The notes beneath the pieces were generated by a model, which saw only the letters and a list, made by a program, of their open reading frames with translations, searched no databases and was not told the DNA's origin. Shown here in pieces: positions 1 to 64,000 of a stretch of 64,000 bases of DNA. This stretch comes from Hungatella sp. (lineage in GTDB: Bacteria; Bacillota; Clostridia; Lachnospirales; Lachnospiraceae), in contig JAAWBS010000068.1 of assembly GCA_022792815.1 (NCBI GenBank), forward strand, positions 1 to 64,000, read 5' to 3'. The translations under genes were made by a program, and so were the position numbers. The number at the start of each line of letters is the position of its first letter. The stretch's first letter is position 1.

Positions 1-1
1 G

Positions 2-1753
2 AACAGAATGACCATTTTATGTATTATTTTCGCCGTTTTCCTGGTGACTGCCATTTTCAGCATGGCAGAGATGGGTATCCGAATGGAGCGGACAAGATTG
101 TTAAATAAGCATGACGATTTGACATTGCAGGATATCGTAAGCAGCACAACCGGGCAAACGCTCTGTATCGCTGCCATTGTATTTTTTGTGTTGGTGTTGA
201 CAGCAGGCGTATTGATGATTTCAAGCAGCATCAACAGCAGCGTGACGCAAAGGACAAAATTTTTTGGAATGATGCGCTGCATTGGAATGAGCAAACAGCA
301 AATTATTCATTTTGTAAAACTGGAAGCTCTGAATTGGTGCAAAGCAGCGATTCCCACAGGCGTTACGCTTGGTGTTGTCATCACATGGGGATTATGTGCT
401 GCCTTACGTTTTCTTGTGGGAGAGGAGTTTTCTGACATTCCTCTTTTTGGCATCAGCATAGCCGGCATCATCAGCGGAATGACTGTAGGCGTTGCCGCAG
501 TATTGATTGCCGCCGGAACTCCGGCAAAACGGGCGGCAAAAGTATCTCCTGTGACGGCGGCTTCCGGAAATTCAGAAATCACAGACAATAGAAGCCATGG
601 GGCAAAGGTTCATTTATTCAAAATTGAGACGGCTCTGGGGATTCATCATGCAGCAGCGGCAAAGAAAACGCGGATGCTTATGACGGGTTCCTTTGCGCTC
701 AGTATTATCCTTTTTCTCAGCTTTTCTGTCTTGATAGAATTTGTTGGCTATCTCATGCCCCAGTCTGCCGCCGCCGCTGATATGAACATTTCAAGCACCG
801 ACCTTTCAAATGGCGTAGATCGTGCGTTACTTGATACTGTCGGCTCAATGGACGGAGTAAAACGTATTTTCGGACGCCGCAGCGTTTTTAACATTCCGGC
901 GCAGCTAAATTCCAATGCGGCTGAAATTGACATGATTTCTTATGATGATTTTGATTTGGACTGTCTTGTGAAAGACGGCATGCTGAAAAAAGGCAGCGAT
1001 ATTTCTAAAGTATACGGAAACAGTCACTATGTGCTTGCGACATGGGACAAAGGCAGTTCTCTGGAAATCGGCGATAAAATAATGGTTGCCCATGAAGAAT
1101 TGGAAATCGCGGGTTTGCTGAAATATGATCCGTTCAGCAGCGACGGGCTTACAAACGGGGAAATAACCCTGATTACTTCTGGCGATACCTTTATTCGCTT
1201 AACGGGAATAACGGATTATTCTCTCATCATGATACAGACAACCAGTGACGCAACGGACGAAGAGGTAAGGGCAATTCGGGATGTCTTAGACCATGACTGC
1301 ACCTTAAACGATCTGCGCGATCAACGAACTTCCGGGACTTATCTTGCATTTGTGTTCTGTATCTATGCGTTTTTAGCCATGATTGCCCTGGTAACGGTAT
1401 TCAATATTGTAAACAGCATTTCTATGAGTGCGTCCTCGAAAATCAAGTCATACGGGATCATGCGGGCAGTGGGGATGAACGGACGTCAGATCACGAAAAT
1501 GATTGCTGCCGAGGCGTTTACCTATGCTTTGCTGGGAGGTATTGCCGGCAGTATAGTCGGTCTGATCGTTTACAGGCTGCTATACAACCTTCTCATAGGC
1601 GCTCATTTTGGCTATGCAATATGGAGTCTGCCAACCATTCCTTTGCTGATCATTTTGCTGTTTGTCTGCATGGCGGCTATCATAGCAGCTTATATTCCGG
1701 CAAAACGGATTCACAACATGGCAATAACCGAAACCATCAATGAATTATCATAG
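2..1753 (+). CDS. FtsX-like ABC transporter permease, 5'-truncated by window edge
   Basis: Membrane permease of the MacB/FtsX class, which in Gram-positives usually works with a separate ATPase in peptide-antibiotic resistance/sensing or lipid-linked export. The visible part has two FtsX-type segments. The first has membrane helices around residues 53-75 and 100-175 and the signature of a regulatory loop (TKFFGMMRCIGMSKQQI). The second spans about residues 450-575 with a near repeat of that loop (SKIKSYGIMRAVGMNGRQI). Between them is an extracytoplasmic domain at about 250-440. The reading frame is open to the first base: the codons before the first ATG (position 8) encode Asn-Arg, as expected for the basic residues before the first helix of this family. 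The true start, and probably the ATPase gene, therefore lie upstream. No histidine kinase or ATPase is seen downstream. The family call is firm; the substrate is unknown. Confidence 0.9.
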   Translation, partial: NRMTILCIIFAVFLVTAIFSMAEMGIRMERTRLLNKHDDLTLQDIVSSTTGQTLCIAAIVFFVLVLTAGVLMISSSINSSVTQRTKFFGMMRCIGMSKQQIIHFVKLEALNWCKAAIPTGVTLGVVITWGLCAALRFLVGEEFSDIPLFGISIAGIISGMTVGVAAVLIAAGTPAKRAAKVSPVTAASGNSEITDNRSHGAKVHLFKIETALGIHHAAAAKKTRMLMTGSFALSIILFLSFSVLIEFVGYLMPQSAAAADMNISSTDLSNGVDRALLDTVGSMDGVKRIFGRRSVFNIPAQLNSNAAEIDMISYDDFDLDCLVKDGMLKKGSDISKVYGNSHYVLATWDKGSSLEIGDKIMVAHEELEIAGLLKYDPFSSDGLTNGEITLITSGDTFIRLTGITDYSLIMIQTTSDATDEEVRAIRDVLDHDCTLNDLRDQRTSGTYLAFVFCIYAFLAMIALVTVFNIVNSISMSASSKIKSYGIMRAVGMNGRQITKMIAAEAFTYALLGGIAGSIVGLIVYRLLYNLLIGAHFGYAIWSLPTIPLLIILLFVCMAAIIAAYIPAKRIHNMAITETINELS

Positions 1754-1874
1754 CATTCCGCTTTTTGCCTGTCGGCAGTCCGCGGCGACCCTAACACCAT
1801 AAAAACGGCTGCTAAAGGAGGCATAGGAACTGCCAAATCATCTACAGCAAGTTTGTGAAACTCAAAACTTAGCT

Positions 1875-2091
1875 GAATATTCTGACAATATGTTCCAGGA
1901 AAAGCCATTACACCGTGGAGCTTAAGACCTAAAAAACAGGAGGGCCCTCTGCCCGAGTGTTTTTTGTCCTACTGGATTCAGCAAAAGTGCGCTGATGCGC
2001 ACGCAGGTCATCAACCTGACGGTTGGTGACATTTCTCAGCGGAATGCTTGGTGTATGAAGGCTTTGTATGAAATATATTGTCAGAACATTC
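1875..2091. repeat. MITE-like inverted-repeat element, copy 1 (carrying an extra hairpin)
   Basis: Both ends carry the same terminal inverted repeat of about 22 bp: GAATATTCTGACAATATGTT at the left, and its imperfect complement, ATATATTGTCAGAACATTC, at the right. The core shares long stretches (for example AACAGGAGGGCCCTCTGCCC) with the reverse complement of the element at 7445-7603. Shared sequence also runs a few bases past the left end (AGCTG). This copy is about 58 bp longer because of an internal insertion near 1973-2032. No transposase is encoded, so it could only move in trans. No clear target duplication is visible. Confidence 0.75.
2007..2030. repeat. Hairpin inside the extra segment of MITE copy 1
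   Basis: The arms GTCATCAACC and GGTTGGTGAC pair around TGAC with one non-Watson-Crick position. A GCGC-TGAT-GCGC dyad lies just before it (1989-2000). The segment is absent from the second copy of the element, so it is either an insertion here or a deletion there. Confidence 0.5.
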
Positions 2092-2112
2092 TCTCAACTT
2101 CGGCTTTTGCAA

Positions 2113-3240
2113 TCACCTGCACGAAAACAAAAGCTCCACATATGCCAGAATCAGGGGGGCCACCCCTTTGGCATCATTTTTCACAATGGGCTCTCTCATA
2201 TAGTAATCAAAAGTTCCCTCTCTCATCTCCGTATTCCCCAGGCCTGCCACCAGGCAGATACCGTCTAACTGCAGTTCTCCGTCTTTTTCGGACAGATAGT
2301 TCTCACAGATACCTTCAAAGGCTCTCTTGCCGAGAGGATAATAGGAAGGGGCCAGAATCCCCAGGCGGACACTCTTCATGATGGCGTAGGCAAAGATGGC
2401 GGAGCCGGAGGTCTCCAGATAGTTGGGGGAGATCCTGCCTCGGTTCACCACCTGATACCACATACCGGTCGCCTCATCCTGATAGGGAAGCATGGAGTCG
2501 ATCAGTTCCTGGTAGATCCGGGACAGTTCTTCTTTTTCACCGGACATGGTCTTTGGCATGATCTCGATGGTGTCGACGAGGGCCATCGCATACCATCCCA
2601 AGGCTCGGAGCCAGAAATTATCCGACAGCCCGGTTACCTTGTCGCACCAGAAGGATGCTCTGGAATCGTCATAGGCGTGGTAGTAGAGGCCGTTGCGGGT
2701 ATCCCTCATAAGGCGGTAGACGTTTAAAAACTGGTTAAAGCTGTCGCTGCAGTTCTCACCGTCCCGGTAGGTCAGCTCGTACTGCATATAAAAAGGCTGA
2801 GCCATATACAGTCCGTCCAGCCAGATCTGATGGGGATAGATCTTTTTGTGCCAGAAGTTGCCGGTGCTGGTGCGTGGCTGTCCTTTCAGCTGGCTGTACA
2901 CCGTATCGATGGCCAGGCGGTACTTTTCCTTACCGGTCAAGGCGTAGAGATCAAAAAGGGTTTTTCCTGCATTTATGTTGTCCAGATTGTATTCGTATGG
3001 GTCATAGGAGTCGATAGAACCGTCTTCCCGAACAAAGTAATCGATGAAACGGTCGGCAAATTCCAGATATCTGGAGTCCTTCCGGATGTGATACAGTTCC
3101 AAAACGGCCTTGATCATGCAGCCGTCAATGTAATTCCAGGATGGCTTTTGGCCCTGCTTGATCTTTTCAATATTCCAGACCGGGGCCTGGGGACTGCTCT
3201 TTGCGAGCAGCTGGTCAATATAGTGATCCAGAATTTCCAT
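2113..3240 (-). CDS. GH105 unsaturated rhamnogalacturonyl hydrolase (YteR/RhiN-like)
   Basis: Glycoside hydrolase family 105, an (alpha/alpha)6-barrel enzyme that removes the unsaturated galacturonosyl residue left by pectate or rhamnogalacturonan lyases from the non-reducing end of short oligosaccharides. Family landmarks are SWNYIDGCM (about 34-42), HQIWLDGLYM with the presumed catalytic Asp142, and WLRALGWYAMALVD. The 375-residue length is normal for the family. There is no signal peptide, so it acts in the cytoplasm on imported material. The start at 3240 is chosen because an AGG-containing ribosome site precedes that ATG; an upstream in-frame ATG at 3312 has none and would put the promoter inside the gene. 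It is divergent from the ABC transporter operon, and a LacI-type operator lies just after its likely promoter. Confidence 0.9.
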   Translation of the reverse strand: MEILDHYIDQLLAKSSPQAPVWNIEKIKQGQKPSWNYIDGCMIKAVLELYHIRKDSRYLEFADRFIDYFVREDGSIDSYDPYEYNLDNINAGKTLFDLYALTGKEKYRLAIDTVYSQLKGQPRTSTGNFWHKKIYPHQIWLDGLYMAQPFYMQYELTYRDGENCSDSFNQFLNVYRLMRDTRNGLYYHAYDDSRASFWCDKVTGLSDNFWLRALGWYAMALVDTIEIMPKTMSGEKEELSRIYQELIDSMLPYQDEATGMWYQVVNRGRISPNYLETSGSAIFAYAIMKSVRLGILAPSYYPLGKRAFEGICENYLSEKDGELQLDGICLVAGLGNTEMREGTFDYYMREPIVKNDAKGVAPLILAYVELLFSCR

Positions 3241-3265
3241 AAAGTATACCTCATTCTTTCCCGAT

Positions 3266-3280
3266 TTCAAACGTTTGCAA
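3266..3280. promoter_or_regulatory. LacI-family operator, GH105 side
   Basis: TTCAAACGTTTGCAA is a near-perfect dyad around a central CG, the normal form of LacI/GalR-family sites. On the minus strand it lies just downstream of a -10-like TATGAT (complement of 3289-3294), close to the expected transcript start, a position where binding would repress the GH105 gene. The likely binder is the LacI protein encoded at 9368. Confidence 0.6.
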
Positions 3281-3365
3281 TCCTTAATATCATACCATAA
3301 AACCAGATTCATGAAAACTAGTCATATTGCACAAGAAAAAACAAAAACACATACAAAATAACTAA

Positions 3366-3394
3366 TTGACATCTGGTATTATCGATGATAAAAT
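3366..3394 (+). promoter_or_regulatory. Sigma-70-type promoter of the pectin-oligosaccharide ABC operon
   Basis: TTGACA (3366-3371), a 17-bp spacer and TAAAAT (3389-3394). This would give a leader of about 210 bases before the binding-protein gene at 3611. The second LacI-type operator lies inside that leader. Confidence 0.6.
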
Positions 3395-3487
3395 GGACTC
3401 ATACAAAAAAGTCGTGCATGTTTGTTCATAGAGTAAAAAATGAAAGTGATTACATATGGCGAATATGCATAATTTTTTAAAAATATA

Positions 3488-3501
3488 TGCAAACCTTTGC
3501 A
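3488..3501. promoter_or_regulatory. LacI-family operator, ABC-operon side
   Basis: TGCAAACCTTTGCA is a perfect dyad around CC. Its half-site TGCAAA also occurs in the 3266-3280 site on the minus strand. It lies about 95 bases downstream of the 3389 -10 box, so it would act as a roadblock, by looping with the other site, or on a second AT-rich promoter nearby. Confidence 0.6.
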
Positions 3502-3610
3502 ATATATAAAGCAGGTATGAGACGTGGAGACTGGTTCAAGGAGAGCTCCGGTTGTCCTGCACAAGGCGAGGGGAGGCATAAAATAAGAAAAAGAAAGGGA
3601 GAAGAAATTT

Positions 3611-5020
3611 ATGAGAAAAAGTATCAAAAAAGCAATGGCATTGTCACTGGCAGCGGTTATGACCGTATCACTTGCCGCCTGCGGCAGTTCTTCCTCCGGT
3701 GGGAGCAGTTCCGGCGAGTCTCAGGGAGGCAGCACTTCTTCAGGAGATTCTTCCACGGACAGTACTACTGCTGCCGGTTCCTCTTCAGGCCAAAGCGCCG
3801 GCTCAGACGAGAAAGTGGAGCTGAAATTCTCTTGGTGGGGCGGAGATGCCAGACATGAGGCGACAGAGAAAGCCGTAGAGGCATTTATGGCGAAATATCC
3901 CAACATCACCGTCACCACAGAGTATGGTGCATGGTCCGGATGGGAGGAGAAGCAGGCATTGAACATCATGGGCGGCAACGCGGCAGATGTGATGCAGGTG
4001 AACTGGAACTGGATCGAGTCCTACAGCGGCAACGGAACCAATTTTGCCAATCTGGAGGAGTACTCCGATGTTCTTGACCTTACTCAGTTCCCCAGCGAGA
4101 GCCTGGAACTGTGCAAGGCTGACGGAAAGCTGATGGCAGTGCCGGTAGCCCTGACCGGAAGGCTGTTCTACTGGAACAAGACCACCTTTGATGAGGTCGG
4201 TGTGGCTATGCCTACGGATGAGGCTTCCCTGTTTGCGGCAGGTGAGGCGTTTAAGGCATTTAACGAAGACTACTATCCTCTGGCGATGGGCGAGTATGAC
4301 AGGATGATTTTCCTGGTATATTATCTGGAGTCTGTATACGGCAAGCCCTGGGTACAGGACAATCAGATTCAGTACACCGCAGAAGAGATCGCGGCAGGTA
4401 TGGACTTTATCAAGAAACTTGAGGACGGACATGTGATCCCGACTCTGGCTGTGTTGAACGGTGACATGGCAGATTCTCTGGACAAGAACGCAAAGTGGAT
4501 TGACGGCAAATATGCAGGCATCCTCGAGTGGGATTCCTCCGCATCCAAGTTTGAGCAGGCTATTACAGAGAGCACCAACAAGCCGAATCAGGAGTTTGTA
4601 ATCGGTGAATTCATCAAGTTCGGCGATCATGACGGCGGATTTACCAAGATTTCCATGGGTCTTGCAGTGGCTGCCACCAGCAAACATCCCAAGGAAGCAG
4701 CGATGCTGATCAACTACCTGTTAAATGATCCGGAAGGCATTGAGATTTGCTCTACCGAGCGCGGTATCCCCTGTTCTGCAGCGGCAGTTTCCGTGCTGAA
4801 CGAGAAGAACCTGGGCAATGCATTGGTGAAAGAGGCCAACGCGAAGGTTTTGAACTTCTCCAAGTTCCCTCTGGATGCCAAGTTTGAGCACAATGATCTG
4901 AAGGCTAATCCGGACGGGGTATACTACAAGGTATTCGGCAAATTCAGCGCCGGGGACACCACTTCCGCAGAGGCGGCAGAGGCTTTGATCAAAGGTGTCA
5001 ACGAGTGTCTCGGCAACTGA
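3611..5020 (+). CDS. CUT1-family extracellular sugar-binding lipoprotein
   Basis: Family 1 solute-binding protein (MalE/UgpB/LplA-like), the substrate-recognition subunit of an ABC importer anchored to the outer face of the membrane. A lipoprotein signal peptide ends in SLAAC with the lipidated Cys24. A Ser/Gly-rich linker follows (about 25-68) and then the binding domain, which opens with LKFSWWGGDARHEA, typical of this family. Its 469 residues are normal length. A GGGAGAAG ribosome site precedes the ATG. It heads an operon with two permeases (5579, 6488) and, given the GH105 and GH28 neighbours, probably takes up rhamnogalacturonan or oligogalacturonide fragments. The substrate is inferred from context only. 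No ATPase is encoded nearby, as is common for CUT1 systems that share an MsmK/MsmX-type ATPase. Confidence 0.92.
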   Translation: MRKSIKKAMALSLAAVMTVSLAACGSSSSGGSSSGESQGGSTSSGDSSTDSTTAAGSSSGQSAGSDEKVELKFSWWGGDARHEATEKAVEAFMAKYPNITVTTEYGAWSGWEEKQALNIMGGNAADVMQVNWNWIESYSGNGTNFANLEEYSDVLDLTQFPSESLELCKADGKLMAVPVALTGRLFYWNKTTFDEVGVAMPTDEASLFAAGEAFKAFNEDYYPLAMGEYDRMIFLVYYLESVYGKPWVQDNQIQYTAEEIAAGMDFIKKLEDGHVIPTLAVLNGDMADSLDKNAKWIDGKYAGILEWDSSASKFEQAITESTNKPNQEFVIGEFIKFGDHDGGFTKISMGLAVAATSKHPKEAAMLINYLLNDPEGIEICSTERGIPCSAAAVSVLNEKNLGNALVKEANAKVLNFSKFPLDAKFEHNDLKANPDGVYYKVFGKFSAGDTTSAEAAEALIKGVNECLGN

Positions 5021-5050
5021 TAGAGAAAAAGGAACATATTGACATCACAG

Positions 5051-5080
5051 TAAGCCGTCGGATATGACTCCGACGGCTTA
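5051..5080 (+). terminator. Perfect intergenic hairpin after the binding-protein gene
   Basis: TAAGCCGTCGGA and TCCGACGGCTTA are perfect 12-bp arms around TATGAC. No T-run follows, so it is probably not a full terminator. Hairpins in this place commonly stabilise the binding-protein transcript and lower expression of the downstream permeases. Confidence 0.65.
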
Positions 5081-5135
5081 TATAAAGGAAGGTATAAAGC
5101 CGTATAGAGGAAAGGGTATCGGGGCAAGGTATTTT

Positions 5136-5480
5136 ATGGATGTAAAAGAAGCGGTCAAGGATAAATCGCAGTATAAAGATATCGTAGGATATTTTCGGGA
5201 ATCAGATGCTCTCGGCACGGACCGGCTGGTGCTGCTGATCGATACCATCGAGCTGATGTCAGAAGAAATATTTGAGCACTATAAGGCCCTGCAGGTGATC
5301 TTTAAGGGTATGGTGTCTGAAATATTAGAGAGAAGGGAACAGGAGGGAAGTTTTGATTTTCTGACCGACTCTCAGAAAAGTCAGTTCTCATATGCACTCC
5401 AAAAGGCAGGGAAATTAAGGGTTTTGCTGTGGGAGAAATATGAGAGGTATGACAGAGAACTCACAGGAAAGGGCAGATAG
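5136..5480 (+). CDS. Small helical protein of unknown function in the ABC operon
   Basis: I do not recognise this 114-residue protein. It is charged and looks mostly helical, with no signal peptide or membrane segment (it opens MDVKEAVKDKSQYKDIVGYF and contains LVLLIDTIELMSEEIFEHY). The chosen ATG has AAGG at good distance. An in-frame ATG at 5064 would sit inside the hairpin with no ribosome site. It lies between the binding protein and the first permease, 98 bases before the latter, in the same direction. The uninterrupted frame and ordinary codon use suggest a real gene, but support is only moderate. A cytoplasmic accessory or regulatory role is possible. Confidence 0.55.
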   Translation: MDVKEAVKDKSQYKDIVGYFRESDALGTDRLVLLIDTIELMSEEIFEHYKALQVIFKGMVSEILERREQEGSFDFLTDSQKSQFSYALQKAGKLRVLLWEKYERYDRELTGKGR

Positions 5481-5578
5481 ATTTCCGGCTTTCCTGTGGG
5501 AGATGGCTGCGTGACGGCAGCAGGCAGTCATTGGCCCCGTGAGTCATGTTCACGGAAAAAATTTTAGGAGGTAACAGC

Positions 5579-6481
5579 ATGAAGCAGAAAAAAGGCTTTA
5601 GTAAAGTGTTGACAGAGAACGTTGGCTTCTGGTTTGTGGTGCCGTGGCTAATCGGATTTCTGATGTTCAAGGTTTATCCTTTTGCGTCCTCTCTGTATTA
5701 CAGCTTCACCAACTATGATCTGTTTACCGGAATCAGCAAGTTTGGCCTGATGAACTACAATACCATCTTCACGGATGAGGACATCATGAGGGCATTCCAG
5801 GTAACTTTCAAGTATGCGATTTTTGATGTGCCGCTGAAGCTGGCCTTCGCGTTATTTATCGCGTATATCCTTAACTTTAAGCTGAAGGGGGTCAATTTCT
5901 TCAGAACCGCGTACTACATTCCCTCGATCTTGGGCGGTTCCATCGCCATCGCGATTCTGTGGAGAGCAGTATTTAACACCGACGGACTGATCAACACGGT
6001 GATCACGGCTTTCGGAGGGGAGAAGATCAACTGGATGGCAAGCGCCAACGGAGCGCTGACAGTCATCGTCCTGCTGCGTGTGTGGCAGTTCGGGTCTGCT
6101 ATGGTCATCTTCCTGGCAGCCTTAAAGGGTGTGTCCGAGGATCTCTACGAGGCGGCTTCCATCGACGGCGCCGGAAAGTGGACGCAGTTCTTCAAGATCA
6201 CGGTTCCGCTAATTACCCCGGTTATTTTTTACAACCTGATCACTCAGCTGTGTCAGGCGTTCCAGGAGTTCAACGGGCCGTTCCTGGTGACCAAGGGCGG
6301 ACCGAACGGAGCTACCACTCTCATTTCTATCCTGATTTACAACAACGCGTTCCTGCGTCACAAGATGGGTATGGCCAGCGCTCAGGCATGGGTTCTGTTC
6401 GTCATCGTCTGTGTGCTGACGACGGTCGCCTTTGTGAGCCAGAAGAAGTGGGTTTACTATTCGGATGAAGACGGGAGGTAG
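5579..6481 (+). CDS. CUT1 ABC transporter permease, MalF/UgpA-like
   Basis: First membrane subunit of the sugar importer. Six membrane helices are expected in its 300 residues. The EAA loop that docks the ATPase is present at about 191-219 (EAASIDGAGKWTQFFKITVP). The ATG at 5579 is chosen because a strong AGGAGG lies seven bases upstream; an in-frame ATG at 5546 has no ribosome site. It is followed six bases later by the second permease. With the lipoprotein at 3611 it would form the importer for pectin-derived oligosaccharides, energised by an ATPase encoded elsewhere. Confidence 0.92.
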   Translation: MKQKKGFSKVLTENVGFWFVVPWLIGFLMFKVYPFASSLYYSFTNYDLFTGISKFGLMNYNTIFTDEDIMRAFQVTFKYAIFDVPLKLAFALFIAYILNFKLKGVNFFRTAYYIPSILGGSIAIAILWRAVFNTDGLINTVITAFGGEKINWMASANGALTVIVLLRVWQFGSAMVIFLAALKGVSEDLYEAASIDGAGKWTQFFKITVPLITPVIFYNLITQLCQAFQEFNGPFLVTKGGPNGATTLISILIYNNAFLRHKMGMASAQAWVLFVIVCVLTTVAFVSQKKWVYYSDEDGR

Positions 6482-6487
6482 AAGACT

Positions 6488-7339
6488 ATGACGAGAGAAC
6501 AAAAAAGAAAGATCAGTACAGTCATTCGCTATACTCTTTTGGTCGCGGTGGGATTTATCATGGTTTACCCCCTGATCTGGATGGTGGGAGCTACCTTTAA
6601 GACCAACTCTGAGATTTTTACCAGCGCCTGGTTCTGGCCTAAGAATCCGGTGTTTGACGGCTATGACAACGCGTTTAAGAGCTACGGAGGCAAGATCAAT
6701 CTTCTCACCTCCATGCTCAATACTTACAAGATCGTTCTTCCAAAGGTTATCTTTACCATCGTTTCTGCGACTGTCACTGCCTTTGGATTTGCCAGATTTG
6801 AGTTTAAGGGAAAGGGAATCATGTTCTCCCTGATGATGGCTACCCTGTTTCTGCCGCAGGTAGTTCTCAATGCGCCTCAGTACATCATGTTCAACAAGTG
6901 GGGCTGGACCAACTCCTACCTGCCGCTGGTGATTCCTTCCCTGTTTGCGGCAGATACCTACTTCGTATTCATGCTGATCCAGTTTTTGCGGGGGGTGCCC
7001 AAGGAGCTGGAGGAGGCGGCCAAGATCGACGGCTGCAACGCGATTAAGACTCTGTGGTACGTGATCGTGCCTATGCTGAAACCGTCCCTGGTGTCCTGTG
7101 CGCTGTTCCAGTTCATGTGGACTTCCAACGACTTTATGGGACCGCTTATCTATATCTCTGATATGGATAAATATACGAACTCCATCTACCTGCGCATGTC
7201 TATGGACGGCGATGTGGGATTCCAGTGGAACAGGATTCTGGCCATGTCCCTGATCTCCATCATCCCGTCACTGATCGTGTTCTTCTGCGCTCAGGACTCG
7301 TTTATCGACGGTATCGCCGCAGGCGGTGTGAAGGGATAA
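6488..7339 (+). CDS. CUT1 ABC transporter permease, MalG/UgpE-like
   Basis: Second membrane subunit of the same importer, 283 residues. The N-terminal helix is at about 17-36 and the EAA motif starts at about 175 (EEAAKIDGCNAIKTLWYVIV). It has the usual MalG-type C-terminus ending in IDGIAAGGVKG. A GGAGG site overlaps the end of the preceding permease gene, so the two are translationally close. Downstream, the operon is separated from the GH28 gene by 422 bases that hold the second MITE-like copy. That insertion may have split a once continuous operon. Confidence 0.92.
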   Translation: MTREQKRKISTVIRYTLLVAVGFIMVYPLIWMVGATFKTNSEIFTSAWFWPKNPVFDGYDNAFKSYGGKINLLTSMLNTYKIVLPKVIFTIVSATVTAFGFARFEFKGKGIMFSLMMATLFLPQVVLNAPQYIMFNKWGWTNSYLPLVIPSLFAADTYFVFMLIQFLRGVPKELEEAAKIDGCNAIKTLWYVIVPMLKPSLVSCALFQFMWTSNDFMGPLIYISDMDKYTNSIYLRMSMDGDVGFQWNRILAMSLISIIPSLIVFFCAQDSFIDGIAAGGVKG

Positions 7340-7444
7340 TGTTTTGACGGATTTGAGATGATGAAAGACGGAAGGGGATTCTCTGGAAGGAAAAGGAGGA
7401 TCCCCTTTTGGGTTATGGGATGGGGGAATGAGAGGGGATTGGGG

Positions 7445-7603
7445 GAATATTCTGACAATATATTCCGTACAAAGCCTAGGTACGCCAGACACTCCGCTGA
7501 GCCCAGTAGAACAGAAAACACTCGGGCAGAGGGCCCTCCTGTTTTCTATGGTCTCAGCTCCGCGGCGTAATGGCTTTTCCCGGAACATATTGTCAGAATA
7601 TTC
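7445..7603. repeat. MITE-like inverted-repeat element, copy 2
   Basis: Flanked by inverted ends that match at 21 of 22 positions (left GAATATTCTGACAATATATT, right ACATATTGTCAGAATATTC). It is 159 bp and in the opposite orientation to copy 1. The core includes the GAGGGCCCTC palindrome and a block shared with copy 1. The ends can fold back into a long hairpin. It has no coding capacity and lies between the permease operon and the GH28 gene. Confidence 0.75.
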
Positions 7604-7646
7604 AGCTGAATTCCTGGCTCCTCTGGTTCGGGCATGCCATAAAAAA

Positions 7647-7680
7647 GGGAGACGGGAGATGGGATGGCGGCGTTGGGGGG
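7647..7680 (+). other. G-tract cluster in the GH28 leader
   Basis: Four G-runs (7647-7649, 7654-7656, 7661-7663, 7675-7680) are separated by 4, 4 and 11 bases on the coding strand, a loose G-quadruplex pattern. It lies in a purine-rich stretch (about 7640-7760) leading to the GH28 start. Confidence 0.35.
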
Positions 7681-7761
7681 ATGAAGATGGGATGAGAGAA
7701 GAGATAAGATAAGCTGATGGATTGATAAAGTGGGGGAGAATTTTGAGAGGAGCGGTGGATC

Positions 7762-9312
7762 ATGGATGTGAAGGCGGTTTTTTGGTCGGGGCGGTGTGTG
7801 ACGCTGGAGATGGATGACGGGAGTGTGTTTGAGGGGGCGGAGAGGGAAGTTTTTGTGAATGGGGAGTTTTATGGGAAGACGAATAGGGTGATCGACAGCG
7901 TCTACGGGCTTAAGCCGGATACGGAGTATGTGATTGAGGTGAGAGCCGGGGGTGAGACGGGGCAGGTGCGGGTGAGGACCAAGGGGGAGTTTGTCACTCT
8001 GGATGTCCGGGATTTTGGGGCCAGGGGAGATGGGATTCAGGATGACACCCACTTTATCCAGGCTGCGATTATGAGCTGCCCGGAAGGGGGAAGGGTGCTG
8101 ATCCCCAGAGGGACTTATCGGGTGACCAACTTGTTTCTGAAGAGTCATCTGCGGCTGGAATTGGGGGAGGGAGCGGTCTTGTCCGCGGATACGGACCGAA
8201 GCCGGTTTCCTGTGCTGCCGGGGCTGATCGAGAGCTATGACGAGAAATCGGAGTACAACTTGGGAACCTGGGAGGGCAATCCTCTGGATTGTTTTGCGGC
8301 GATCATTACCGGGATTTCTGTGGAGGATGTGGAGATCTGCGGGCCCGGGACCATAGACGGCAATGCAGGCCGGGATAACTGGTGGCATGAGCCCAAGATC
8401 AGACGGGGGGCTTATCGGCCCAGGATGATCTTTTTGAATCACTGTGAACGGGTGGTGGTCCAGGGAATTCGTGTACAGAACAGCCCAAGCTGGAATATTC
8501 ATCCCTATTTTTCCAACCATCTTAAGTTTTTGGATCTGACGGTTCTCAATCCGAAGGATTCTCCCAATACGGACGGACTGGACCCGGAGTCCTGCCAGGA
8601 TGTGGAGATCGCCGGAGTGTATTTTTCTCTTGGGGACGACTGCATCGCGGTCAAGTCAGGGAAGATTTATATGGGGGCAAAATATAAGACGCCCTCGAAA
8701 GAGATTATGATCCGGCAGTGCTGTATGAGAGACGGTCATGGTTCCATCACGCTGGGAAGCGAGATGGCCGGGGGAGTGTGTCAGCTGACGGTAAGATACT
8801 GCCTGTTCCTGCACACGGACCGGGGGCTGCGGATCAAGACCAGGAGGGGGAGAGGCAAGGATGCGGTGATCGACCAGGTAGTATTCGAGAATATCCGCAT
8901 GGATCATGTGATGACGCCGTTTGTGATCAACAGTTTCTATTACTGTGACCCGGATGGCCACAGTGAGTATGTGGCCTCGAAGGAACCTCTTTTGGTGGAT
9001 GACGGGACGCCGCAGATCAGAGCGCTGCGGTTTGAGAATATTCAAGCAGAGAACTGTCATGTGGCTGCAGCCTATTTTTACGGCCTTCCGGAGAAAAAGA
9101 TCGAGTGTGTGGAGATGAAGCATGTCCGTGTGACTTATGCCGAGGAAGCCATGTCCGGGGAACCGGCTATGCTGGACGGGGTGGAGCCGGTGAGCCGAAT
9201 GGGGATTTTTGCGGGAAATATCAAGACTCTGATTCTGGAGGATGTGAAGATCGAGGGCTGTCAGGGAGAAAAAATAGTGACGGAGCATATTGAACATTTG
9301 GTGGAAAGATGA
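7762..9312 (+). CDS. GH28 polygalacturonase, probably cytoplasmic exo-acting
   Basis: Glycoside hydrolase family 28, a right-handed beta-helix enzyme that hydrolyses alpha-1,4-galacturonosyl bonds. All four signature elements are present: NTDG (269-272), GDD (291-293), GHG (325-327) and RIK (357-359), with Asp271, Asp292 and Asp293 as the expected catalytic set. The first 75 residues look like a small fibronectin-III-type domain, seen in many exo-acting members, and the beta-helix starts at FGARGDGIQDD. There is no signal peptide, so it should trim imported oligogalacturonides in the cytoplasm. A GAGAGGAG site precedes the ATG. It is followed after 55 bases by the LacI regulator. The 5' end is unusually G-rich compared with its neighbours. 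Confidence 0.93.
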   Translation: MDVKAVFWSGRCVTLEMDDGSVFEGAEREVFVNGEFYGKTNRVIDSVYGLKPDTEYVIEVRAGGETGQVRVRTKGEFVTLDVRDFGARGDGIQDDTHFIQAAIMSCPEGGRVLIPRGTYRVTNLFLKSHLRLELGEGAVLSADTDRSRFPVLPGLIESYDEKSEYNLGTWEGNPLDCFAAIITGISVEDVEICGPGTIDGNAGRDNWWHEPKIRRGAYRPRMIFLNHCERVVVQGIRVQNSPSWNIHPYFSNHLKFLDLTVLNPKDSPNTDGLDPESCQDVEIAGVYFSLGDDCIAVKSGKIYMGAKYKTPSKEIMIRQCCMRDGHGSITLGSEMAGGVCQLTVRYCLFLHTDRGLRIKTRRGRGKDAVIDQVVFENIRMDHVMTPFVINSFYYCDPDGHSEYVASKEPLLVDDGTPQIRALRFENIQAENCHVAAAYFYGLPEKKIECVEMKHVRVTYAEEAMSGEPAMLDGVEPVSRMGIFAGNIKTLILEDVKIEGCQGEKIVTEHIEHLVER

Positions 9313-9367
9313 TACAGTAATGATGTTTGAGATACAGCCCTGATAGGGGTGAAAAGAGGTGTGAGAC

Positions 9368-10375
9368 ATGGCGGTTACGATCAAGGATATTGCAAAGAGG
9401 GCGGGAGTGTCCTACTCTACCGTGTCCAGAGCGCTCAATGATGTGGGAGCGGGAAGGTCGGAGAGCAGGCAGAAGATCCTGAATCTTGCCAGGGAGATGG
9501 GGTATGTGCCCAATCAGGCAGCGATCAATCTGAAACGGTCCTGTTCCTACACCATCGGTCTGTTTTTTTCCAGAATCAGCAAGATGAGTTCCCCTTTTGT
9601 CCTCCACGATGTGCTGACAGGAGTCTACGATATCGTGGGCAGCAGATATAATGTGGCGGTGAAGGGAATTGATATGCACGAGCCGGGGACTCTGAATCCT
9701 ACCTTGTTTGACGGGATTATCGTGTTGTCTCAGAGATCCGAGGACGGCGCCTTTATCGAGGAGGTCATGGAGAAGAAGATCCCCGTGGTGGCTGTCTGTC
9801 GTATCGTGTACTATGACGTGCCCAATGTGGTGACGGACGAAGTGACGGCTATGGAGAAGGCCATGGATTACCTTTTGGACCGGGGACATACCAGAGTCGC
9901 GGTAATCGAGGGGCTTCCGGGGGTGGATTCCACCAGACTGAGGCACCGGGGATGGGTGAATTCCGTCATCCGCCACGGGATGGACCCGGAACAGGTTCCG
10001 GTGGAAGGTGATGAGTACCGGTACGCCAACGGCTACCGGGCGGCGAGGAAGATCTTAGAGCTGCCCAAGCGTCCCACGGCGATTCTGTGTTTCAATGACG
10101 AACTGGCATTTGCGGCCAGAGCGGCTGTCTACGAGGCCGGGCTGACGGTGCCGGGTGACATCTCTCTCATCGGGTTTGACAATTGGGATATGTCCGGGTA
10201 CGGTACCATGCGGCTGACCACGGTGGAGCGGAATATGGGAGATTTGGCCAGAGAGGGAACTCGGGTATTGCTTAGACAGCTGGAAGATGGTATCATAGAT
10301 AACACAAGGATCTTCCTGGACAATAAACTGATCGTCCGGGAAAGTGTGAGAGATCTGAGGGAGAGGGAAGACTGA
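9368..10375 (+). CDS. LacI/GalR-family transcriptional regulator
   Basis: DNA-binding repressor with an N-terminal helix-turn-helix and hinge helix (residues 3-24, ending SYSTVSRALN) followed by a periplasmic-binding-protein-like effector domain. The C-terminal part carries ISLIGFDNWDMSGYGTMRLT, typical of the family. Its 335 residues are normal length. An AGAGGTG site precedes the ATG. It lies downstream of GH28 and is the obvious candidate to bind the two operators at 3266-3280 and 3488-3501, and so control pectin-oligosaccharide uptake. The effector is presumably a galacturonide or breakdown product (inferred). Its stop codon overlaps the start of apt. Confidence 0.93.
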   Translation: MAVTIKDIAKRAGVSYSTVSRALNDVGAGRSESRQKILNLAREMGYVPNQAAINLKRSCSYTIGLFFSRISKMSSPFVLHDVLTGVYDIVGSRYNVAVKGIDMHEPGTLNPTLFDGIIVLSQRSEDGAFIEEVMEKKIPVVAVCRIVYYDVPNVVTDEVTAMEKAMDYLLDRGHTRVAVIEGLPGVDSTRLRHRGWVNSVIRHGMDPEQVPVEGDEYRYANGYRAARKILELPKRPTAILCFNDELAFAARAAVYEAGLTVPGDISLIGFDNWDMSGYGTMRLTTVERNMGDLAREGTRVLLRQLEDGIIDNTRIFLDNKLIVRESVRDLRERED

Positions 10376-10899
10376 TGAAGAGAGTGGAAGACTATGTGAG
10401 AAGTATTCCGGATTTTCCGGAGCCGGGGGTTATCTTTCGGGATGTAACCAGCATCCTGCAGGACCCGGATGGGCTTAACCTGGCTGTGAACGGGCTTTTG
10501 GATTTCCTGAAGGACGTGGACTATGATGTGGTGGTGGGACCGGAGTCCCGGGGATTTATCTTCGGCGTGCCGGTGGCATACGCCATGCACAAAGGGTTTG
10601 TGCCGGTGCGCAAGAAGGGAAAGCTGCCCTGTGACACCATCTCTATGGAATACGATCTGGAGTATGGAAGTGCTGTGGTGGAGATGCACAAGGATGCTAT
10701 CAAGCCGGGACAGAAGGTGGTGATCGTGGACGACCTGATCGCCACAGGCGGCACCATCGAGGCCATCACCAAGATGGTGGAGCAGCTGGGCGGTGAGGTG
10801 GTGAAGATCTGTTTCATCATGGAACTGGCCGGTCTGAAGGGCAGAGAGCGGCTGGCCGGATACGAGGTGGCTTCCGTGATCACATATGAAGGCAAATAG
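10375..10899 (+). CDS. apt: Adenine phosphoribosyltransferase
   Basis: Purine-salvage enzyme making AMP and pyrophosphate from adenine and PRPP in the cytoplasm. The PRPP-binding motif VVIVDDLIATGGT lies at 115-127, and the N-terminal IPDFPEPGVIFRDVT is diagnostic of Apt. Its 174 residues match the family. The ATG shares a base with the TGA of the LacI gene (TGATG), so the two are translationally coupled, although their functions have no evident link. A strong terminator follows. Confidence 0.95.
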   Translation: MKRVEDYVRSIPDFPEPGVIFRDVTSILQDPDGLNLAVNGLLDFLKDVDYDVVVGPESRGFIFGVPVAYAMHKGFVPVRKKGKLPCDTISMEYDLEYGSAVVEMHKDAIKPGQKVVIVDDLIATGGTIEAITKMVEQLGGEVVKICFIMELAGLKGRERLAGYEVASVITYEGK

Positions 10900-10954
10900 A
10901 GACTGAAAATCCCCTTGTACAAGGATTTGCGGTTACAGGGAAGTAATTTCAATC

Positions 10955-10996
10955 AGCCGGTATAGCCCCGATTACAAGGGATGTACCGGCTTTTCT
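10955..10996 (+). terminator. Rho-independent terminator after apt
   Basis: Stem AGCCGGTA / TACCGGCT (10955-10962 and 10984-10991) with an inner CCC/GGG pairing, followed by TTTTCTCGTTT. It ends the pectin/LacI/apt operon. Just upstream (10913-10924) is the perfect palindrome CCTTGTACAAGG. Confidence 0.8.
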
Positions 10997-11130
10997 CGTT
11001 TCTGTGCGTGAGGCTTTGGCTGCGTATCAGAAAGGAACCCATGTCATTTTAAATGTCCTGTGGGATACCATAAACATAGTCTTGTTTGCCGTTCTCATGA
11101 TAGCGTACATGTCCGTATTTGACATTGGGC

Positions 11131-11151
11131 GCATACAAATTGTCTGTATGC
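11131..11151. promoter_or_regulatory. Inverted repeat upstream of the PrpR-like regulator
   Basis: GCATACA and TGTATGC are perfect 7-bp arms separated by seven bases, placed 86 bases before the regulator start. The size and form suit a dimeric regulator, perhaps the product of the gene itself. No clear promoter was found beside it. Confidence 0.4.
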
Positions 11152-11236
11152 TATAACATCGGTATTCGTTCCCAGGGAGAAAAGGATAGGAAGCAGAAAT
11201 ACCTGCCTTCCACATACACGAAAGGAGCCGCATAAA

Positions 11237-13120
11237 ATGGGAAAAATCACCCTTCTGGTATCCCGCGAGGAGATGCTGTATCAGGCCCACAACATTCTTC
11301 AGGAGAAAAAGTACCCAATCAAGGAGATGCGGGTCATCCGCTCGGAGTCGGCGGTGACAGAGGCTCGCCGGGCTATCGCGGACGGGGCCTCCATCATCAT
11401 CGCCAGGGGGCTGCAGGCCTCCCTGATCAAGCAGTACACCGACATCCCGGTGGTGGAGATCGTCCTCACGGCCCAGGAGATGGCCCTTCTGGTGATGAAA
11501 GCCAGACAGATCATCCGAAAACCAAGGCCGGTTATCGGGGTGGTAGGTTTTCAGAACATGTTCTGTGACATGTCCTATTTTGACCAGCTCTATGACATCG
11601 ACCTGAGGACTTATTATCTGACCCAGGGCTTGGAACAGGGACTGAAAGACCTGGTGAGACAGGCAGCAGGTGAGGGAGCGGACCTGATCATCGGCGGAGA
11701 CACTGCGGTGGAGGAGGCGGCGAGAGCCGGAGTGCCCTCCCTGTTTCTGTCCATGACAGAGGATTCCCTGAGAAATGCCTTTTCCATGGCGCAGAGGATG
11801 GAATATGCCATGGAGGTGGAGAAGAAATCGGCAGTCCAGATAGAAACCCTTCTTGACTACACTTTCCACGGGGTTATCCGCCTTGACAGGGACGGCAGGA
11901 TCGCGGGAGTCAATTCCCAGATGGAAGATATCATCGGAAGCAGGGAGGCAGGCCTGGCGGGGAGAACCATCGGTGAGATCGCTCCCGAGATCGGTGAGGC
12001 GGTATTGGAGCGGGTATTGGGGCAGGGAAAAGAGTACTCCCTGTTTCTGGAACTGAACCGTACCTCTGTCTTTGCCATGCTGGTCCCTATCCTGTATGAC
12101 GGCCGGGCGGAGGGAGCCATGATCACCTGCCATCGGGTGGCCAGGCCGGCGGGGCGGGAGAAGAGGGAGAGGGAGAAAAATGATGCGGGCCTGTATCCGG
12201 CGCCGGCCAGATTTGAAGATCTTTTGCAGGAGTCCCCGGCCATGAAGGAGTGTGTGCATCTGGCCCGGCTGTATGCTCTGTCGGACCGGCCGGTGGTGAT
12301 CCTGGGGGAGGAGGGAACCGAGAGAGATATGATGGCCCAGAGCATCCACAACTGCAGCCGCCGGGCCGACGGTCCTTTCGTGCAGGTGTGCTGCCGCGGA
12401 CTCTCGGACTTAGAGCAGAGGGAACAGATTTTTGAGGACAAGGGGGCAGCGGTTTCGGCTCAGGGGGGAACCCTGGTGCTGGAGGAGGCGGGGTATCTCA
12501 CGGAGGCCAACCAAAACCGGCTGTTCCGCCTTATTCGGTTCGGCCAATGCCAGGGCCAGGAGCCGGGGCGGCCGAAGAAAGTATCCGTGAGAGTTATGGT
12601 CACACTGAGTGAGACAGGGGCGGACATGGTCGGAGAACACAGGGGGAACCGGGAGCTCTATTATCTGCTGTCAGGCCTGGTGCTTAAGATTCCGCCTCTC
12701 AGAAAGCGGCGGGAGGACCTTAAGAGGAAGCTGGAGGAGGCTGTCAGAGAGTGCTGTGACCGATACGGAAGATTTCATGTGCTGACACAAGGGGCGAAAG
12801 AGATTCTCCTGGCATATCCGTGGAAAGGCAATCTGCTCCAGGCAGACAGTTTCTGCGAGCGGCTGATTTTGACGGCAGAGAAGCGGTCGGTGGACGAGAT
12901 CCGGGTGAGGAGGCTGCTTCTGGAGCTTTACGGGGAAGAGGAGGAGAGGGGGGAGATGAGGGAAGAATCGGAGGAATCCGGAGAGATCTGCGAGGAAGCC
13001 GGACAGATCGCCCGGATATTGAAAAAGCAGGGCGGCAGCAGAGAGAAGACTGCCAGGGAGCTGGGGATCAGCAAGGCCACCCTGTGGAGAAAGATGAAAA
13101 AATACGGGATTGACGGGTAA
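11237..13120 (+). CDS. PrpR-like regulator with a degenerate sigma-54 AAA+ domain
   Basis: A 627-residue regulator built like PrpR: N-terminal PrpR-N sensor domain (about 1-190), PAS domain (about 205-300), AAA+-like region (about 325-560) and a C-terminal Fis-type helix-turn-helix (KTARELGISKATLWRKMKKY, ending near 624). The AAA+ part is broken as a sigma-54 activator. The Walker A segment reads GEEGTERD (357-364) instead of GETGTGKE, and the stretch between FVQVCC (381) and GGTLVLEEAG (410) is too short and has no GAFTGA loop. It should therefore not remodel sigma-54 holoenzyme and may act at sigma-70 promoters as TyrR does. An AAAGGAG site precedes the ATG. It lies alone after the apt terminator, back to back with the M42 peptidase gene, next to the diacid genes. 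Confidence 0.88.
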   Translation: MGKITLLVSREEMLYQAHNILQEKKYPIKEMRVIRSESAVTEARRAIADGASIIIARGLQASLIKQYTDIPVVEIVLTAQEMALLVMKARQIIRKPRPVIGVVGFQNMFCDMSYFDQLYDIDLRTYYLTQGLEQGLKDLVRQAAGEGADLIIGGDTAVEEAARAGVPSLFLSMTEDSLRNAFSMAQRMEYAMEVEKKSAVQIETLLDYTFHGVIRLDRDGRIAGVNSQMEDIIGSREAGLAGRTIGEIAPEIGEAVLERVLGQGKEYSLFLELNRTSVFAMLVPILYDGRAEGAMITCHRVARPAGREKREREKNDAGLYPAPARFEDLLQESPAMKECVHLARLYALSDRPVVILGEEGTERDMMAQSIHNCSRRADGPFVQVCCRGLSDLEQREQIFEDKGAAVSAQGGTLVLEEAGYLTEANQNRLFRLIRFGQCQGQEPGRPKKVSVRVMVTLSETGADMVGEHRGNRELYYLLSGLVLKIPPLRKRREDLKRKLEEAVRECCDRYGRFHVLTQGAKEILLAYPWKGNLLQADSFCERLILTAEKRSVDEIRVRRLLLELYGEEEERGEMREESEESGEICEEAGQIARILKKQGGSREKTARELGISKATLWRKMKKYGIDG

Positions 13121-14221
13121 TCAGAAGCTTCGGATGATGTCCTGGTTCATGGATTCGATGACAGCCACGGCCAGGTTGACGGAGGCCTCAAAGTCATGGT
13201 AGGAGGCGATGCCGTAGTGGGAGTGGATGTACCGCACCGGGATGCCGATGACGATCACCGGGATGCCGTCTAAGGAGTTGTGGATCATGGCGCCGTTGTT
13301 GCCGCCGCCTTCTCTCACAGAGGATTGAACGGCCAGTCCCTTTTCACGGGCCAGATCCAGGGTGTACCGCTGATATCTGGGATTGCAGATGACAGAGCGG
13401 TCCATAAACCGGATCATAGGCCCTTTTTTCAGTGCGGTCTGGACCGCGTAGCTTTCAGTGAAGGTGTCATCGGCCGGACAGCCCTCAAAGCAGATAGCGA
13501 TCTGAGGGCGGACCTGATTCACGGCCACTTTTACGCCCCTCTCCCCCACTTCCTCCTGGGAGGAGAGCACTCCCATGACATCCACATCCAGCTGCCGGCC
13601 CTGGAGCCGGTGGAGAGTCTCGATCAGGGCGGCGCAGCCGATGCGGCAGTCAAATGCCTTGCCGATCATCACGTCCCGCTCCACATCATACTGAAAGGAA
13701 ACGTCTGACACGATGGGCTCTCCGATGCGGATCTGAAACACTTCCTCGGCCTCCTGGGCGCTGGTGGCTCCGATGTCGATGGAAAAGTCGGAGACAGAAG
13801 CAGCCCCGGCCCCGTTTCGTTCCGAGGCGCTCATGAAATGGACCGGTTTGGCGGCGATGACGCCGGGGATGTATCTGCCCTCGGCGTTGCGCACCAGGAC
13901 TTTGCTGGAGGCGAGACAGCCGGTGCTCCAGCCGCCCAGAGTTACAAACCGGATGGTACCGTTGGGGCGGATGGAGTGGACCATAAAACCTACCTCGTCA
14001 CAGTGGGCATCCAGCATAAAGACAGGCCGATCGCCCTGAACATCGTTGGGGCGGATGTAGATATTGCGCATACAGTCGTCGGTGACCTGGGCGATGTCCT
14101 GACAATAGTTCTTCGCCACTTCCAATACGGCATCTTCAAATCCGGAAGGGCCGAAGGCGTTGGACAGGTCGGCGATCATTTCCAGGCTTTTTGGGGATAT
14201 GGGTTGATTCATAAAGTACAT
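13121..14221 (-). CDS. M42-family metallo-aminopeptidase
   Basis: Cytoplasmic di-metal peptidase of the M42 (endoglucanase M/FrvX/TET) family, which trims short peptides. Visible metal or catalytic residues are His73 (LDAHCDEVGFM), Asp191 (AFDCRIG), Glu223-Glu224 (SSQEEVGERG), Glu246 (CFEGCPADDT, where many members have Asp) and His333 (RYIHSHYG). Its 366 residues are normal length. The ATG at 14221 has GAGGAGG six bases upstream; a second ATG three codons later is less well placed. It converges directly on the PrpR-like gene with no bases between their stop codons. No link to diacid metabolism is evident. Confidence 0.9.
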   Translation of the reverse strand: MYFMNQPISPKSLEMIADLSNAFGPSGFEDAVLEVAKNYCQDIAQVTDDCMRNIYIRPNDVQGDRPVFMLDAHCDEVGFMVHSIRPNGTIRFVTLGGWSTGCLASSKVLVRNAEGRYIPGVIAAKPVHFMSASERNGAGAASVSDFSIDIGATSAQEAEEVFQIRIGEPIVSDVSFQYDVERDVMIGKAFDCRIGCAALIETLHRLQGRQLDVDVMGVLSSQEEVGERGVKVAVNQVRPQIAICFEGCPADDTFTESYAVQTALKKGPMIRFMDRSVICNPRYQRYTLDLAREKGLAVQSSVREGGGNNGAMIHNSLDGIPVIVIGIPVRYIHSHYGIASYHDFEASVNLAVAVIESMNQDIIRSF

Positions 14222-14581
14222 AGTTCCTCCTCGTCTGTGTGATATAGGAGAGTATAGTTCTAAAACCGGGCGGTGTCAATATGAAGTGATCCGGCAGAAC
14301 GACCTGATATGTGAGAGCGTGGAAAGCCTGGTACGGGAGGCTCGGATCAGGGGAATCTCCGAAAATGAAATAGTATGAAATAAGAAAGAAATGAAAATGA
14401 AATAAAAATGATAACTTAGACAGGAGATACAAAAAGAATCTTATATTTTAGAGAGAACTACCATTGTTTTTTGTCTCCTGTTTTTCTATAATCCAGACAT
14501 AAGCTTTCGGGCCCGGCAGAAGGCAGGAGGCCTGTCAGCGGCGAGAACTCTTTAAGAACGAAGAAAGGCGAGGTAATTGAG
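14222..14581. other. Intergenic interval between the M42 gene and garR
   Basis: A divergent 360-base gap with no convincing gene. The stretch around 14355-14415 is purine-rich, with repeated GAAAT/ATGAAAT words. A weak promoter-like pair (TTAGAC then TATATT with a long spacer) lies near 14413-14445. The ribosome site of garR (GAGGTAATTGAG) ends the interval. Confidence 0.5.
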
Positions 14582-15463
14582 ATGAAAGTTGGATTTATCG
14601 GTTTAGGAATCATGGGAAGGCCAATGAGCAAGAATCTGGTGAAAGCAGGCCATGAACTGGTAGTGTTTGATTTCAATAAAGAGGCTGTGGCGGATCTGGT
14701 GTCCTGCGGCGCCGAGGAGGCGGCAAACGGAAAAGAAGTGGCACAGAAATGTGATGTGGTGATCACCATGGTTCCCAACTCTCCCCATGTGAGGGCGGCC
14801 GTGCTGGGAGAGAACGGTGTGGCGGAAGGTGCTCACGCAGGCTCCGTGGTCATCGACATGAGCTCCATCGACCCGACGGAGAGCAAGGCCATCGGCGGGG
14901 AGCTGGCAAAGATGGGGATCGACATGCTGGATGCGCCGGTATCCGGCGGGGAGCCCAAGGCCATCGACGGAACCTTGTCTGTCATGGTAGGCGGAAAGAA
15001 GGAACTGTTCGACAAGTATTATGATCTCTTGATGGTGATGGCAGGTTCCGTGGTCTATGTCGGTGAGCTGGGTGCAGGCAACGTGGCGAAGCTGGCCAAT
15101 CAGATCGTGGTGGCAGTCAATATCGCCGCCGTGTCCGAGGCCCTCACCTTTGCCAAGAAGGCAGGAGCGGATCCGGAGCTGGTCTATCAGGCTATCCGGG
15201 GCGGCCTGGCAGGATCCACGGTGATGGATGCCAAAGCTCCCATGATGTTAGACAGAAACTTTAAACCCGGATTCCGCATCGAGCTGCACATCAAGGATCT
15301 GAACAATGCGCTCAATGCCGCTCATGCCATCAGCTCACCTGTTCCGCTGACCGCACAGCTGATGGAGATCATGCAGTTTTTAAAGTCTGAGGGTTGTGAT
15401 AAGGAAGATCACTCCAGCATCGTCAAGTACTACGAGAAGATCGCCAACGTAACCGTAGAGTAA
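14582..15463 (+). CDS. garR: Tartronate semialdehyde reductase (2-hydroxy-3-oxopropionate reductase)
   Basis: Beta-hydroxyacid dehydrogenase that reduces tartronate semialdehyde to D-glycerate with NAD(P)H, the step after cleavage of the galactarate/glucarate intermediate. The Rossmann motif GFIGLGIMG lies at 4-12, the substrate-binding DAPVSGG at 117-123, and the catalytic Lys170 in GNVAKLANQ. Its 293 residues match GarR/GlxR. It is the first gene of an operon that continues with a DapA-type aldolase or dehydratase and glycerate kinase, which supports the specific assignment over other beta-hydroxyacid dehydrogenases such as 3-hydroxyisobutyrate dehydrogenase. Confidence 0.9.
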   Translation: MKVGFIGLGIMGRPMSKNLVKAGHELVVFDFNKEAVADLVSCGAEEAANGKEVAQKCDVVITMVPNSPHVRAAVLGENGVAEGAHAGSVVIDMSSIDPTESKAIGGELAKMGIDMLDAPVSGGEPKAIDGTLSVMVGGKKELFDKYYDLLMVMAGSVVYVGELGAGNVAKLANQIVVAVNIAAVSEALTFAKKAGADPELVYQAIRGGLAGSTVMDAKAPMMLDRNFKPGFRIELHIKDLNNALNAAHAISSPVPLTAQLMEIMQFLKSEGCDKEDHSSIVKYYEKIANVTVE

Positions 15464-15558
15464 TGGCTGTGTTCACAGATTCAGTGAACGTAACCGCATA
15501 TGTCCGGGGCCGGTCCGGGGGGCGGACAGGAACCCGGGCGGTGAGAAGGAGAAGCAGT

Positions 15559-16458
15559 ATGAATACAGATTTTATCAAGGGTGTGGTTGTGCCGATTCTG
15601 ACACCCATCGACGGCGATGAGAGGATCGACGAGGCGAAGCTGAGGGAGCAGGTCGACTATGTGATCGACGGCGGGGTTCTGGGAATCCTGGCATTTGGAA
15701 GCAACGGCGAGTTCTATGTGATCGAGGAAGACGAGATGGAGCGGGGCCTTAAGATTATGGTGGACCAGGCCGCCGGCCGTGTTCCGGTGTACTTCGGCAT
15801 CGGAGCCATCAGCACGAAGAAATGCTGCCGTCTGGCCAGGATGGCCGCTGCCAACGGCGCTGCCGGAATCTCTGTCCTGCAGCCTATGTTTTTAAAGCCT
15901 ACAGAGGCGGAGCTGTTTTTACACTTTAAGACCATCGCCGAGGCGGTCCCCGAGACGCCTGTGCTGCTGTACAATAATCCGGGGCGTGTCAACTACACCC
16001 TGTCTGGCAGTCTGGTGGAGCGGCTGGCCCACGAGGTGCCGAATATCGTGGGCATGAAGGACACCAGCGGGGACATCACTCAGACCTCCGAGTTTATCCG
16101 CAGGACGAGAGATGTGAACTTTAAGGTCTTCGGCGGCAAGGATACCCTTCTGTATGCCTCCATGTGTCACGGGGCTGTGGGGGGCGTCTGTACGGCGGCC
16201 AACTTTATGCCGGAGCTGATCACTGATGTGTACAATAAATTTGCGGCCGGCGACCTGGCCGGCTCCTTGGAGGCGCAGTTTAAGCTGAATCCGGTGAGGC
16301 TTTCCATGGATGGAGCCAGCTTCCCGGTGGCGGCAAAGGACATGGCAAACTTGAGGGGACGGGACATCGGAGTTCCCTATACACCCAACCTGGCCACTCC
16401 CGAGGGGCCGGTTCTGGACAAGATTAAGACGGAAATGAAAAAAGCAGGATTGATTTAA
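15559..16458 (+). CDS. DapA-superfamily aldolase/dehydratase, probably for 5-keto-4-deoxyglucarate
   Basis: Class I Schiff-base lyase of the dihydrodipicolinate synthase / N-acetylneuraminate lyase superfamily, 299 residues, TIM barrel. The Schiff-base lysine is Lys167 (IVGMKDTSGD) and the conserved tyrosine is Tyr138 (LLYNNPG). The GTTGE loop of true DapA reads GSNGE (47-51), so lysine biosynthesis is unlikely. Lying between garR and glycerate kinase, it probably does the job done by GarL in E. coli (cleavage of 5-keto-4-deoxyglucarate to pyruvate and tartronate semialdehyde) or acts as 5-keto-4-deoxyglucarate dehydratase. Which of these cannot be read from sequence. The ATG at 15559 has AAGGAG upstream; an in-frame ATG at 15463 overlapping the garR stop lacks one. 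Confidence 0.85.
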   Translation: MNTDFIKGVVVPILTPIDGDERIDEAKLREQVDYVIDGGVLGILAFGSNGEFYVIEEDEMERGLKIMVDQAAGRVPVYFGIGAISTKKCCRLARMAAANGAAGISVLQPMFLKPTEAELFLHFKTIAEAVPETPVLLYNNPGRVNYTLSGSLVERLAHEVPNIVGMKDTSGDITQTSEFIRRTRDVNFKVFGGKDTLLYASMCHGAVGGVCTAANFMPELITDVYNKFAAGDLAGSLEAQFKLNPVRLSMDGASFPVAAKDMANLRGRDIGVPYTPNLATPEGPVLDKIKTEMKKAGLI

Positions 16459-16492
16459 GGCATCATCTCCATTAGAATAGAGTTGCAAGCAG

Positions 16493-16524
16493 TAGACCGG
16501 CAGACCCCCCATTGCGCCGGTCTA
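16493..16524 (+). terminator. Intergenic hairpin before glycerate kinase
   Basis: TAGACCGGC and GCCGGTCTA are perfect 9-bp arms with a 14-base loop. No T-run follows, so it is more likely an RNA processing or stability element than a full stop within the operon. Confidence 0.5.
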
Positions 16525-16599
16525 TTGCATATTGAGATCGGGGCCGGGCGTCCGACCCTAAGACCACCAAGAGAGGGCAGTGAGACTGCAGGAGGGCGT

Positions 16600-17742
16600 A
16601 TGAGATTTTTATTTGCATCGGATTCTTTTAAGGGAACCTTGTCATCAGAGAAGATTATGGAGCTGTTGACCGAATCTGCGGAGAAGATTTTTCCGGGGTG
16701 TGAGACCGTGGGCGTGCCGATAGCCGACGGCGGTGAGGGAACCGTGGAGGCGGTGATCACCGTGACAAAAGGGGAGAGGCGGGCAGTGACGGTCCATGGC
16801 CCCTTAGGAGAGAGGACCGACAGCTTCTATGGCATCTTCCACGGGGACTGTGCCATCATCGAGATGGCGGCGGCCTCCGGTCTGCCCATGGTTCCGGAGG
16901 AGAAGAGAAATCCGCTGCACACCACCAGCTGCGGAACCGGGGAGCTGATTCGGGACGCTCTGGACCGAGGCTACAAAAAGATCTCCGTGGCCATCGGCGG
17001 AAGCGCCACCAATGACGGCGGCATGGGGGCTATGAGGGCACTGGGAGTGCGTTTCCTGGACAGTGACGGACAGGAGCTGGAGGGTAAGGGCTCCGACTTG
17101 GCCAAAGTGGCGGACATCGACGTGTCGGGACTTCACCCGGCGGCAGGGGAGGCGGAATTTACGGTCATGTGTGATGTGAACAACCCTCTCACAGGTCCGG
17201 AGGGAGCCACCTATACCTTTGGCAGACAAAAAGGAGGGACGCCGGAGATCCTGGAAGAGCTGGAGGCAGGCATGAAGCACTATGCCGCCGTGATTCGGGA
17301 CAAACTGGGGACAGACGTGGACGGCATCCCGGGAGCCGGGGCAGCAGGCGGCCTGGGGGCAGCCCTGTGCGTGTTCCTCCACGGGACCATGAAGTCGGGG
17401 ATCGAGACTGTGCTGGATCTCATGGATTTTGACGGGCTTTTGGGGGGGACGGACCTGGTGATCACCGGGGAGGGCCGCATCGACTGGCAGTCCGCCTTCG
17501 GGAAGGTGCCGAGCGGCATCGGGAAACGGTGCCGGGCCAGGAACATCCCGGCCATCGCCGTGGTAGGCGGTATGGGCGACGGGGCGGAGAAGATCTACGA
17601 TTTTGGAGTGGAGAGCATCCTGCCCACGATCAACGGCGCCATGGAGATCGGGGAGGCCTTAGAGCGCGCCGAGGAGCTGTATCGAAACGCGGCGGAGCGG
17701 ATGTTCCGCATGATTCGCGTGGGGATGGAGATGAAGAGATGA
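16600..17742 (+). CDS. garK: Glycerate kinase, GarK/GlxK family
   Basis: Phosphorylates D-glycerate (2-phosphoglycerate is the product for GarK-type enzymes), feeding the diacid carbon into glycolysis. The N-terminus FLFASDSFKGTLSS, the segment ADGGEGTVEAVI and the block IGGSATNDGGMGA are typical of this family. Its 380 residues are normal length. The ATG at 16600 follows GGAGG; a longer frame open from 16483 has no ribosome site and would run through the hairpin. The stop codon overlaps the start of the following aldo/keto reductase gene (ATGA). Confidence 0.93.
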   Translation: MRFLFASDSFKGTLSSEKIMELLTESAEKIFPGCETVGVPIADGGEGTVEAVITVTKGERRAVTVHGPLGERTDSFYGIFHGDCAIIEMAAASGLPMVPEEKRNPLHTTSCGTGELIRDALDRGYKKISVAIGGSATNDGGMGAMRALGVRFLDSDGQELEGKGSDLAKVADIDVSGLHPAAGEAEFTVMCDVNNPLTGPEGATYTFGRQKGGTPEILEELEAGMKHYAAVIRDKLGTDVDGIPGAGAAGGLGAALCVFLHGTMKSGIETVLDLMDFDGLLGGTDLVITGEGRIDWQSAFGKVPSGIGKRCRARNIPAIAVVGGMGDGAEKIYDFGVESILPTINGAMEIGEALERAEELYRNAAERMFRMIRVGMEMKR

Positions 17743-18596
17743 CAGAAAGACGGGTTTTGTTATCGGATGGGACGGAGGTACCTGCTATCGGGCAGGGCAC
17801 CTGGTATCTGGGAGAGCACAGGGACAGTATGGCAAGGGAGCAGGAGGCGCTGAGAGCCGGCATCGAGTCGGGTATGACATTGATCGACACTGCAGAGATG
17901 TACGGAAACGGCAAGGCGGAGCTTCTGATTGGCAGGACTATGGAGGGGATGGACCGGAGCCGTCTGTTTCTGGTATCCAAGGTATACCCCCATAATGCGG
18001 GACGAAAGCAGATCTTTAAGAGCTGTATGGACAGCCTGAAGAGGATGGGCACCGACTATCTGGATCTGTACCTTCTCCACTGGAGAGGAGGAATTCCGTT
18101 ATCGGAGACCGTAGCCTGTATGGAACAGCTGAAGAAGGAAGGAAAGATCCGCCGGTGGGGCGTGTCCAACTTTGACACCGACGACATGGAGGAGCTGTGG
18201 GAGGTGCCGGGCGGGAAGAACTGCGCGGTGAATCAGGTGCTGTATCACATGGGTTCCCGAGGCATCGAGTACGACTTGCTGCCGTGGATGAGGGATCACA
18301 AGGTCACCCTGATGGCCTACTGTCCCCTGGCTCAGGCCGGGGAACTGCGGCGAGGCCTCTATGAGAGTCAGACGCTGAATGCTGTCGCCCAGGCCCATAA
18401 GGCGACGGTGTCCCAGATCCTGTTGGCATTTGCGGTGCGGGACGGGAAGACCATCGCCATTCCAAGAAGCGGGCGAAAAGAGCATACCTTGGAGAATGGC
18501 GCCGCCGCCGGGGTGGTGCTGACGGAGGAGGAACTGAGGGTGATCGAGAGGGAGTTTCCGGGGCCGACCCGAAAGACTTATCTGGATATCGTGTAG
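17739..18596 (+). CDS. Aldo/keto reductase
   Basis: NAD(P)H-dependent oxidoreductase of the aldo/keto reductase superfamily, 285 residues, TIM barrel. The catalytic tetrad is intact: Asp50, Tyr55, Lys81 and His114 (LIDTAEMYGNG, LVSKVYPH, LLHWRG). The C-terminal nucleotide-binding IPRSGRKEHTLEN is also present. The ATG overlaps the glycerate kinase stop by four bases, so it is translationally coupled to the diacid operon. It may reduce tartronate semialdehyde or a related aldehyde, or process a side substrate. The natural substrate is unknown. Confidence 0.9.
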   Translation: MTERRVLLSDGTEVPAIGQGTWYLGEHRDSMAREQEALRAGIESGMTLIDTAEMYGNGKAELLIGRTMEGMDRSRLFLVSKVYPHNAGRKQIFKSCMDSLKRMGTDYLDLYLLHWRGGIPLSETVACMEQLKKEGKIRRWGVSNFDTDDMEELWEVPGGKNCAVNQVLYHMGSRGIEYDLLPWMRDHKVTLMAYCPLAQAGELRRGLYESQTLNAVAQAHKATVSQILLAFAVRDGKTIAIPRSGRKEHTLENGAAAGVVLTEEELRVIEREFPGPTRKTYLDIV

Positions 18597-18612
18597 GAAG
18601 GGAGAATGATTG

Positions 18613-19032
18613 ATGGAATACCGGGGATTTGGAAATCATTATGTGCTGAGGGTGGACAGGGGGGAGGAAGTGCTGGCCTCCATAGAGAAATTGTGCCGGG
18701 CGGAGAAGATCAGGCTGGGCAGCGCCGTGGGCCTGGGGGCCTGTGACCGTGTGACGGTGGGGCTTTTTGACACGGTGAATCGGGTGTACAAGAAACGTAC
18801 GTTTACAGGGCCCATGGAGATCACGTCCCTGGTGGGCAATATCTCCGAGAAGGACGGGGAGCCGTACCTGCATTTCCACATCAATGTCTGTGATGAGGAG
18901 AACCGGATTTGGGGCGGGCATCTGAACGAATGCCTGATCTCCGCTACCGGTGAGATCACGGTGACAGAGATCGAGGGCAGCGTGGAGAGGGAGATGAGCG
19001 AGGAGATCGGATTGAATCTGTATCGGTTTTAG
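18613..19032 (+). CDS. PPC (DUF296)-domain protein
   Basis: Small 139-residue protein consisting of a single PPC domain (plants and prokaryotes conserved; DUF296), the fold that accompanies AT-hooks in plants but stands alone in bacteria, where it forms trimers and may bind a metal. Landmarks are SAVGLGACDRVTVGLFD and LHFHINVCDEEN-RIWGGHLNECLI with conserved histidines. The role in bacteria is not established; DNA-binding or enzyme roles have been suggested for the family. AAGGGAG precedes the ATG at 18613. It closes the garR-aldolase-garK-reductase operon and converges on the LysR gene. Confidence 0.82.
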   Translation: MEYRGFGNHYVLRVDRGEEVLASIEKLCRAEKIRLGSAVGLGACDRVTVGLFDTVNRVYKKRTFTGPMEITSLVGNISEKDGEPYLHFHINVCDEENRIWGGHLNECLISATGEITVTEIEGSVEREMSEEIGLNLYRF

Positions 19033-19106
19033 ATCATTGACTATAGGGGGAGATGATGGCAGGGGGGGCTTTCGGCCCTACTGTTCCGCCCTCCTTCGCA
19101 GGCCGG

Positions 19107-20012
19107 TCAGGCAGTCCAATACTCCTTGACCAGACGGATAAATTCTCTGGCAGGATTGCTTAGGTAGGCATACTTTCCGTAGCTGGCAGTCACCTCCCAC
19201 ACAGGGCGGGAGGGCAGGGCGAAACAGGCGATGCCTTCCGGCCGGTTCTTTACATAGTGCCAGGGGATGACGCCGCAGCAGAGTCTGGCCTGGATCATGG
19301 ATAAGATGGTGGAGTTGCTGGAGGTCTCAAACAGCACATTAGGGACGAAACCGGAGCCCCGGAAGATGTCGTCGATCATCCGGCGGATGGTAGATTCCTT
19401 GTACATGAGGACAAAGGGTTCATACCGTAACTGCCCTAAGTCCATGACAGCCAGCGGCTCGCCTTGGGGGGCGGCACTGCGGCTGAGGGGATGCCCCTGG
19501 GGGAGAGCCAATACGATCTCCTCCTCAAATAAGGTGATGTAATTGTCTTTTGTCCTCTGGCCCTGGCACAGAGTCATAAACCCTAAGTCAAGTTCTCCCG
19601 CCGTGATGAGGGCCTGCTGTCTTCGAACACTCAGCTCGTTAGGAGTTACGGTCATGTCAGGGTAGAGACTGTGAAAACGGGGGTAGACATTAGTGAACAT
19701 CTCGATGCCTCTTCCCGGTGTAAATCCGATGGAGAGGCATCCTTTTTTTCTATCCGCCAGATCACGGATCCGGCTGTAAGTCCTGTGGCGGATGCACAGG
19801 ATCTCCCTGGCGCCCTCCAGATAGATCTCCCCGGCGGGGGTAGGGCTCCAGTCAGATTTGGTCCGCTTGAACAGCCGGACTCCCAGATCCTTTTCCAGCT
19901 TAAGCAGCTGCTGGTTTAGGGCGGACTGAGTGAGGAACAGCTTTTCCGCGGCCCGGGTGATGCTTTTTTCATCGGCAATTTTTATAATGTATTCTAACTG
20001 TTTTAAGTCCAT
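19107..20012 (-). CDS. LysR-family transcriptional regulator (first)
   Basis: 301-residue LysR-type regulator: N-terminal winged helix-turn-helix (MDLKQLEYIIKIADEKSITR to about residue 60, with the typical AAEKLFLTQSALNQQLLKLE) followed by the LysR substrate-binding domain. It converges on the garR operon and lies about 765 bases from garD, so either could be its target. The ribosome site is weak (AT-rich AATTTTTGG upstream), which suggests low expression. The effector is probably a sugar diacid or a product, by context only. Confidence 0.9.
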   Translation of the reverse strand: MDLKQLEYIIKIADEKSITRAAEKLFLTQSALNQQLLKLEKDLGVRLFKRTKSDWSPTPAGEIYLEGAREILCIRHRTYSRIRDLADRKKGCLSIGFTPGRGIEMFTNVYPRFHSLYPDMTVTPNELSVRRQQALITAGELDLGFMTLCQGQRTKDNYITLFEEEIVLALPQGHPLSRSAAPQGEPLAVMDLGQLRYEPFVLMYKESTIRRMIDDIFRGSGFVPNVLFETSSNSTILSMIQARLCCGVIPWHYVKNRPEGIACFALPSRPVWEVTASYGKYAYLSNPAREFIRLVKEYWTA

Positions 20013-20035
20013 AATTTTTGGATTGTCTGGAATAT

Positions 20036-20420
20036 TCAGCTTATTTTTATCAAGTAGGTTTCGGCAGATTCTTGTGTCAAGCCGAATTTTTCCCGGATTT
20101 TACTCAGGATAATATCGTCTGCGATCTGCAGCTCTTTGAATGCGGATATCATAGCTATGATTCCCGTTTCAATCCCTTTTTCCTCCACACCCTTACTCAA
20201 ATTACACATAAGCGACACCTCACTCTCTAATGTATGAGTCATTTTAACATGAAAATCTTCCTCCAGGCTTTGACATTTATCCTCGGAACCTTTCTCTGTA
20301 GAAAGAAGTACATTCAACAGGCGTACCCTCAATATACTTTTCCGCAATTTCATCTACATCATAATCCGCTTTCTCGTCTGTCACACGGATACTCTTCGCT
20401 ATGGTGGTATCAATGCCCAT
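20036..20420 (-). pseudogene. Remnant of a PD-(D/E)XK nuclease family (Rpn-like) transposase
   Basis: Two pieces of one gene in different frames. The first starts at 20420 after a good CAGGAGGTG site (MGIDTTIAKSIRVTDEKADY, then IAEKYIEGTP) and runs into a stop after a frame change. The second (VLLSTEKGSEDKCQSLEEDF to the stop at 20036, with ESEVSLMCNLSKGVEEKG) matches the C-terminal region of this mobile nuclease family as I know it from Lachnospiraceae. The middle of the usual roughly 300-residue protein is missing, so there is both an internal deletion and a frameshift. Non-functional. Confidence 0.65.
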
Positions 20421-20441
20421 GGCTTCACCTCCTGATTCTGT

Positions 20442-20723
20442 CTAGATTTTATCATATTTCACAGGAACAGGCCACCCATATTTTTTATCCTTCAAGATAC
20501 TGGGTCCAACAGGCACAAACTCCCTTGCCCATGACTCCCAATAAATGTAATAGGGTTTCTCCCCATGAAACCTGATGTCTTGATAATTAAAATATCTAAG
20601 TTTATATAATATATAATTAATTTTACTTACACACCAAGATGATTTATAATGGATGCCACAAGGCTGCCTGCCGCAGACGGGAAGCGGTGGCACAGCACAG
20701 ATCACGACGATTGGAAAGAACAC
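20442..20723 (-). pseudogene. Possible gene fragment
   Basis: An open stretch whose last 50 codons (YFNYQDIRFHGEKPYYIYWE, then EFVPVGPSILKDKKYGWPVP) read like real protein, while the first part is low quality and Cys-rich. I do not recognise the family. It lies beside the transposase remnant in an AT-rich gap, so a decayed gene end is more likely than an intact gene. Chance cannot be excluded. Confidence 0.25.
20580..20610 (+). promoter_or_regulatory. Candidate promoter of garD
   Basis: TTGATA (20580-20585) followed at 17 bp by TATATA (20603-20608), or at 19 bp by TATAAT (20605-20610), in an AT-rich patch. It implies a leader of about 165 bases before garD. Confidence 0.4.
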
Positions 20724-20777
20724 CGCCAGCCATAAAATTCAGTCGGAGGCCGGTGTCGGAAAAAGGAGGATAATGTC

Positions 20778-22298
20778 ATGAGTCAGCGGTTGTATGTGAA
20801 GATTCGGGAAGAAGACAATGTGGTCATTGCGGTCAGAGACCTGGCGGCGGGAACCCAGGTTATGGAAGGGCTTAAGGTCAACCAGGATATCCCCCAGGCC
20901 CACAAGATCGCCCTGTGTGACATCCCGGCAGGGGGAGAGATCATCCGTTATGGGGTGGTTCTGGGGTATGCCATCGGTGATATCAAGAAAGGGGACTGGA
21001 TCAATGAGCATATGCTGGAACTGCCGGAGAGCCCTTCTGTAGATGACATGGCATTCGGCACCAATCTGGTAAAGACAGAGGATCTGCCCATGCCCACCAG
21101 GACGGTCTGGATGGGATATAAGAATGCGGAGGGACCGGCGGGGACCAGGAATCTGCTGGGGATCGTGACCACCGTCCAGTGTGCGGCGGGAGTGCTGAAG
21201 GTAGCGGTGGAGAGGATTAAGAGAGAACTGCTCCCCAAGTATCCCAATGTAGACGGAGTGGTGGCAGTCACTCACCCTTACGGCTGCGGTGTCGCCATCA
21301 ATGCGCCTCTGGCCGTCATCCCTATCCGTGCCATAACCAATGTGATCCGCCACCCCAACTTCGGCGGTCAGATCATGGTGGTGGGCCTTGGCTGCGAGAA
21401 GCTGACCTATGACCGGGTGCTGCCAAAGGAGGACATTACCCCGGAGAACGTATTGACGCTCCAGGATTATGCAGGCCACGATGCCATGATGAACGCCATC
21501 ATGGAGATGGCGGAGAAGAAGCTGGAGAAACTGAATCGGAGAAAGCGCGAGGAGCTGCCCCTGAGCGATCTGCTGATCGGGATGCAGTGCGGAGGAAGCG
21601 ATGCATTTTCCGGTGTGTCTGCCAACCCCAGCGCAGGCTATGCGGCGGATATGCTGGTGAGAGGCGGCGCCACCGTGATGTTCAGCGAGGTGACCGAGGT
21701 CAGGGACGGGGTCCATATGCTGGCAGCCCGCTGCGGGGATGCCCACACCCGTGACAGGCTGGCGGAGGAGATGAAATGGTATGACCGCTACCTGGCTGAC
21801 GGCGGGGTGGACCGGGATGCCAACCCCACCCCCGGTAATAAACAGGGGGGCCTGGCCAATATCGTGGAGAAGGCCATGGGAAGCATCGCAAAAAGCGGCA
21901 CCAGCCAGATCATGGAGGTGCTGTCGCCTGCCGAAAAGCCCACCAGACACGGCTTGATCTACGGGGCTACTCCGGCCAGCGACATCGTCTGCGGCCCCAG
22001 CCAGGTGGCCAGCGGCATCGGCCTGCAGGTCTTCATGACCGGGCGGGGGACTCCCTACGGACTGGACATCTGCCCGGTCATCAAGGTGTGCAGCCGCAAC
22101 GAGATGAAGGAGCACTGGTTTGACCTGATCGACATCTCGGCGGGAGATGTGGCCATCGGAGAGAGGACCATCGCCCAGGTGGGACAGGAGATCTTTGACA
22201 TGATCCTGGATGTGGCCAGCGGGATCAGGGAACCTTACAGCGACAAGTACGGATTCCACAACGATATGTGCATCTTTAATCCGGCGCCGATTACGTGA
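20778..22298 (+). CDS. garD: Galactarate dehydratase
   Basis: Dehydrates galactarate (mucate) to 5-keto-4-deoxy-D-glucarate; iron-dependent member of the UxaA/altronate dehydratase superfamily. An N-terminal SAF domain (about 1-75) precedes the catalytic domain. Long stretches agree with my memory of E. coli GarD, such as HPYGCGVAINAPLAVIPIR, VGMQCGGSDAFSGV-type GMQCGGSDAFSGVSANP, MFSEVTEVRDG, ANPTPGNKQGGLANIVEKAM and RGLIYGATPASD-type LIYGATPASDIVCG. The C-terminus NPAPIT is also characteristic. Its 506 residues match. The ATG follows AAGGAGG. It is a single-gene unit closed by a strong terminator. Confidence 0.95.
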   Translation: MSQRLYVKIREEDNVVIAVRDLAAGTQVMEGLKVNQDIPQAHKIALCDIPAGGEIIRYGVVLGYAIGDIKKGDWINEHMLELPESPSVDDMAFGTNLVKTEDLPMPTRTVWMGYKNAEGPAGTRNLLGIVTTVQCAAGVLKVAVERIKRELLPKYPNVDGVVAVTHPYGCGVAINAPLAVIPIRAITNVIRHPNFGGQIMVVGLGCEKLTYDRVLPKEDITPENVLTLQDYAGHDAMMNAIMEMAEKKLEKLNRRKREELPLSDLLIGMQCGGSDAFSGVSANPSAGYAADMLVRGGATVMFSEVTEVRDGVHMLAARCGDAHTRDRLAEEMKWYDRYLADGGVDRDANPTPGNKQGGLANIVEKAMGSIAKSGTSQIMEVLSPAEKPTRHGLIYGATPASDIVCGPSQVASGIGLQVFMTGRGTPYGLDICPVIKVCSRNEMKEHWFDLIDISAGDVAIGERTIAQVGQEIFDMILDVASGIREPYSDKYGFHNDMCIFNPAPIT

Positions 22299-22337
22299 CA
22301 GGCAGCACGAGGGTTATCTACAGAAAAGAATGAATAT

Positions 22338-22377
22338 GGAAAGGGAGCTGGTGTGACCACAGCTCCCTTTCCTTTTT
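22338..22377 (+). terminator. Rho-independent terminator after garD
   Basis: GGAAAGGGAGCTG and CAGCTCCCTTTCC are perfect 13-bp arms around a 9-base loop, followed by TTTTT. It lies between garD and the convergent LysR gene. Confidence 0.92.
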
Positions 22378-22411
22378 GCGCTATACGGAAGGACCTCACA
22401 GACGGGTAAAG

Positions 22412-23320
22412 CTAAACAGCTACCCCATAAGGCTTAAAATAGTCCACGATAGCATCGCAGAGCGCCTTCTCAGCCGGATTCATGACCCAGTTCTGCCTCC
22501 AAACCAGCAGGTTGTACCGATAGAGGCCGGGCGCCAGCGAATAGTAGTGGATGTGCTCCCTGTCATCGATGCAGGACTCAGCGATAAATGCGATGCCTGC
22601 CCCCCGGCGGACCATGCTCTGAGTGGTGGAGATGCTGTTGGTCTCGCAGACCGCCTTGGGATTAAAGTGATATTGGGCAAACAGCTTGTCAGAGAGATGA
22701 CGCAGGGAGGAACTCTTCTTGGACAGCAGAAAGTTCTCACCGCTGAAGGTGGACATAAAGTCCTCCACGGAAATCGTCTCTCCAGGATGGGAGGCGCAGT
22801 AGCTGTGGTCGGCAGGAATAGCTGCCATGACTTCTTCTCTCCGGAGGATGGCATGATGATCCTCAAAAGGACTGAGACGGCTGGAAGCCACGATAGCCAG
22901 ATCCAGCTGTTCCTCCAGAAGAAGCTTGGTGATATTGGAGAGATTGCCCTCTGTGATCTCGATGTTTACATGGGGATACATGGATTTGAATGCGGGAACG
23001 ATCTCAGAGAGCATCCTCAGGGCAAACTGGGAAGTGGCACCGATCATCAGGTTGGTCTGGCTGTCCAGGGCAGAGATGTCTTTATAGAGCTGCTTTTTGA
23101 TCTGCAGCACCTGCCTGGCTGCTTCGGTGTACATCTGCCCGGCAGGGGTCAGAGCCAGCTCGCCTTTGGCCCGAAAGAACAGAGGGGTTCCCACCTCCTG
23201 CTCCAGCTTGGACAGATATTGGCTTAAAGAGGACTGAGACACATACAGTTCTTCCGCGGCTTTGGTCATGTTCTTGTGCTTGGCAATGGTTAAAATGTAG
23301 GTCAGATACTTGGTATCCAT
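22412..23320 (-). CDS. LysR-family transcriptional regulator (second)
   Basis: 302-residue LysR-type regulator with the N-terminal helix-turn-helix (MDTKYLTYILTIAKHKNMTK, then AAEELYVSQSSLSQYLSKLE) and an effector domain. GGAAAGGAAG precedes the ATG. It diverges from the gudX-tct-gudD operon, and the intervening 304 bases hold a 44-bp tandem repeat and two dyads, so this operon is its likely target. LysR regulators placed this way usually activate the divergent operon in response to its substrate, here presumably glucarate or galactarate (inferred). Confidence 0.92.
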   Translation of the reverse strand: MDTKYLTYILTIAKHKNMTKAAEELYVSQSSLSQYLSKLEQEVGTPLFFRAKGELALTPAGQMYTEAARQVLQIKKQLYKDISALDSQTNLMIGATSQFALRMLSEIVPAFKSMYPHVNIEITEGNLSNITKLLLEEQLDLAIVASSRLSPFEDHHAILRREEVMAAIPADHSYCASHPGETISVEDFMSTFSGENFLLSKKSSSLRHLSDKLFAQYHFNPKAVCETNSISTTQSMVRRGAGIAFIAESCIDDREHIHYYSLAPGLYRYNLLVWRQNWVMNPAEKALCDAIVDYFKPYGVAV

Positions 23321-23334
23321 GTAAATGTGCTTCC

Positions 23335-23422
23335 TTTCCTCTATATTGGCCGAATGGCCATCCTGGTATCCTTTAGGGTTTCCTCTATATTGGCCGAATG
23401 GCCATCCTGGTATCCGTTAGGA
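23335..23422. repeat. Tandem 44-bp direct repeat with internal palindrome, upstream of LysR
   Basis: Two copies with a 44-bp period, differing at only a few positions near their ends. Each holds TGGCCGAATGGCCA, a perfect 5-bp dyad with four central bases (centred near 23352 and 23396), and TCCTGGTATCC. The first copy abuts the LysR ribosome site. The dyads are 44 bp (about four helical turns) apart, so a protein bound to both would face the same side of the DNA. Confidence 0.85.
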
Positions 23423-23508
23423 TTTTCTCTAAGATTAACGGTATGTAAAGAGTATACAAAATCACAGTTAAAAATGCAATAGAATCGGACGGAAAAGGAA
23501 TTATTAGC

Positions 23509-23533
23509 AAAAGTGATTGAGAGAATCACTTTT
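23509..23533. promoter_or_regulatory. 10-bp dyad upstream of the gudX operon
   Basis: AAAAGTGATT and AATCACTTTT are perfect arms around GAGAG, 92 bases before gudX. It could be an operator or a weak AU-type hairpin. An AT-rich -10-like TATATT follows about 20 bases later. Confidence 0.45.
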
Positions 23534-23624
23534 ATGAATTGGTAAAATCAAACAAATTATATTAAGATGGATTCAAGAGGAGACAGAAATTTATCCAAGA
23601 AGAAATGAGAGAGGAGGCGTGCAT

Positions 23625-24968
23625 ATGGAGAAAGGAACCCCGATCATCAAGGAGATGCAGGTGATCCCTGTGGCGGGAAAGGATAGTATGCTGATGACCT
23701 TGAGCGGAGCCCATGCCCCATTTTTTACAAGGAATCTGGTAATCTTAAAAGACAGCGCAGGCCACAGGGGAATCGGAGAGATTCATGGAGGGGACTATAC
23801 CTGCGAGTCCTTAAAGGCCTGTATCCCCCTGGTGGAAGGACAGCCGGTGGGGGCTTACCGAAGGGTTTTGCAGACCATCCACAGGGCGGCAGCAGGGACG
23901 GCCGGGGATGACGGGGAGGGGATCCAGACCCTGGATATCAGTAAGCTGAAATTTGTAGTAAAGGCGGAATGGGCTATCGAATGTGCCATGCTGGATCTGC
24001 TGGGACAGTATTTAGACCTTCCCATGTGTGAACTTTTGGGTGAGGGAAGGCAGAGGGACAGGGTGGAGACTCTGGGGTATCTGTTCTATGTAAGCGACAA
24101 AAAGAAGGCAGATCTGCCCTACCTTGACGAGAGCTACAGCGATGATTCCTGGTTTCGGCTGAGAAGGCAGGAGATGCTTAGCACAGAGCGTCTGGTGGAA
24201 CAGGCCGGTACCCTTCATGACAAATACGGTTTTTGCAACTTTAAGCTGAAAGGCGGAGTGCTGGAAGGCGAAAAAGAGATGGAGACGGTGAGAGCCCTAA
24301 AAAAGCAGTTCCCGGAGGGCAGGATCAACATAGATCCCAATGGCGCCTGGAGCTTAAGAGAAGCCGTAGATTTATGTAAATCTATGGAGGGTATTCTGAC
24401 CTACATAGAAGATCCCTGCGGACCGGAGGCCGGTTTCAGCAGCAGGGAGATTATGGCAGAGTTTAAAAATGCTGTAAACCTTCCGGTGGCCACCAACATG
24501 ATTGCCACCAATTGGAGGCAGTTTTACCACTCCGTCGCCTTAAAGGCAGTGGATATCGTTCTGGCAGACCCCCATTTCTGGGGATTTGAGGGCAGTGTGC
24601 GGATGGCGCAGCTATTAGATGATTGGGGCCTGACCTGGGGCAGCCATTCCAACAATCATTTTGACATCACTCTGACTGCCTTTGCCCATGTGGCAGCGGC
24701 AGCCCCGGGAAAGCCGACGGCTCTGGATACCCACTGGATCTGGCAGGACGGCCAGAATCTCTTAAAGGATGCTCCCGAGATCAGAGACGGATACTTACAG
24801 GTACCGGATAAACCGGGCATGGGTGTGACTATCGATATGGATAAGGTGGAGGAGGCCAACAGGCTGTATGGTAAGCTTCCCAGCCACGACCGCAACGACG
24901 CGGAGGCAATGCAGTATCTGATTCCGGGCTGGCAATATGATTCCAAGAGACCGGCCCTGGTGAGATAA
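23625..24968 (+). CDS. Glucarate dehydratase-related enolase-superfamily protein (GudX-like)
   Basis: Enolase-superfamily member of the glucarate dehydratase subgroup, 447 residues, cytoplasmic. The machinery appears complete: the KxK pair Lys207/Lys209 (FKLKGG), metal ligands Asp237 (DPNG) and Glu262 (EDPCG), Asn291 (TNMIAT), Asp315 and His341 (HSNNHFD). Compared with the paralogue at 29013 it diverges in the loop after GEI (GDYTC rather than GGKKI) and in TNWRQFYH. In these places it resembles E. coli GudX, the 'glucarate dehydratase-related' protein, more than GudD. It may have a different diacid preference. The ATG at 23625 follows GAGGAGG. First gene of the gudX-tctC-tctB-tctA-MBL-gudD operon. 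Confidence 0.88.
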   Translation: MEKGTPIIKEMQVIPVAGKDSMLMTLSGAHAPFFTRNLVILKDSAGHRGIGEIHGGDYTCESLKACIPLVEGQPVGAYRRVLQTIHRAAAGTAGDDGEGIQTLDISKLKFVVKAEWAIECAMLDLLGQYLDLPMCELLGEGRQRDRVETLGYLFYVSDKKKADLPYLDESYSDDSWFRLRRQEMLSTERLVEQAGTLHDKYGFCNFKLKGGVLEGEKEMETVRALKKQFPEGRINIDPNGAWSLREAVDLCKSMEGILTYIEDPCGPEAGFSSREIMAEFKNAVNLPVATNMIATNWRQFYHSVALKAVDIVLADPHFWGFEGSVRMAQLLDDWGLTWGSHSNNHFDITLTAFAHVAAAAPGKPTALDTHWIWQDGQNLLKDAPEIRDGYLQVPDKPGMGVTIDMDKVEEANRLYGKLPSHDRNDAEAMQYLIPGWQYDSKRPALVR

Positions 24969-25000
24969 GGTTCTTATAAAGAAAAAAGGAGAAGAGAAAA

Positions 25001-25996
25001 ATGAGAAAAATGAAGAGATTATTAGGCATCGTATTGGCGGGAGCTATGGCAGTTTCCATGACGGCATGTTCCGGCGGGGCAAGCGGAGATGCTCTTCCGA
25101 AAAATATAGAGTTGCAGGTTCCCGCAAAAGCTGGCGGAGGAACAGATGTGACGGCGAGAGCCTTGGCCACACAGGTTTCCAAAGATTCCGGAAGCAATTT
25201 AGCCATCCAGAACAACACGGACGGAAGCGGCGTCGTGGCTATGGAGAAGGTGAGAAATGCCAAAAATGACGGAACTTCGCTTCTGTTCTTCCACACCACC
25301 ATGCTGATCAAGACGGCTACAGGCGTATACGATCACACGGCGGCAGATGACTTTACGGTGATCGCTGTGGGCGAAAGCCTGGAGAAGACAGGATATGTTC
25401 TGGTAGTGCCCGGCGATTCCCCCTACAGCACCACAGACGACCTGGTAAATGCGGCAAAGGCAGCTCCCGGAACCCTTCTTTTCGGTGTCGAGACCGGAGG
25501 AAGCTCCCACATCATGTGCGGTCTGTTCTCACAGGCAGCGGGCATCGATATCAAGTATGTGGAGGCAGGTTCCGACACGGAGAAGCTGACCGCCCTGGTA
25601 GGCGGCAGCATCCATGCGGCTTTCGTCAATGCCAACCAGGCGAAGCAGTATGTGGAATCCGGCAAGGCGAAGGCTCTGGCATGCTTTTCTGTGGACGAGA
25701 ACGGCGGGGAGAGCACGGTACTTCCGGGTGTCACCAGCCTTGTGGACCAGGGATATGACTGCACCTTTACCACGCTGATGTTTGTGTTAGGGCCTAAAGA
25801 TATGGATCAGGCGAAGGTGACGAAGATCCATGACTACTTTGCCTCCGCGGCATTGAACGAGGAAGTAAAGGCAATCCTGGAGCCCACCGGTATGGCCATG
25901 GAGTTCTTCAGTATTGAAGAAGGCGCGGAGAGAGTAAAGGCACAGCAGGAATCCTTAAACAGCGTAGTAGACATGCTGGGATTAAAACAAAAATAA
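25001..25996 (+). CDS. Tripartite tricarboxylate transporter binding lipoprotein (TctC family)
   Basis: Extracytoplasmic substrate-binding subunit of a TctABC-type secondary transporter. A lipoprotein signal ends at MTAC with Cys23, and the mature part opens IELQVPAKAGGGTDVTARAL, typical of Bug/TctC receptors. Its 331 residues are normal. It lies directly after the GudX-like gene and before the two membrane subunits. With glucarate dehydratase paralogues on both sides, glucarate/galactarate is the probable substrate, but Bug proteins bind many carboxylates, so this is inferred. Confidence 0.92.
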   Translation: MRKMKRLLGIVLAGAMAVSMTACSGGASGDALPKNIELQVPAKAGGGTDVTARALATQVSKDSGSNLAIQNNTDGSGVVAMEKVRNAKNDGTSLLFFHTTMLIKTATGVYDHTAADDFTVIAVGESLEKTGYVLVVPGDSPYSTTDDLVNAAKAAPGTLLFGVETGGSSHIMCGLFSQAAGIDIKYVEAGSDTEKLTALVGGSIHAAFVNANQAKQYVESGKAKALACFSVDENGGESTVLPGVTSLVDQGYDCTFTTLMFVLGPKDMDQAKVTKIHDYFASAALNEEVKAILEPTGMAMEFFSIEEGAERVKAQQESLNSVVDMLGLKQK

Positions 25997-26103
25997 AGAG
26001 CCGTTGAGCGCGGCAAGAGATCAATGAAAAATAAGAGGGGCTGCTTTCAGGATGACAGCCGAACGCAGCCCCAGGCAAAAAAGAGGAAGGAGTCCCAAGT
26101 TTT

Positions 26104-26565
26104 ATGAATATAAAGAGAGACCGGGTTACAGGTGCACTTCTGGTACTGGTGGGCATCGTGGTATTTGTCATGACCAGCCGGCTTCGGGTCCCGTTTTCCA
26201 TGTCTTATCCCGGACCCAAAGCCCTCCCTATGATCGCGGCGTTTGGCTTTGTAGTCTGCGGAGCCGGGATTTTTTTAGAGGGAGTGAAGAAGCAGGAGGC
26301 AGATAAGCCTTTTTTGTCCAGGGAGGGCTGGCTCCGCATGGCTCTTGCCATGGCGGTGCTGGCTGCGTATGTATTTGTCTCCAGTCTGATCGGCTATCTG
26401 ATCACCACACCATTCGCCGCATACGCTCTGACCACCCTGTTTGCAAAGGGAAGCGGGAGCACGCTGAAAGGAAGGATTATCTATTCTGTCCTGCTTTCTG
26501 TGATTATTTATGTGATCTACATCTATGTCTTTGGGCTCAGCCTGCCATCAGGCTCATTGTTTTAG
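26104..26565 (+). CDS. Tripartite tricarboxylate transporter small membrane subunit (TctB family)
   Basis: 153-residue membrane protein with about four helices, starting MNIKRDRVTGALLVLVGIVV and ending with the hydrophobic IYSVLLSVIIYVIYIYVFGL. It is the small poorly conserved subunit that pairs with TctA; the length and placement between TctC and TctA genes are decisive. Thirteen bases separate it from tctA, whose AGGAGGTG site lies in the gap. Sequence conservation in this family is low, so the call leans on context. Confidence 0.88.
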   Translation: MNIKRDRVTGALLVLVGIVVFVMTSRLRVPFSMSYPGPKALPMIAAFGFVVCGAGIFLEGVKKQEADKPFLSREGWLRMALAMAVLAAYVFVSSLIGYLITTPFAAYALTTLFAKGSGSTLKGRIIYSVLLSVIIYVIYIYVFGLSLPSGSLF

Positions 26566-26578
26566 GAGGTGAGAGATT

Positions 26579-28072
26579 ATGATAGCAAATTTACCTTATA
26601 TCCTATCCCAGCTGGTACAGCCTTTTAACCTGATCCTGATGATCGTGGGAACGGCTGTGGGAATTATCTTCGGTGCGATCCCCGGGCTTTCAGGCACTCT
26701 GGCTGTTATGCTGTTTATGCCTCTTACCTACAGCATGGATGCGGGGACGGCGGTGATCTTCCTCATCGCCCTGTGGATCGGAGGATGCTCCGGCGCGTTT
26801 ATCGGTTCCGTACTTTTGGGCATCCCGGGTTCCGCATCCGCAGTCTCCACCTGCTGGGACGGATATCCCATGAGCCAGCAGGGCAAATCCGGAAAAGCCC
26901 TGGCGATCGGTATGGTGGCGTCATTTACAGGGACTTTCTTCAGCGCCATTATCGCGGCTCTCCTCAGCGAGACCATCGCGGATATCGCCTTTCTCATGGG
27001 GCCGTGGGAATATTTTTCTCTGTGCTTTGTGGCTATCACCATGGTACTGGCTATTTCCAAGGGCAATATGTTTAAAGGTCTGGTATCTGCCTGTATCGGC
27101 CTGCTGTTTGCGTCTGTAGGATTTTCGCCCATTGACGCAGAGCCCAGATTTGTATTTGACAATATGTATCTCATGAGCGGCCTCGGCATGACTGTGGTGC
27201 TCATCGGTGTGTTCAGCGTCAGCAGCATCGTCACTTCCTACGGAAAAGGCTTCGGAGCCCTTCCGGAAGTGGACAATAAAAGTGTAAGAGGGATTGGAAT
27301 CACGCTGGGAGAGATCAAAGAGCAGCTGGTGAACATCATTCGCTCCTTCCTCATCGGCCTTGGGATCGGATTTTTGCCAGGTATGGGCTCCGGCCTTTCC
27401 AACCTGGTTGCCTACTCCTCTGCAAAGAATGCTTCCAAAGATCCGGATTCGTTTGGAAAAGGAAATCCGGGGGGAATCTGGGCTCCGGAGGTTGCCAACA
27501 ATGCTTCCATCGGAGGAGCCATGATCCCCATGGCGGCCCTGGGTATTCCGGGAGACTCCACGACGGCTCTGCTCATCGGGGCACTGACCATCCATGGGCT
27601 GGAGATGGGTCCAATGGTATTTAAAAACAGCGGTCATATCGTATACCTGATGTTCGCCACTGTCGCGGTGGTCGCATGTATCATATTGGTGATGCAGGCT
27701 TTGGGGATGAGACTGTTCCCACAGATTCTGAAAGTTCCCTATCACTATATGTATCCGGCACTTCTCATCATCTCCATGGTAAGCGCCTATGTGGATGCGG
27801 GAAGCCTGTACAAATGCGGTATGATGCTGGTATTTGCAGTCGTAGGGATCTTTATGGCTTACGGCGGCATCCCTACGGCCCCGCTGATTCTGGCGTTTAT
27901 TCTGGGCCCCACATTGGAAAGCAACATGCTGAAGGCATTCCAGTATACGGGTACTGTGACAACATTCTTTACAAGACCGATTTCCTGTGTCATGATGGTA
28001 ATCGGAATCGGCTGTGTATTTTCTCCCATTATCCGAACCCTTATAGGGAAGAGGAAGGGCAGCAGCTCATGA
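26579..28072 (+). CDS. Tripartite tricarboxylate transporter large membrane subunit (TctA family)
   Basis: 497-residue transport channel subunit with about 10-12 membrane helices. The family signature regions are present: GIIFGAIPGLSGTLAVMLFM near the start, IGSVLLGIPGSASAVSTCWD, and APEVANNASIGGAMIPM with GIPGDSTTALLIGAL in the second half. It works with the TctC-type receptor at 25001 and the TctB-type subunit to import a carboxylate by ion symport. Its end overlaps a possible upstream ATG of the MBL-fold gene, indicating tight operon packing. Confidence 0.95.
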   Translation: MIANLPYILSQLVQPFNLILMIVGTAVGIIFGAIPGLSGTLAVMLFMPLTYSMDAGTAVIFLIALWIGGCSGAFIGSVLLGIPGSASAVSTCWDGYPMSQQGKSGKALAIGMVASFTGTFFSAIIAALLSETIADIAFLMGPWEYFSLCFVAITMVLAISKGNMFKGLVSACIGLLFASVGFSPIDAEPRFVFDNMYLMSGLGMTVVLIGVFSVSSIVTSYGKGFGALPEVDNKSVRGIGITLGEIKEQLVNIIRSFLIGLGIGFLPGMGSGLSNLVAYSSAKNASKDPDSFGKGNPGGIWAPEVANNASIGGAMIPMAALGIPGDSTTALLIGALTIHGLEMGPMVFKNSGHIVYLMFATVAVVACIILVMQALGMRLFPQILKVPYHYMYPALLIISMVSAYVDAGSLYKCGMMLVFAVVGIFMAYGGIPTAPLILAFILGPTLESNMLKAFQYTGTVTTFFTRPISCVMMVIGIGCVFSPIIRTLIGKRKGSSS

Positions 28073-28101
28073 CGACAATTGATGAAAAAGGAGAGAGAAT
28101 T

Positions 28102-28935
28102 ATGGCATTTCGTTGTACTCCGGCCGCCAAGGATCCGGTGGCCGCTCTGGCTTACAGGCCGTGGACTCTGGCGGTGGAACCTTTTCAGGTGGCCCCTCAT
28201 ACCTGGTATGTGGCGGGGCAGACCTGGGTGGGATGTTATCTGATCGATACGGGAGACGGGTTGATTTTGATCGATACGGCTATTCCGGAGAGTCTGTATA
28301 TGCTGGTGGACTCCATCTATAAGATCGGATATCGGCCTGCAGATATTAAGAAGATTCTCATCAGTCATGCCCATTTTGACCATATGGGGGCAGCCGGGGC
28401 CATGAAAGAACTGACAGGAGCGGAACTCTATATGTCCAGGGAGGATACCAAGTTCATGGAGGACTGTCCGGAGGAGACTTTGGTTCTGGATAAAGACTCT
28501 CATCCTCAGACCTTTACGGTGGACAGGTACTACTCCGACGACGAGCCCATCGTCATGGGAGACGTGACGATCAGGACCATGCTGACTCCGGGTCATACCA
28601 TCGGCTGTACCAGCTTTTTCTGGGAAGTGAAGAACCCGGCAGACGGGGAGATTTACACCGTAGGAATGCACGGCGGTGTGGGGGCCAATACCATGAACGA
28701 TAACTATTACGCAAAAAGCAGGTATCTGACCCCGGCACTGAGGCAGAGATTTTTGGATGACGCAGAGAAACTGAAGGCCGTCCATGTGGATATCGCCCTT
28801 CCAAGCCATCCCAATCAGATCGAGATCGTGGACCGCAGGGGGCGGTACAGTGATGAAAATCAGATCTACCTGGATGAGACTGTGTGGCCGCAGTTTATCG
28901 ATGAGCGGGTGCGGCAGGTGAAGGCGTTAATGTAG
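28102..28935 (+). CDS. Metallo-beta-lactamase-fold hydrolase
   Basis: 277-residue MBL-fold protein with the metal-binding HAHFDH at 89-94 (SHAHFDHMGAAGAM) and a later GHTIGCTSFFWE that supplies another ligand. The order of motifs resembles subclass B3-like beta-lactamases and related hydrolases, but nothing here shows antibiotic hydrolysis. Inside the diacid operon a lactonase acting on glucarolactones is attractive. That is an inference. The ATG at 28102 has AAGGAGAG nine bases upstream. An in-frame ATG at 28069 overlapping the tctA stop would add 11 residues and is an alternative. There is no signal peptide, so it acts in the cytoplasm. Confidence 0.85.
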   Translation: MAFRCTPAAKDPVAALAYRPWTLAVEPFQVAPHTWYVAGQTWVGCYLIDTGDGLILIDTAIPESLYMLVDSIYKIGYRPADIKKILISHAHFDHMGAAGAMKELTGAELYMSREDTKFMEDCPEETLVLDKDSHPQTFTVDRYYSDDEPIVMGDVTIRTMLTPGHTIGCTSFFWEVKNPADGEIYTVGMHGGVGANTMNDNYYAKSRYLTPALRQRFLDDAEKLKAVHVDIALPSHPNQIEIVDRRGRYSDENQIYLDETVWPQFIDERVRQVKALM

Positions 28936-29012
28936 CGTGATGGAAGGGGGAATTATGAGAAGTTTGCAGAAATCTGTTCCCCTGATCACAGATTGAGAAG
29001 GAGGAGATGTGG

Positions 29013-30341
29013 ATGGTTCCGACGATTGTGAAGATGGAAGTGTTTCCTGTGGCCGGGAAGGACTGTATGGAGCTGAACTTAAGCGGGGCTCATGCGCCTT
29101 ATTTTACGAGAAATATCGTGATTTTGACAGACAGCAGCGGAGAGACCGGAGTAGGCGAGGTGCCTGGGGGGAAGAAGATTACGGCGGCCCTCCAGGAGTG
29201 TATCCCCCTTGTGGAGGGGACCAGGGTTTCAGAATATAAGAGCACTTTGCTGAAAGTGAAAAGGTATCTGGACTCCAAAGGGGAGGAGGATGTGAGAGGC
29301 AACCAGACCTTTGACCTGAGGACCGGAGTCCATGTGGTGACAGCCATCGAGGCGCCCTGTCTGGATCTTCTGGGGAAGCATCTGGGAGTTCCGGTGTGCG
29401 AACTCCTGGGAGACGGACAGCAGAGAGACAAGGTGAGGATGTTAGGCTATCTGTTCTTTGTGGGAGATAAAAACAAGACGGATCTGCCCTATGATTCGGA
29501 GCCGGACAGTGACTGTGAGTGGTACCGGATCCGCCATGAGGAGGCGCTGACTGCAGAAAAGATCGTGGCCTTTGCAAGAGCGACTCATGAGAAGTACGGA
29601 TTTCAGGACTTTAAGCTGAAGGGCGGCGTGCTGCCGGGCAGCGAGGAGATGGATGTGATCCGGGCTTTGAAGAAGGCCTTCCCGGAGGCCAGGATCGACC
29701 TGGATCCCAACGGGGGCTGGCTTTTGGAGCAGGCAGTGGAGTATGTCAAGGGGATGCAGGGGATTCTCACTTACTGCGAGGATCCCTGCGGGGCCGAGGG
29801 AGTCTACTCCGGCCGTGAGATTATGAGTGAGTTCCGCCGCCGCACCGGCTTCCCCACAGCCACCAATATGATCGCCACAGACTGGAGAGAGGTGGGGCAT
29901 TCCTTAGAGTCCCAGGCAGTGGACATCATCCTGGCGGATCCTCATTTCTGGACTATGAGCGGATCCGTCCGGGTGGCCCAGATGTGTCACGATTTCGGGT
30001 ATACCTGGGGAAGTCATTCCAACAATCATTTTGACATCTCTCTGGCCATGTTTACCCAGGTGGGGGCTGCGGTGCCCGGTGAATACAATGCCCTGGACAC
30101 CCACTGGATCTGGCAGGAGGGCCTGGAGCGCCTGACGAAGGAGCCTCTTCGGATCGTGGAAGGGTGTGTGGAAGTGCCGAAAAAACCGGGCCTCGGCATC
30201 GAGGTGGACCGGGAGCAGGTGATGAGAGCTCATCAGCTGTACTTAGACCACTGTCTGGGCGGAAGGGACGACTCCGTGGGGATGCAGTACCTGATTCCAG
30301 GGTGGAAGTTTGATCCCAAGAGGCCGTGCCTGGTGAGGTAA
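29013..30341 (+). CDS. gudD: Glucarate dehydratase
   Basis: Converts D-glucarate (and L-idarate) to 5-keto-4-deoxyglucarate; enolase superfamily, about 442 residues. Agreement with E. coli GudD as I remember it is high throughout, for example [79 protein letters not shown] and [20 protein letters not shown], and includes all metal and acid/base residues. The start at 29013 is preferred because AAGGAGG lies eight bases before it; the ATG at 29007 is too close to that site. Last gene of the operon. It shares roughly half its residues with the GudX-like paralogue at 23625. Confidence 0.95.
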
Positions 30342-30368
30342 TATTTTTGGGGACTGCGATAATGTGCC

Positions 30369-30455
30369 GAGAGCCCCGGGCATCGGGCTGCCGGCACCAT
30401 CGCCAATAAGATCTTTGATGAGGGGGATGTGGTGACCAAGATTGCAGTACCATAG
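30369..30455 (+). pseudogene. Short C-terminal gene remnant (tentative)
   Basis: A 28-codon open stretch ending in TAG at 30455 reads HRAAGTIANKIFDEGDVVTK and then IAVP, which looks like the tail of a protein rather than random sequence. There is no start codon or ribosome site. It is probably debris between gudD and the terminator. Family not identified. Confidence 0.25.
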
Positions 30456-30486
30456 GCAAGAAAAGCCAGATACAAAAAGACAGATA

Positions 30487-30532
30487 AAAGACCGCAGTAC
30501 CGGCGATGGAAAACGCCGATGCTGCGGTCTTT
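30487..30532. terminator. Bidirectional terminator between gudD and the XRE gene
   Basis: AAAGACCGCAG and CTGCGGTCTTT are perfect 11-bp arms with an inner CGGCG/CGCCG stem. A- and T-runs in the outer arm let it work for both converging units. Confidence 0.85.
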
Positions 30533-30548
30533 GTCCTGCCGGAAGGTC

Positions 30549-30938
30549 TCAGACAGGACTGTGGTTTCTGTCCATAACCGTGCCCTCTGCAGCTTGTGTG
30601 TTTTTATCCGACAGCTTCTCCTGAAGTCTGGCAAGGTGACGAATCTGTTCTAATGCATAGTCCTGGAATTCCGGCCTTAAGGACTGGAAGATCTCAAGCG
30701 CCTCATTTAACTTCTTGTCTGTCTTTGGCTTTGTGTGAAACATGGAGCCGTTTCCTGTCTGAATCCAAAATTCATTGACGCCATAGAGGTCACAGATGTG
30801 TCTGACAAGCAGTTCTTTCGGCTTTACCCGGCCGTATTCGATATTGCTGATCACGTCGCGGCTGACGCCCAGCTTTTCGCCGAATTCACGCTGCGATAGT
30901 TGGAGAGCTTCTCGTATTAATTTGATTCTGTTGTTCAA
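30549..30938 (-). CDS. XRE-family transcriptional regulator with TTG start
   Basis: 129-residue Cro/CI-type regulator: helix-turn-helix at about 10-32 (SQREFGEKLGVSRDVISNIE), then a helical tail. The start is read as TTG at 30938 because GGGAGGG lies seven bases upstream and the product then begins MNNRIKLIREALQLSQREFG, the normal N-terminus for this family. In-frame ATGs farther upstream have no ribosome site and would run through the promoter. It diverges from the polysaccharide operon, and a perfect dyad covers both promoters' -35 boxes. It is therefore likely an autoregulator that also controls that operon. Confidence 0.88.
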   Translation of the reverse strand: MNNRIKLIREALQLSQREFGEKLGVSRDVISNIEYGRVKPKELLVRHICDLYGVNEFWIQTGNGSMFHTKPKTDKKLNEALEIFQSLRPEFQDYALEQIRHLARLQEKLSDKNTQAAEGTVMDRNHSPV

Positions 30939-30990
30939 TATTTTGCCCTCCCAAACTTTCCCTGTTATTCTGCTTATTTCCATATTTTTT

Positions 30991-31019
30991 ATCATACCGC
31001 ACAAAAACCAGGTTGTCAA
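30991..31019 (-). promoter_or_regulatory. Promoter of the XRE gene
   Basis: On the minus strand TTGACA, 17 bp and TATGAT, near-consensus sigma-70. The -35 box lies inside the left arm of the 31012-31051 dyad. Confidence 0.75.
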
Positions 31020-31051
31020 CACAGGCATACAATTTGAGTAGTGTTGACAAC
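31012..31051. promoter_or_regulatory. Inverted-repeat operator covering both divergent -35 boxes
   Basis: GTTGTCAACAC (31012-31022) and GTGTTGACAAC (31041-31051) are perfect 11-bp arms. A second, offset dyad TTTGAGT/ACTCAAA overlaps the right arm. A protein bound here would block or switch both promoters. Confidence 0.7.
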
Positions 31052-31072
31052 TCAAATAATGTGTGTTATATT
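31044..31072 (+). promoter_or_regulatory. Promoter of the surface-polysaccharide operon
   Basis: TTGACA (31044-31049), a 17-bp spacer and TATATT (31067-31072). It lies 38 bases before the first small gene; no other strong promoter is visible before 49.2 kb. Confidence 0.75.
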
Positions 31073-31109
31073 GAGTCTGCAACACAAGAAAAAAGAGGAG
31101 GACGAGCAG

Positions 31110-31286
31110 ATGACACAACCAAAGGAACAGACAGCAAAGGCAGCGGAGTTTAGTACTCTTTTTGATAGTCTTGACGAGAGAGGGAAGGAAAGTGCCCTGT
31201 GTATATTAAAGGCCCTGGACTTTGCGCAGTCCGTGATGGCAGATTTAGGAGAACACGGACAGCATACGGCAGGAAGCGCTACCTAA
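31110..31286 (+). CDS. Small protein of unknown function, first gene of the polysaccharide operon
   Basis: 58 residues, acidic and probably helical (TLFDSLDERGKESALCILKA). An AGGAGG site lies eight bases before the ATG and a strong promoter just upstream, so translation is well supported. I do not recognise a family, though it resembles the short proteins often found after XRE regulators in mobile or variable loci. It precedes the recombinase-like gene by 30 bases. Confidence 0.65.
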   Translation: MTQPKEQTAKAAEFSTLFDSLDERGKESALCILKALDFAQSVMADLGEHGQHTAGSAT

Positions 31287-31316
31287 AGGTGCAAAAGAAG
31301 AGAAGAGGTGAGAGAC

Positions 31317-32156
31317 TTGGAACAGGTGCTGAATCAGAAAGGAAGACAGAAGGACAGAATCGAAGAATTTATAAAAATCCAGGGAAAAGAAAGAGGTTTG
31401 GACGAGAGGACCGTAAAAGCATATCGCTTGGATCTGGAACACCTGTACCAATGGTTTCGGGAGAACGGATTTACCGATTTAGATGGAGGAACCATAGAAC
31501 GGTATTTAAAATATCTCATAAATGAGAGGAAGCTGAGAACCTCCACCATAACAAGAAAGTACCGGGTATTTTGCTATTATACAGAATATCTTTTCAGGCA
31601 GGGGATTTCTTCGTCTTGTCCTGTCATCGAAGTGCCGAGCCTGGAAGTGGAGGGCGAAAAGCCGGATAACGTGTTGTCAAAAGCAGAGATCGATTCTTTT
31701 TTTATTGCACTGAGCCGGGAATATGAAGATTTAGACAATGATTTTCGAAAGCGTATCTGTCTCCGGGACAATGTGATGATGGAACTGCTGTTTTACCACG
31801 GCCTGGAGGTCAGTGAACTGCTGCGCCTGCATGTCTCTGATTATGACAAAAAGACTGGGATTCTGGTGATCCGGGGGAAGAGAAAAGGGCAGAGGGAGAT
31901 TCGCCTTTTCTCCAGAAATTTGAGAAAGAAGATGGAGTTATGGCTGGACATTCACACATATTTCGAGACACAAGACCAGTATCAGACATACTTATTTCTC
32001 TCTAAGATGGGGCGCCCTTTGTCCATGAAAATGGTGATCTGCATTTTTGATAAATATCGGATCATGGCAGGAATTGAGAAGGAATCTACGCCCAAGGATT
32101 TGAAATGCAGTATGAAGCGATATGCACAGGAGTTGATGGTGGAGAGATGCAGCTGA
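31317..32156 (+). CDS. Tyrosine-recombinase-like protein with lost catalytic residues
   Basis: About 279 residues with the layout of XerC/XerD: N-terminal SAM-like core-binding domain (about 13-100) and a C-terminal integrase fold. Compared with XerD, the first catalytic arginine (GLRVSEL) is Glu164 (HGLEVSELLRL) and the HxxR motif reads KDLK (260-263). The chain ends before the second histidine and the nucleophilic tyrosine. Only the beta-hairpin lysine region (RGKRKGQREI) remains. It cannot be a conventional recombinase; a DNA-binding regulatory role is plausible. The TTG at 31317 is favoured because AGAGG lies eight bases upstream, while the GTG at 31308 overlaps that site. It lies directly before the glycosyltransferase genes. 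Confidence 0.8.
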   Translation: MEQVLNQKGRQKDRIEEFIKIQGKERGLDERTVKAYRLDLEHLYQWFRENGFTDLDGGTIERYLKYLINERKLRTSTITRKYRVFCYYTEYLFRQGISSSCPVIEVPSLEVEGEKPDNVLSKAEIDSFFIALSREYEDLDNDFRKRICLRDNVMMELLFYHGLEVSELLRLHVSDYDKKTGILVIRGKRKGQREIRLFSRNLRKKMELWLDIHTYFETQDQYQTYLFLSKMGRPLSMKMVICIFDKYRIMAGIEKESTPKDLKCSMKRYAQELMVERCS

Positions 32157-32205
32157 CGGCAAAAACAGTGATCAGGCGTGTCAGTGAGAAAGGAATCGGA
32201 CAGAG

Positions 32206-32988
32206 ATGGCTGCGACGGCAAAGGAATATCGGCATAAGGTTGATAAATCCATGATTCCCACCTGTAATATCATGGGCGTGGAGATCGCTGCCATTAACAT
32301 GGACTGGCTGCTGAAATTTACGGATCAATACATCAGGTCTCTGTCAGGAGACTATATGTGTGTGTCCAATGTTCATACTACGGTCACGGCCCATGATAAC
32401 CCGAAATACCGTGCCATACAGAACCGCGGAATCATGGCAATTCCCGATGGAGGTCCCCTTTCCGTTATAGGAAGGCGCCGCGGATTTAAAAATATGGAAC
32501 GCACACCAGGCCCGTCTTATATGGAAGAGATTTTTAAAAGATCAGCGGAGAAGGGATACCGCCACTATTTTTATGGATCTACAGAGGAGACTCTTGAAAA
32601 AATGAGGGGTGTATTGCTGGACAGGTATCCGAGCATTCAGATTGCCGGGATGTACAGCCCGCCTTTTCGCCCTCTGACCCCACAGGAAGACCAGGCTATA
32701 AAAAACCATATCAATGAAGCCTGCCCCGATTTTATCTGGGTAGGGCTGGGGGCTCCCAAACAAGAGAGATGGATGGCAGATCATCAGGGAAAGGTGAACG
32801 GTTTTATGGTCGGCGTAGGAGCCGGGTTCGACTATGTGGCAGGCAATCTCGTCAGAGCGCCTGAGTGGATGCAGAAGGCAAATCTGGAGTGGGGATTTCG
32901 ATTGCTCCAGGACCCGGGAAGGCTGTTTGGAAGATATGCTTATACCAATACCAAGTTTATCTGGAACGCTGTGATAAAGGGAAAATGA
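32206..32988 (+). CDS. WecG/TagA/CpsF-family glycosyltransferase (GT26)
   Basis: 260-residue GT26 enzyme that typically adds the second sugar (such as ManNAc) to an undecaprenyl-diphosphate-linked amino sugar on the inner face of the membrane. The family motifs are clear: IPDGGPLSVIGRRRG with the catalytic Asp, FYGSTEETLEKM, and WVGLGAPKQERWM. Length is normal. It is the first transferase gene in the locus. No initiating phosphoglycosyl transferase is seen in this window, so that step must be encoded elsewhere. It ends two bases before the next gene. Confidence 0.93.
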   Translation: MAATAKEYRHKVDKSMIPTCNIMGVEIAAINMDWLLKFTDQYIRSLSGDYMCVSNVHTTVTAHDNPKYRAIQNRGIMAIPDGGPLSVIGRRRGFKNMERTPGPSYMEEIFKRSAEKGYRHYFYGSTEETLEKMRGVLLDRYPSIQIAGMYSPPFRPLTPQEDQAIKNHINEACPDFIWVGLGAPKQERWMADHQGKVNGFMVGVGAGFDYVAGNLVRAPEWMQKANLEWGFRLLQDPGRLFGRYAYTNTKFIWNAVIKGK

Positions 32989-32989
32989 T

Positions 32990-34192
32990 ATGACAATTCT
33001 GATCGTACATAACTGTTATCAGATCCCGGGGGGAGAAGATACGGTTATTGAGAACGAAAAAAAGATGTTGGAAGATTACGGTCACAAGGTGATTTTATAC
33101 ACTCGTAATAATGCGGAATTAAACGGCATGAAACTCTCAAAAAAATGGATGGTTCCCCTGATGTCTCTGTTTAACATTCGGACTTACCGGGAGGTCAAGA
33201 GAGTGATTAAAAACCGGCATATAGATCTGGTTCATGTTCACAATACCGCACATCTGATCTCACCGGCAGTATATTATGCGGCTGTTGTCTGCAGAATTCC
33301 TATAGTTCAGACGATCCATAACTTTCGGTTCCTGTGCCCGGCCGCTGTTTTGTACAGAAACGGGAGGATCTGCCGGGACTGTGTACCCGATCATCTCTTT
33401 TGCGCAGTCAGGCATAAATGCTATAGAAACAGCAGGCTTCAGACGATTCTGTGTGTGCTGAATTTAAAGCTTCACAGGAAAACGGGGATTTATAGAAATA
33501 TTACTTATATCTGCCTGACTGATTTTAACAGAGAGGTGTTCCTGAATGTACCGGGGATCAGACCGAGCCAGGTATTTGTCAAGCCCAATTTTGCGGAAGA
33601 CAAGGCTTCTTTGGTTCCCCCGGAGAAGAGGAAGGAGCAGTTTATTTATGCGGGAAGGCTGGAAAAGCTAAAGGGCGTGGATGTCATGCTTCGCGCATGG
33701 AGACAGATGGGAGCGAAAGCTCCCAGATTAGTCATCTGCGGTACAGGGACATTGGAGGAGAGGTGTCGGACTTATGTCGCGGACCACAGACTGAATGTAG
33801 AGATGAAAGGTTTTGTACCCAATGAAGAGGTCTGTCGGATGGTGGCTGAAAGTAAGGCTCTGATCCTGCCGACTCAGTGGTATGAAGGGTTTCCCATGAG
33901 TATGATCGAGGCCTATTCTGTCGGAACGCCGGTGATCGGTTCCGATCTGGGCAATGTGGGGAGCATCGCTGTGGAAGGAATCACAGGATGCAAGTTTACC
34001 TGCAATTCTGAGAAAAGCCTGATAGAAGCGATAGAGAGGTTGGGACAGTATAAGGACATTTACGCGTCAACTCTGACGGAATATAGAAGAAGCTATGGAA
34101 GAGACAGCAATTACAGGATCTTGATGGAGATTTATAAAAAATCATATGGAGTGATCGCTGATGGAAAAGGTCTGTTTGGTAATCATCTTTAA
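32990..34192 (+). CDS. GT4-family glycosyltransferase
   Basis: 400-residue retaining GT-B glycosyltransferase, cytoplasmic or membrane-associated, adding a sugar to the lipid-linked repeat unit. The N-terminal domain shows NCYQIPGGEDTVIENE and the C-terminal nucleotide-sugar domain FIYAGRLEKLKGVDVMLRAW, with the EX7E-type segment EGFPMSMIEAYSVGTPVIGS. Donor and acceptor are not predictable. Its 3' end overlaps the next gene by 32 bases, so the two are probably translationally coupled. Confidence 0.93.
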   Translation: MTILIVHNCYQIPGGEDTVIENEKKMLEDYGHKVILYTRNNAELNGMKLSKKWMVPLMSLFNIRTYREVKRVIKNRHIDLVHVHNTAHLISPAVYYAAVVCRIPIVQTIHNFRFLCPAAVLYRNGRICRDCVPDHLFCAVRHKCYRNSRLQTILCVLNLKLHRKTGIYRNITYICLTDFNREVFLNVPGIRPSQVFVKPNFAEDKASLVPPEKRKEQFIYAGRLEKLKGVDVMLRAWRQMGAKAPRLVICGTGTLEERCRTYVADHRLNVEMKGFVPNEEVCRMVAESKALILPTQWYEGFPMSMIEAYSVGTPVIGSDLGNVGSIAVEGITGCKFTCNSEKSLIEAIERLGQYKDIYASTLTEYRRSYGRDSNYRILMEIYKKSYGVIADGKGLFGNHL

Positions 34193-35081
34193 TCATAGAT
34201 TTATTGAGAATATAACGGTGCTGGAAAAAATCTATGCACCCAGATTTTCTAATATATTTTATTTAATACCATTTCATACCGGGGAGATAGAAGGCATGGA
34301 CAACTCCCGAATCATTCCTGTCTATGAGACGTCATACTGTTTTCAGGGCTATATGGCACAGGCATATGACAAGATAAAAAGGCCTGAATTCTCACATTAT
34401 GTCTTCCTGGGAGATGACCAGATTTTAAACCCTGAGTTAAACGAGAAGAATCTATTAAATGAACTGCAGTTGGATTCGAAAGATTCCTTTATCAAGAATA
34501 TCACACCCTATGCCCATAGCGTCGGAGATCAGAGCAACAAACTGTTTCATATCCTTTCTGCATTTCGGATCAATGTGGGAGTCTCCTATGAAAAGGAACT
34601 GCCCTCCTGCAGAGAGGCTGCAGCGAAATGTAAGAAATTAGGATATCCGGTTGTTGAAAAACTGCCGCTGGCTTTTTTTCTTCATAAAGGTTATCTTCAC
34701 CCGAAACATTTCGCTCTGACGATAGTGACTCTTGCAATCAATAAAGGAAGAACACTGCCGTATCCCCTGTTCAAATCCTATGCAGATATGATTATTATTG
34801 ACAGATTTTCCATGGATGAATTTTGCAGGCTGTCAGGGATTTTTGCTGCGATGAATCTCTTTGTCGAGACAGCCATTCCGCTGGCTATGATTTTGGCCTG
34901 TACCAATATAAAGACAGAGGGCAGCATCAACGGATATTACGGTGTGGAGAAATGGCGGGAGGAAATACCGGAATTTGAAAGAAAATATAATCATGACCTG
35001 GATGTATTATTCGATCAATTTGAAGAAAAGGTTTTATACTATCATCCCATAAAGCTTTCTAAATGGAGGTACAGGACTTAA
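34161..35081 (+). CDS. Polysaccharide-locus protein of unknown function (glycosyltransferase-like)
   Basis: 306 residues, no membrane segment or signal peptide. I cannot assign a family with confidence. The N-terminus (KVCLVIIFNHRFIENITVLE) and HYVFLGDDQILNPELN, with a paired aspartate after a beta-strand, recall GT-A-type nucleotide-diphospho-sugar transferases. A middle segment predicted to bind an acceptor is rich in aromatic residues. It overlaps the previous glycosyltransferase by 32 bases and abuts the following flavoprotein. The pairing suggests they act on the same sugar or step. Confidence 0.7.
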   Translation: MEKVCLVIIFNHRFIENITVLEKIYAPRFSNIFYLIPFHTGEIEGMDNSRIIPVYETSYCFQGYMAQAYDKIKRPEFSHYVFLGDDQILNPELNEKNLLNELQLDSKDSFIKNITPYAHSVGDQSNKLFHILSAFRINVGVSYEKELPSCREAAAKCKKLGYPVVEKLPLAFFLHKGYLHPKHFALTIVTLAINKGRTLPYPLFKSYADMIIIDRFSMDEFCRLSGIFAAMNLFVETAIPLAMILACTNIKTEGSINGYYGVEKWREEIPEFERKYNHDLDVLFDQFEEKVLYYHPIKLSKWRYRT

Positions 35082-36317
35082 ATGAAATATTTGATTTTAG
35101 GCGCGGGACCGGCAGGGCTGGCGTTTGCCCATAGACTGAGACAAAATGGAGAAAGCAGTTTTCTTATACTTGAGCAGGAATCTTCTGCAGGGGGATTGTG
35201 CCGTTCCGCAGAGGTAGACAGGGCGCCTTTTGACATCGGAGGAGGACATTTTCTCGATGTACGGATCCCGGAGGTAAATCAGTTCCTTTTTGAGTTCATG
35301 CCGGAATCAGAATGGATAAAATATAACCGTGACAGCCGCATTGAAATTAATGGAGTTACCATCAATCACCCCATTGAGGCTAATATCTGGCAGATGAAGA
35401 TCGAAGATCAAATAGAGTATCTGAAATCCATCGCCGCCGCAGGCTGCAATCTTGGGATCGAAAAGCCGGAACTGTTTGTTGATTGGGTTTATTGGAAGTT
35501 GGGAAGCAAAATTGCAGATGAATATATGATTCCATACAATCAAAAGGTTTTTGGGAAGGAACTGAATCAATTAGGCACATATTGGCTTGAAAAACTTCCC
35601 AACGTGAGCTTTGAGGAGACACTGGCTTCCTGTCTCACGAAAAGAGCTTATGGAACCCAACCAGGGCATGCCCAGTTTTACTACCCGAAAAAGTATGGAT
35701 ATGGCGAGGTGTGGCTTCGCATGGCGGATATTCTGAGAGACCGGATTGAATATAACAAGGCTGTTTGCGGGATTGATTTCGGCGACAGGACAGTCACCAC
35801 CTCTGATAACGAAAACTATCAGGCGGACGTCATTGTCAGTACCATCCCATGGACCGAATTCAAGAAGATAAACAATATGCCCAGGGAGATAGAAAATTCT
35901 ATTAAAGAGTTGAGATATAGTTCTATTGTAACAGAGTACATTCCAAAGGAGCTGCCTACAAATGCTCATTGGATATATTATCCGGATTCCGGGCTATCCT
36001 ACCATCGTATCCTTGTCCGCCATAATTTCTGCCCGGGCAGCAGGGGATATTGGACAGAGACGAATGCAGAACGTGCCAACGCGGCAGAGTCTAAGGGACA
36101 TGTTACATACATGAATAAGTATGCTTACCCTTTCAATACAATCGATAAACCGCAGATTATGAAGCGATTATTGAAGTGGAGTTCCCAGCATAAGGTCTAT
36201 GGGCTGGGACGTTGGGGAAATCATCAGCATTATAATTCAGATGTAACCGTCGGTCTGGCTATGAAGATGGCGGATGCTTTTAAGACATCTGATGAGGAAA
36301 GACTATATGAATACTGA
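35082..36317 (+). CDS. FAD-dependent NAD(P)-binding oxidoreductase, UDP-galactopyranose mutase/amine-oxidase-like
   Basis: 411-residue flavoprotein with the dinucleotide-binding motif GAGPAG at 7-12, then SSAGGLCRSAEVDRAPFDIG and GGHFLDV, matching the protoporphyrinogen oxidase / UDP-galactopyranose mutase type superfamily. The C-terminal FAD contact lies in YGLGRWGNHQHYNSDVTVG. In polysaccharide loci such proteins usually remodel a nucleotide sugar or lipid-linked sugar. True Glf has other conserved residues that I cannot confirm, so furanose formation is only one possibility. It starts one base after the unknown gene at 34161 and its end overlaps the next acyltransferase by 11 bases. Confidence 0.85.
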   Translation: MKYLILGAGPAGLAFAHRLRQNGESSFLILEQESSAGGLCRSAEVDRAPFDIGGGHFLDVRIPEVNQFLFEFMPESEWIKYNRDSRIEINGVTINHPIEANIWQMKIEDQIEYLKSIAAAGCNLGIEKPELFVDWVYWKLGSKIADEYMIPYNQKVFGKELNQLGTYWLEKLPNVSFEETLASCLTKRAYGTQPGHAQFYYPKKYGYGEVWLRMADILRDRIEYNKAVCGIDFGDRTVTTSDNENYQADVIVSTIPWTEFKKINNMPREIENSIKELRYSSIVTEYIPKELPTNAHWIYYPDSGLSYHRILVRHNFCPGSRGYWTETNAERANAAESKGHVTYMNKYAYPFNTIDKPQIMKRLLKWSSQHKVYGLGRWGNHQHYNSDVTVGLAMKMADAFKTSDEERLYEY

Positions 36318-37398
36318 AAAGAATGCTCAAACGACGTCCAAAAGGATATCGGGATTTGAATTGCTGCGGATTATTTCAATGATCTTGATCACGTTGCACC
36401 ATATTACCATGACTTATGGGTCGGAAAGCCCCAATTATTATATAAGAATATGGGCTCAATTTCTATATATAGGAGGCAAGGTTGGAGTAAATTGCTTTGT
36501 ACTTCTTAGCAGTTGGTTTTTGATAGACAAACCGTTTGATATAAGGCGAATTTTCAGGGTGCACCGGCAGGTATTCTTCTATAGTATCATGATTTTTGCG
36601 GTGGGGTTTGTGGCGATTCCAAATACCATCGATTTTTCGGATATCCTTAAGTCTTTTTTGCCTGTGATTTTCAATCATTACTGGTTTCTGACAACTTATA
36701 TTGGATTATTGCTCATCGCTCCGTTTTTAAACATGTTTCTTAAGTCTGCTTCCAAAAGGAGGCTTAAGCTCCTGATACTGATTGGGAGCCTGCTGTTTAC
36801 GCTGATTCCGACCTTTACGGCACAGACACCATTTAATGATAACCTGAGTTGGTTTGCCTTTTTATACATTTTGGCGGCATATTTTAAGAAGTACGATACC
36901 AGAGTGAAAAAACTGCTGGGAACTTGGTATGTCTTTCCCTGTGCCTGGATATTTATCTTTTTCACTTCTGTGGTAATGACTATATTTGAGCGGGTGATCC
37001 CTCAATTGTCAGAAGGAATTAACTTTTTTTCCGGTATGTATATCCTGCCGCAGTTGATAAACTCGGTCTCCTTATTTCTTTTGTGCGAAAGATCAGAGAT
37101 AAAATCGGATGCGGTTAATTGGATAGGAAAGCATACGGTTGCAAGCTATTTGATTCAATCAAATTGTGTGTTGATTCCCATTAGAATCATGTTTTTAAAC
37201 GTTGTGTTCACTTCTTTTCCCGTTTTTCTATATCCAATCCTTTCGGTTTTAGTTGCGTTCTTTATGTTGTTTTTGGGTGTAGGCTGTAATCTGATCTATG
37301 AATGGTTTTCGAAACAGGATATGCCCCGCAAGTGGGAATGTTTTAAGGAAAAAGAGATGAAATATTTGGTGGAGAAATGTTTGGAGGCATTGAGATGA
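36307..37398 (+). CDS. Acyltransferase-3 family membrane protein (OafA/WecH-like), first copy
   Basis: 363-residue protein with about ten membrane helices. It opens with GFELLRIISMILITLHHITM, the diagnostic N-terminal motif with the conserved histidine of acyltransferase-3 enzymes, which move acetyl or other acyl groups across the membrane onto surface sugars. GAGGAAAG precedes the ATG at 36307, which overlaps the flavoprotein gene. A second member is encoded at 44531. Confidence 0.9.
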   Translation: MNTEKNAQTTSKRISGFELLRIISMILITLHHITMTYGSESPNYYIRIWAQFLYIGGKVGVNCFVLLSSWFLIDKPFDIRRIFRVHRQVFFYSIMIFAVGFVAIPNTIDFSDILKSFLPVIFNHYWFLTTYIGLLLIAPFLNMFLKSASKRRLKLLILIGSLLFTLIPTFTAQTPFNDNLSWFAFLYILAAYFKKYDTRVKKLLGTWYVFPCAWIFIFFTSVVMTIFERVIPQLSEGINFFSGMYILPQLINSVSLFLLCERSEIKSDAVNWIGKHTVASYLIQSNCVLIPIRIMFLNVVFTSFPVFLYPILSVLVAFFMLFLGVGCNLIYEWFSKQDMPRKWECFKEKEMKYLVEKCLEALR

Positions 37399-38252
37399 TC
37401 AAGGCATTGATACGGAGATTAAACGGCAATCCTTTCACGAGGGAGCTGATCATGATTCCTATTATTTTTGTAAGGGATATGATGTGGGCGTCTAGGAATC
37501 GCAGCTTTATAAGAGACGGACGACAAGGCTTAAAACAGTTTAAGGATATTCATAGAGGAAAACGATGCTTTATCATAGGAAACGGGCCAAGTCTGTCTCC
37601 GAATGATTTAGAAAAAATAAGAGGAGAGTACTCTTTTGCGGCTAATCGTATCTATGATATCTATCCGAAGACCGAGTGGGGACCAACTTATTATGGTGTG
37701 CAGGATTTTTATGTGCTGCGGGAGATTACAAAAGAGATTGAAGACGCAGAGGATAGAGCAGAGGCGCGTTTCATTGTGTCAAACAGGCCGGAATACATGT
37801 GTGAAACAATGAAGCAGGATCCTAAAAATCACTTTTTCTATTTGGGTTCCTGCCTTTCCGAAAACAGACCGATCAAGTTTGCAGCTGATTTTTCAAAGAC
37901 AGTGGGAAATGGCTGGACTATTACCTATGCCTTGATTCAGCTTGCCGTCTATATGGGATTTTCTGAAATATATCTTATGGGAGTGGATCACAGCTATGAG
38001 AAATTTATCGACGAAAAAGGAAATTTCGATGTAAGACTCCATATGGCAAGCCATTTTGAGGGAGCACGGCCATATAGAAATCTCCGTGTAAATAATGTGC
38101 CGCATAAACGTGGGCCGCTGTATGTCTCAACAAAAGCCTATGAAAAAGCAGAAGCGTATTCCCGGTCACATGGAGTTCAGATTTATAATTGTACACGGGG
38201 CGGCTGTCTGGAAACTTTTGAACGGAAGTGTCTCGAGAATGTGCTGCAATAG
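37395..38252 (+). CDS. MptE/DUF115-like (Maf-like) protein
   Basis: 285 residues with a central Rossmann-type domain: GKRCFIIGNGPSLSPNDLEK then FAANRIYDIYPKTEWGPTYY, the signature of the DUF115 / 6-hydroxymethylpterin pyrophosphokinase MptE-like group. This group also includes the flagellin-glycosylating Maf proteins that transfer nonulosonic acids. In a polysaccharide locus next to a CMP-sugar synthetase, a transfer or activation role for an acidic sugar is more likely than pterin synthesis. It overlaps the acyltransferase stop by four bases; TTGGAGG precedes the ATG at 37395. Confidence 0.8.
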   Translation: MIKALIRRLNGNPFTRELIMIPIIFVRDMMWASRNRSFIRDGRQGLKQFKDIHRGKRCFIIGNGPSLSPNDLEKIRGEYSFAANRIYDIYPKTEWGPTYYGVQDFYVLREITKEIEDAEDRAEARFIVSNRPEYMCETMKQDPKNHFFYLGSCLSENRPIKFAADFSKTVGNGWTITYALIQLAVYMGFSEIYLMGVDHSYEKFIDEKGNFDVRLHMASHFEGARPYRNLRVNNVPHKRGPLYVSTKAYEKAEAYSRSHGVQIYNCTRGGCLETFERKCLENVLQ

Positions 38253-38285
38253 ATTTTTACAAAGTGATTCACAAGGAGGTTTTCG

Positions 38286-38954
38286 ATGAAAACAGTAGCA
38301 GTAGTTCCAATGAAATTAAACAACCGACGTCTGCCCCAAAAGAATACAAAACCATTTGCAAACGGAAAACCACTATGCCATTATATTTTATCCACGCTTC
38401 TTGCAGTGAATGGAATTGATGAAATCTATGTATATTGCAGCAGCCCGGAGATACAAGAAGAGATTCCTCCGCAGATAAAATATTTAAAACGCGACGCGTC
38501 CCTGGATCAGGATACAACCAGCATCAATGAAGTGCTGCGGTCCTTTGCATCCGATGTCCCGGCAGACTTATATATTATGACACATACAACTGCCCCGTTT
38601 ATTACAAAAGAATCTATTGAGAAAGGGTTAAATGCAGTAAAGTCAGGAGTCTATGATTCCGCTTTTGCCGCGAAGAAACTACAGAATTTCCTGTGGAAGG
38701 ATGGAGCACCTTTTAATTATGACCTGTCTGATATTCCCAGAACACAGGATTTACCGGTGCTTTATGAAGAAACGAGCGGTTTTTATATTTATGGCCATGA
38801 GATTATTACAGGGCTGAATCGTCGAATAGGGAGAAATCCTTTTATGGTAGAGGTTCATGAAATTGAGGGGATTGACATCGATGAGGAGGAGGACTTCATG
38901 ATTGCCGATGCTATTTATAATCATGTCTTATGCCGCCCAAAGGTTTTGCTGTAA
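38286..38954 (+). CDS. CMP-sugar synthetase, acylneuraminate cytidylyltransferase family
   Basis: 222-residue cytidylyltransferase that would activate a 2-keto-3-deoxy sugar acid (sialic-acid-like or Kdo-like) with CTP. The nucleotide-binding N-terminus is VAVVPMKLNNRRLPQKNTKP, close to the NeuA/KdsB pattern of Arg-x-x-S/P-K-N. MTHTTAPFITKESIEKG and ETSGFYIYGHEI (the metal/CTP region) follow, with a C-terminal DIDEEEDFMIADAI. AGGAGG precedes the ATG. No NeuB or NeuC homologue is seen, but an aldolase-fold fusion protein follows directly, so the activated sugar may be made by a different route. Confidence 0.88.
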   Translation: MKTVAVVPMKLNNRRLPQKNTKPFANGKPLCHYILSTLLAVNGIDEIYVYCSSPEIQEEIPPQIKYLKRDASLDQDTTSINEVLRSFASDVPADLYIMTHTTAPFITKESIEKGLNAVKSGVYDSAFAAKKLQNFLWKDGAPFNYDLSDIPRTQDLPVLYEETSGFYIYGHEIITGLNRRIGRNPFMVEVHEIEGIDIDEEEDFMIADAIYNHVLCRPKVLL

Positions 38955-39002
38955 AGGGAAAGCAGAGGATTTTGTGAGCGCACGCAAGGAGGAGGGAAAG
39001 GA

Positions 39003-40592
39003 ATGCAGAGAATACAGATGCTTGATTGTACACTCCGTGACGGCGGATACTGTAATCAATGGCATTTTGGTTATGAACATATAAAAAAGATAACAAAAGG
39101 GCTTGCAGAAGCGGGAATCGAGATCATAGAATGCGGCTTTTTAACCGAAAAGGTTTCTTATGACAAAGAGGTGACCAGATTTCCCACAATGAATCATATT
39201 GGGGCTGTTATTCCTGCAGACAGAGAAGGAAAACTGTTTGTATGTATGGTAAATTTTGGAGAATACAGACTGGAGAATATTCCGGATCATGACGGCTCTT
39301 CTGCAGACGGAATCCGTGTGGCTTTTCACAAAAAAGATATGGAAGAAGCATTGGAATTCTGTGAAGGAATTCAGAAAAAAGGGTATAAGGTTTTCATCCA
39401 GGCTATGGTATCTTTAAGCTATCGAGATGAGGAGTTTTTGGGGTTGATTCGAAGAGTGAATCAGTTCAAACCGTATGCTTTTTACATCGTAGACAGTTTC
39501 GGGGTGATGAGGCGCCGGGAACTGATCAGACTGTTTTATATGATAGAACACAATCTGGAGGAATCGGTGGTAATCGGATATCATTCCCACAACAATATGC
39601 AGCTTGCGTTTTCCAATGCTCAGGCGCTGGCAGATATAAACAGCCGCCGCAGTCTGGTAATTGATTCCAGCATCCTTGGTATGGGGCGTGGGGCCGGCAA
39701 TCTGAACACGGAATTATTTGTGGAGTATTTAAATGACACTACCGGGACAGAGTATGATCTGAATCCGCTGCTTAATCTGATTGATGAGGTTTTAAATCGT
39801 TTTTACCAGCAGAATTATTGGGGGTATTCTCTTCCTAATTATCTCTCTGCAAAACACAATGTCCACCCTAATTATGCGGGATATCTGGATGACAAGAAAA
39901 CACTTACCGCCCAGAATATGGATGAAATTTTCGCCATGATGGAAGAAGGAAAAAGGGCGGAATTTGATAAGGAGTATATTGAGAGTTTATATATGAGATA
40001 TATGACGGCGGGCCAGGTTCATGAAGAGCATCTCTGTGAACTGAAAGAGCGGCTGTCAGATAAGAGAGTGCTTTTGATCGCTCCGGGAAAAAGCGCGGTG
40101 GAGGAACAAAAGAAGATAGAAAGATTTGCCGGGAATTCTGATGTGATTTCCATGGGGATCAATTCCGACAGGCACTGTTCTTATTCTGATTTTATTTTTC
40201 TAAGTAATCTGCGCCGTTTTCGGGAACTGGATACCGTTAAAAAGAAAAAGTGTATCGTAACTTCTAACATACCAGCGGATCAGGTTTACCTCCAGACAGG
40301 GTACCGGGAACTGCTGAATATGGAAGAGGCGGTAAAGGATAATGCAGGGCTGATGGCTATAAAGTTTTTGATTAACTGCGGAGTGGAGGAAATCTATCTG
40401 GCGGGATTCGATGGATATTCCCATGAAACGAGAGAAAATTATGGGGACAGTCATATGGCGTTTATTACCAGGAATGCCATGCTGGATGCGATCAATGAAG
40501 GGATGAAAACAATACTGGCAGAGTATGGGAGATTGATCAGAATTGAATTTTTGACAGAGCAGAAGTATATAAGTATGAATCGTGAAACATGA
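39003..40592 (+). CDS. DRE-TIM metallolyase (HMGL-like aldolase) fused to a Rossmann-like C-terminal domain
   Basis: 529 residues in two parts. Residues about 1-290 are an HMGL-like DRE-TIM barrel: MLDCTLRDGGYCNQWHFGYE carries the Asp-Arg-Asp set of this class, and GYHSHNNMQLAFSNA supplies the HxH metal ligands, as in 4-hydroxy-2-oxovalerate aldolase. Residues about 350-529 form a second domain (KRVLLIAPGKSAVEEQKKIE, then INCGVEEIYLAGFDGYSHET) that looks like a Maf/DUF115-type nucleotide-sugar fold. The fusion lies right after the CMP-sugar synthetase. A pyruvate-dependent aldol step making a keto-acid sugar is a reasonable inference, not shown. GGAGG precedes the ATG. Confidence 0.8.
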   Translation: MQRIQMLDCTLRDGGYCNQWHFGYEHIKKITKGLAEAGIEIIECGFLTEKVSYDKEVTRFPTMNHIGAVIPADREGKLFVCMVNFGEYRLENIPDHDGSSADGIRVAFHKKDMEEALEFCEGIQKKGYKVFIQAMVSLSYRDEEFLGLIRRVNQFKPYAFYIVDSFGVMRRRELIRLFYMIEHNLEESVVIGYHSHNNMQLAFSNAQALADINSRRSLVIDSSILGMGRGAGNLNTELFVEYLNDTTGTEYDLNPLLNLIDEVLNRFYQQNYWGYSLPNYLSAKHNVHPNYAGYLDDKKTLTAQNMDEIFAMMEEGKRAEFDKEYIESLYMRYMTAGQVHEEHLCELKERLSDKRVLLIAPGKSAVEEQKKIERFAGNSDVISMGINSDRHCSYSDFIFLSNLRRFRELDTVKKKKCIVTSNIPADQVYLQTGYRELLNMEEAVKDNAGLMAIKFLINCGVEEIYLAGFDGYSHETRENYGDSHMAFITRNAMLDAINEGMKTILAEYGRLIRIEFLTEQKYISMNRET

Positions 40593-40628
40593 AGAGGAGG
40601 CAGAAGTTATTCTGAAGGGGAAATAATC

Positions 40629-41675
40629 ATGCGGAAAAGAGATATAGCAGGAAAAATACGCAGCACAATCAGAAAATCAGACAAGATCGATTATATGGTC
40701 TCATGTTTTGAGAGAAGGAATGAGGAAAGGTTTCGCCTGTTTGCCAGAGAGCAGAGCACGGACACCATTGTGCTCGAAGTACCTGCAGACTGTAAAAGAG
40801 AGAGGAAGGAGCTGGTATATTATATCAGGTCAGGCAATCCGTTTTCAGGATTCGGAGCCGAGCTGAGGAGGACTCTGGATGCGCTTTTTTTTGCGGATTT
40901 TTATGGGTTTATACCCGTTGTGGAGTACACGCATGACTATATCTATTCGGAAAGGACGAAGGTCAACGGGGTCAGCAATCCCTATGAATACTATTTCAGA
41001 CAACCTGCAGGAGTATCTGTTTCACAGGCCGGACAATCCGTTCATGTGTTTTTCAGAGAGGAGCACAGAGAACTGGTTAGGAGGTTGCTCCATGCTCCAT
41101 GCACAGATTCTCCTTATCATTTATCGGAGGCGTACCTTCGCGTATTAGGGAAGACTGCAGAGAAATATCTGCATTTGAATGCAGCCCAAGAGGAGTATAT
41201 GCAGCGATCCTTTGAAGAAATCGAATTACACCAGACAAGAGTCATAGGAGTCCATTATAGGGGAACAGATTTCCAATATGGATATAAGAGACATCCTAAG
41301 ATGCTGAAACTAAACGATTATTACGGAGCGATTGATGGGCTTATGGATCAATCACAGGAAGAATGCAGAATTTTTTTGGCGACAGATGAAGAGAAGGCTA
41401 TCGGATTATTTAAAGAGCGTTATGGAGATCGAGTAATTTACTTTCCGGATGCCTATCGGTCAGAAAACGGAGAACCGGTTCATTTTTCTAAGGACTCCCG
41501 CAGGCTGCATAATTACCGGCTTGGGATGGAGATACTGAGAGATATGACAGCACTGTCTCGCTGTGATTATTTGGTTTCCGGATTGTCACAGGTGAGCTTT
41601 TGCGCCCGGATTTTTAAGTATTCCCATGATTCTGAATATATGGATAAAGTAATACTGAACAATGGCATAAACTAA
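40629..41675 (+). CDS. NodZ/O-fucosyltransferase-like glycosyltransferase
   Basis: 348 residues. The C-terminal half has IGVHYRGTDFQYGYKRHPK, the HxRxxD-type motif of GDP-fucose-dependent alpha-fucosyltransferases (NodZ, FUT8 and protein O-fucosyltransferase group), followed by CRIFLATDEEKAIGLFKERY and a C-terminal LSRCDYLVSGLSQVSFCARI that closes the donor site. Fucose or a related GDP-sugar is therefore a possible branch of the polymer. No GDP-fucose synthesis genes are in the window. No membrane segment is evident. Confidence 0.78.
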   Translation: MRKRDIAGKIRSTIRKSDKIDYMVSCFERRNEERFRLFAREQSTDTIVLEVPADCKRERKELVYYIRSGNPFSGFGAELRRTLDALFFADFYGFIPVVEYTHDYIYSERTKVNGVSNPYEYYFRQPAGVSVSQAGQSVHVFFREEHRELVRRLLHAPCTDSPYHLSEAYLRVLGKTAEKYLHLNAAQEEYMQRSFEEIELHQTRVIGVHYRGTDFQYGYKRHPKMLKLNDYYGAIDGLMDQSQEECRIFLATDEEKAIGLFKERYGDRVIYFPDAYRSENGEPVHFSKDSRRLHNYRLGMEILRDMTALSRCDYLVSGLSQVSFCARIFKYSHDSEYMDKVILNNGIN

Positions 41676-41691
41676 GATGCTGGAGGACCAT

Positions 41692-42987
41692 ATGTATCCT
41701 TTGATGAAAGTACCTTCAAGAAAGATCCGCACAAAGGCGGTTTTACAATATTGCTTGCTGATCCCCTTTGTTTTGACGCATAATACATGGTTTTATTCTC
41801 TTTATGACATGAAATTTAGGGGTGTTATTATTTTGATATCAGCAGTAGTCTTCATGACCCTTGAGCGGACAAGAGAAATAAAACTGCTACTTACTTTTAT
41901 GGCTATATTTGTTATTACAATGCTGTATGATTTCTGGTTTATAGAAGACTTAAATATAAAGATACCGCTTTATAATTTTTTGTTTCTGATTGAGCCTATC
42001 ATGATCACGGCTGCAGCGTATCGATATGATGAAGAGAATTTTTGCGACAGATTCATAAAGCTGGTTTTATTTTTGGCTGTAGTCAGCTTGTTTTTTTATG
42101 TTGTTGGTCTGATTGATGCGGATTTTCTGATCAGGAATCATTTTCTTCATAAAGTACAGATGAAGAGGCTTACCTATACAGATTATTATTGCAACTTGTT
42201 CTATGCGTTAAGGACAAGAGAATTGGACCGCAATGTGGGGATGTTTTGTGAACCTGGTTTGTATCAGATCCTATTGATATCCGCCATATATATACTGGTT
42301 TTTTATCCGGAGAAATCCAAAATCAGGCATCAGTACGTATCAATGTTTCTGTTAATCGTGACACTGATTACAACAAAGTCCGCAACCGGTATGCTCAGTC
42401 TTCTCATTGTAATCGGAGGGATAGCACTCTCAAACCGGAGAAATTTTAAAAGAACATTTCGACGGATCTTCTGGAGCTGTGTGTTGGCTGTCAGTGCCAT
42501 AGTCATGATCGATCTGACAGTAAATGGAAGCGCTTCCTATGTATATAAGGTCTTATTGGAAAAGGTTTTAAATATAGGAAGTTCAGAACCTACGACTGGA
42601 AGCGTGCGGATGCTGACCATGAAAACCATGACCCAATTGATTATCGCCAATCCTTTTGGATATGGATTTTCCTATGTGTCGGATTATCTGAAAGCGCATG
42701 CAGAATATGCCGTAGCGGCAGAGATTTTTGTTACAGCAGGTGCGATTGGCATTATGCCTATGTGCTATTGTCTGTATTACTTCTTTAAGAAGGGCTATTA
42801 TAACAGGAAACGGTTTATTCAATTTGCAGTATTGATTTTGCTGTATTTTAATATCGCATTGGCCCAGTCGAGAGAATTTTATCCGGCCATATTGGTTTTG
42901 TTTTATCTGAAACCAAATCCCAAAGCGAAGGGACAGGGAATACCCTATCAGAAATCAGTCCCGAAAGGAGTGCTCTGTGAGACTTGA
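41692..42987 (+). CDS. Wzy-like polysaccharide polymerase (multi-spanning membrane protein)
   Basis: 431 residues, very hydrophobic, with about 10-12 helices and a larger loop in the middle (around FLIRNHFLHKVQMKRLTYTD). O-antigen polymerases share this topology but little sequence, so the call rests on topology, size and position between transferases and the flippase. ATG 41692 is preferred because GGAGG lies five bases upstream; the in-frame ATG at 41677 has no ribosome site. It would link repeat units at the outer face of the membrane. Its end overlaps the flippase start. Confidence 0.75.
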   Translation: MYPLMKVPSRKIRTKAVLQYCLLIPFVLTHNTWFYSLYDMKFRGVIILISAVVFMTLERTREIKLLLTFMAIFVITMLYDFWFIEDLNIKIPLYNFLFLIEPIMITAAAYRYDEENFCDRFIKLVLFLAVVSLFFYVVGLIDADFLIRNHFLHKVQMKRLTYTDYYCNLFYALRTRELDRNVGMFCEPGLYQILLISAIYILVFYPEKSKIRHQYVSMFLLIVTLITTKSATGMLSLLIVIGGIALSNRRNFKRTFRRIFWSCVLAVSAIVMIDLTVNGSASYVYKVLLEKVLNIGSSEPTTGSVRMLTMKTMTQLIIANPFGYGFSYVSDYLKAHAEYAVAAEIFVTAGAIGIMPMCYCLYYFFKKGYYNRKRFIQFAVLILLYFNIALAQSREFYPAILVLFYLKPNPKAKGQGIPYQKSVPKGVLCET

Positions 42988-44509
42988 ACGCACAAAAAAT
43001 ACAAAGAGAAACATGATATACGGGGTGGCTCAAAAGATGGTATCCATCATTTTTCCCTTTCTCATCAGGACGGTAATGATTCGTTCTCTTGGGATTGAGT
43101 ATTTGGGTATCAATAACCTGTTTGCCTCTATATTAAGCGTGTTGAGTCTGGCGGAGTTAGGGTTTGGAAGTGCGCTGGTTTTTTCCATGTACAGACCCAT
43201 TGCAGAAGATAATACAGAGACCATATGTGCACTGATGAATTTTTATAAAAATTGTTATCGGGTAATAGGTCTGGTCGTGTTAACCCTTGGCCTTTTACTT
43301 TTGCCGTTTATTCGCTGTTTTGTCAAGAGTGAATTGCCGCCGGACATCAATCTGTATGCTGTATATCTGCTCACCCTATTTACCACGGTGATGACTTACT
43401 TTTTGTATTCCTATAAGAATTCACTGTTGATTGCGTTCCAGAGAGTTGACGTGAGCTCCAAAATATCACTTGTGCTGCTGACGATACAATACCTTCTCCA
43501 GGCAATCCTGTTGATTCTCTTTAGAAATTACTACTTCTATATGGTCATTGCGCCGGCTGTCAATATTTTGACCAATGTGATTACGGCCATGGCGGTATCG
43601 CGTTTGTACCCGGAATATAAGCCGGATGGAAAGATCTCCTGCCGGGAAAGAGGCGAGATCATTAAGAAGGTAAAGGCTCTGGTGACGTATAAGATCGGCA
43701 ATGTCGTCTCCAACGCGGTGGACAATATTGTGATCTCTTCCTTTCTGGGCCTTGTCATTCTGGCAAAGTACAATAACTATTATTATGTTATTACGGCATT
43801 GTTCAGTCTGCTTTCCGTCTATTATTCATCTATTACAGCGGGAATCGGCAATGGTTTAGTCAGGAATTCCCGCAGCGATAATTATCAATTATTCCATCTC
43901 TTATATGTGATTCAGATCTGGCTGGTGGGTTGGATGAGCATCTGTATGCTGTGTTTATACCAGCCTTTTATGGGGCTGTGGGGCCGATTGTCCGGTGAAA
44001 ACATCAGTCTGCCCATGGGAATCGTCATTTGCTTTGTGCTGTATTTTTATACTTGGAAAATCAATGACATCGTTCATATATACAAGGAAGCGGCGGGTAT
44101 GTGGGAATATGACAGATGGAGGCCGTTCATTGCCTCGCTTTTTAATTTGACCCTTAATCTGTTTCTGGTAAACAAAGTAGGGCTCTATGGCGTGATTTTG
44201 TCAACCGTATTCACGGAACTGCTCTTCAGTATCTGGGCAGTATACCCGTTGTTTCATTATTATTTTGAAAAAAGGATATGGGACTACTATAAATGGCTGA
44301 TGGAATATACGCTGTTTTACCTTGCTGTCGGAATGATTACGTTTTGGATATGCGGAACCGTCGCGGGAGACGGTCTGTCTGCATTGCTGTTGAAAGGGCT
44401 GATCTGTGTACTGATCCCTAATCTCCTGTTTTTGGGAATCGTCAAATGGACGGGGAACGAGGCTGCTATACATTGGCTGCTGGATAAGATGAGCTGCAGA
44501 TCTAAATAG
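42977..44509 (+). CDS. Wzx-like flippase (polysaccharide biosynthesis protein, MOP superfamily)
   Basis: 510 residues with about 12-14 membrane helices and the typical N-terminus for this family (NMIYGVAQKMVSIIFPFLIR, then SLGIEYLGINNLFASILSVL). It flips lipid-linked repeat units to the outer face. The start is GTG at 42977 with AAAGGAG six bases upstream, inside the end of the polymerase gene (11-base overlap). Together with the polymerase-like protein it defines a Wzx/Wzy-dependent pathway. Confidence 0.92.
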   Translation: MRLERTKNTKRNMIYGVAQKMVSIIFPFLIRTVMIRSLGIEYLGINNLFASILSVLSLAELGFGSALVFSMYRPIAEDNTETICALMNFYKNCYRVIGLVVLTLGLLLLPFIRCFVKSELPPDINLYAVYLLTLFTTVMTYFLYSYKNSLLIAFQRVDVSSKISLVLLTIQYLLQAILLILFRNYYFYMVIAPAVNILTNVITAMAVSRLYPEYKPDGKISCRERGEIIKKVKALVTYKIGNVVSNAVDNIVISSFLGLVILAKYNNYYYVITALFSLLSVYYSSITAGIGNGLVRNSRSDNYQLFHLLYVIQIWLVGWMSICMLCLYQPFMGLWGRLSGENISLPMGIVICFVLYFYTWKINDIVHIYKEAAGMWEYDRWRPFIASLFNLTLNLFLVNKVGLYGVILSTVFTELLFSIWAVYPLFHYYFEKRIWDYYKWLMEYTLFYLAVGMITFWICGTVAGDGLSALLLKGLICVLIPNLLFLGIVKWTGNEAAIHWLLDKMSCRSK

Positions 44510-44530
44510 CATAAAACATGGGAGATTGAC

Positions 44531-45607
44531 ATGATGAATACAACCAATAAATCAGACAGTCGAAAACTGTATTTGGATTTTTTGAGGATTTTTGCCATCT
44601 TTTTGGTTCTCTTTACTCATACCGGAACCATGGGGAGTAAGCTTTATACGATTGCGGAAAGCCCTCTGTTGAGGATTTTATATTTGTATCTTGATTGTTT
44701 CAGAACCATTAATAATCCGCTGCTGTTTATGATATCAGGTGTGCTTTTATTGGGAGGTGAGGAATCCATAGGGAAGATCTGGAGAAAGAGGGTTTTGAGA
44801 TTTAGCCTTGTTTTGATCATATTCACTTACATTCAGGGAATCTTCGCATGTGTGATACAGCGGGATTTTTCAAATTTTAGTCCGGCAGAGATATTTATAA
44901 AAATGTTGGCCCAGCCCGTCAGGCCTTCCTACTGGTATCTATACAGTTACCTGTCATTTTTAGCGATGCTTCCGTTTTTAAGGGCTGTTTCGGCGAGAAT
45001 GGACCGTACCATGTTGATCTATCTGCTTGTTTTGACCATCGTTGTACAAGATCTATTTCCTATAATCAGCTGTTTTTTGGGGATTGAGAAGGTGAATTTT
45101 AATTTTTTTCTCAATACGTTTTATGTGCTGTATCCCTTAATAGGGTTTTACCTGGATAAGCATTTTGAAGATATTCGAAAAAATTATAAAAATCTCAATG
45201 CGGTATTGCTGTGCGGCTCCTTCTGCGGACTGACGGCTGCGGTGGCTTTTACTTTACATATGTACGAGAAGACCAATACATGGACAGAAAAGTATATCGT
45301 ATTGTTTTACACCATCTCAGCGATTGCAGTATTTTGTATCATGAGACAGCTCTGCGAATTCCTCGTAAGCAATCATTTGATTTCTTCAGCGGCAAAAAAG
45401 CGGATAAAAAGTTTTAGTGAGGCGACCTTTGGAATCTATTTGTTAGAGAATATCCTGGAAAGAATAACTGCCGTTTCCTATAGGGTCTTCGGTGTGATTC
45501 TGCCTTCCCTGCCGGCGTGCCTGCTTTACCTGGCGGTTACCATGGTCCTGGGGTGGGGCGTCGTGTCGGTGCTGAAGAAGTATTCGCCTTTGGGGAAATT
45601 GATATAA
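44531..45607 (+). CDS. Acyltransferase-3 family membrane protein, second copy
   Basis: 358 residues with about ten helices. The N-terminal motif KLYLDFLRIFAIFLVLFTHT has the conserved Arg and His of acyltransferase-3 enzymes. It resembles the group of OafA-like and exopolysaccharide acyltransferases rather than being a duplicate of the gene at 36307; the two share only the family pattern. It probably adds an O-acyl group to the repeat unit. GGGAG precedes the ATG at 44531; an ATG one codon later is equally possible. Confidence 0.88.
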   Translation: MMNTTNKSDSRKLYLDFLRIFAIFLVLFTHTGTMGSKLYTIAESPLLRILYLYLDCFRTINNPLLFMISGVLLLGGEESIGKIWRKRVLRFSLVLIIFTYIQGIFACVIQRDFSNFSPAEIFIKMLAQPVRPSYWYLYSYLSFLAMLPFLRAVSARMDRTMLIYLLVLTIVVQDLFPIISCFLGIEKVNFNFFLNTFYVLYPLIGFYLDKHFEDIRKNYKNLNAVLLCGSFCGLTAAVAFTLHMYEKTNTWTEKYIVLFYTISAIAVFCIMRQLCEFLVSNHLISSAAKKRIKSFSEATFGIYLLENILERITAVSYRVFGVILPSLPACLLYLAVTMVLGWGVVSVLKKYSPLGKLI

Positions 45608-45631
45608 GTTTAGAACAGTGAGGAAACAATT

Positions 45632-47128
45632 ATGATTTTTAATTCCATCCAGTTTTTGATTTTCTTTCCGATAGTTTTTATGGTATATTTTCTGCTCCCG
45701 GCAAAGATCAGATATATGTGGCTGCTGATATCCAGTTACTATTTTTATATGTGCTGGAATCCGAAGTATATTTTTTTGATTTTGTTTTCCACTGTGATCA
45801 CATACCTAAGCGGTCTATCCATGGAAGCGGTAAGAAAAAAATCATTTAGCGGTGAGACTCAAAAACATTATCTGAACGCCTGTGTGGCCGTGAGCTTTCT
45901 TTTGAATCTGCTGATACTATTTTACTTTAAATACTTTGAATTTGCCGTTGCCACCATAAATCGTATCATCGGAGCGGCAGGGGTGAGAATCTCCGTGCCG
46001 GCCTATGATGTGATGCTTCCTGTGGGGATTTCTTTCTATATTTTTCAGGCTTTGGGATATACGATCGACGTGTATCGAGGGGAAATCCATGGGGAAAAGA
46101 ATTTTTTTCGCTATGCACTTTTTGTCTCGTTCTTTCCCCAACTGGTGGCAGGGCCCATCGAACGTTCGAAAAACCTTCTGAACCAAGTGGACAAGCCCAC
46201 CTATTTTGAGGCGGAGCACGCGCGTCATGGTCTTCTCACCATGGCTTATGGACTTTTTATGAAGGTGGTGGTCGCGGATCGGCTCGCAGGTATTATCAAT
46301 CCGATTTACAGTGACTGGAACAGCCAATCAGGCATGAGCATTATGGCAGCCACGATCCTTTTTGCATTTCAGATTTACTGTGATTTTGAGGGATACTCTC
46401 AGCTGGCTATCGGCAGCGCCCAGGTCCTTGGATTTCACATAAATCAGAACTTCAAAACCCCATATCTCTGTACCAGTATCCGGGACTTCTGGCAGAGATG
46501 GCATATATCGCTTACCAGCTGGTTTCGGGACTATTTATACATTCCTCTGGGAGGAAACAGGAAGGGGAAACTGAGAAAATACGGCAATACCATGATCGTG
46601 TTTCTGGTATCCGGTTTATGGCATGGCGCCGGATGGCATTTTGTGGCATGGGGGGGGGTAAATGGGATTTACAATATCGTACAGGACCTTACGGATTCTG
46701 TCAGGCAGAAAGTATATCAGATTTTAAAGATTGACACGACTGCATTCTTCTGGAAATGTTTTTGCGGGTTTGTCACATTTTTCTTTATTGATATCTCATG
46801 GCTGTTTTTCAGGGCAGACGGCATTGGTCAGTCTGTCTCCATGCTGAGAAAGATATGGAACGAGCTCAACCCGTGGTATTTTTTCTCAGATGAATTCTAT
46901 AACCTTTTTGGGACGGCAAAGGATGTTGCGGTCACGCTGTTTTCACTGTTTATCATAGCCCTGATCGACGTCTTTCGGAGAATAGGATTTGATCTGAGAG
47001 GATATCTGTTAGAGCAACAGATCATATACCGATGGGTATTTTATTTTGCGGTGATCTTTATCATTATGTTATGGGGAGCGTACGGGAGCGGTTATGAACA
47101 GACACAGTTTATCTATTTCCAGTTTTAA
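45632..47128 (+). CDS. MBOAT-family O-acyltransferase (AlgI/DltB-like)
   Basis: 498-residue membrane-bound O-acyltransferase that would pass acyl groups to the outside for modification of the polymer, as AlgI does for alginate. Family landmarks are FISFYIFQALGYTIDVYRG-type SFYIFQALGYTIDVYRGEI, FFPQLVAGPIERSKNLLNQ, RDFWQRWHISLTSWFRDYLY and SGLWHGAGWHFVAWG with the conserved active-site histidine. AGGA precedes the ATG. The next gene starts inside its last codons, a typical MBOAT plus SGNH-partner arrangement. Confidence 0.94.
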   Translation: MIFNSIQFLIFFPIVFMVYFLLPAKIRYMWLLISSYYFYMCWNPKYIFLILFSTVITYLSGLSMEAVRKKSFSGETQKHYLNACVAVSFLLNLLILFYFKYFEFAVATINRIIGAAGVRISVPAYDVMLPVGISFYIFQALGYTIDVYRGEIHGEKNFFRYALFVSFFPQLVAGPIERSKNLLNQVDKPTYFEAEHARHGLLTMAYGLFMKVVVADRLAGIINPIYSDWNSQSGMSIMAATILFAFQIYCDFEGYSQLAIGSAQVLGFHINQNFKTPYLCTSIRDFWQRWHISLTSWFRDYLYIPLGGNRKGKLRKYGNTMIVFLVSGLWHGAGWHFVAWGGVNGIYNIVQDLTDSVRQKVYQILKIDTTAFFWKCFCGFVTFFFIDISWLFFRADGIGQSVSMLRKIWNELNPWYFFSDEFYNLFGTAKDVAVTLFSLFIIALIDVFRRIGFDLRGYLLEQQIIYRWVFYFAVIFIIMLWGAYGSGYEQTQFIYFQF

Positions 47129-48053
47129 AACAAATTTCATATTTTTAGGAAAAGCGTTGTTTATGTTTGGGTCAGTGATCCTGTTTTGCTTTCAGGTGGT
47201 GATGCCTCAATATTCGGGAGGCTATAATGGGGCTCTCGTCGACAAGGTGGAGCGGCTGAAATCTATCCGTGGGGCAAAGATGGTATTGATCGGAAATTCC
47301 AATGTGTCATTTGGAATGGATTCCCGGAAATTAGAGCAGGCTTTTGGTATGCCGGTTGTCAACATGGGGCTTCACGGAGGCTTGAAAAATGTGTTCCACG
47401 AAGAGATGGCCAGACTAAATGTCTGTGAGGGTGATATTTACATTATCTGCCATACCAGTTTTTCAGACGAAAATCTTCTTGGAGATAAGGCTTTGGTTTG
47501 GAATACGATTGAGAATCACTTTGAACTGTGGCCGCTTCTGCGCTCCCAGGATATCTGGCCTATGATGGAAGCGTATCCTGTGTATCTGAAAAAGTGCCTG
47601 GAACTTTTTGTATCCGGCAGAGGAAATGGTCTGCCGGGAGGGTGTTATTCGAGGGATGCGTTCAATGAATATGGAGATGTTGCCTTGGAACGTAATACTT
47701 CGGAGTATACATTTGAATCACCGGTCCCCGCCCCGGCGATCAATGATACGGTAATTGACAGGATCAATGAACTGTCTGAATGGCTGTCGGAAAGGGGAGC
47801 GACACTTTTGGTGGCAGGCTACCCGATCGGAAAGGGGGAGCTGACGGCGCCGGAGGAGGAATTTGTCAAGGCCAAAGAGGAGCTGACGAAAAGGCTGTCG
47901 TGCCCTGTCATCTCGGATTACCGGGATTATATGTTTGACTATAATCTGTTTTATAATACGGATCTGCATCTGACAACAGAAGGCGCGGCGCTGAGAACCC
48001 AGCAGCTGATCGAGGATCTGCAGCAGTGGATGGGACAGGATGCCGATCCGTGA
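47094..48053 (+). CDS. SGNH-like (AlgJ/DltD-like) partner of the MBOAT protein
   Basis: 319 residues with one N-terminal membrane anchor (about 13-34) and an extracellular domain. The GNSNVSFGMDS segment stands where SGNH/AlgJ-type proteins carry GDS or GNS, and DLHLTTEGAALRTQQL near the C-terminus has the Asp-x-His of the catalytic pair. It should complete acyl transfer outside the cell with the MBOAT enzyme. It overlaps the MBOAT gene by 35 bases, so the two are made together. Confidence 0.8.
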   Translation: MNRHSLSISSFKTNFIFLGKALFMFGSVILFCFQVVMPQYSGGYNGALVDKVERLKSIRGAKMVLIGNSNVSFGMDSRKLEQAFGMPVVNMGLHGGLKNVFHEEMARLNVCEGDIYIICHTSFSDENLLGDKALVWNTIENHFELWPLLRSQDIWPMMEAYPVYLKKCLELFVSGRGNGLPGGCYSRDAFNEYGDVALERNTSEYTFESPVPAPAINDTVIDRINELSEWLSERGATLLVAGYPIGKGELTAPEEEFVKAKEELTKRLSCPVISDYRDYMFDYNLFYNTDLHLTTEGAALRTQQLIEDLQQWMGQDADP

Positions 48054-48068
48054 AGAAGGGAGATTTCT

Positions 48069-49190
48069 ATGAAAAAGACAATAAAGATAGCATTTGATTA
48101 TCAGATATTTCAGGAGCAGAGATTCGGAGGCGTATCCCGCTACTTCTATGAGCTGTATAAGGAAATGTCCTCTTATGAGAACTGCAGGGTGTACATTCCG
48201 GTCTTGTTTTCCAGGAATGCCTATTTAAAGCAGATAGATGTCTGCAGGGAGTTAAGGGATTTTAAGTTTAACAGAAACCGCTTTGTGAATATGTTCTTTA
48301 GTTTTATCAATCGTTTGTATGTCAGATATACTATCAAAAGACAGAAGATGGATATCGTCCATCCGACTTGGAACCATGGGTATCTGAATGAAGAATATAA
48401 AGACCGTCTGGTTGTCACGATTCACGATATGATCCATGAAATTTATTGGGGGGATACGGCTCAAAAGGGGATTGAGAGAAAGAGGAAGATGATTTACGAT
48501 GCAAAAGCGATTATCGCAGTATCGGAAAACACGAAAAAAGATATTCTTAAGCTTTATCCGGATGTTTCTGAAGATAAAATAAAGGTGATCTACCATGGGA
48601 CGAATCATTTGCCCCAACCGACGAAACCCGTGGGACTTCGCATCCCAAGTCAGTATATATTATTTGTCGGCAAGAGGAGCGATTACAAGAATGCAGAAAT
48701 TGTCTATGAGGCAATGAGCAGTCTGACCGCATCCTATCCGGAACTTTATCTATTTCTTGTGGGAGGAGGGGAGATAAGCGGCCGGGAATGGGAAGTGTTA
48801 GATCAATTGCAATTGAGACATAGAGTGATACAGGAAAATGTAAATGATGCCGAATTGGCATATCTGTATTCCCATGCGGTTTGTTTCGTGTATCCTTCTA
48901 AATATGAGGGATTCGGATTTCCTCTTCTGGAGGCGTTCGATAACAATTGCCCGGTGGTTTCCAGCAATGCCAGCTGTCTGCCGGAAATTGGCGCCGACGG
49001 AGCTCTTTATTTTAATCCTGACGACGAGGCAGAGCTGAAAGGGATCATTGAGAGGATTCTGGAAGATGAGGAGCTGAGAGAGAACTGTGTGATACGCGGC
49101 AGGGAGAGGATTAAGGCATTCAGCTGGGAAAAATCGGCCAGAGAGACCTTTGAAGTGTACCGGGAGGTTATGGATGGCATCGGCATATAA
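48069..49190 (+). CDS. GT4-family glycosyltransferase, last gene of the polysaccharide operon
   Basis: 373-residue retaining GT-B enzyme. It opens KIAFDYQIFQEQRFGGVSRY with FYELYKEM, typical of mannosyl- or rhamnosyl-type GT4 proteins. The C-terminal domain has YILFVGKRSDYKNAEIVYEA and the EX7E-type YPSKYEGFGFPLLEAFDNNC. AAGGGAG precedes the ATG. It comes after the acylation genes, and no further locus gene follows, so it may have been added to the operon later. Donor unknown. Confidence 0.92.
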   Translation: MKKTIKIAFDYQIFQEQRFGGVSRYFYELYKEMSSYENCRVYIPVLFSRNAYLKQIDVCRELRDFKFNRNRFVNMFFSFINRLYVRYTIKRQKMDIVHPTWNHGYLNEEYKDRLVVTIHDMIHEIYWGDTAQKGIERKRKMIYDAKAIIAVSENTKKDILKLYPDVSEDKIKVIYHGTNHLPQPTKPVGLRIPSQYILFVGKRSDYKNAEIVYEAMSSLTASYPELYLFLVGGGEISGREWEVLDQLQLRHRVIQENVNDAELAYLYSHAVCFVYPSKYEGFGFPLLEAFDNNCPVVSSNASCLPEIGADGALYFNPDDEAELKGIIERILEDEELRENCVIRGRERIKAFSWEKSARETFEVYREVMDGIGI

Positions 49191-49194
49191 AGCG

Positions 49195-49278
49195 CCGCTT
49201 TATGGCAGATGGGCATCTATGTAACCGGCTCCAATTCGAAACTGGTTTCCCGGTCATCGCGCTGGGGGATTTTTTTTT
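49195..49278 (+). terminator. Structured region with T9 tract after the polysaccharide operon
   Basis: Nine Ts (49270-49278) follow a region that can fold as a three-way junction: closing AGCGC/GCGCT, a small AGATG-GG-CATCT hairpin and an ACCGG/CCGGT stem. It is not a textbook terminator because five G bases and an A separate the closing stem from the T-run, but termination here fits the change of gene set. Confidence 0.4.
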
Positions 49279-49377
49279 GCGAAGGGAGTATTAGGATTTT
49301 GGAGGCTTCTTTTCCAGGTTTTTTAGAGATTTCGATGGTATGATGGAGAAAGAATCGAGGAAAAGGAGCAGATGGCT

Positions 49378-51684
49378 ATGAAGATTACATACAGAAAGAA
49401 TATGGCCTGGGTCTTAGCGGCGGTGCTGGCGGCGGGCTTTTTGGGAGGGTGTCAGAAATCTCCTGACCAAGGGGGAGGCGAAATGGCTTCGGCAGGGCAG
49501 GGAGAGACCGGCGGGGCCTACGAGAACCGGGGACAGACCCTGCAGGACAAAGACGGGGACAAGGCGCCGGGAGCCATGGGGAGATACGAGGAGACGAAGG
49601 TGGTGCTGCCGCAGGAGGCAGAGGGGCAGTCCTTTATTCAGCTTGAGTACGGGATAAACGGGAATATAGAGCTTTTTACAGCAGACCGGGATCAGGCTAC
49701 CGGGGATGTGAGAGAGGTGTTTCGGTATGAATATGGAGATGGGGAGTGGGAGAGGGACGAGACCTGGACGGGCAATGATGTGCTGAGAGAAGGGGAGATC
49801 GATCTAAACTATGTGACTCTTGGCATGGACGGCCGATACTATATGGGCGGCACGGACCAGGACTATGTCTATCATCTGTTTAGGCTGGAGGAGGGAGGCA
49901 GCGAGGAGCTTCTCTCGGAGGCATTTAAACCTGAGGAGGGACGGGACTATGGCCTTTTGCCGGCCAAATTCGAGATTCTGGAGAATGAGAACATCCTGAT
50001 TTACGGATACAGCGAAGGGTTTCTCTATGAGCCTGACGGGCGGCTCCTTTTTACGATGACAAAGGATTTTTCCGGCAGCACTGATGACGCCAGAGGGTTC
50101 TGCGAGGGCAGTGAATTTGTGACTGTGCTGGATGACCGTCTGGTCCGTTATGATCTGCGGGACGGGAAGGTGACCGAGACCATAGAGTTGGGCGAGGTGA
50201 CGGGAGGAAGGCTGGGCCTGGAGCTGTCAGGAGACGGAGCGGGTGGAGTCTACTGTGCCAGTGAGACAGGGCTGTCCCATATCAATAAAGGCGGGACTCT
50301 GTGGGAGATACTCATAGACGGAAGCCTCAATCACATGGGGATGAGGAGCCTGTATTTGAAGAAGTTTCTTCCCGGAGGGGCGGATGACTATTATGGGGTC
50401 TTTGTCAGTGAGGGCGGCAGAGGAATACAGATGTTCCGTTATGAGTACAATCCCGAGCTGGCATCGGTTCCCCCCACGGGGCTGACGGTCTACGCCCTGA
50501 GAGATCACTCCACCGTGCGTCAGGCCGTGTCTCTGTTCCAGAGTCTTCATCCGGAGGTAAAGGTGGAGTTTCGGACGGCTGTGGAGGAGAACGGGACAGT
50601 CACGGAGGAGATGATACAGGGGCTGAATACGGAGCTTTTGGGAGGAAAAGGTGCGGATGTACTGATTTTGGACGGCCTTCCCGTAAAATCCTACATCGAA
50701 AAGGGCATCTTGATGGATCTGAGCGATGTGGTGGAGGAGCTTGAGAGCTCCGGGGAGATGTTTGACAATCTTTTAGAGGGATTTCGGAGGGAGGACGGGA
50801 CGATTTATCAGATTCCGGCCAGAGCGGCATTTCCTCTGGTGCTGGGCCGGGAGGAGGCCGTGAAAGCCTATGACAGCCTGGGTTCCATCGCAGAGTATCA
50901 GGGGGAAAAGCCGCTGATCGCCAGGGATCTTTATGAGAATCTTCTCAGAAAAATCGGGTATCTGTGTTATGAAGAGCTGTTTGGAGAGGGAGAGAACATA
51001 AAAAATCGGGAGGTGCTTGTGGCCTATCTGAAGGCGGTAAAGGCCATCGGGGAGTCCAACGGCTCCAAGACTGCCTTTTCCCAGGAGGAGATGGAGAAGT
51101 ACCGGGTCAGCAATTATACGAGTCCCACCGGATTTGTCCGGGATTCTGTGGAGTACGATATGGGAAACTGCGACAGCGGAACCGATCTTTTGGACGGATA
51201 CTGGAGTGTGTGTATTCCGGCGGAGGTGAGAAACCGACAGCCGGGAACGGTCATGGAGCCTGCGGGAAAGGTGTATCTGCCGTCGACCATGGCGGGAATC
51301 AATCAGTCTGCGGCCAATGAGGAGACGGCCAGGGAATTTATCCGGTGTCTTCTGTCCTATGATGTGCAGAAAGAAGAGCTTTACGACGGGTTCCCGGTGA
51401 GCAGAAAGGCTCTGGAGGCCTGGGCAGACAAGGATATGGAAGGGTATTCCATAGGCACCGGATTTCCCGACAGCGATTATCATCTGACTGCCGAGTGGCC
51501 CGCCGAAAACGTGCGTCAGGAGATCAATGCCATGCTGGAGACTCTGACTGTGCCTGCGGTGGCAGATGAGACGGTCATGACCATGGTCGTGGAAGGATCC
51601 AGGGATTTTCTCGACGGGAATGAGACGGCGGATCAGGCAGCTGACAAAATCCTGCGGAAGCTGGCCATCTATCTGGCGGAGTGA
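49378..51684 (+). CDS. Large binding lipoprotein with an N-terminal propeller-like region and a C-terminal sugar-binding-protein domain
   Basis: 768 residues, much longer than the 400-450 of a normal family 1 solute-binding protein. The signal peptide ends LGGC (Cys25), with a Gly/Gln-rich linker. Residues about 80-365 hold repeated beta-rich units that read like a propeller (QLEYGINGNIELFTADRDQA, YVTLGMDGRYYMGGTDQDYV, and DDRLVRYDLRDGKVTETIEL). From about 370 a binding-protein domain starts (LTVYALRDHSTVRQAVSLFQ) with LLGGKGADVLILDGLPVKSY. ATG 49378 gives a nine-base gap to GGAG; ATG 49372 is only three bases away. Two permeases follow. The ligand is unknown; the extra domain may bind polymer or another protein. 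Confidence 0.82.
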   Translation: MKITYRKNMAWVLAAVLAAGFLGGCQKSPDQGGGEMASAGQGETGGAYENRGQTLQDKDGDKAPGAMGRYEETKVVLPQEAEGQSFIQLEYGINGNIELFTADRDQATGDVREVFRYEYGDGEWERDETWTGNDVLREGEIDLNYVTLGMDGRYYMGGTDQDYVYHLFRLEEGGSEELLSEAFKPEEGRDYGLLPAKFEILENENILIYGYSEGFLYEPDGRLLFTMTKDFSGSTDDARGFCEGSEFVTVLDDRLVRYDLRDGKVTETIELGEVTGGRLGLELSGDGAGGVYCASETGLSHINKGGTLWEILIDGSLNHMGMRSLYLKKFLPGGADDYYGVFVSEGGRGIQMFRYEYNPELASVPPTGLTVYALRDHSTVRQAVSLFQSLHPEVKVEFRTAVEENGTVTEEMIQGLNTELLGGKGADVLILDGLPVKSYIEKGILMDLSDVVEELESSGEMFDNLLEGFRREDGTIYQIPARAAFPLVLGREEAVKAYDSLGSIAEYQGEKPLIARDLYENLLRKIGYLCYEELFGEGENIKNREVLVAYLKAVKAIGESNGSKTAFSQEEMEKYRVSNYTSPTGFVRDSVEYDMGNCDSGTDLLDGYWSVCIPAEVRNRQPGTVMEPAGKVYLPSTMAGINQSAANEETAREFIRCLLSYDVQKEELYDGFPVSRKALEAWADKDMEGYSIGTGFPDSDYHLTAEWPAENVRQEINAMLETLTVPAVADETVMTMVVEGSRDFLDGNETADQAADKILRKLAIYLAE

Positions 51685-51721
51685 CGGCTGTGGAGAGACG
51701 GAAAGAGGAGGAGCGGCAGAG

Positions 51722-52747
51722 ATGGAAGAAGGGGTAGACGGCGCCGGGGTCCGGCAGAGTCGGAAGAAGGAGCGGGGGAGACGGAAGCGGCGGATGATTC
51801 CGTGGATTTTTCTGACTCCCAGCCTGGCGGGAGTGGCGGTGTTTCATGGAATCCCCTTTCTGGATGTGGTCAGACGGTCTTTTCAGGACGTGATGGGGGT
51901 CCGGTTTCTGGGACTTGCCAATTACCGGGCCGTGTGGGGCAACGGGGCATTTCGGCTGGCGGCAGTCAATACCTTCCGGTTTCTGGCAGTGTGTATCCCG
52001 ACGCTGCTGACGGTCTCCCTGGGGTTGGCCCTCCTTCTGACCGCCGTTTCCAGGGGGACAGGGAGAGCGCCTTCCCGGGGAGACTGTGGACAGAAAAGCC
52101 AGGGCTTTTGGCACCAAAAGACTACAGGGCAGGCTTCCTGTCTCGGAGGAAACGGCAGAGACGGCGCGGTTCGGACCACCATGGTTCTTCCCATGGCGGT
52201 TCCGGCGGCCAGTATGGTGTTAATATGGAAGATATTCCTGTGCCCAGAGGGAGTCTTGAATCAGGTGCTGGCGGCAGTGACGGGAGAGCCCTGGTCCGTA
52301 GACTGGGCATTTTCCGGCTATGCATTTCCGGTGCTGGTACTCACCTATCTGTGGAAGCACACGGGATATGACATGATCCTGTGGGCGGCAGGGCTGGCGG
52401 GGATCCCGGAGGAATATTACGAGGCGGCCCGGATGGACGGAGCCGGAGTGTGGGCCAGACTGCGGTATATCACATTTCCTCAATTGGGAGGAACCTTCCG
52501 CCTGGTGGGGATTCTGTCGGTGGTCAATTCTTTCCGGGTATACCGGGAGGCGTATCTGCTGGCAGGCTCCTACCCGGATTCCTCCATCTATCTGATCCCT
52601 CACCTGTTCGCCCATTGGTTTCTGAACCTGGATGTACAGAAGATGACTGCCGCCGCGGTGATGATGACAGCGGTCTTTCTGGCCCAGGCCAGCCTCCTGT
52701 GGCTTTGGGGGAGAAGGCGGAGACGTGAGGGGAGGGGATCTGTGTGA
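51722..52747 (+). CDS. CUT1-like ABC permease (MalF/UgpA-type) with an unusual hydrophilic insert
   Basis: 341 residues. First helix MIPWIFLTPSLAGVAVFHGI, helices around PTLLTVSLGLALLLTAV and AVPAASMVLIWKIFL, and an EAA loop (EEYYEAARMDGAGVWARLRY). Between the second and third helices, where relatives have about ten residues, there is a Gly/Gln/Ser-rich insert of roughly 35 residues (about SRGTGRAPSRGDCG to GRDGAV). It may be a real loop or a translated insertion. GAGGAGG precedes the ATG at 51722. The stop overlaps the next permease start (GTGA). With the lipoprotein at 49378 and the permease at 52744 it forms an importer-like set without a local ATPase. Confidence 0.85.
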   Translation: MEEGVDGAGVRQSRKKERGRRKRRMIPWIFLTPSLAGVAVFHGIPFLDVVRRSFQDVMGVRFLGLANYRAVWGNGAFRLAAVNTFRFLAVCIPTLLTVSLGLALLLTAVSRGTGRAPSRGDCGQKSQGFWHQKTTGQASCLGGNGRDGAVRTTMVLPMAVPAASMVLIWKIFLCPEGVLNQVLAAVTGEPWSVDWAFSGYAFPVLVLTYLWKHTGYDMILWAAGLAGIPEEYYEAARMDGAGVWARLRYITFPQLGGTFRLVGILSVVNSFRVYREAYLLAGSYPDSSIYLIPHLFAHWFLNLDVQKMTAAAVMMTAVFLAQASLLWLWGRRRRREGRGSV

Positions 52748-53589
52748 AAAGAAATTACCGGTTGGCGTGGGTGATTCTGTCAGGAGCCTGTCTTCTGGTG
52801 TGGCTGCCTCTCCTTTTGATGGCAGGAGCGGCGCTGATGCCGGAGGATGAGCTGTATTGGAGGTATCTGTCCCCTCTGGGTCTGGGAAGAGACCGGGTAA
52901 GGGCGGCGCTGATTCCCTCCTATCTGTCTGCGGAGGCCTTAGAGGAGCTGCTCATTCGTTCGCCGGGCTTTTTTGTCATGTTTTGGAACTCCTGTATCCA
53001 GGTGATTCCCATGACTGCAGGGCAGTTCCTGATTGCGGCCCCGGCGGCGTGGGCGTTGGCCAGGTTTCGGTTCCCGGGAAGGGGTCAGCTGTTTGGACTC
53101 TATGTCCTCCTTATGGTGCTTCCCTTCCAGGTGACCCAGGTCTCCAACTACCTGGTTTTGGACCGGCTTAAGATTCTTGACTCTCATCTGGCCATGATCC
53201 TGCCGGGGATCTGGTCCACTCTGCCGGTGTACATTATGGCGAAGTCCTTTGAGGGTATCCCGGATGCCCTGGTGGAGGCGGCGTATCTGGACGGCGCCGG
53301 AGAGAGGGATACTTTTTTGCGCATCGGGCTGCCGTTAGGGTATCCCGGTATCGCCACGGCGCTTATGCTCAGTTTTGTAGACGGCTGGAACGCATTGGAA
53401 CAGCCTGTCACCTACCTGAAGGATAAAAGCCTGTGGCCCATATCCCTGTATCTGCCGGATATCGCAAAGGACAAGGCGGCCGTGGCGTTTGCGGCGGCGT
53501 TTATCACCTGTCTTCTGCCGATTCTGGTCTATCTCAACTGTCAGGAGGAGCTGGAGCAGGGAGTGGCCGCATCCGGGCTTAAACAATGA
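52744..53589 (+). CDS. CUT1-like ABC permease (MalG/UgpE-type)
   Basis: 281 residues with six predicted helices. Typical MalG features are AWALARFRFPGRGQLFGLYV, LPFQVTQVSNYLVLDRLKIL and the EAA loop LVEAAYLDGAGERDTFLRIG. The C-terminus EQGVAASGLKQ is also family-like. The start is GTG at 52744, sharing four bases with the previous stop, with GGGGAGGGG upstream. The first extracellular loop is longer than usual (about residues 35-75). Confidence 0.88.
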   Translation: MKRNYRLAWVILSGACLLVWLPLLLMAGAALMPEDELYWRYLSPLGLGRDRVRAALIPSYLSAEALEELLIRSPGFFVMFWNSCIQVIPMTAGQFLIAAPAAWALARFRFPGRGQLFGLYVLLMVLPFQVTQVSNYLVLDRLKILDSHLAMILPGIWSTLPVYIMAKSFEGIPDALVEAAYLDGAGERDTFLRIGLPLGYPGIATALMLSFVDGWNALEQPVTYLKDKSLWPISLYLPDIAKDKAAVAFAAAFITCLLPILVYLNCQEELEQGVAASGLKQ

Positions 53590-53609
53590 AAATGAGGTGA
53601 TATAGGACG

Positions 53610-55274
53610 ATGAGACGGCGGCTTTTGGCGGTATTTTTTCTCTTTATGATCAGCTGCACGGTGATTTCCAGGATCTATGACAGTGTCACTGTGCCCAAGG
53701 TGGTGACAGCCGCGGCCAAACGGAAGACGGTGGAGACGAAAGTGGAGGGGACGGGAACCGTGAAGGTGAAGGGAAAACGTTTCTGCTCCGTAGTGCCGGG
53801 GCTTCGGGTCCGGAAGATCGAGGTGATACCCGGCAGCGAGGTGAAGGCAGAGGAGCCCCTGTTCTGGTATGACGGGGAGTCTCTGGAAGAGAAGAGGAGA
53901 GAGATTCAAGAGGAGCTGGACCGGATCGCTCTCGACATCGAGAAGGAACAGATCTCACAGGAAACCGTCAGGGCGATGACTCAGGAGGAGACGGCACAGT
54001 GGGAGCTTGCGCTGGCGCTCAGAGAGCTTGAGGATGGCCGGCGGGAGCTTGAGGAGACGAGGGAGGCTCACAGGGCAGAGCTGGAACGGCTGGAAGAGGC
54101 CTATGTCCAGGGAATGGATCTGGCAGAGGATGAGCTGTGGCAGCAGCAGGAGAGAGACCGGGAGGCGGCCAGGCTGGACCTGGAGTCATCCAAGAGCTCC
54201 CGGGACGAGGCCGTCAGGGAGCAGGAGCGGAAGATCGAGGATCTGGAGGAGGAGCTTGAGGGACTGACAGGCGAGGATGAGGGGAAACGGGCCTCATTGG
54301 AGAAGGGACTGGCCAGGGCCAGGGAGGACTTAGAAGACTTGACGGATACCTGGGAGGAGCGGGTGGACAGAGCTGACAATCAGCTGTCTCTCCTTGACTA
54401 TCAGGAGGATCGGATTCGATATGGTCAGACCAGCATCCAGGAGTCCAGAAAAGAGACCTATGAGGCGGCAATCAGGCAGGAGCAGGAGCGGATGAAAGCG
54501 GCGGAAAAGCAGGTGGAAGAGCTGGGAAAAGCCGTGGAAAAGGCTCAGTGGCAGCTGTCCGCGGCCCAGAGACAGGATGAGACCAGTCAGCAGACCGAGA
54601 GAAGGCAGAGACGGATCTCGGCTCTTACTGTGAAAGGTCTTGAGCTGGACAAAAGGGAATGGGAGAGGCAGCTGACAGTAATCGACGCCCTTTTGGAGTG
54701 CGGAGGTCAGATGAAAGCGCCTCTGGACGGTGTGGTAGTGGACATGGAGCTGACAGAAGGTAAGACGGCCTCCGGCCAGGAGCTGGTCTCGCTGTCTGTG
54801 GGGGAGACTCTGTTTGAGGGTACATTTTTAAAGGAGGAGCAGGAATTGACCACAGGCGACCGGCTTCAGATCCTGGTTCCCGGCACCCGGCAGACCAGAG
54901 AGGCCGTCATCAGCCGCCTGAATCTGATGGGAGACACAGAAGGAGTCTTCCAGGCGGATTTAGACCAGGGGGGCTTGGATTTAGGAGTGATCACCTCCTA
55001 TTCCTGCAGCAGACAGTCGGACATGTTCGACAAGGTTATCCCGTTAGAGGGATTGAGAAAAGACATGAAGGGGTATTACTGTCTGGTGGCCAGACCCAGA
55101 ACCACGATGCTGGGGGAAGAGTTTCGGGCGGAGCGGGTGGAGGTGCAGGTGCTGTATCAGGGAGCCCGGGAGGCGGCTGTGGAGGCCTCCATCTTTGAGT
55201 CCGACGCGGTGATCATAGGGGAGAACAAGACTATCAGCGCGGGAGTCAGGGTGCGCCCGGTGTCGGGATTTTGA
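53610..55274 (+). CDS. HlyD/MacA-type membrane-fusion (adaptor) protein with long coiled coil
   Basis: 554 residues. N-terminal anchor helix (about 5-24), then a biotinyl-lipoyl-like half (VEGTGTVKVKGKRFCSVVPG, IEVIPGSEVKAEEPLFWYDG), a very long charged coiled coil (about 95-345; ERQRRISALTVKGLELDKRE near its end), the second lipoyl half (MKAPLDGVVVDMELTEGKTA) and a beta-barrel domain (LFEGTFLKEEQELTTGDRLQ). This is the HlyD/RND-adaptor order, as in Gram-positive MacA/YknX-like exporters. The coiled coil is unusually long. It lies 20 bases after a sugar-type permease, an unexpected partner, and before the orphan MacB-like domain gene. Confidence 0.85.
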   Translation: MRRRLLAVFFLFMISCTVISRIYDSVTVPKVVTAAAKRKTVETKVEGTGTVKVKGKRFCSVVPGLRVRKIEVIPGSEVKAEEPLFWYDGESLEEKRREIQEELDRIALDIEKEQISQETVRAMTQEETAQWELALALRELEDGRRELEETREAHRAELERLEEAYVQGMDLAEDELWQQQERDREAARLDLESSKSSRDEAVREQERKIEDLEEELEGLTGEDEGKRASLEKGLARAREDLEDLTDTWEERVDRADNQLSLLDYQEDRIRYGQTSIQESRKETYEAAIRQEQERMKAAEKQVEELGKAVEKAQWQLSAAQRQDETSQQTERRQRRISALTVKGLELDKREWERQLTVIDALLECGGQMKAPLDGVVVDMELTEGKTASGQELVSLSVGETLFEGTFLKEEQELTTGDRLQILVPGTRQTREAVISRLNLMGDTEGVFQADLDQGGLDLGVITSYSCSRQSDMFDKVIPLEGLRKDMKGYYCLVARPRTTMLGEEFRAERVEVQVLYQGAREAAVEASIFESDAVIIGENKTISAGVRVRPVSGF

Positions 55275-55296
55275 GCATAGACATGGAGAGGGAGAG

Positions 55297-55893
55297 ATGA
55301 ATCGGAGAAAAAACAGGATGGCTTCGCGGCTGGCCGGGCTCCTTTTTGCCGGGGTACTCTTGGTCGGGGGAGGAGGCCTCTGCTGGTACGTGCTCCTATG
55401 TGCCCCGTATCGGGCGGAGGCGGACTGCCGGGGCCTGGGAATCGACGCGGAGACTATGAGACAGCAGGAGGAGTCGGGGAGATATGAGGCGCTGGGGGTC
55501 ATCACCATAGCCGGGTGGCGCATAGAGGATCATCAGAGAGTGACCTCAGTCAGCACGGGCAGAAAGGCAGCGCCCACAGTGATGGCCGTGTACGGCTCCA
55601 TGGAGCTGGTGATCCCGTCCTCTGTCCTCTGCGGCCGGTATGGCCTGGATGTGGATAGGGATTTCTGTGTGCTCAGCGAGGGTCTGGCCCGGCGCCTCTT
55701 CGGGAGCACGGAGGTGGCCGGAGAGTGCGTGAGGACAGAAGAAGGGATCTATATCGTGTCCGGCGTGGTCCGCCGGGAGGAGGAATTTCTTATGATCCCT
55801 GCAAAGGAAGGGCCGGTGGAGGCGCTGGCGGTGAAAGCGAGAGGATGGATGGGGGCTTGGGAGGCTCTTAGGAGAGTGACGGAGGAGGCGTGA
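55297..55893 (+). CDS. Orphan MacB-like periplasmic-core-domain protein with single membrane anchor
   Basis: 198 residues: one N-terminal helix (about 12-32) followed by an extracytoplasmic domain. The segment FCVLSEGLARRLFGSTEVAG, then YIVSGVVRREEEFLMIPAKE, matches the pattern of the MacB periplasmic core domain. The four-helix FtsX permease part is absent: the protein ends without further membrane segments. With the adaptor just upstream it may rebuild an exporter-like extracellular complex or sense an envelope signal. GAGGGAGAG precedes the ATG. No ATPase gene is present. Confidence 0.68.
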   Translation: MNRRKNRMASRLAGLLFAGVLLVGGGGLCWYVLLCAPYRAEADCRGLGIDAETMRQQEESGRYEALGVITIAGWRIEDHQRVTSVSTGRKAAPTVMAVYGSMELVIPSSVLCGRYGLDVDRDFCVLSEGLARRLFGSTEVAGECVRTEEGIYIVSGVVRREEEFLMIPAKEGPVEALAVKARGWMGAWEALRRVTEEA

Positions 55894-56403
55894 GAAATGC
55901 CGATAGACACAGGTGTTAGTGTCTGCTCCATAACGAATAGCTGATTAATTTAATAAAAATGGTTGCAATCCTTCGGGATGTGCTATATACTTAACAAGTC
56001 GGTACATTTGCTGCCGGCTTGATTTTGTAATCTTCGCCGTGGATTCTCCACGACAGGGTTCTTAAAATCTTTGTATCAGGCTGTGATATTCAGCAGAGAA
56101 ATCAGGAGATCTATAAAATGTAGTTGTGGGATGCCGGAAGAAAATGAGAAAGACCTATAGGAAAAGCATGGATCGGTAAGAATCAGAAGCCATTCCATAT
56201 CAAAAAGCAATATTATAATAGGAAGTAACAGCTTCCATTTCAGGCAGAATGCGTTGTCAGATGGGGTAAAACCCATGGGGCAGCGCTTTTTGTCTGCCTG
56301 GGGGGCTTCAAGCACAATCTGAAGGGGAAAGATCTTGACGTAAAAAGGCGAGTTTCTCCGGTTACAAAAGTTTTTTTTGAGAAATTACATAAAAAGTGCC
56401 AAA
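55894..56403. other. Long intergenic interval before the matrix operon
   Basis: About 510 bases with no convincing gene. It holds a weak terminator (55996-56028), a small ATGGG/CCCAT hairpin and a GGCAG/CTGCC hairpin near 56258-56300, and an inverted copy of the GTAACCGG word (56358-56365, CCGGTTAC) that can pair with the sites at 56404-56423. A run of eight Ts lies near 56371. Confidence 0.5.
55996..56028 (+). terminator. Probable terminator after the adaptor/MacB-like genes
   Basis: AAGTCGG / CCGGCTT stem (7 bp, one G-U pair) with an 11-base loop, followed by GATTTTGT. Weak but well placed about 100 bases after the last gene of the transport module. Confidence 0.45.
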
Positions 56404-56436
56404 TGTAACCGAGATGTAACCGGTGAGATTTATAAT
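56404..56436 (+). promoter_or_regulatory. Candidate response-regulator-controlled promoter of the matrix operon
   Basis: TGTAAC (56404-56409), five bases and TGTAAC (56415-56420) form a direct repeat with an 11-bp period, the PhoB/OmpR-type box. The -10 TATAAT (56431-56436) follows directly, with no normal -35. The box sits where the -35 would be, as at PhoB-activated promoters. Confidence 0.5.
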
Positions 56437-56485
56437 AGACACAACTGAATAGGAGGTGGTGTCTATCAAAGTCAGGTGTAAGCGA

Positions 56486-57127
56486 ATGGATAGGAGAGCA
56501 TATGGAATCCTGGCTATCCGTCGCAGTCAAAGCAATCAGGTATCCGGCTCAATTTACCATCACCTTCATGAAGAGAAACTCTCGTTTAACGGATTTATGG
56601 AAATGACAGAATGGCTGCAGTTGCTTTCTGAGCTTCAGGGATATCCGATGACCGAAATAGAGGAGGGGGAGGGGACAGATACCACCTCACTTTCACGGTT
56701 GGAAGAACGGGTAAGCCAGATTGAAGGTCAGCCGGGGTTTGCGGTACAAACACATCTATACCGTCTGCAGATGTACCATTGTTTCCGGAATACATACCAA
56801 GGAAGTTTGGAAGAACAGGAAAGCGGAAAAAGGTGGCACTTCGAAAGCTTTCTGGAACTGGTCCGGATCCTGGAGAATCAATTGGGAATCCTTCCGGAAA
56901 AGACATTGTTCCCGGAAGCGCCGACAGGTACCTATATGTACCGCAGAGACAATCAGAAATTTGCGATCACCGTGTTGTTCCACAGGAACAATACATGGCA
57001 GGGAACCATCCGTTGGGTCAATGGCAAGAAGACGATCAATTTTAAAACATGTCTGGAACTGTTATTGATCTTAAGTGAAATTTGCGCAGACAGCAGGGAT
57101 GAGAGGATGATATGTACTGGTGATTAG
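56486..57127 (+). CDS. Three-repeat protein of unknown function, first gene of the matrix operon
   Basis: About 213 residues made of three copies of a roughly 45-residue unit. Each has a beta-hairpin-like half and a helix of the form F..hhEhh.hh: ILAIRRSQSNQVSGSIYHHL ... FNGFMEMTEWLQLLSEL (56507-56640), LYRLQMYHCFRNTYQGSLEE ... FESFLELVRILENQL, and FAITVLFHRNNTWQGTIRWV ... FKTCLELLLILSEIC. No signal peptide or membrane segment, so it is cytoplasmic. I recall similar short proteins next to SipW/TasA-like genes in related bacteria, with no known function; a regulator or chaperone is possible. ATG 56486 is used, though its ribosome site is weak. A GTG at 56456 overlaps a good AGGAGG and would add ten residues. 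Confidence 0.7.
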   Translation: MDRRAYGILAIRRSQSNQVSGSIYHHLHEEKLSFNGFMEMTEWLQLLSELQGYPMTEIEEGEGTDTTSLSRLEERVSQIEGQPGFAVQTHLYRLQMYHCFRNTYQGSLEEQESGKRWHFESFLELVRILENQLGILPEKTLFPEAPTGTYMYRRDNQKFAITVLFHRNNTWQGTIRWVNGKKTINFKTCLELLLILSEICADSRDERMICTGD

Positions 57128-57146
57128 CAGATGTTTATGTTCGCCA

Positions 57147-57178
57147 GAACTGTCAAAAAGTAAACTTTTTGACAGTTC
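57147..57178 (+). terminator. Perfect 15-bp hairpin between the repeat protein and the giant surface protein
   Basis: GAACTGTCAAAAAGT and ACTTTTTGACAGTTC are exactly complementary with only AA between. The CTTTTT is inside the stem and no T-run follows it. It could attenuate or process the transcript ahead of the large gene, 58 bases before its start. Confidence 0.6.
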
Positions 57179-57235
57179 GTCTATGGCAGACAGGTTACAT
57201 GGAAATAGAAAGAAAGTATGGCTGAGGTGAAAAGG

Positions 57236-60200
57236 ATGAGTAGGAAGAGAAGAATAAGGACAAAACTCAAAAGATGTTTCGCGATGTTCCTGTCACTCTG
57301 TATCATGTTCTCCATGTTCCAGGGGGTGGCCTGGGCGGACATGAAGCCGGAGGAAGAGGGACAGCTTCGGGACGTGATGATTGAGCTGGACGGGGAGAGA
57401 CTTCTTTCGGAGGCGGGGAAAGCCATCCAGGAACAGAACGTCTTTGATTTTGAAGAGTACGGCATGTCGTTCCTGCTTCAGAACGAAGAGGGAAAACTGG
57501 TGATCTCGGAGGATTACCGGAAGGTCCTGAGTTCCGATACCGGAACGGTCTATGTCATTGACGAGATCCCCTACATGGATGAAGCCGCTGCCTGTGAAGT
57601 CCTGGGGGATGCCATGCTGACAGTTTTGGTGAAAGTGGACGACAAGGGAGCCGGGCTTGGAACGGCCAGCAATGCAAGGCGGGCTACGGAAAGCAACGCA
57701 AGGAAGGGAACTCCCGGCAATGCTCTCTATGAAAATGGATATGAGCTGACCGGAGATGAGCAGTTCATCTTCCTGTTAGTGAACCCGACCAAGGATGAGA
57801 TCAACTTACAGATCAGTATCAACGGCCAGAGGACAGGAGTCATCAGTGTAGGCCGTGAGAGCGCTTTGCCGGCAGGAGAAGTAGTAAAAGAGGCCAAGAA
57901 GGCGGAAGAGACGAAAGCCGAGGGACAGAAACCGGCGGAGGCAAAACCGGACGGAACAGTGGAGACGCCGGCATTCCAGGCACCATCGGAGACGGCACCT
58001 GTAGAGAGTCTGCCGGAGATGAGCCTTCCTGAGGAAGGATCGATAGAGGAGACAGAATCCATCGAGGTTCCCACGCTTCCGGCTATCGATATCGAGAACA
58101 CAGAGAGCACTACGGAAGAGACGGGCGGGACAGAATCTGTGACAGAGACAAGAACAGAGGAGACGGCAGAGGCGGAAACTGAAGAAAGTATCAATCAGCC
58201 GGAAACTGGTACAGCGGAGAGTGAGGGAACGGAGGAAAAAGAAGAGTCAGATATTGAGACTGAGGCTACGGAGGATGAAAGCAGTCAGGAAGTGATTCCT
58301 GAGGAGAGAGAGTCCTACGAGGCGGAAGAAGAATCCAACTCTGATACAGCCGAGGGCAATGCAGATTCAGGTCAGGATCCTGATGCAGAGGCTCTGGTAT
58401 CGGATGACGCGTCAGAGGTGCCGGAACAAAACATAGAAGAAAAGAATCCGCTGTCTGTATCCAGCCATAAAACGTACCGTGTAGGAACGTCCATGGGCCC
58501 CATCGAAGGATTTGTGGATGAGGAAGACCGGGACGGAGAATGGGATAAAGAGATAGGGAATGATACAGAAGAGGAAAACAGAGAGAAGATTCACTTCAGC
58601 GACGAGGTAATCGTCGTAAGCGAAGGCACGGATGGAGTGGAACTGGAGACCTACGTACTTCCCACAGTATTGATGGAGATTGGCAGAGAGCCTGTGAACC
58701 TGATCGGGGATGAGGCGGAGCCTGCGGTGTATACGAGGAAGAAGAACGCAGAGATGCCCTCTGCTGGGATTATGATGTTGAATGCCAGAAGTTTAGGGGC
58801 GAAAGAAGCCTCCTTGGCTGAGCTGAATCTGATGAAGGTAAATCTATATAATTATGATGAAGAGACATTGAATAACACAATAAGAGCAGATGTGCCTGAT
58901 TCTGATAAATCAAAATTGTTTCTTCTAAACCTGGTAGATAAGCCGCTAAGCGAAGTGGGGCATCAGAATCGCGGCCATCATTATATGGATTCGAATGGAG
59001 AGGAGGATTATGCTGCTCACCAGGGGATTATGGGAGATACCTATGATGAAGCAGGAAAAATAGCTTTAAAAGATCCATACCTTGCAGGAGGCCTAAATAG
59101 TGTTTGCAATCTGTTTCCTGAGACTGCATCGGAAGTGGTAGATGGAGTAACGGCTTATATAGATGTTCCGGTTGGCGAAGGCGTATTTCAACTGGTGGAT
59201 GGCTATTATAGATTGAATGCATTTGAAACCACTACCTATAGCAATAAAGACAAGATTACTGGTGAATCGGGAGTTATTAAGGAAGAAGTAAATACAGACA
59301 ATGGGACTATCGGTGGACCGACACCCTTAGGCTTGTCTGGTAATGATGACGATGGCTATCAGTTAGAATACAACACAAAGAATATAGGCGGCAATATAGG
59401 ATTCTGGCCATTTAATCTTTTGGAGGGAAAGAAAAAAGAAACTTTTGGAATGAAAATTTCTTTTGATTTCCGCATGTATGAGAATGGTGTGGGTTCAAAT
59501 GGCAAACCAGCACAATTCACTTTTGCCGGAGATGATGATGTATGGGTTTATCTGAAGGATCGAGATGGAAACGCAGTTTCAAAGCTAGCGTTAGACCTTG
59601 GCGGGATCCATGGGGCAACGGCAGGAACGATCAATTTTCAGACTGGAGTTGTGACACATTATAAGGTATTGAGTCACTTTGGCAATAGCGATAATGATAG
59701 CCGAATCAGAAAAAAAGTTCAATGGTACCTTTACAATGATTGTGAAGACGAATCCAAGTATGATAAAGTTTTGGGATTAGAACGTCCATCGGCGAAGAAT
59801 GGCAAGAACTATACGTTAGACTTTTATTACATGGAACGTGGCGGTAAGATGTCAAGCTGTTATATCGATTTTAATTTGAGTATCATTCCTAAACAGGAAA
59901 TACGAATTCAGAAAAATATCGAGGGAACAGCAGACAAAAAAGAATTCCAGTTTCAGGTAATAAGCAGTGACGATCCGGATGCTTTAGTAAGTTATAGAAA
60001 TTCTAATGGAGCAGATGGGAACGGTATCATAAAATCTGATATTCTCACCTTAAACGGCGCCGGACGTGGAAGTATACAGATCAACAAGAATCAAAATAAA
60101 TATTTCTATGTCGAAGAACTAAATGCCGGAGAAAATGTAGAATGGAGTACATCAGGTATATACGACGAATCAGAGTTAACTGCTCACAGAAGGCCGGGGC

Positions 60201-62677
60201 AATCTTACATCTATGAAAGGACATCTGACAAAGATGAGAAAGAAGGATACTTAATCCAATGTACCAATGTATATGATGGGTTCTCACCAGAGATTAAGAA
60301 AGCGGCTTGGCGTGATGGTGATAATGATGTTTATGATATCGCATTAGAGGTGTCTGGTGGGGCGAACCAAAGTATATCAGGCGGATTGAGCGATGCCCAT
60401 GTGTTCTTTGCAGTGGATACCTCTGAGAAAATGGGCAGTCAGAAAGAGACACTCACATCTGCTTTGGAGAACACCGTTGGAAATCTTAGAGGGACAAATT
60501 CTTATGTGGCGGTTAGTGGGAGTTTAGGTTACGATCCCTGGACTATAAATAAGGTCTCTGGGGAAATTTGGATGGATGATATAGATGATGTAATAAAAAT
60601 TATTAACGACCAGCATACATTTTGGGGAGAAACCGGAGCAATAAGCGGGGCTATGAGTCATATAAAGTCTCAATATATCAATAAAGATAAAACACATTTG
60701 GTATTAATAATAGGTGGTAGGCCGGAGGATTCTGGAACTGAATTTATTAAATATGCTGCGAATGACTTAAAAAACGCAGGAGTAAAGATACACATAATAG
60801 AGATCCATGACCAGTCAGGTACAGATACTTGGGTATCACCCGGAGATGTAGACACACACGATAGAATCGTGATATCGGAATTGGAGAGTGCTCTTGCAAA
60901 CATTATAGGTTCCGGTAGTTCCAGCTCCCAGGAAATGCAGAACCCAATAGTTTATGATACCTTAAGTCCCAAAGTGGCTCCGGAAAATAGTCCTTTAGAA
61001 ATTTGGGCTGTTTCCAACCAGGAAATTGCAGCTACCGGAGTAAAGCCTGAACACAAGACCAATAAATTGAAACCGGAAGACGGATCAAATGGATTAATTA
61101 TCTATTCTAACGCTTTAGAACCAATTGCCTGGTATAATCCTACGACAACAACCATAGATGGCATAGAACCTCGCACCATCAAATGGAAGGTTGCCGATAG
61201 CCTTGGTGATAACGAAAGCAGAACCCTCATATTCCGAGTAAAAGTAACGAATGAATCGGCAACAACTGTAACTTCCGATTTAGGAACCGGGACCCATGCA
61301 GGGGAAGAGGGGTACTATTCTAACGGAGCTGCTTACCTGACATACAGAGATAACGGCATAAAGAATTTTCCGCGTCCTGTAGTACAGCAGCAGCGTAAGA
61401 CTTTAAAAGCAGCTTTAACGGTTGAGAAAGAGATTGCAAACCCAGACAGTGTCCCGGTTGGAGAGAAAGCTACAAGATTTGAAATTAATCTGAAGTCCAC
61501 AAATGTCTATTCCGATGTGGAGAATAAAAATAGTTTCCAACCGAGTATGGAATTAACTGCCGGAGAACACAGTGAACAGTATGAGGTATATCTGGACTCA
61601 GAACAAGGCGGAACCATCACGGTAGAAGAGTTACTGGCTCAGGATTCACATTTCCAGCTGGATTCCATCGCCGCAAAAGATGCTCAGGGAAATGATATTT
61701 CCATAACAGGCAATAATCACTCCTTTGCGATCACTCCCGGAAGCCACATCACAGTGACCGTGACAAACCGCTATGTCAATCACAATCCGATCAAGCTTCA
61801 GAAGTTTGTGAACAGAAAGTCGGAAGATAAAACAGAGTTCACTGTCAACCTTACAGAGTGCACAATTGCAGGGAGCGGTGAAAAACGTAAAGTAACGATA
61901 ACCGGTTCACCAGTCACCACGAAAATTTCAGCGGCAGACGGTGAAAGAGTAACCAGTTTGAAAGCTGCTGACACTACCAAGTATTACATCGTGGAAGAGC
62001 AGATCACTGACGGCCAGCCGTACATCCTGGACTCTATCCAAGCCATTGATGAGGCAGATGGAAACAATGAGATCGGCCAGATCATAGATGACAAGTATAT
62101 CATCACCGTATCACCGACCAGCAGTCCATTCATCAAGGTATCTAACAAAACCTACGGCAGAGTCAGAGTAGTGAAACAAGTTACTGGTGAGAAGGCTGAT
62201 GAAGCCCCAGCCAAAGAGTTCATGATTCATGTGACGAATACCGGTAACACCGGAACCTATGTAGACACCACAGCCATCATACGGGCAGGTGAGGGCAATG
62301 GCAGCGGCTGGATCATGATTGACAAAGATACCGCTTTACAGGTTACAGAGACCGAACTGAAAGAATTCAAGTTGGATTCTATCAGATTTTCCGGAACCGA
62401 TCTTGCCACCGGCCAAAAGATCAATTGGTCGGGCAGAGAGAACCTTGTAAGGCCCGGAGAAGAAGTAACCATCACCGTCACCAATGCCTATGTCCCGCAG
62501 AATTTCTTCGACGGAGACTCAAGCAAGATGAATGACTTCAATCCAAATAAGGAGCCGGTTAAACCAATCATCCCGAAAGCAGCAGATGTGGCCATGGCGG
62601 TAGAGAGGAGATTCCTCACCACAGAGGAAGGCGTATATGTGTTAGAGCCCAGGGAGCTTCCCGAAAGGCTATTATAA
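57236..62677 (+). CDS. Giant secreted protein: acidic linker, fibro-slime-like module, VWA domain, Cna-B-like repeats
   Basis: About 1,813 residues. A basic N-terminus and signal peptide (RCFAMFLSLCIMFSMFQGVA) come first. Residues about 218-405 are a Glu/Thr/Ser/Pro-rich linker. Near 763, FAGDDDVWVYLKDRDGN with LALDLGGIHGATAGTINFQT matches the fibro-slime/PA14-like pattern. Near 1055-1240 a von Willebrand A domain has an intact MIDAS start (DTSEKMGS). From about 1390 to 1750 come three or four Cna-B-type repeats whose ends read ITVTVTNRYV and VTITVTNAYV. The C-terminus (ending PRELPERLL) has no LPxTG motif or anchor helix, so attachment must be by other means. ATG 57236 follows GAGGTG; ATG 57218 lacks a good site. 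It probably acts as an adhesive or matrix scaffold outside the cell. Confidence 0.85.
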   Translation: MSRKRRIRTKLKRCFAMFLSLCIMFSMFQGVAWADMKPEEEGQLRDVMIELDGERLLSEAGKAIQEQNVFDFEEYGMSFLLQNEEGKLVISEDYRKVLSSDTGTVYVIDEIPYMDEAAACEVLGDAMLTVLVKVDDKGAGLGTASNARRATESNARKGTPGNALYENGYELTGDEQFIFLLVNPTKDEINLQISINGQRTGVISVGRESALPAGEVVKEAKKAEETKAEGQKPAEAKPDGTVETPAFQAPSETAPVESLPEMSLPEEGSIEETESIEVPTLPAIDIENTESTTEETGGTESVTETRTEETAEAETEESINQPETGTAESEGTEEKEESDIETEATEDESSQEVIPEERESYEAEEESNSDTAEGNADSGQDPDAEALVSDDASEVPEQNIEEKNPLSVSSHKTYRVGTSMGPIEGFVDEEDRDGEWDKEIGNDTEEENREKIHFSDEVIVVSEGTDGVELETYVLPTVLMEIGREPVNLIGDEAEPAVYTRKKNAEMPSAGIMMLNARSLGAKEASLAELNLMKVNLYNYDEETLNNTIRADVPDSDKSKLFLLNLVDKPLSEVGHQNRGHHYMDSNGEEDYAAHQGIMGDTYDEAGKIALKDPYLAGGLNSVCNLFPETASEVVDGVTAYIDVPVGEGVFQLVDGYYRLNAFETTTYSNKDKITGESGVIKEEVNTDNGTIGGPTPLGLSGNDDDGYQLEYNTKNIGGNIGFWPFNLLEGKKKETFGMKISFDFRMYENGVGSNGKPAQFTFAGDDDVWVYLKDRDGNAVSKLALDLGGIHGATAGTINFQTGVVTHYKVLSHFGNSDNDSRIRKKVQWYLYNDCEDESKYDKVLGLERPSAKNGKNYTLDFYYMERGGKMSSCYIDFNLSIIPKQEIRIQKNIEGTADKKEFQFQVISSDDPDALVSYRNSNGADGNGIIKSDILTLNGAGRGSIQINKNQNKYFYVEELNAGENVEWSTSGIYDESELTAHRRPGQSYIYERTSDKDEKEGYLIQCTNVYDGFSPEIKKAAWRDGDNDVYDIALEVSGGANQSISGGLSDAHVFFAVDTSEKMGSQKETLTSALENTVGNLRGTNSYVAVSGSLGYDPWTINKVSGEIWMDDIDDVIKIINDQHTFWGETGAISGAMSHIKSQYINKDKTHLVLIIGGRPEDSGTEFIKYAANDLKNAGVKIHIIEIHDQSGTDTWVSPGDVDTHDRIVISELESALANIIGSGSSSSQEMQNPIVYDTLSPKVAPENSPLEIWAVSNQEIAATGVKPEHKTNKLKPEDGSNGLIIYSNALEPIAWYNPTTTTIDGIEPRTIKWKVADSLGDNESRTLIFRVKVTNESATTVTSDLGTGTHAGEEGYYSNGAAYLTYRDNGIKNFPRPVVQQQRKTLKAALTVEKEIANPDSVPVGEKATRFEINLKSTNVYSDVENKNSFQPSMELTAGEHSEQYEVYLDSEQGGTITVEELLAQDSHFQLDSIAAKDAQGNDISITGNNHSFAITPGSHITVTVTNRYVNHNPIKLQKFVNRKSEDKTEFTVNLTECTIAGSGEKRKVTITGSPVTTKISAADGERVTSLKAADTTKYYIVEEQITDGQPYILDSIQAIDEADGNNEIGQIIDDKYIITVSPTSSPFIKVSNKTYGRVRVVKQVTGEKADEAPAKEFMIHVTNTGNTGTYVDTTAIIRAGEGNGSGWIMIDKDTALQVTETELKEFKLDSIRFSGTDLATGQKINWSGRENLVRPGEEVTITVTNAYVPQNFFDGDSSKMNDFNPNKEPVKPIIPKAADVAMAVERRFLTTEEGVYVLEPRELPERLL

Positions 62678-62701
62678 ACAAGCAGGCAAAGGAGAATTAT
62701 G

Positions 62702-63433
62702 ATGAAAGGAAAAAGAATGCAGTCATTGATAAAAAAGAATAAAAAACTCATCATAGCGGCATCCCTTCTGGCCTCGCTTGTAGTGGGAGAGACCTACGCA
62801 TGGGTAGCCTCTTCCCTGACAGTAGATAATGAGCTGATCGGCCATACCACTCAGGTGGAGGTTGTGGAGGATAAGTTCTATAAGGGGGAGAATGAGAGCT
62901 GGGTTACCAAAGAGGTGTACTTTGAGAACAGGGGGAGTTCGGCGGTATTCTTGAGAATGAGCTATCAGGAGTACTGGGAATATAAGGATCAGCTGCTTCC
63001 CAACTCGATTCCCGGGGCAAGCGGCGCCACGGGAGCGGATGTGGCGACTAAGGTCTTTAATGCCAAAGTGTTTCAGCCTTCTGACGAGAAAAACACTTTG
63101 TGGCTGGACGGAGGGGACGGGTGGTACTACTACACCAAAGTCCTCCCGGCCGGAGGGAAGACAGACGAGGTATTGAAACAGGTAAAATTCCCGACGGAAT
63201 ATGCCGGAGAATATGCGAAATATAAGGATGCGGAATATCATCTGTATTTCAAGGTGGAAGCGGTCCAGGCCAGCACCAGCCCGAAGACATTGAATCGTGA
63301 TGATGTAAATGCCAAAGCGACAGCAAAAGTATTCGGAGATGGAACTGTCCCGTGGGCTCAAGTCGATATCTCAGACTCTACGGTACAGTGGGAATTTAAG
63401 ACGCCATATCAGAATCAGGGAAGGGAGGGGTAA
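62702..63433 (+). CDS. SipW-dependent TasA/BsaA-like extracellular matrix protein
   Basis: 243 residues. The N-terminal signal (KLIIAASLLASLVVGETYAW, then VASS) is of the SipW-dependent kind, with the YAW motif after a short hydrophobic core, as in TasA/CalY and the clostridial BsaA proteins. The mature part is beta-rich: VEVVEDKFYKGENESWVTKE, VYFENRGSSAVFLRMSYQEY, GGDGWYYYTKVLPAGGKTDE, the usual arrangement for these fibre-forming proteins. GGAG lies seven bases before the ATG at 62702; the ATG at 62699 is a little close. It follows the giant protein by 24 bases. The SipW-type peptidase is not in the window but may be just downstream. Confidence 0.85.
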   Translation: MKGKRMQSLIKKNKKLIIAASLLASLVVGETYAWVASSLTVDNELIGHTTQVEVVEDKFYKGENESWVTKEVYFENRGSSAVFLRMSYQEYWEYKDQLLPNSIPGASGATGADVATKVFNAKVFQPSDEKNTLWLDGGDGWYYYTKVLPAGGKTDEVLKQVKFPTEYAGEYAKYKDAEYHLYFKVEAVQASTSPKTLNRDDVNAKATAKVFGDGTVPWAQVDISDSTVQWEFKTPYQNQGREG

Positions 63434-63436
63434 ACG

Positions 63437-64000
63437 ATGAAAAAGTTCAAAAATCCAAAGTTCATTCTTTTCGGAACCTGTTTTACCCTTCTTCTGGCCA
63501 TTTCCGGGATATGGGCATACTTCAGCGCAACAGGGATGATCGAGAATGTGTTCCGCACCGGCAATTCCCAGCTGAGTATCATAGAGGTTTTCGACCCTGC
63601 CGATCAGTGGCTGCCCGGGGAACAAAAGCAGAAAGAGGTCCGATTTAAAAACAGCGGAAGTACAAAAATGTTGTTGAGATTCCGGGTGGAACAGGCGCTC
63701 TATCAGCCGAATGGCACGGAGGTGACACCGATTCCGAAAGACATGTTTACAATCGGATGGGATCAGTCCTATCTGGGTATGAATTTCACAGAGGGTCCGG
63801 GTACAACGATAGTAGATGGGGAAGACAGAAACTATACCTATTACTACTATAATAAGATTCTCGATCGAAATGACGAGACCCTGCCTGTCATAAATTATGT
63901 AGAGTTCGCAGACTGGATTTCCAATGGAAACGGAAAGCCCGCAGAGGATTATCAGAACTATAAAGCCAGTGTAAAGATTATCGGAGAGATGGTTCAGCTC
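63437..64000 (+). CDS. Second SipW-dependent BsaA/TasA-like protein, cut by the window end
   Basis: 188 codons are visible and the frame is still open at the last base. The signal region FILFGTCFTLLLAISGIWAY, then FSATG, is a second SipW-dependent form. The mature part has SIIEVFDPADQWLPGEQKQK, EVRFKNSGSTKMLLRFRVEQ and, near the edge, a KILDRNDETLPVINYVEFA block that parallels the KVLPAGGKTDEVLKQVKF of its neighbour. GGGAGGGG precedes the ATG, which lies three bases after the previous stop. The pair are related but not close copies. It probably co-assembles with, or seeds, fibres of the 62702 protein. Confidence 0.85.
   Translation, partial: MKKFKNPKFILFGTCFTLLLAISGIWAYFSATGMIENVFRTGNSQLSIIEVFDPADQWLPGEQKQKEVRFKNSGSTKMLLRFRVEQALYQPNGTEVTPIPKDMFTIGWDQSYLGMNFTEGPGTTIVDGEDRNYTYYYYNKILDRNDETLPVINYVEFADWISNGNGKPAEDYQNYKASVKIIGEMVQL

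Follow-up and report, generated by a model that had tools for sequence, protein, structure and literature searches.

The end of the DNA analysed here opens a nine-gene operon which, at a probability that we put at roughly 55%, would build a matrix fibre that is attached to the cell wall and displays a giant adhesin, with a WQG-family protein regulating the adjacent surface protein. The window, i.e. the whole stretch of 64,000 nucleotides, corresponds to positions 1-64000 of a contig (C14) of a 3.8-Mb draft genome; this contig ends at 69329, 5.3 kb beyond the window. The genes are arranged in the order WQG, giant, BsaA-type 1 to 4, SipW-type peptidase, long LPQTG BsaA-type protein and class B sortase, and the operon is only partly visible in the window because its edge (64000) falls inside the gene of the second BsaA-type protein. 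These genes are best accounted for by a BsaA fibre whose base is anchored by sortase, together with a giant adhesin devoid of sorting signal, while the WQG family and its SARP neighbour are the more surprising part of the analysis. The features are the following.

56456..57127, + strand: WQG-family protein, first gene of the operon (223 aa; GTG start, in-frame ATG at 56486)
57147..57178, no strand: perfect 15-bp inverted repeat whose loop is 2 nt, located after the WQG stop codon and before the start of the giant
57218..62677, + strand: giant, a secreted protein of several domains (1819 aa; C-terminus devoid of sorting signal)
59504..59650, + strand: fibro-slime-like segment of the giant, aa 763-811 (TIGR02148, 42.9 bits, cut-off 45)
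60401..60811, + strand: von Willebrand A segment of the giant, aa 1062-1198 (PF00092, 27.1 bits, segment scan)
62162..62491, + strand: DUF5979 segment of the giant, aa 1649-1758 (37.8 bits, cut-off 25, segment scan)
62663..62674, + strand: final four codons of the giant, E-R-L-L (an R-[LF]-[LVMI] ending is found in 8 of 10 BsaA-linked giants)
62699..63433, + strand: BsaA-type SipW-dependent protein 1 (244 aa; TIGR04090, 60.2 bits)
63437..64102 in C14 coordinates, leaving the window at 64000, + strand: BsaA-type SipW-dependent protein 2 (221 aa; TIGR04090, 65.9 bits)
C14:64211-65113: BsaA-type protein 3 (300 aa)
C14:65201-65986: BsaA-type protein 4 (261 aa)
C14:66060-66596: SipW-type peptidase (178 aa)
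C14:66678-68360: long BsaA-type protein terminating in an LPQTG signal (560 aa counted from ATG)
C14:68380-69234: class B sortase (284 aa)

A first reading of the window, made from its letters alone (hereafter the sequence-only reading), had linked four genes in one operon. All four open reading frames are indeed present on the + strand, with gaps of 90, 21 and 3 nt between successive frames. The same reading pointed downstream for a SipW signal peptidase, and a gene of this type was located at C14:66060-66596. No two-component pair was found among the open reading frames of the window operon. The inverted repeat at 57147-57178 is the longest perfect short-loop inverted repeat within the window; it was considered as a shared regulatory site and discarded, being absent from the other WQG-giant junctions examined in a first set of WQG loci (set 1) and present as a single copy in the genome.

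The five BsaA-type proteins of the operon gave 60.2, 65.9, 187, 144.4 and 161.3 bits with TIGR04090 (BsaA family; cut-off 60), the second of them being scored on the part that lies inside the window. The sequence-only reading had described the first two as SipW-type, TasA-like proteins. Their placement in the BsaA family held for both (each above 60 bits), whereas the SipW-type signal model TIGR04088 passed for the second only. The TasA equivalog NF046066 stayed far below its cut-off of 450 in the operon (15.7 and 15.9 bits). The peptidase was recognised as a SipW-type (archaeal-type) signal peptidase by TIGR02228 (104.3 bits, cut-off 51.85; 109.2 for a paralogue on contig C43 of the same genome), and scored below the Bacillus SipW equivalog NF046067 (93.3 bits against 190; paralogue 90.1). 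The long BsaA-type subunit bears an LPXTG-like C-terminal signal with the motif LPQTG (TIGR01167, 23.4 bits, cut-off 15.9); no sorting signal was found on the four short subunits. TIGR03064 was the best model for all five sortases encoded in operons of this kind and exceeded its cut-off of 153.75 in two of them, the window operon (196.5 bits) and G022 (185.6), the values for G003 (153.0), G024 (141.1) and the C43 paralogue (135.6) lying below.

The giant protein has a hydrophobic N-terminus. A hydrophobic and basic, LPXTG-like sorting signal was looked for at its C-terminus and none was detected, in agreement with the sequence-only reading. The domains proposed by that reading fared less evenly. 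The von Willebrand A domain was recovered on the isolated segment alone (27.1 bits, cut-off 23.8), no VWA model exceeding its cut-off when the whole protein was scanned, the fibro-slime match remained slightly under the cut-off (E 4.9e-11; 45.8 bits for the C43 paralogue), and Cna_B (PF05738) gave no match in whole-protein or segment scans, although the C43 paralogue has three. The sequence of the giant is poorly conserved, since a match of any kind was obtained in 9 of the 60 other genomes and a full-length one, at 45% identity, in a single genome. Its extreme C-terminus follows the form R-[LF]-[LVMI] shared by the giants at 8 of the 10 loci with TIGR04090 matches (L186 being counted by its second frame, which ends in DDRLV), and when four syntenic giants were aligned, common residues were also seen earlier in the tail. 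We infer from these residues that the tail may dock the giant to the fibre.

Contig C43 contains a second copy of the operon with identical nine-gene order. It encodes a WQG protein of 156 aa, a giant of 1667 aa with a fibro-slime match and three Cna_B domains, four BsaA-type proteins, a SipW-type peptidase, a BsaA-type protein of 560 aa with the terminal motif IPQTG and a sortase; just 367 bases of contig precede the WQG gene, which leaves no room to look for a SARP gene there. In the 61 genomes searched (its own and those of 60 relatives), TIGR04090 matches over the cut-off defined 10 loci, all of which were annotated. The order giant, four BsaA-type genes, SipW and long BsaA-type gene was found at 10 of 10 (with one additional BsaA-type gene at L189), a conserved gene order of the kind that the sequence-only reading had proposed to look for. 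The giants measured 1458 to 2692 aa, that of L186 being split into two overlapping frames of 1458 and 728 aa, and the long BsaA-type proteins 555 to 668 aa. An LPXTG-like motif followed by a hydrophobic and basic end was present on the long BsaA-type protein at all ten loci (SPQTG at L189), and a sorting signal on the giant at none of them. The hydrophobic/basic test by itself also flags SipW proteins and is unspecific unless combined with the motif. A WQG gene lay directly upstream of the giant at seven of the ten loci, with a SARP gene directly before it at three (L076, L187 and L189). Two of the three loci without an upstream WQG gene begin near a contig end; the third, L184, has a SARP-like frame and an opposite-strand frame upstream. 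A class B sortase directly followed the long BsaA-type gene at five loci and did not at the other five. The giants that match our fibro-slime profile are precisely those of the five sortase-followed loci, but this profile and the sortase profile were themselves built from four of these loci.

We compared the C-termini of giants of at least 900 aa starting no more than 800 nt after a WQG gene, scoring a hydrophobic stretch followed by a basic tail; giants with identical last 80 residues were removed, leaving 58. A sorting signal was carried by 0 of 19 giants with BsaA-type genes right behind them versus 30 of 39 giants without (Fisher p 7e-9, kinship ignored), in a sample in which the loci are phylogenetically non-independent and 7 of the 19 BsaA-followed giants are also among the 10 TIGR04090 loci. 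Seven of the nine signal-less giants without BsaA-type genes hit the edge of the piece or contig (L058, L061, L066, L068, L071, L077 and L090; L131 and L163 do not). At L142, L144, L166 and L176 (Gemmiger, Fournierella and Bittarella) the anchor-type C-terminus was found on one or two small secreted proteins downstream and not on the giant, and at L053 and L056, where the WQG-linked giant stands alone, a class B sortase follows as well. As judged from these C-termini, a giant seems to carry either its own anchor or, where a BsaA operon follows, none. The sorting signal thus swapped, being on the giant or on the fibre, offers a simple rule for predicting anchoring from gene order.

The sequence-only reading had proposed a fibre-anchored adhesin tethered without sortase. 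The first part fits a BsaA/SipW matrix operon with a signal-less, adhesin-like giant. The second does not, given the LPQTG BsaA-type subunit and the class B sortase encoded 2.7-5.2 kb past the window edge and the giants without neighbouring BsaA genes, which are mostly self-anchored (30 of 39). Tethering without sortase is unlikely because the anchor sits on another subunit of the operon, the long BsaA-type protein. By analogy with BsaA and TasA, the four short BsaA-type proteins would be exported, trimmed by the SipW-type peptidase of the operon and assembled into the fibre. The long fifth protein, judging from its sorting signal, would be fixed to peptidoglycan by the class B sortase and would be the likely base. 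The giant may join the fibre non-covalently or as its tip, perhaps via its conserved C-terminal tail.

It may be instead that the matrix is independent of sortase, BsaA polymerising by itself, the giant being soluble or loosely bound, and the LPQTG subunit and sortase serving something else. We consider this unlikely. In excerpts of a study of Clostridium perfringens, BsaA needs SipW and forms polymers, recombinant BsaA polymerises alone, and deletion of the neighbouring srtB gene left BsaA polymers and pellicles unchanged (PMC7395162), so that a fibre need not depend on a sortase encoded next to bsaA; TasA, CalY and CapP of B. cereus are likewise described as sortase-independent in excerpts of PMC13082335. 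However, the same excerpts report no predicted LPXTG-like motif on C. perfringens BsaA (PMC7395162), whereas such a signal is present on the long BsaA-type protein in 10 of 10 operons, and a dispensable sortase does not sit well with the anchor swap (0 of 19 against 30 of 39). A classical pilus assembled by sortase, in which the giant would be the tip pilin, an arrangement that the Cna_B domains of the paralogous giant and the occurrence of a sortase and an LPXTG protein in one operon could evoke, appears highly implausible with a sortase of class B (TIGR03064), subunits of BsaA type, and neither the four short subunits nor the giant carrying a sorting signal. A sortase-anchored fibre carrying the giant remains the reading that we prefer.

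The first gene of the operon encodes what the sequence-only reading had called a cytoplasmic three-repeat protein. It has three related repeat units: an HMM built on the C-terminal unit of the family matched it three times (0.7, 18.1 and 48.1 bits, the first weak), HHalign paired the family's N- and C-units with a probability of 94.7, and the AlphaFold2 model consists of three strand-strand-strand-helix units. No hydrophobic N-terminus was flagged and no signal peptide was found. The WQGxxxW core is invariant among 40 aligned members. At E<=0.1, a Pfam model matched at most two of these 40 and an NCBIfam model at most one (best stray match E 0.0039), and the family is described by no model of either collection. 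Fold comparisons gave no significant match; the look-alikes of the DnaK substrate domain that they returned were weak (E about 0.5 to 1.5). The 61 genomes contain 82 merged WQG matches, distributed over 19 genomes, none of which has more than 10. When 84,980 species were scanned, each represented by one genome, 302 confirmed matches were obtained, of which the best 80, a selection biased to the canonical two-unit type, were kept and correspond to 79 loci (set 2). These best 79 loci belong to Lachnospiraceae and other Clostridia (for example Gemmiger, Fournierella, Pygmaiobacter, Bittarella and Christensenella), and the family is widespread in Clostridia.

In set 2, the upstream neighbour of the WQG gene was of SARP/BTAD type at 55 of 79 loci (51 on the same strand) compared with 25 of 730 control genes, taken from the other genes of the same loci; repeating the count with a profile again gave 55. 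All seven WQG-neighbouring SARP proteins scanned exceeded the BTAD cut-off of 22.1 (36.4 to 56.5 bits) and had a wHTH match, Trans_reg_C being over its cut-off in three and the GGDEF-like end in none (best 19.3 against 23.8). The next gene was on the same strand and encoded at least 900 aa at 32 of 69 loci versus 15 of 545 control genes, 10 of the 79 loci being left out for having less than 3 kb downstream; the figure of 32 is slightly low, as the gene caller took a wrong-strand frame at L123, where the giant is 1228 aa. SARP, WQG and giant followed one another at 22 loci. In set 1, the giant was downstream of 33 of 52 WQG frames and upstream of 5. A SipW gene with at least two BsaA matches accompanied WQG at just 15 of 79 loci, so that the WQG protein is not specific to matrix operons. 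Neither is it tied to surface proteins alone, because eight of the 69 loci (L124, L125, L128, L139, L140, L141, L147 and L153) precede a holB-like gene of 329-338 aa; two of the eight were scanned and both passed TIGR00678 (holB; 187.9 and 194.1 bits against 180.6). Several further loci precede opposite-strand or unrelated genes.

At the level of whole genomes, a BTAD gene was present within 3 kb of 24 of 82 WQG genes and absent there for 58, contig ends being uncorrected. BTAD genes occurred in 17 of the 19 WQG-bearing genomes and in 8 genomes without WQG. There is none on the contig of the window; four are found elsewhere in the genome, two of them adjoining WQG genes. The WQG protein of the window would therefore act alone or with a SARP protein encoded elsewhere. 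A single frame at L154 was considered as a SARP-WQG fusion and set aside: the joining stretch resembles translated intergenic sequence, and the stop codon may have been lost.

From this linkage, the cytoplasmic WQG protein most likely regulates production of the adjacent surface protein and, in many relatives, may act together with the SARP/BTAD regulator encoded just upstream; that it is a co-regulator of surface-protein operons is our guess. A role as a cytoplasmic secretion helper or chaperone, handling giants before export, could also account for a giant directly downstream (33 of 52 frames in set 1, 32 of 69 loci in set 2), for the lack of a signal peptide and for the non-significant resemblance to the DnaK substrate domain. 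We hold it to be rather unlikely, the SARP association in set 2 being stronger than that with giants (55 of 79 versus 32 of 69) and several WQG loci having no giant. Adjacency to giants could finally be passive, if SARP-WQG cassettes and surface genes occupied the same variable regions, in which exchange is frequent, as the many WQG paralogues per genome (up to 10), the variability of the giants and the recovery of a full-length giant homologue in just 1 of 60 other genomes might suggest. The order of the genes is nevertheless skewed (33 giants downstream against 5 upstream of the 52 WQG frames) and holds across genera, which makes this explanation very unlikely in our eyes. The regulatory role that we favour for the WQG protein leads to a broader and more tentative proposal, which is possible but on which we would not wager: SARP-WQG pairs would form a regulatory cassette, so far undescribed, by which gut Clostridia control which giant surface protein is produced, and giants would come in two exchangeable anchoring formats, self-anchored by a sorting signal, or devoid of it and carried by a SipW-dependent BsaA fibre via a long subunit that is a sortase substrate. 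Being linked to regulators and to giant surface proteins, the WQG family provides a handle on how Clostridia choose surface proteins.

To our knowledge, how TasA- and BsaA-type fibres are held on Gram-positive cells is not settled; a BsaA-type subunit that itself bears a sorting signal and is encoded beside a sortase makes this question directly testable. In the literature on BsaA or SipW with sortase, on fibro-slime with TasA or SipW, and on BTAD with Clostridia or Lachnospiraceae, the combination is undescribed among the matches listed, in a coverage that leaves out most subscription papers and preprints. Known SARP/BTAD regulators share the BTAD and wHTH matches of the WQG neighbours, which differ by ending in a GGDEF-like segment (below the family cut-off) and by adjoining WQG; the SARP papers among the matches listed, as far as their available parts go, concern Streptomyces antibiotic clusters or other subjects. 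For the WQG protein itself, PUR-domain proteins such as the transcriptional modulator Bpur of Borrelia serve as comparison system, a PUR-like nucleic-acid-binding fold being a candidate among fold matches none of which reached significance. The WQG-linked giants scanned resemble Gram-positive LPXTG adhesins in their VWA, Cna_B, SpaA, FctA or thioester domains; unlike these adhesins, the BsaA-linked giants have no sorting signal.

In B. subtilis, the dedicated SipW peptidase is encoded with small SipW-signal fibre proteins in the order tapA-sipW-tasA. We know of no sortase, LPXTG subunit or giant in this operon or in sipW-tasA-capP-calY of B. cereus. The B. cereus operon resembles the present one by its dedicated SipW peptidase and its small SipW-signal fibre proteins (PMC13082335, in excerpts). 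Excerpts on C. difficile describe a single sortase, SrtB (PMC4155245), for which two functional substrates were shown (PMC5569036). The sipW-bsaABCRSD genes of C. perfringens, as described in the available parts of PMC7395162, likewise combine a SipW-type peptidase with BsaA-family proteins and adjoin a putative srtB; the operon described here differs in having four short BsaA-type proteins, a long LPQTG BsaA-type protein, a giant and a WQG gene, and no two-component pair.

Two DNA elements flank the window gene for the WQG protein, a small cytoplasmic repeat protein.

55995-56021, hairpin resembling a terminator, in the gap that separates the WQG gene from the 198-aa gene upstream of it
57147-57178, perfect inverted repeat (15-bp arms, 2-nt loop) that lies after the WQG stop codon and before the start of the gene for the giant secreted protein

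The position of the hairpin agrees with an operon start at the WQG gene; the hairpin itself does not exceed shuffle expectation. The inverted repeat occurs as one copy genome-wide and is absent from the remaining WQG-giant junctions of the first locus set.

Second long WQG paralogues were found at two loci, where no giant is present and the neighbouring genes lie on the opposite strand.

L048:8201-8911 (G000:C26), 46% identity to the window WQG protein
L052:8455-9153 (G022:C106), 43% identity to the window WQG protein

In one BsaA operon (L186:306-6820, G017:C30), the giant seems to be encoded by two overlapping ORFs of 1458 and 728 aa, the second of which ends in DDRLV, as in other BsaA-linked giants. 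A standalone WQG-linked giant (L160:10560-17966) contains a thioester domain and eight FctA-type stretches, and carries an APQTG-like sorting signal.

At L050:5496-6843 (G000:C16) the SARP-type regulator gene upstream of a WQG gene may be interrupted in that genome, since it shows up as two overlapping ORFs of 329 and 142 aa. At L154:8657-10474 the SARP-type and WQG proteins are encoded in one 605-aa ORF; because the linker resembles intergenic sequence, the two genes could possibly have been joined through loss of a stop codon. At eight loci (L124, L125, L128, L139, L140, L141, L147 and L153), the SARP-WQG pair was followed by a holB-like gene of 329-338 aa, whose identity was confirmed by TIGR00678 at two of them. 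This neighbourhood is perhaps the ancestral chromosomal location of the pair.
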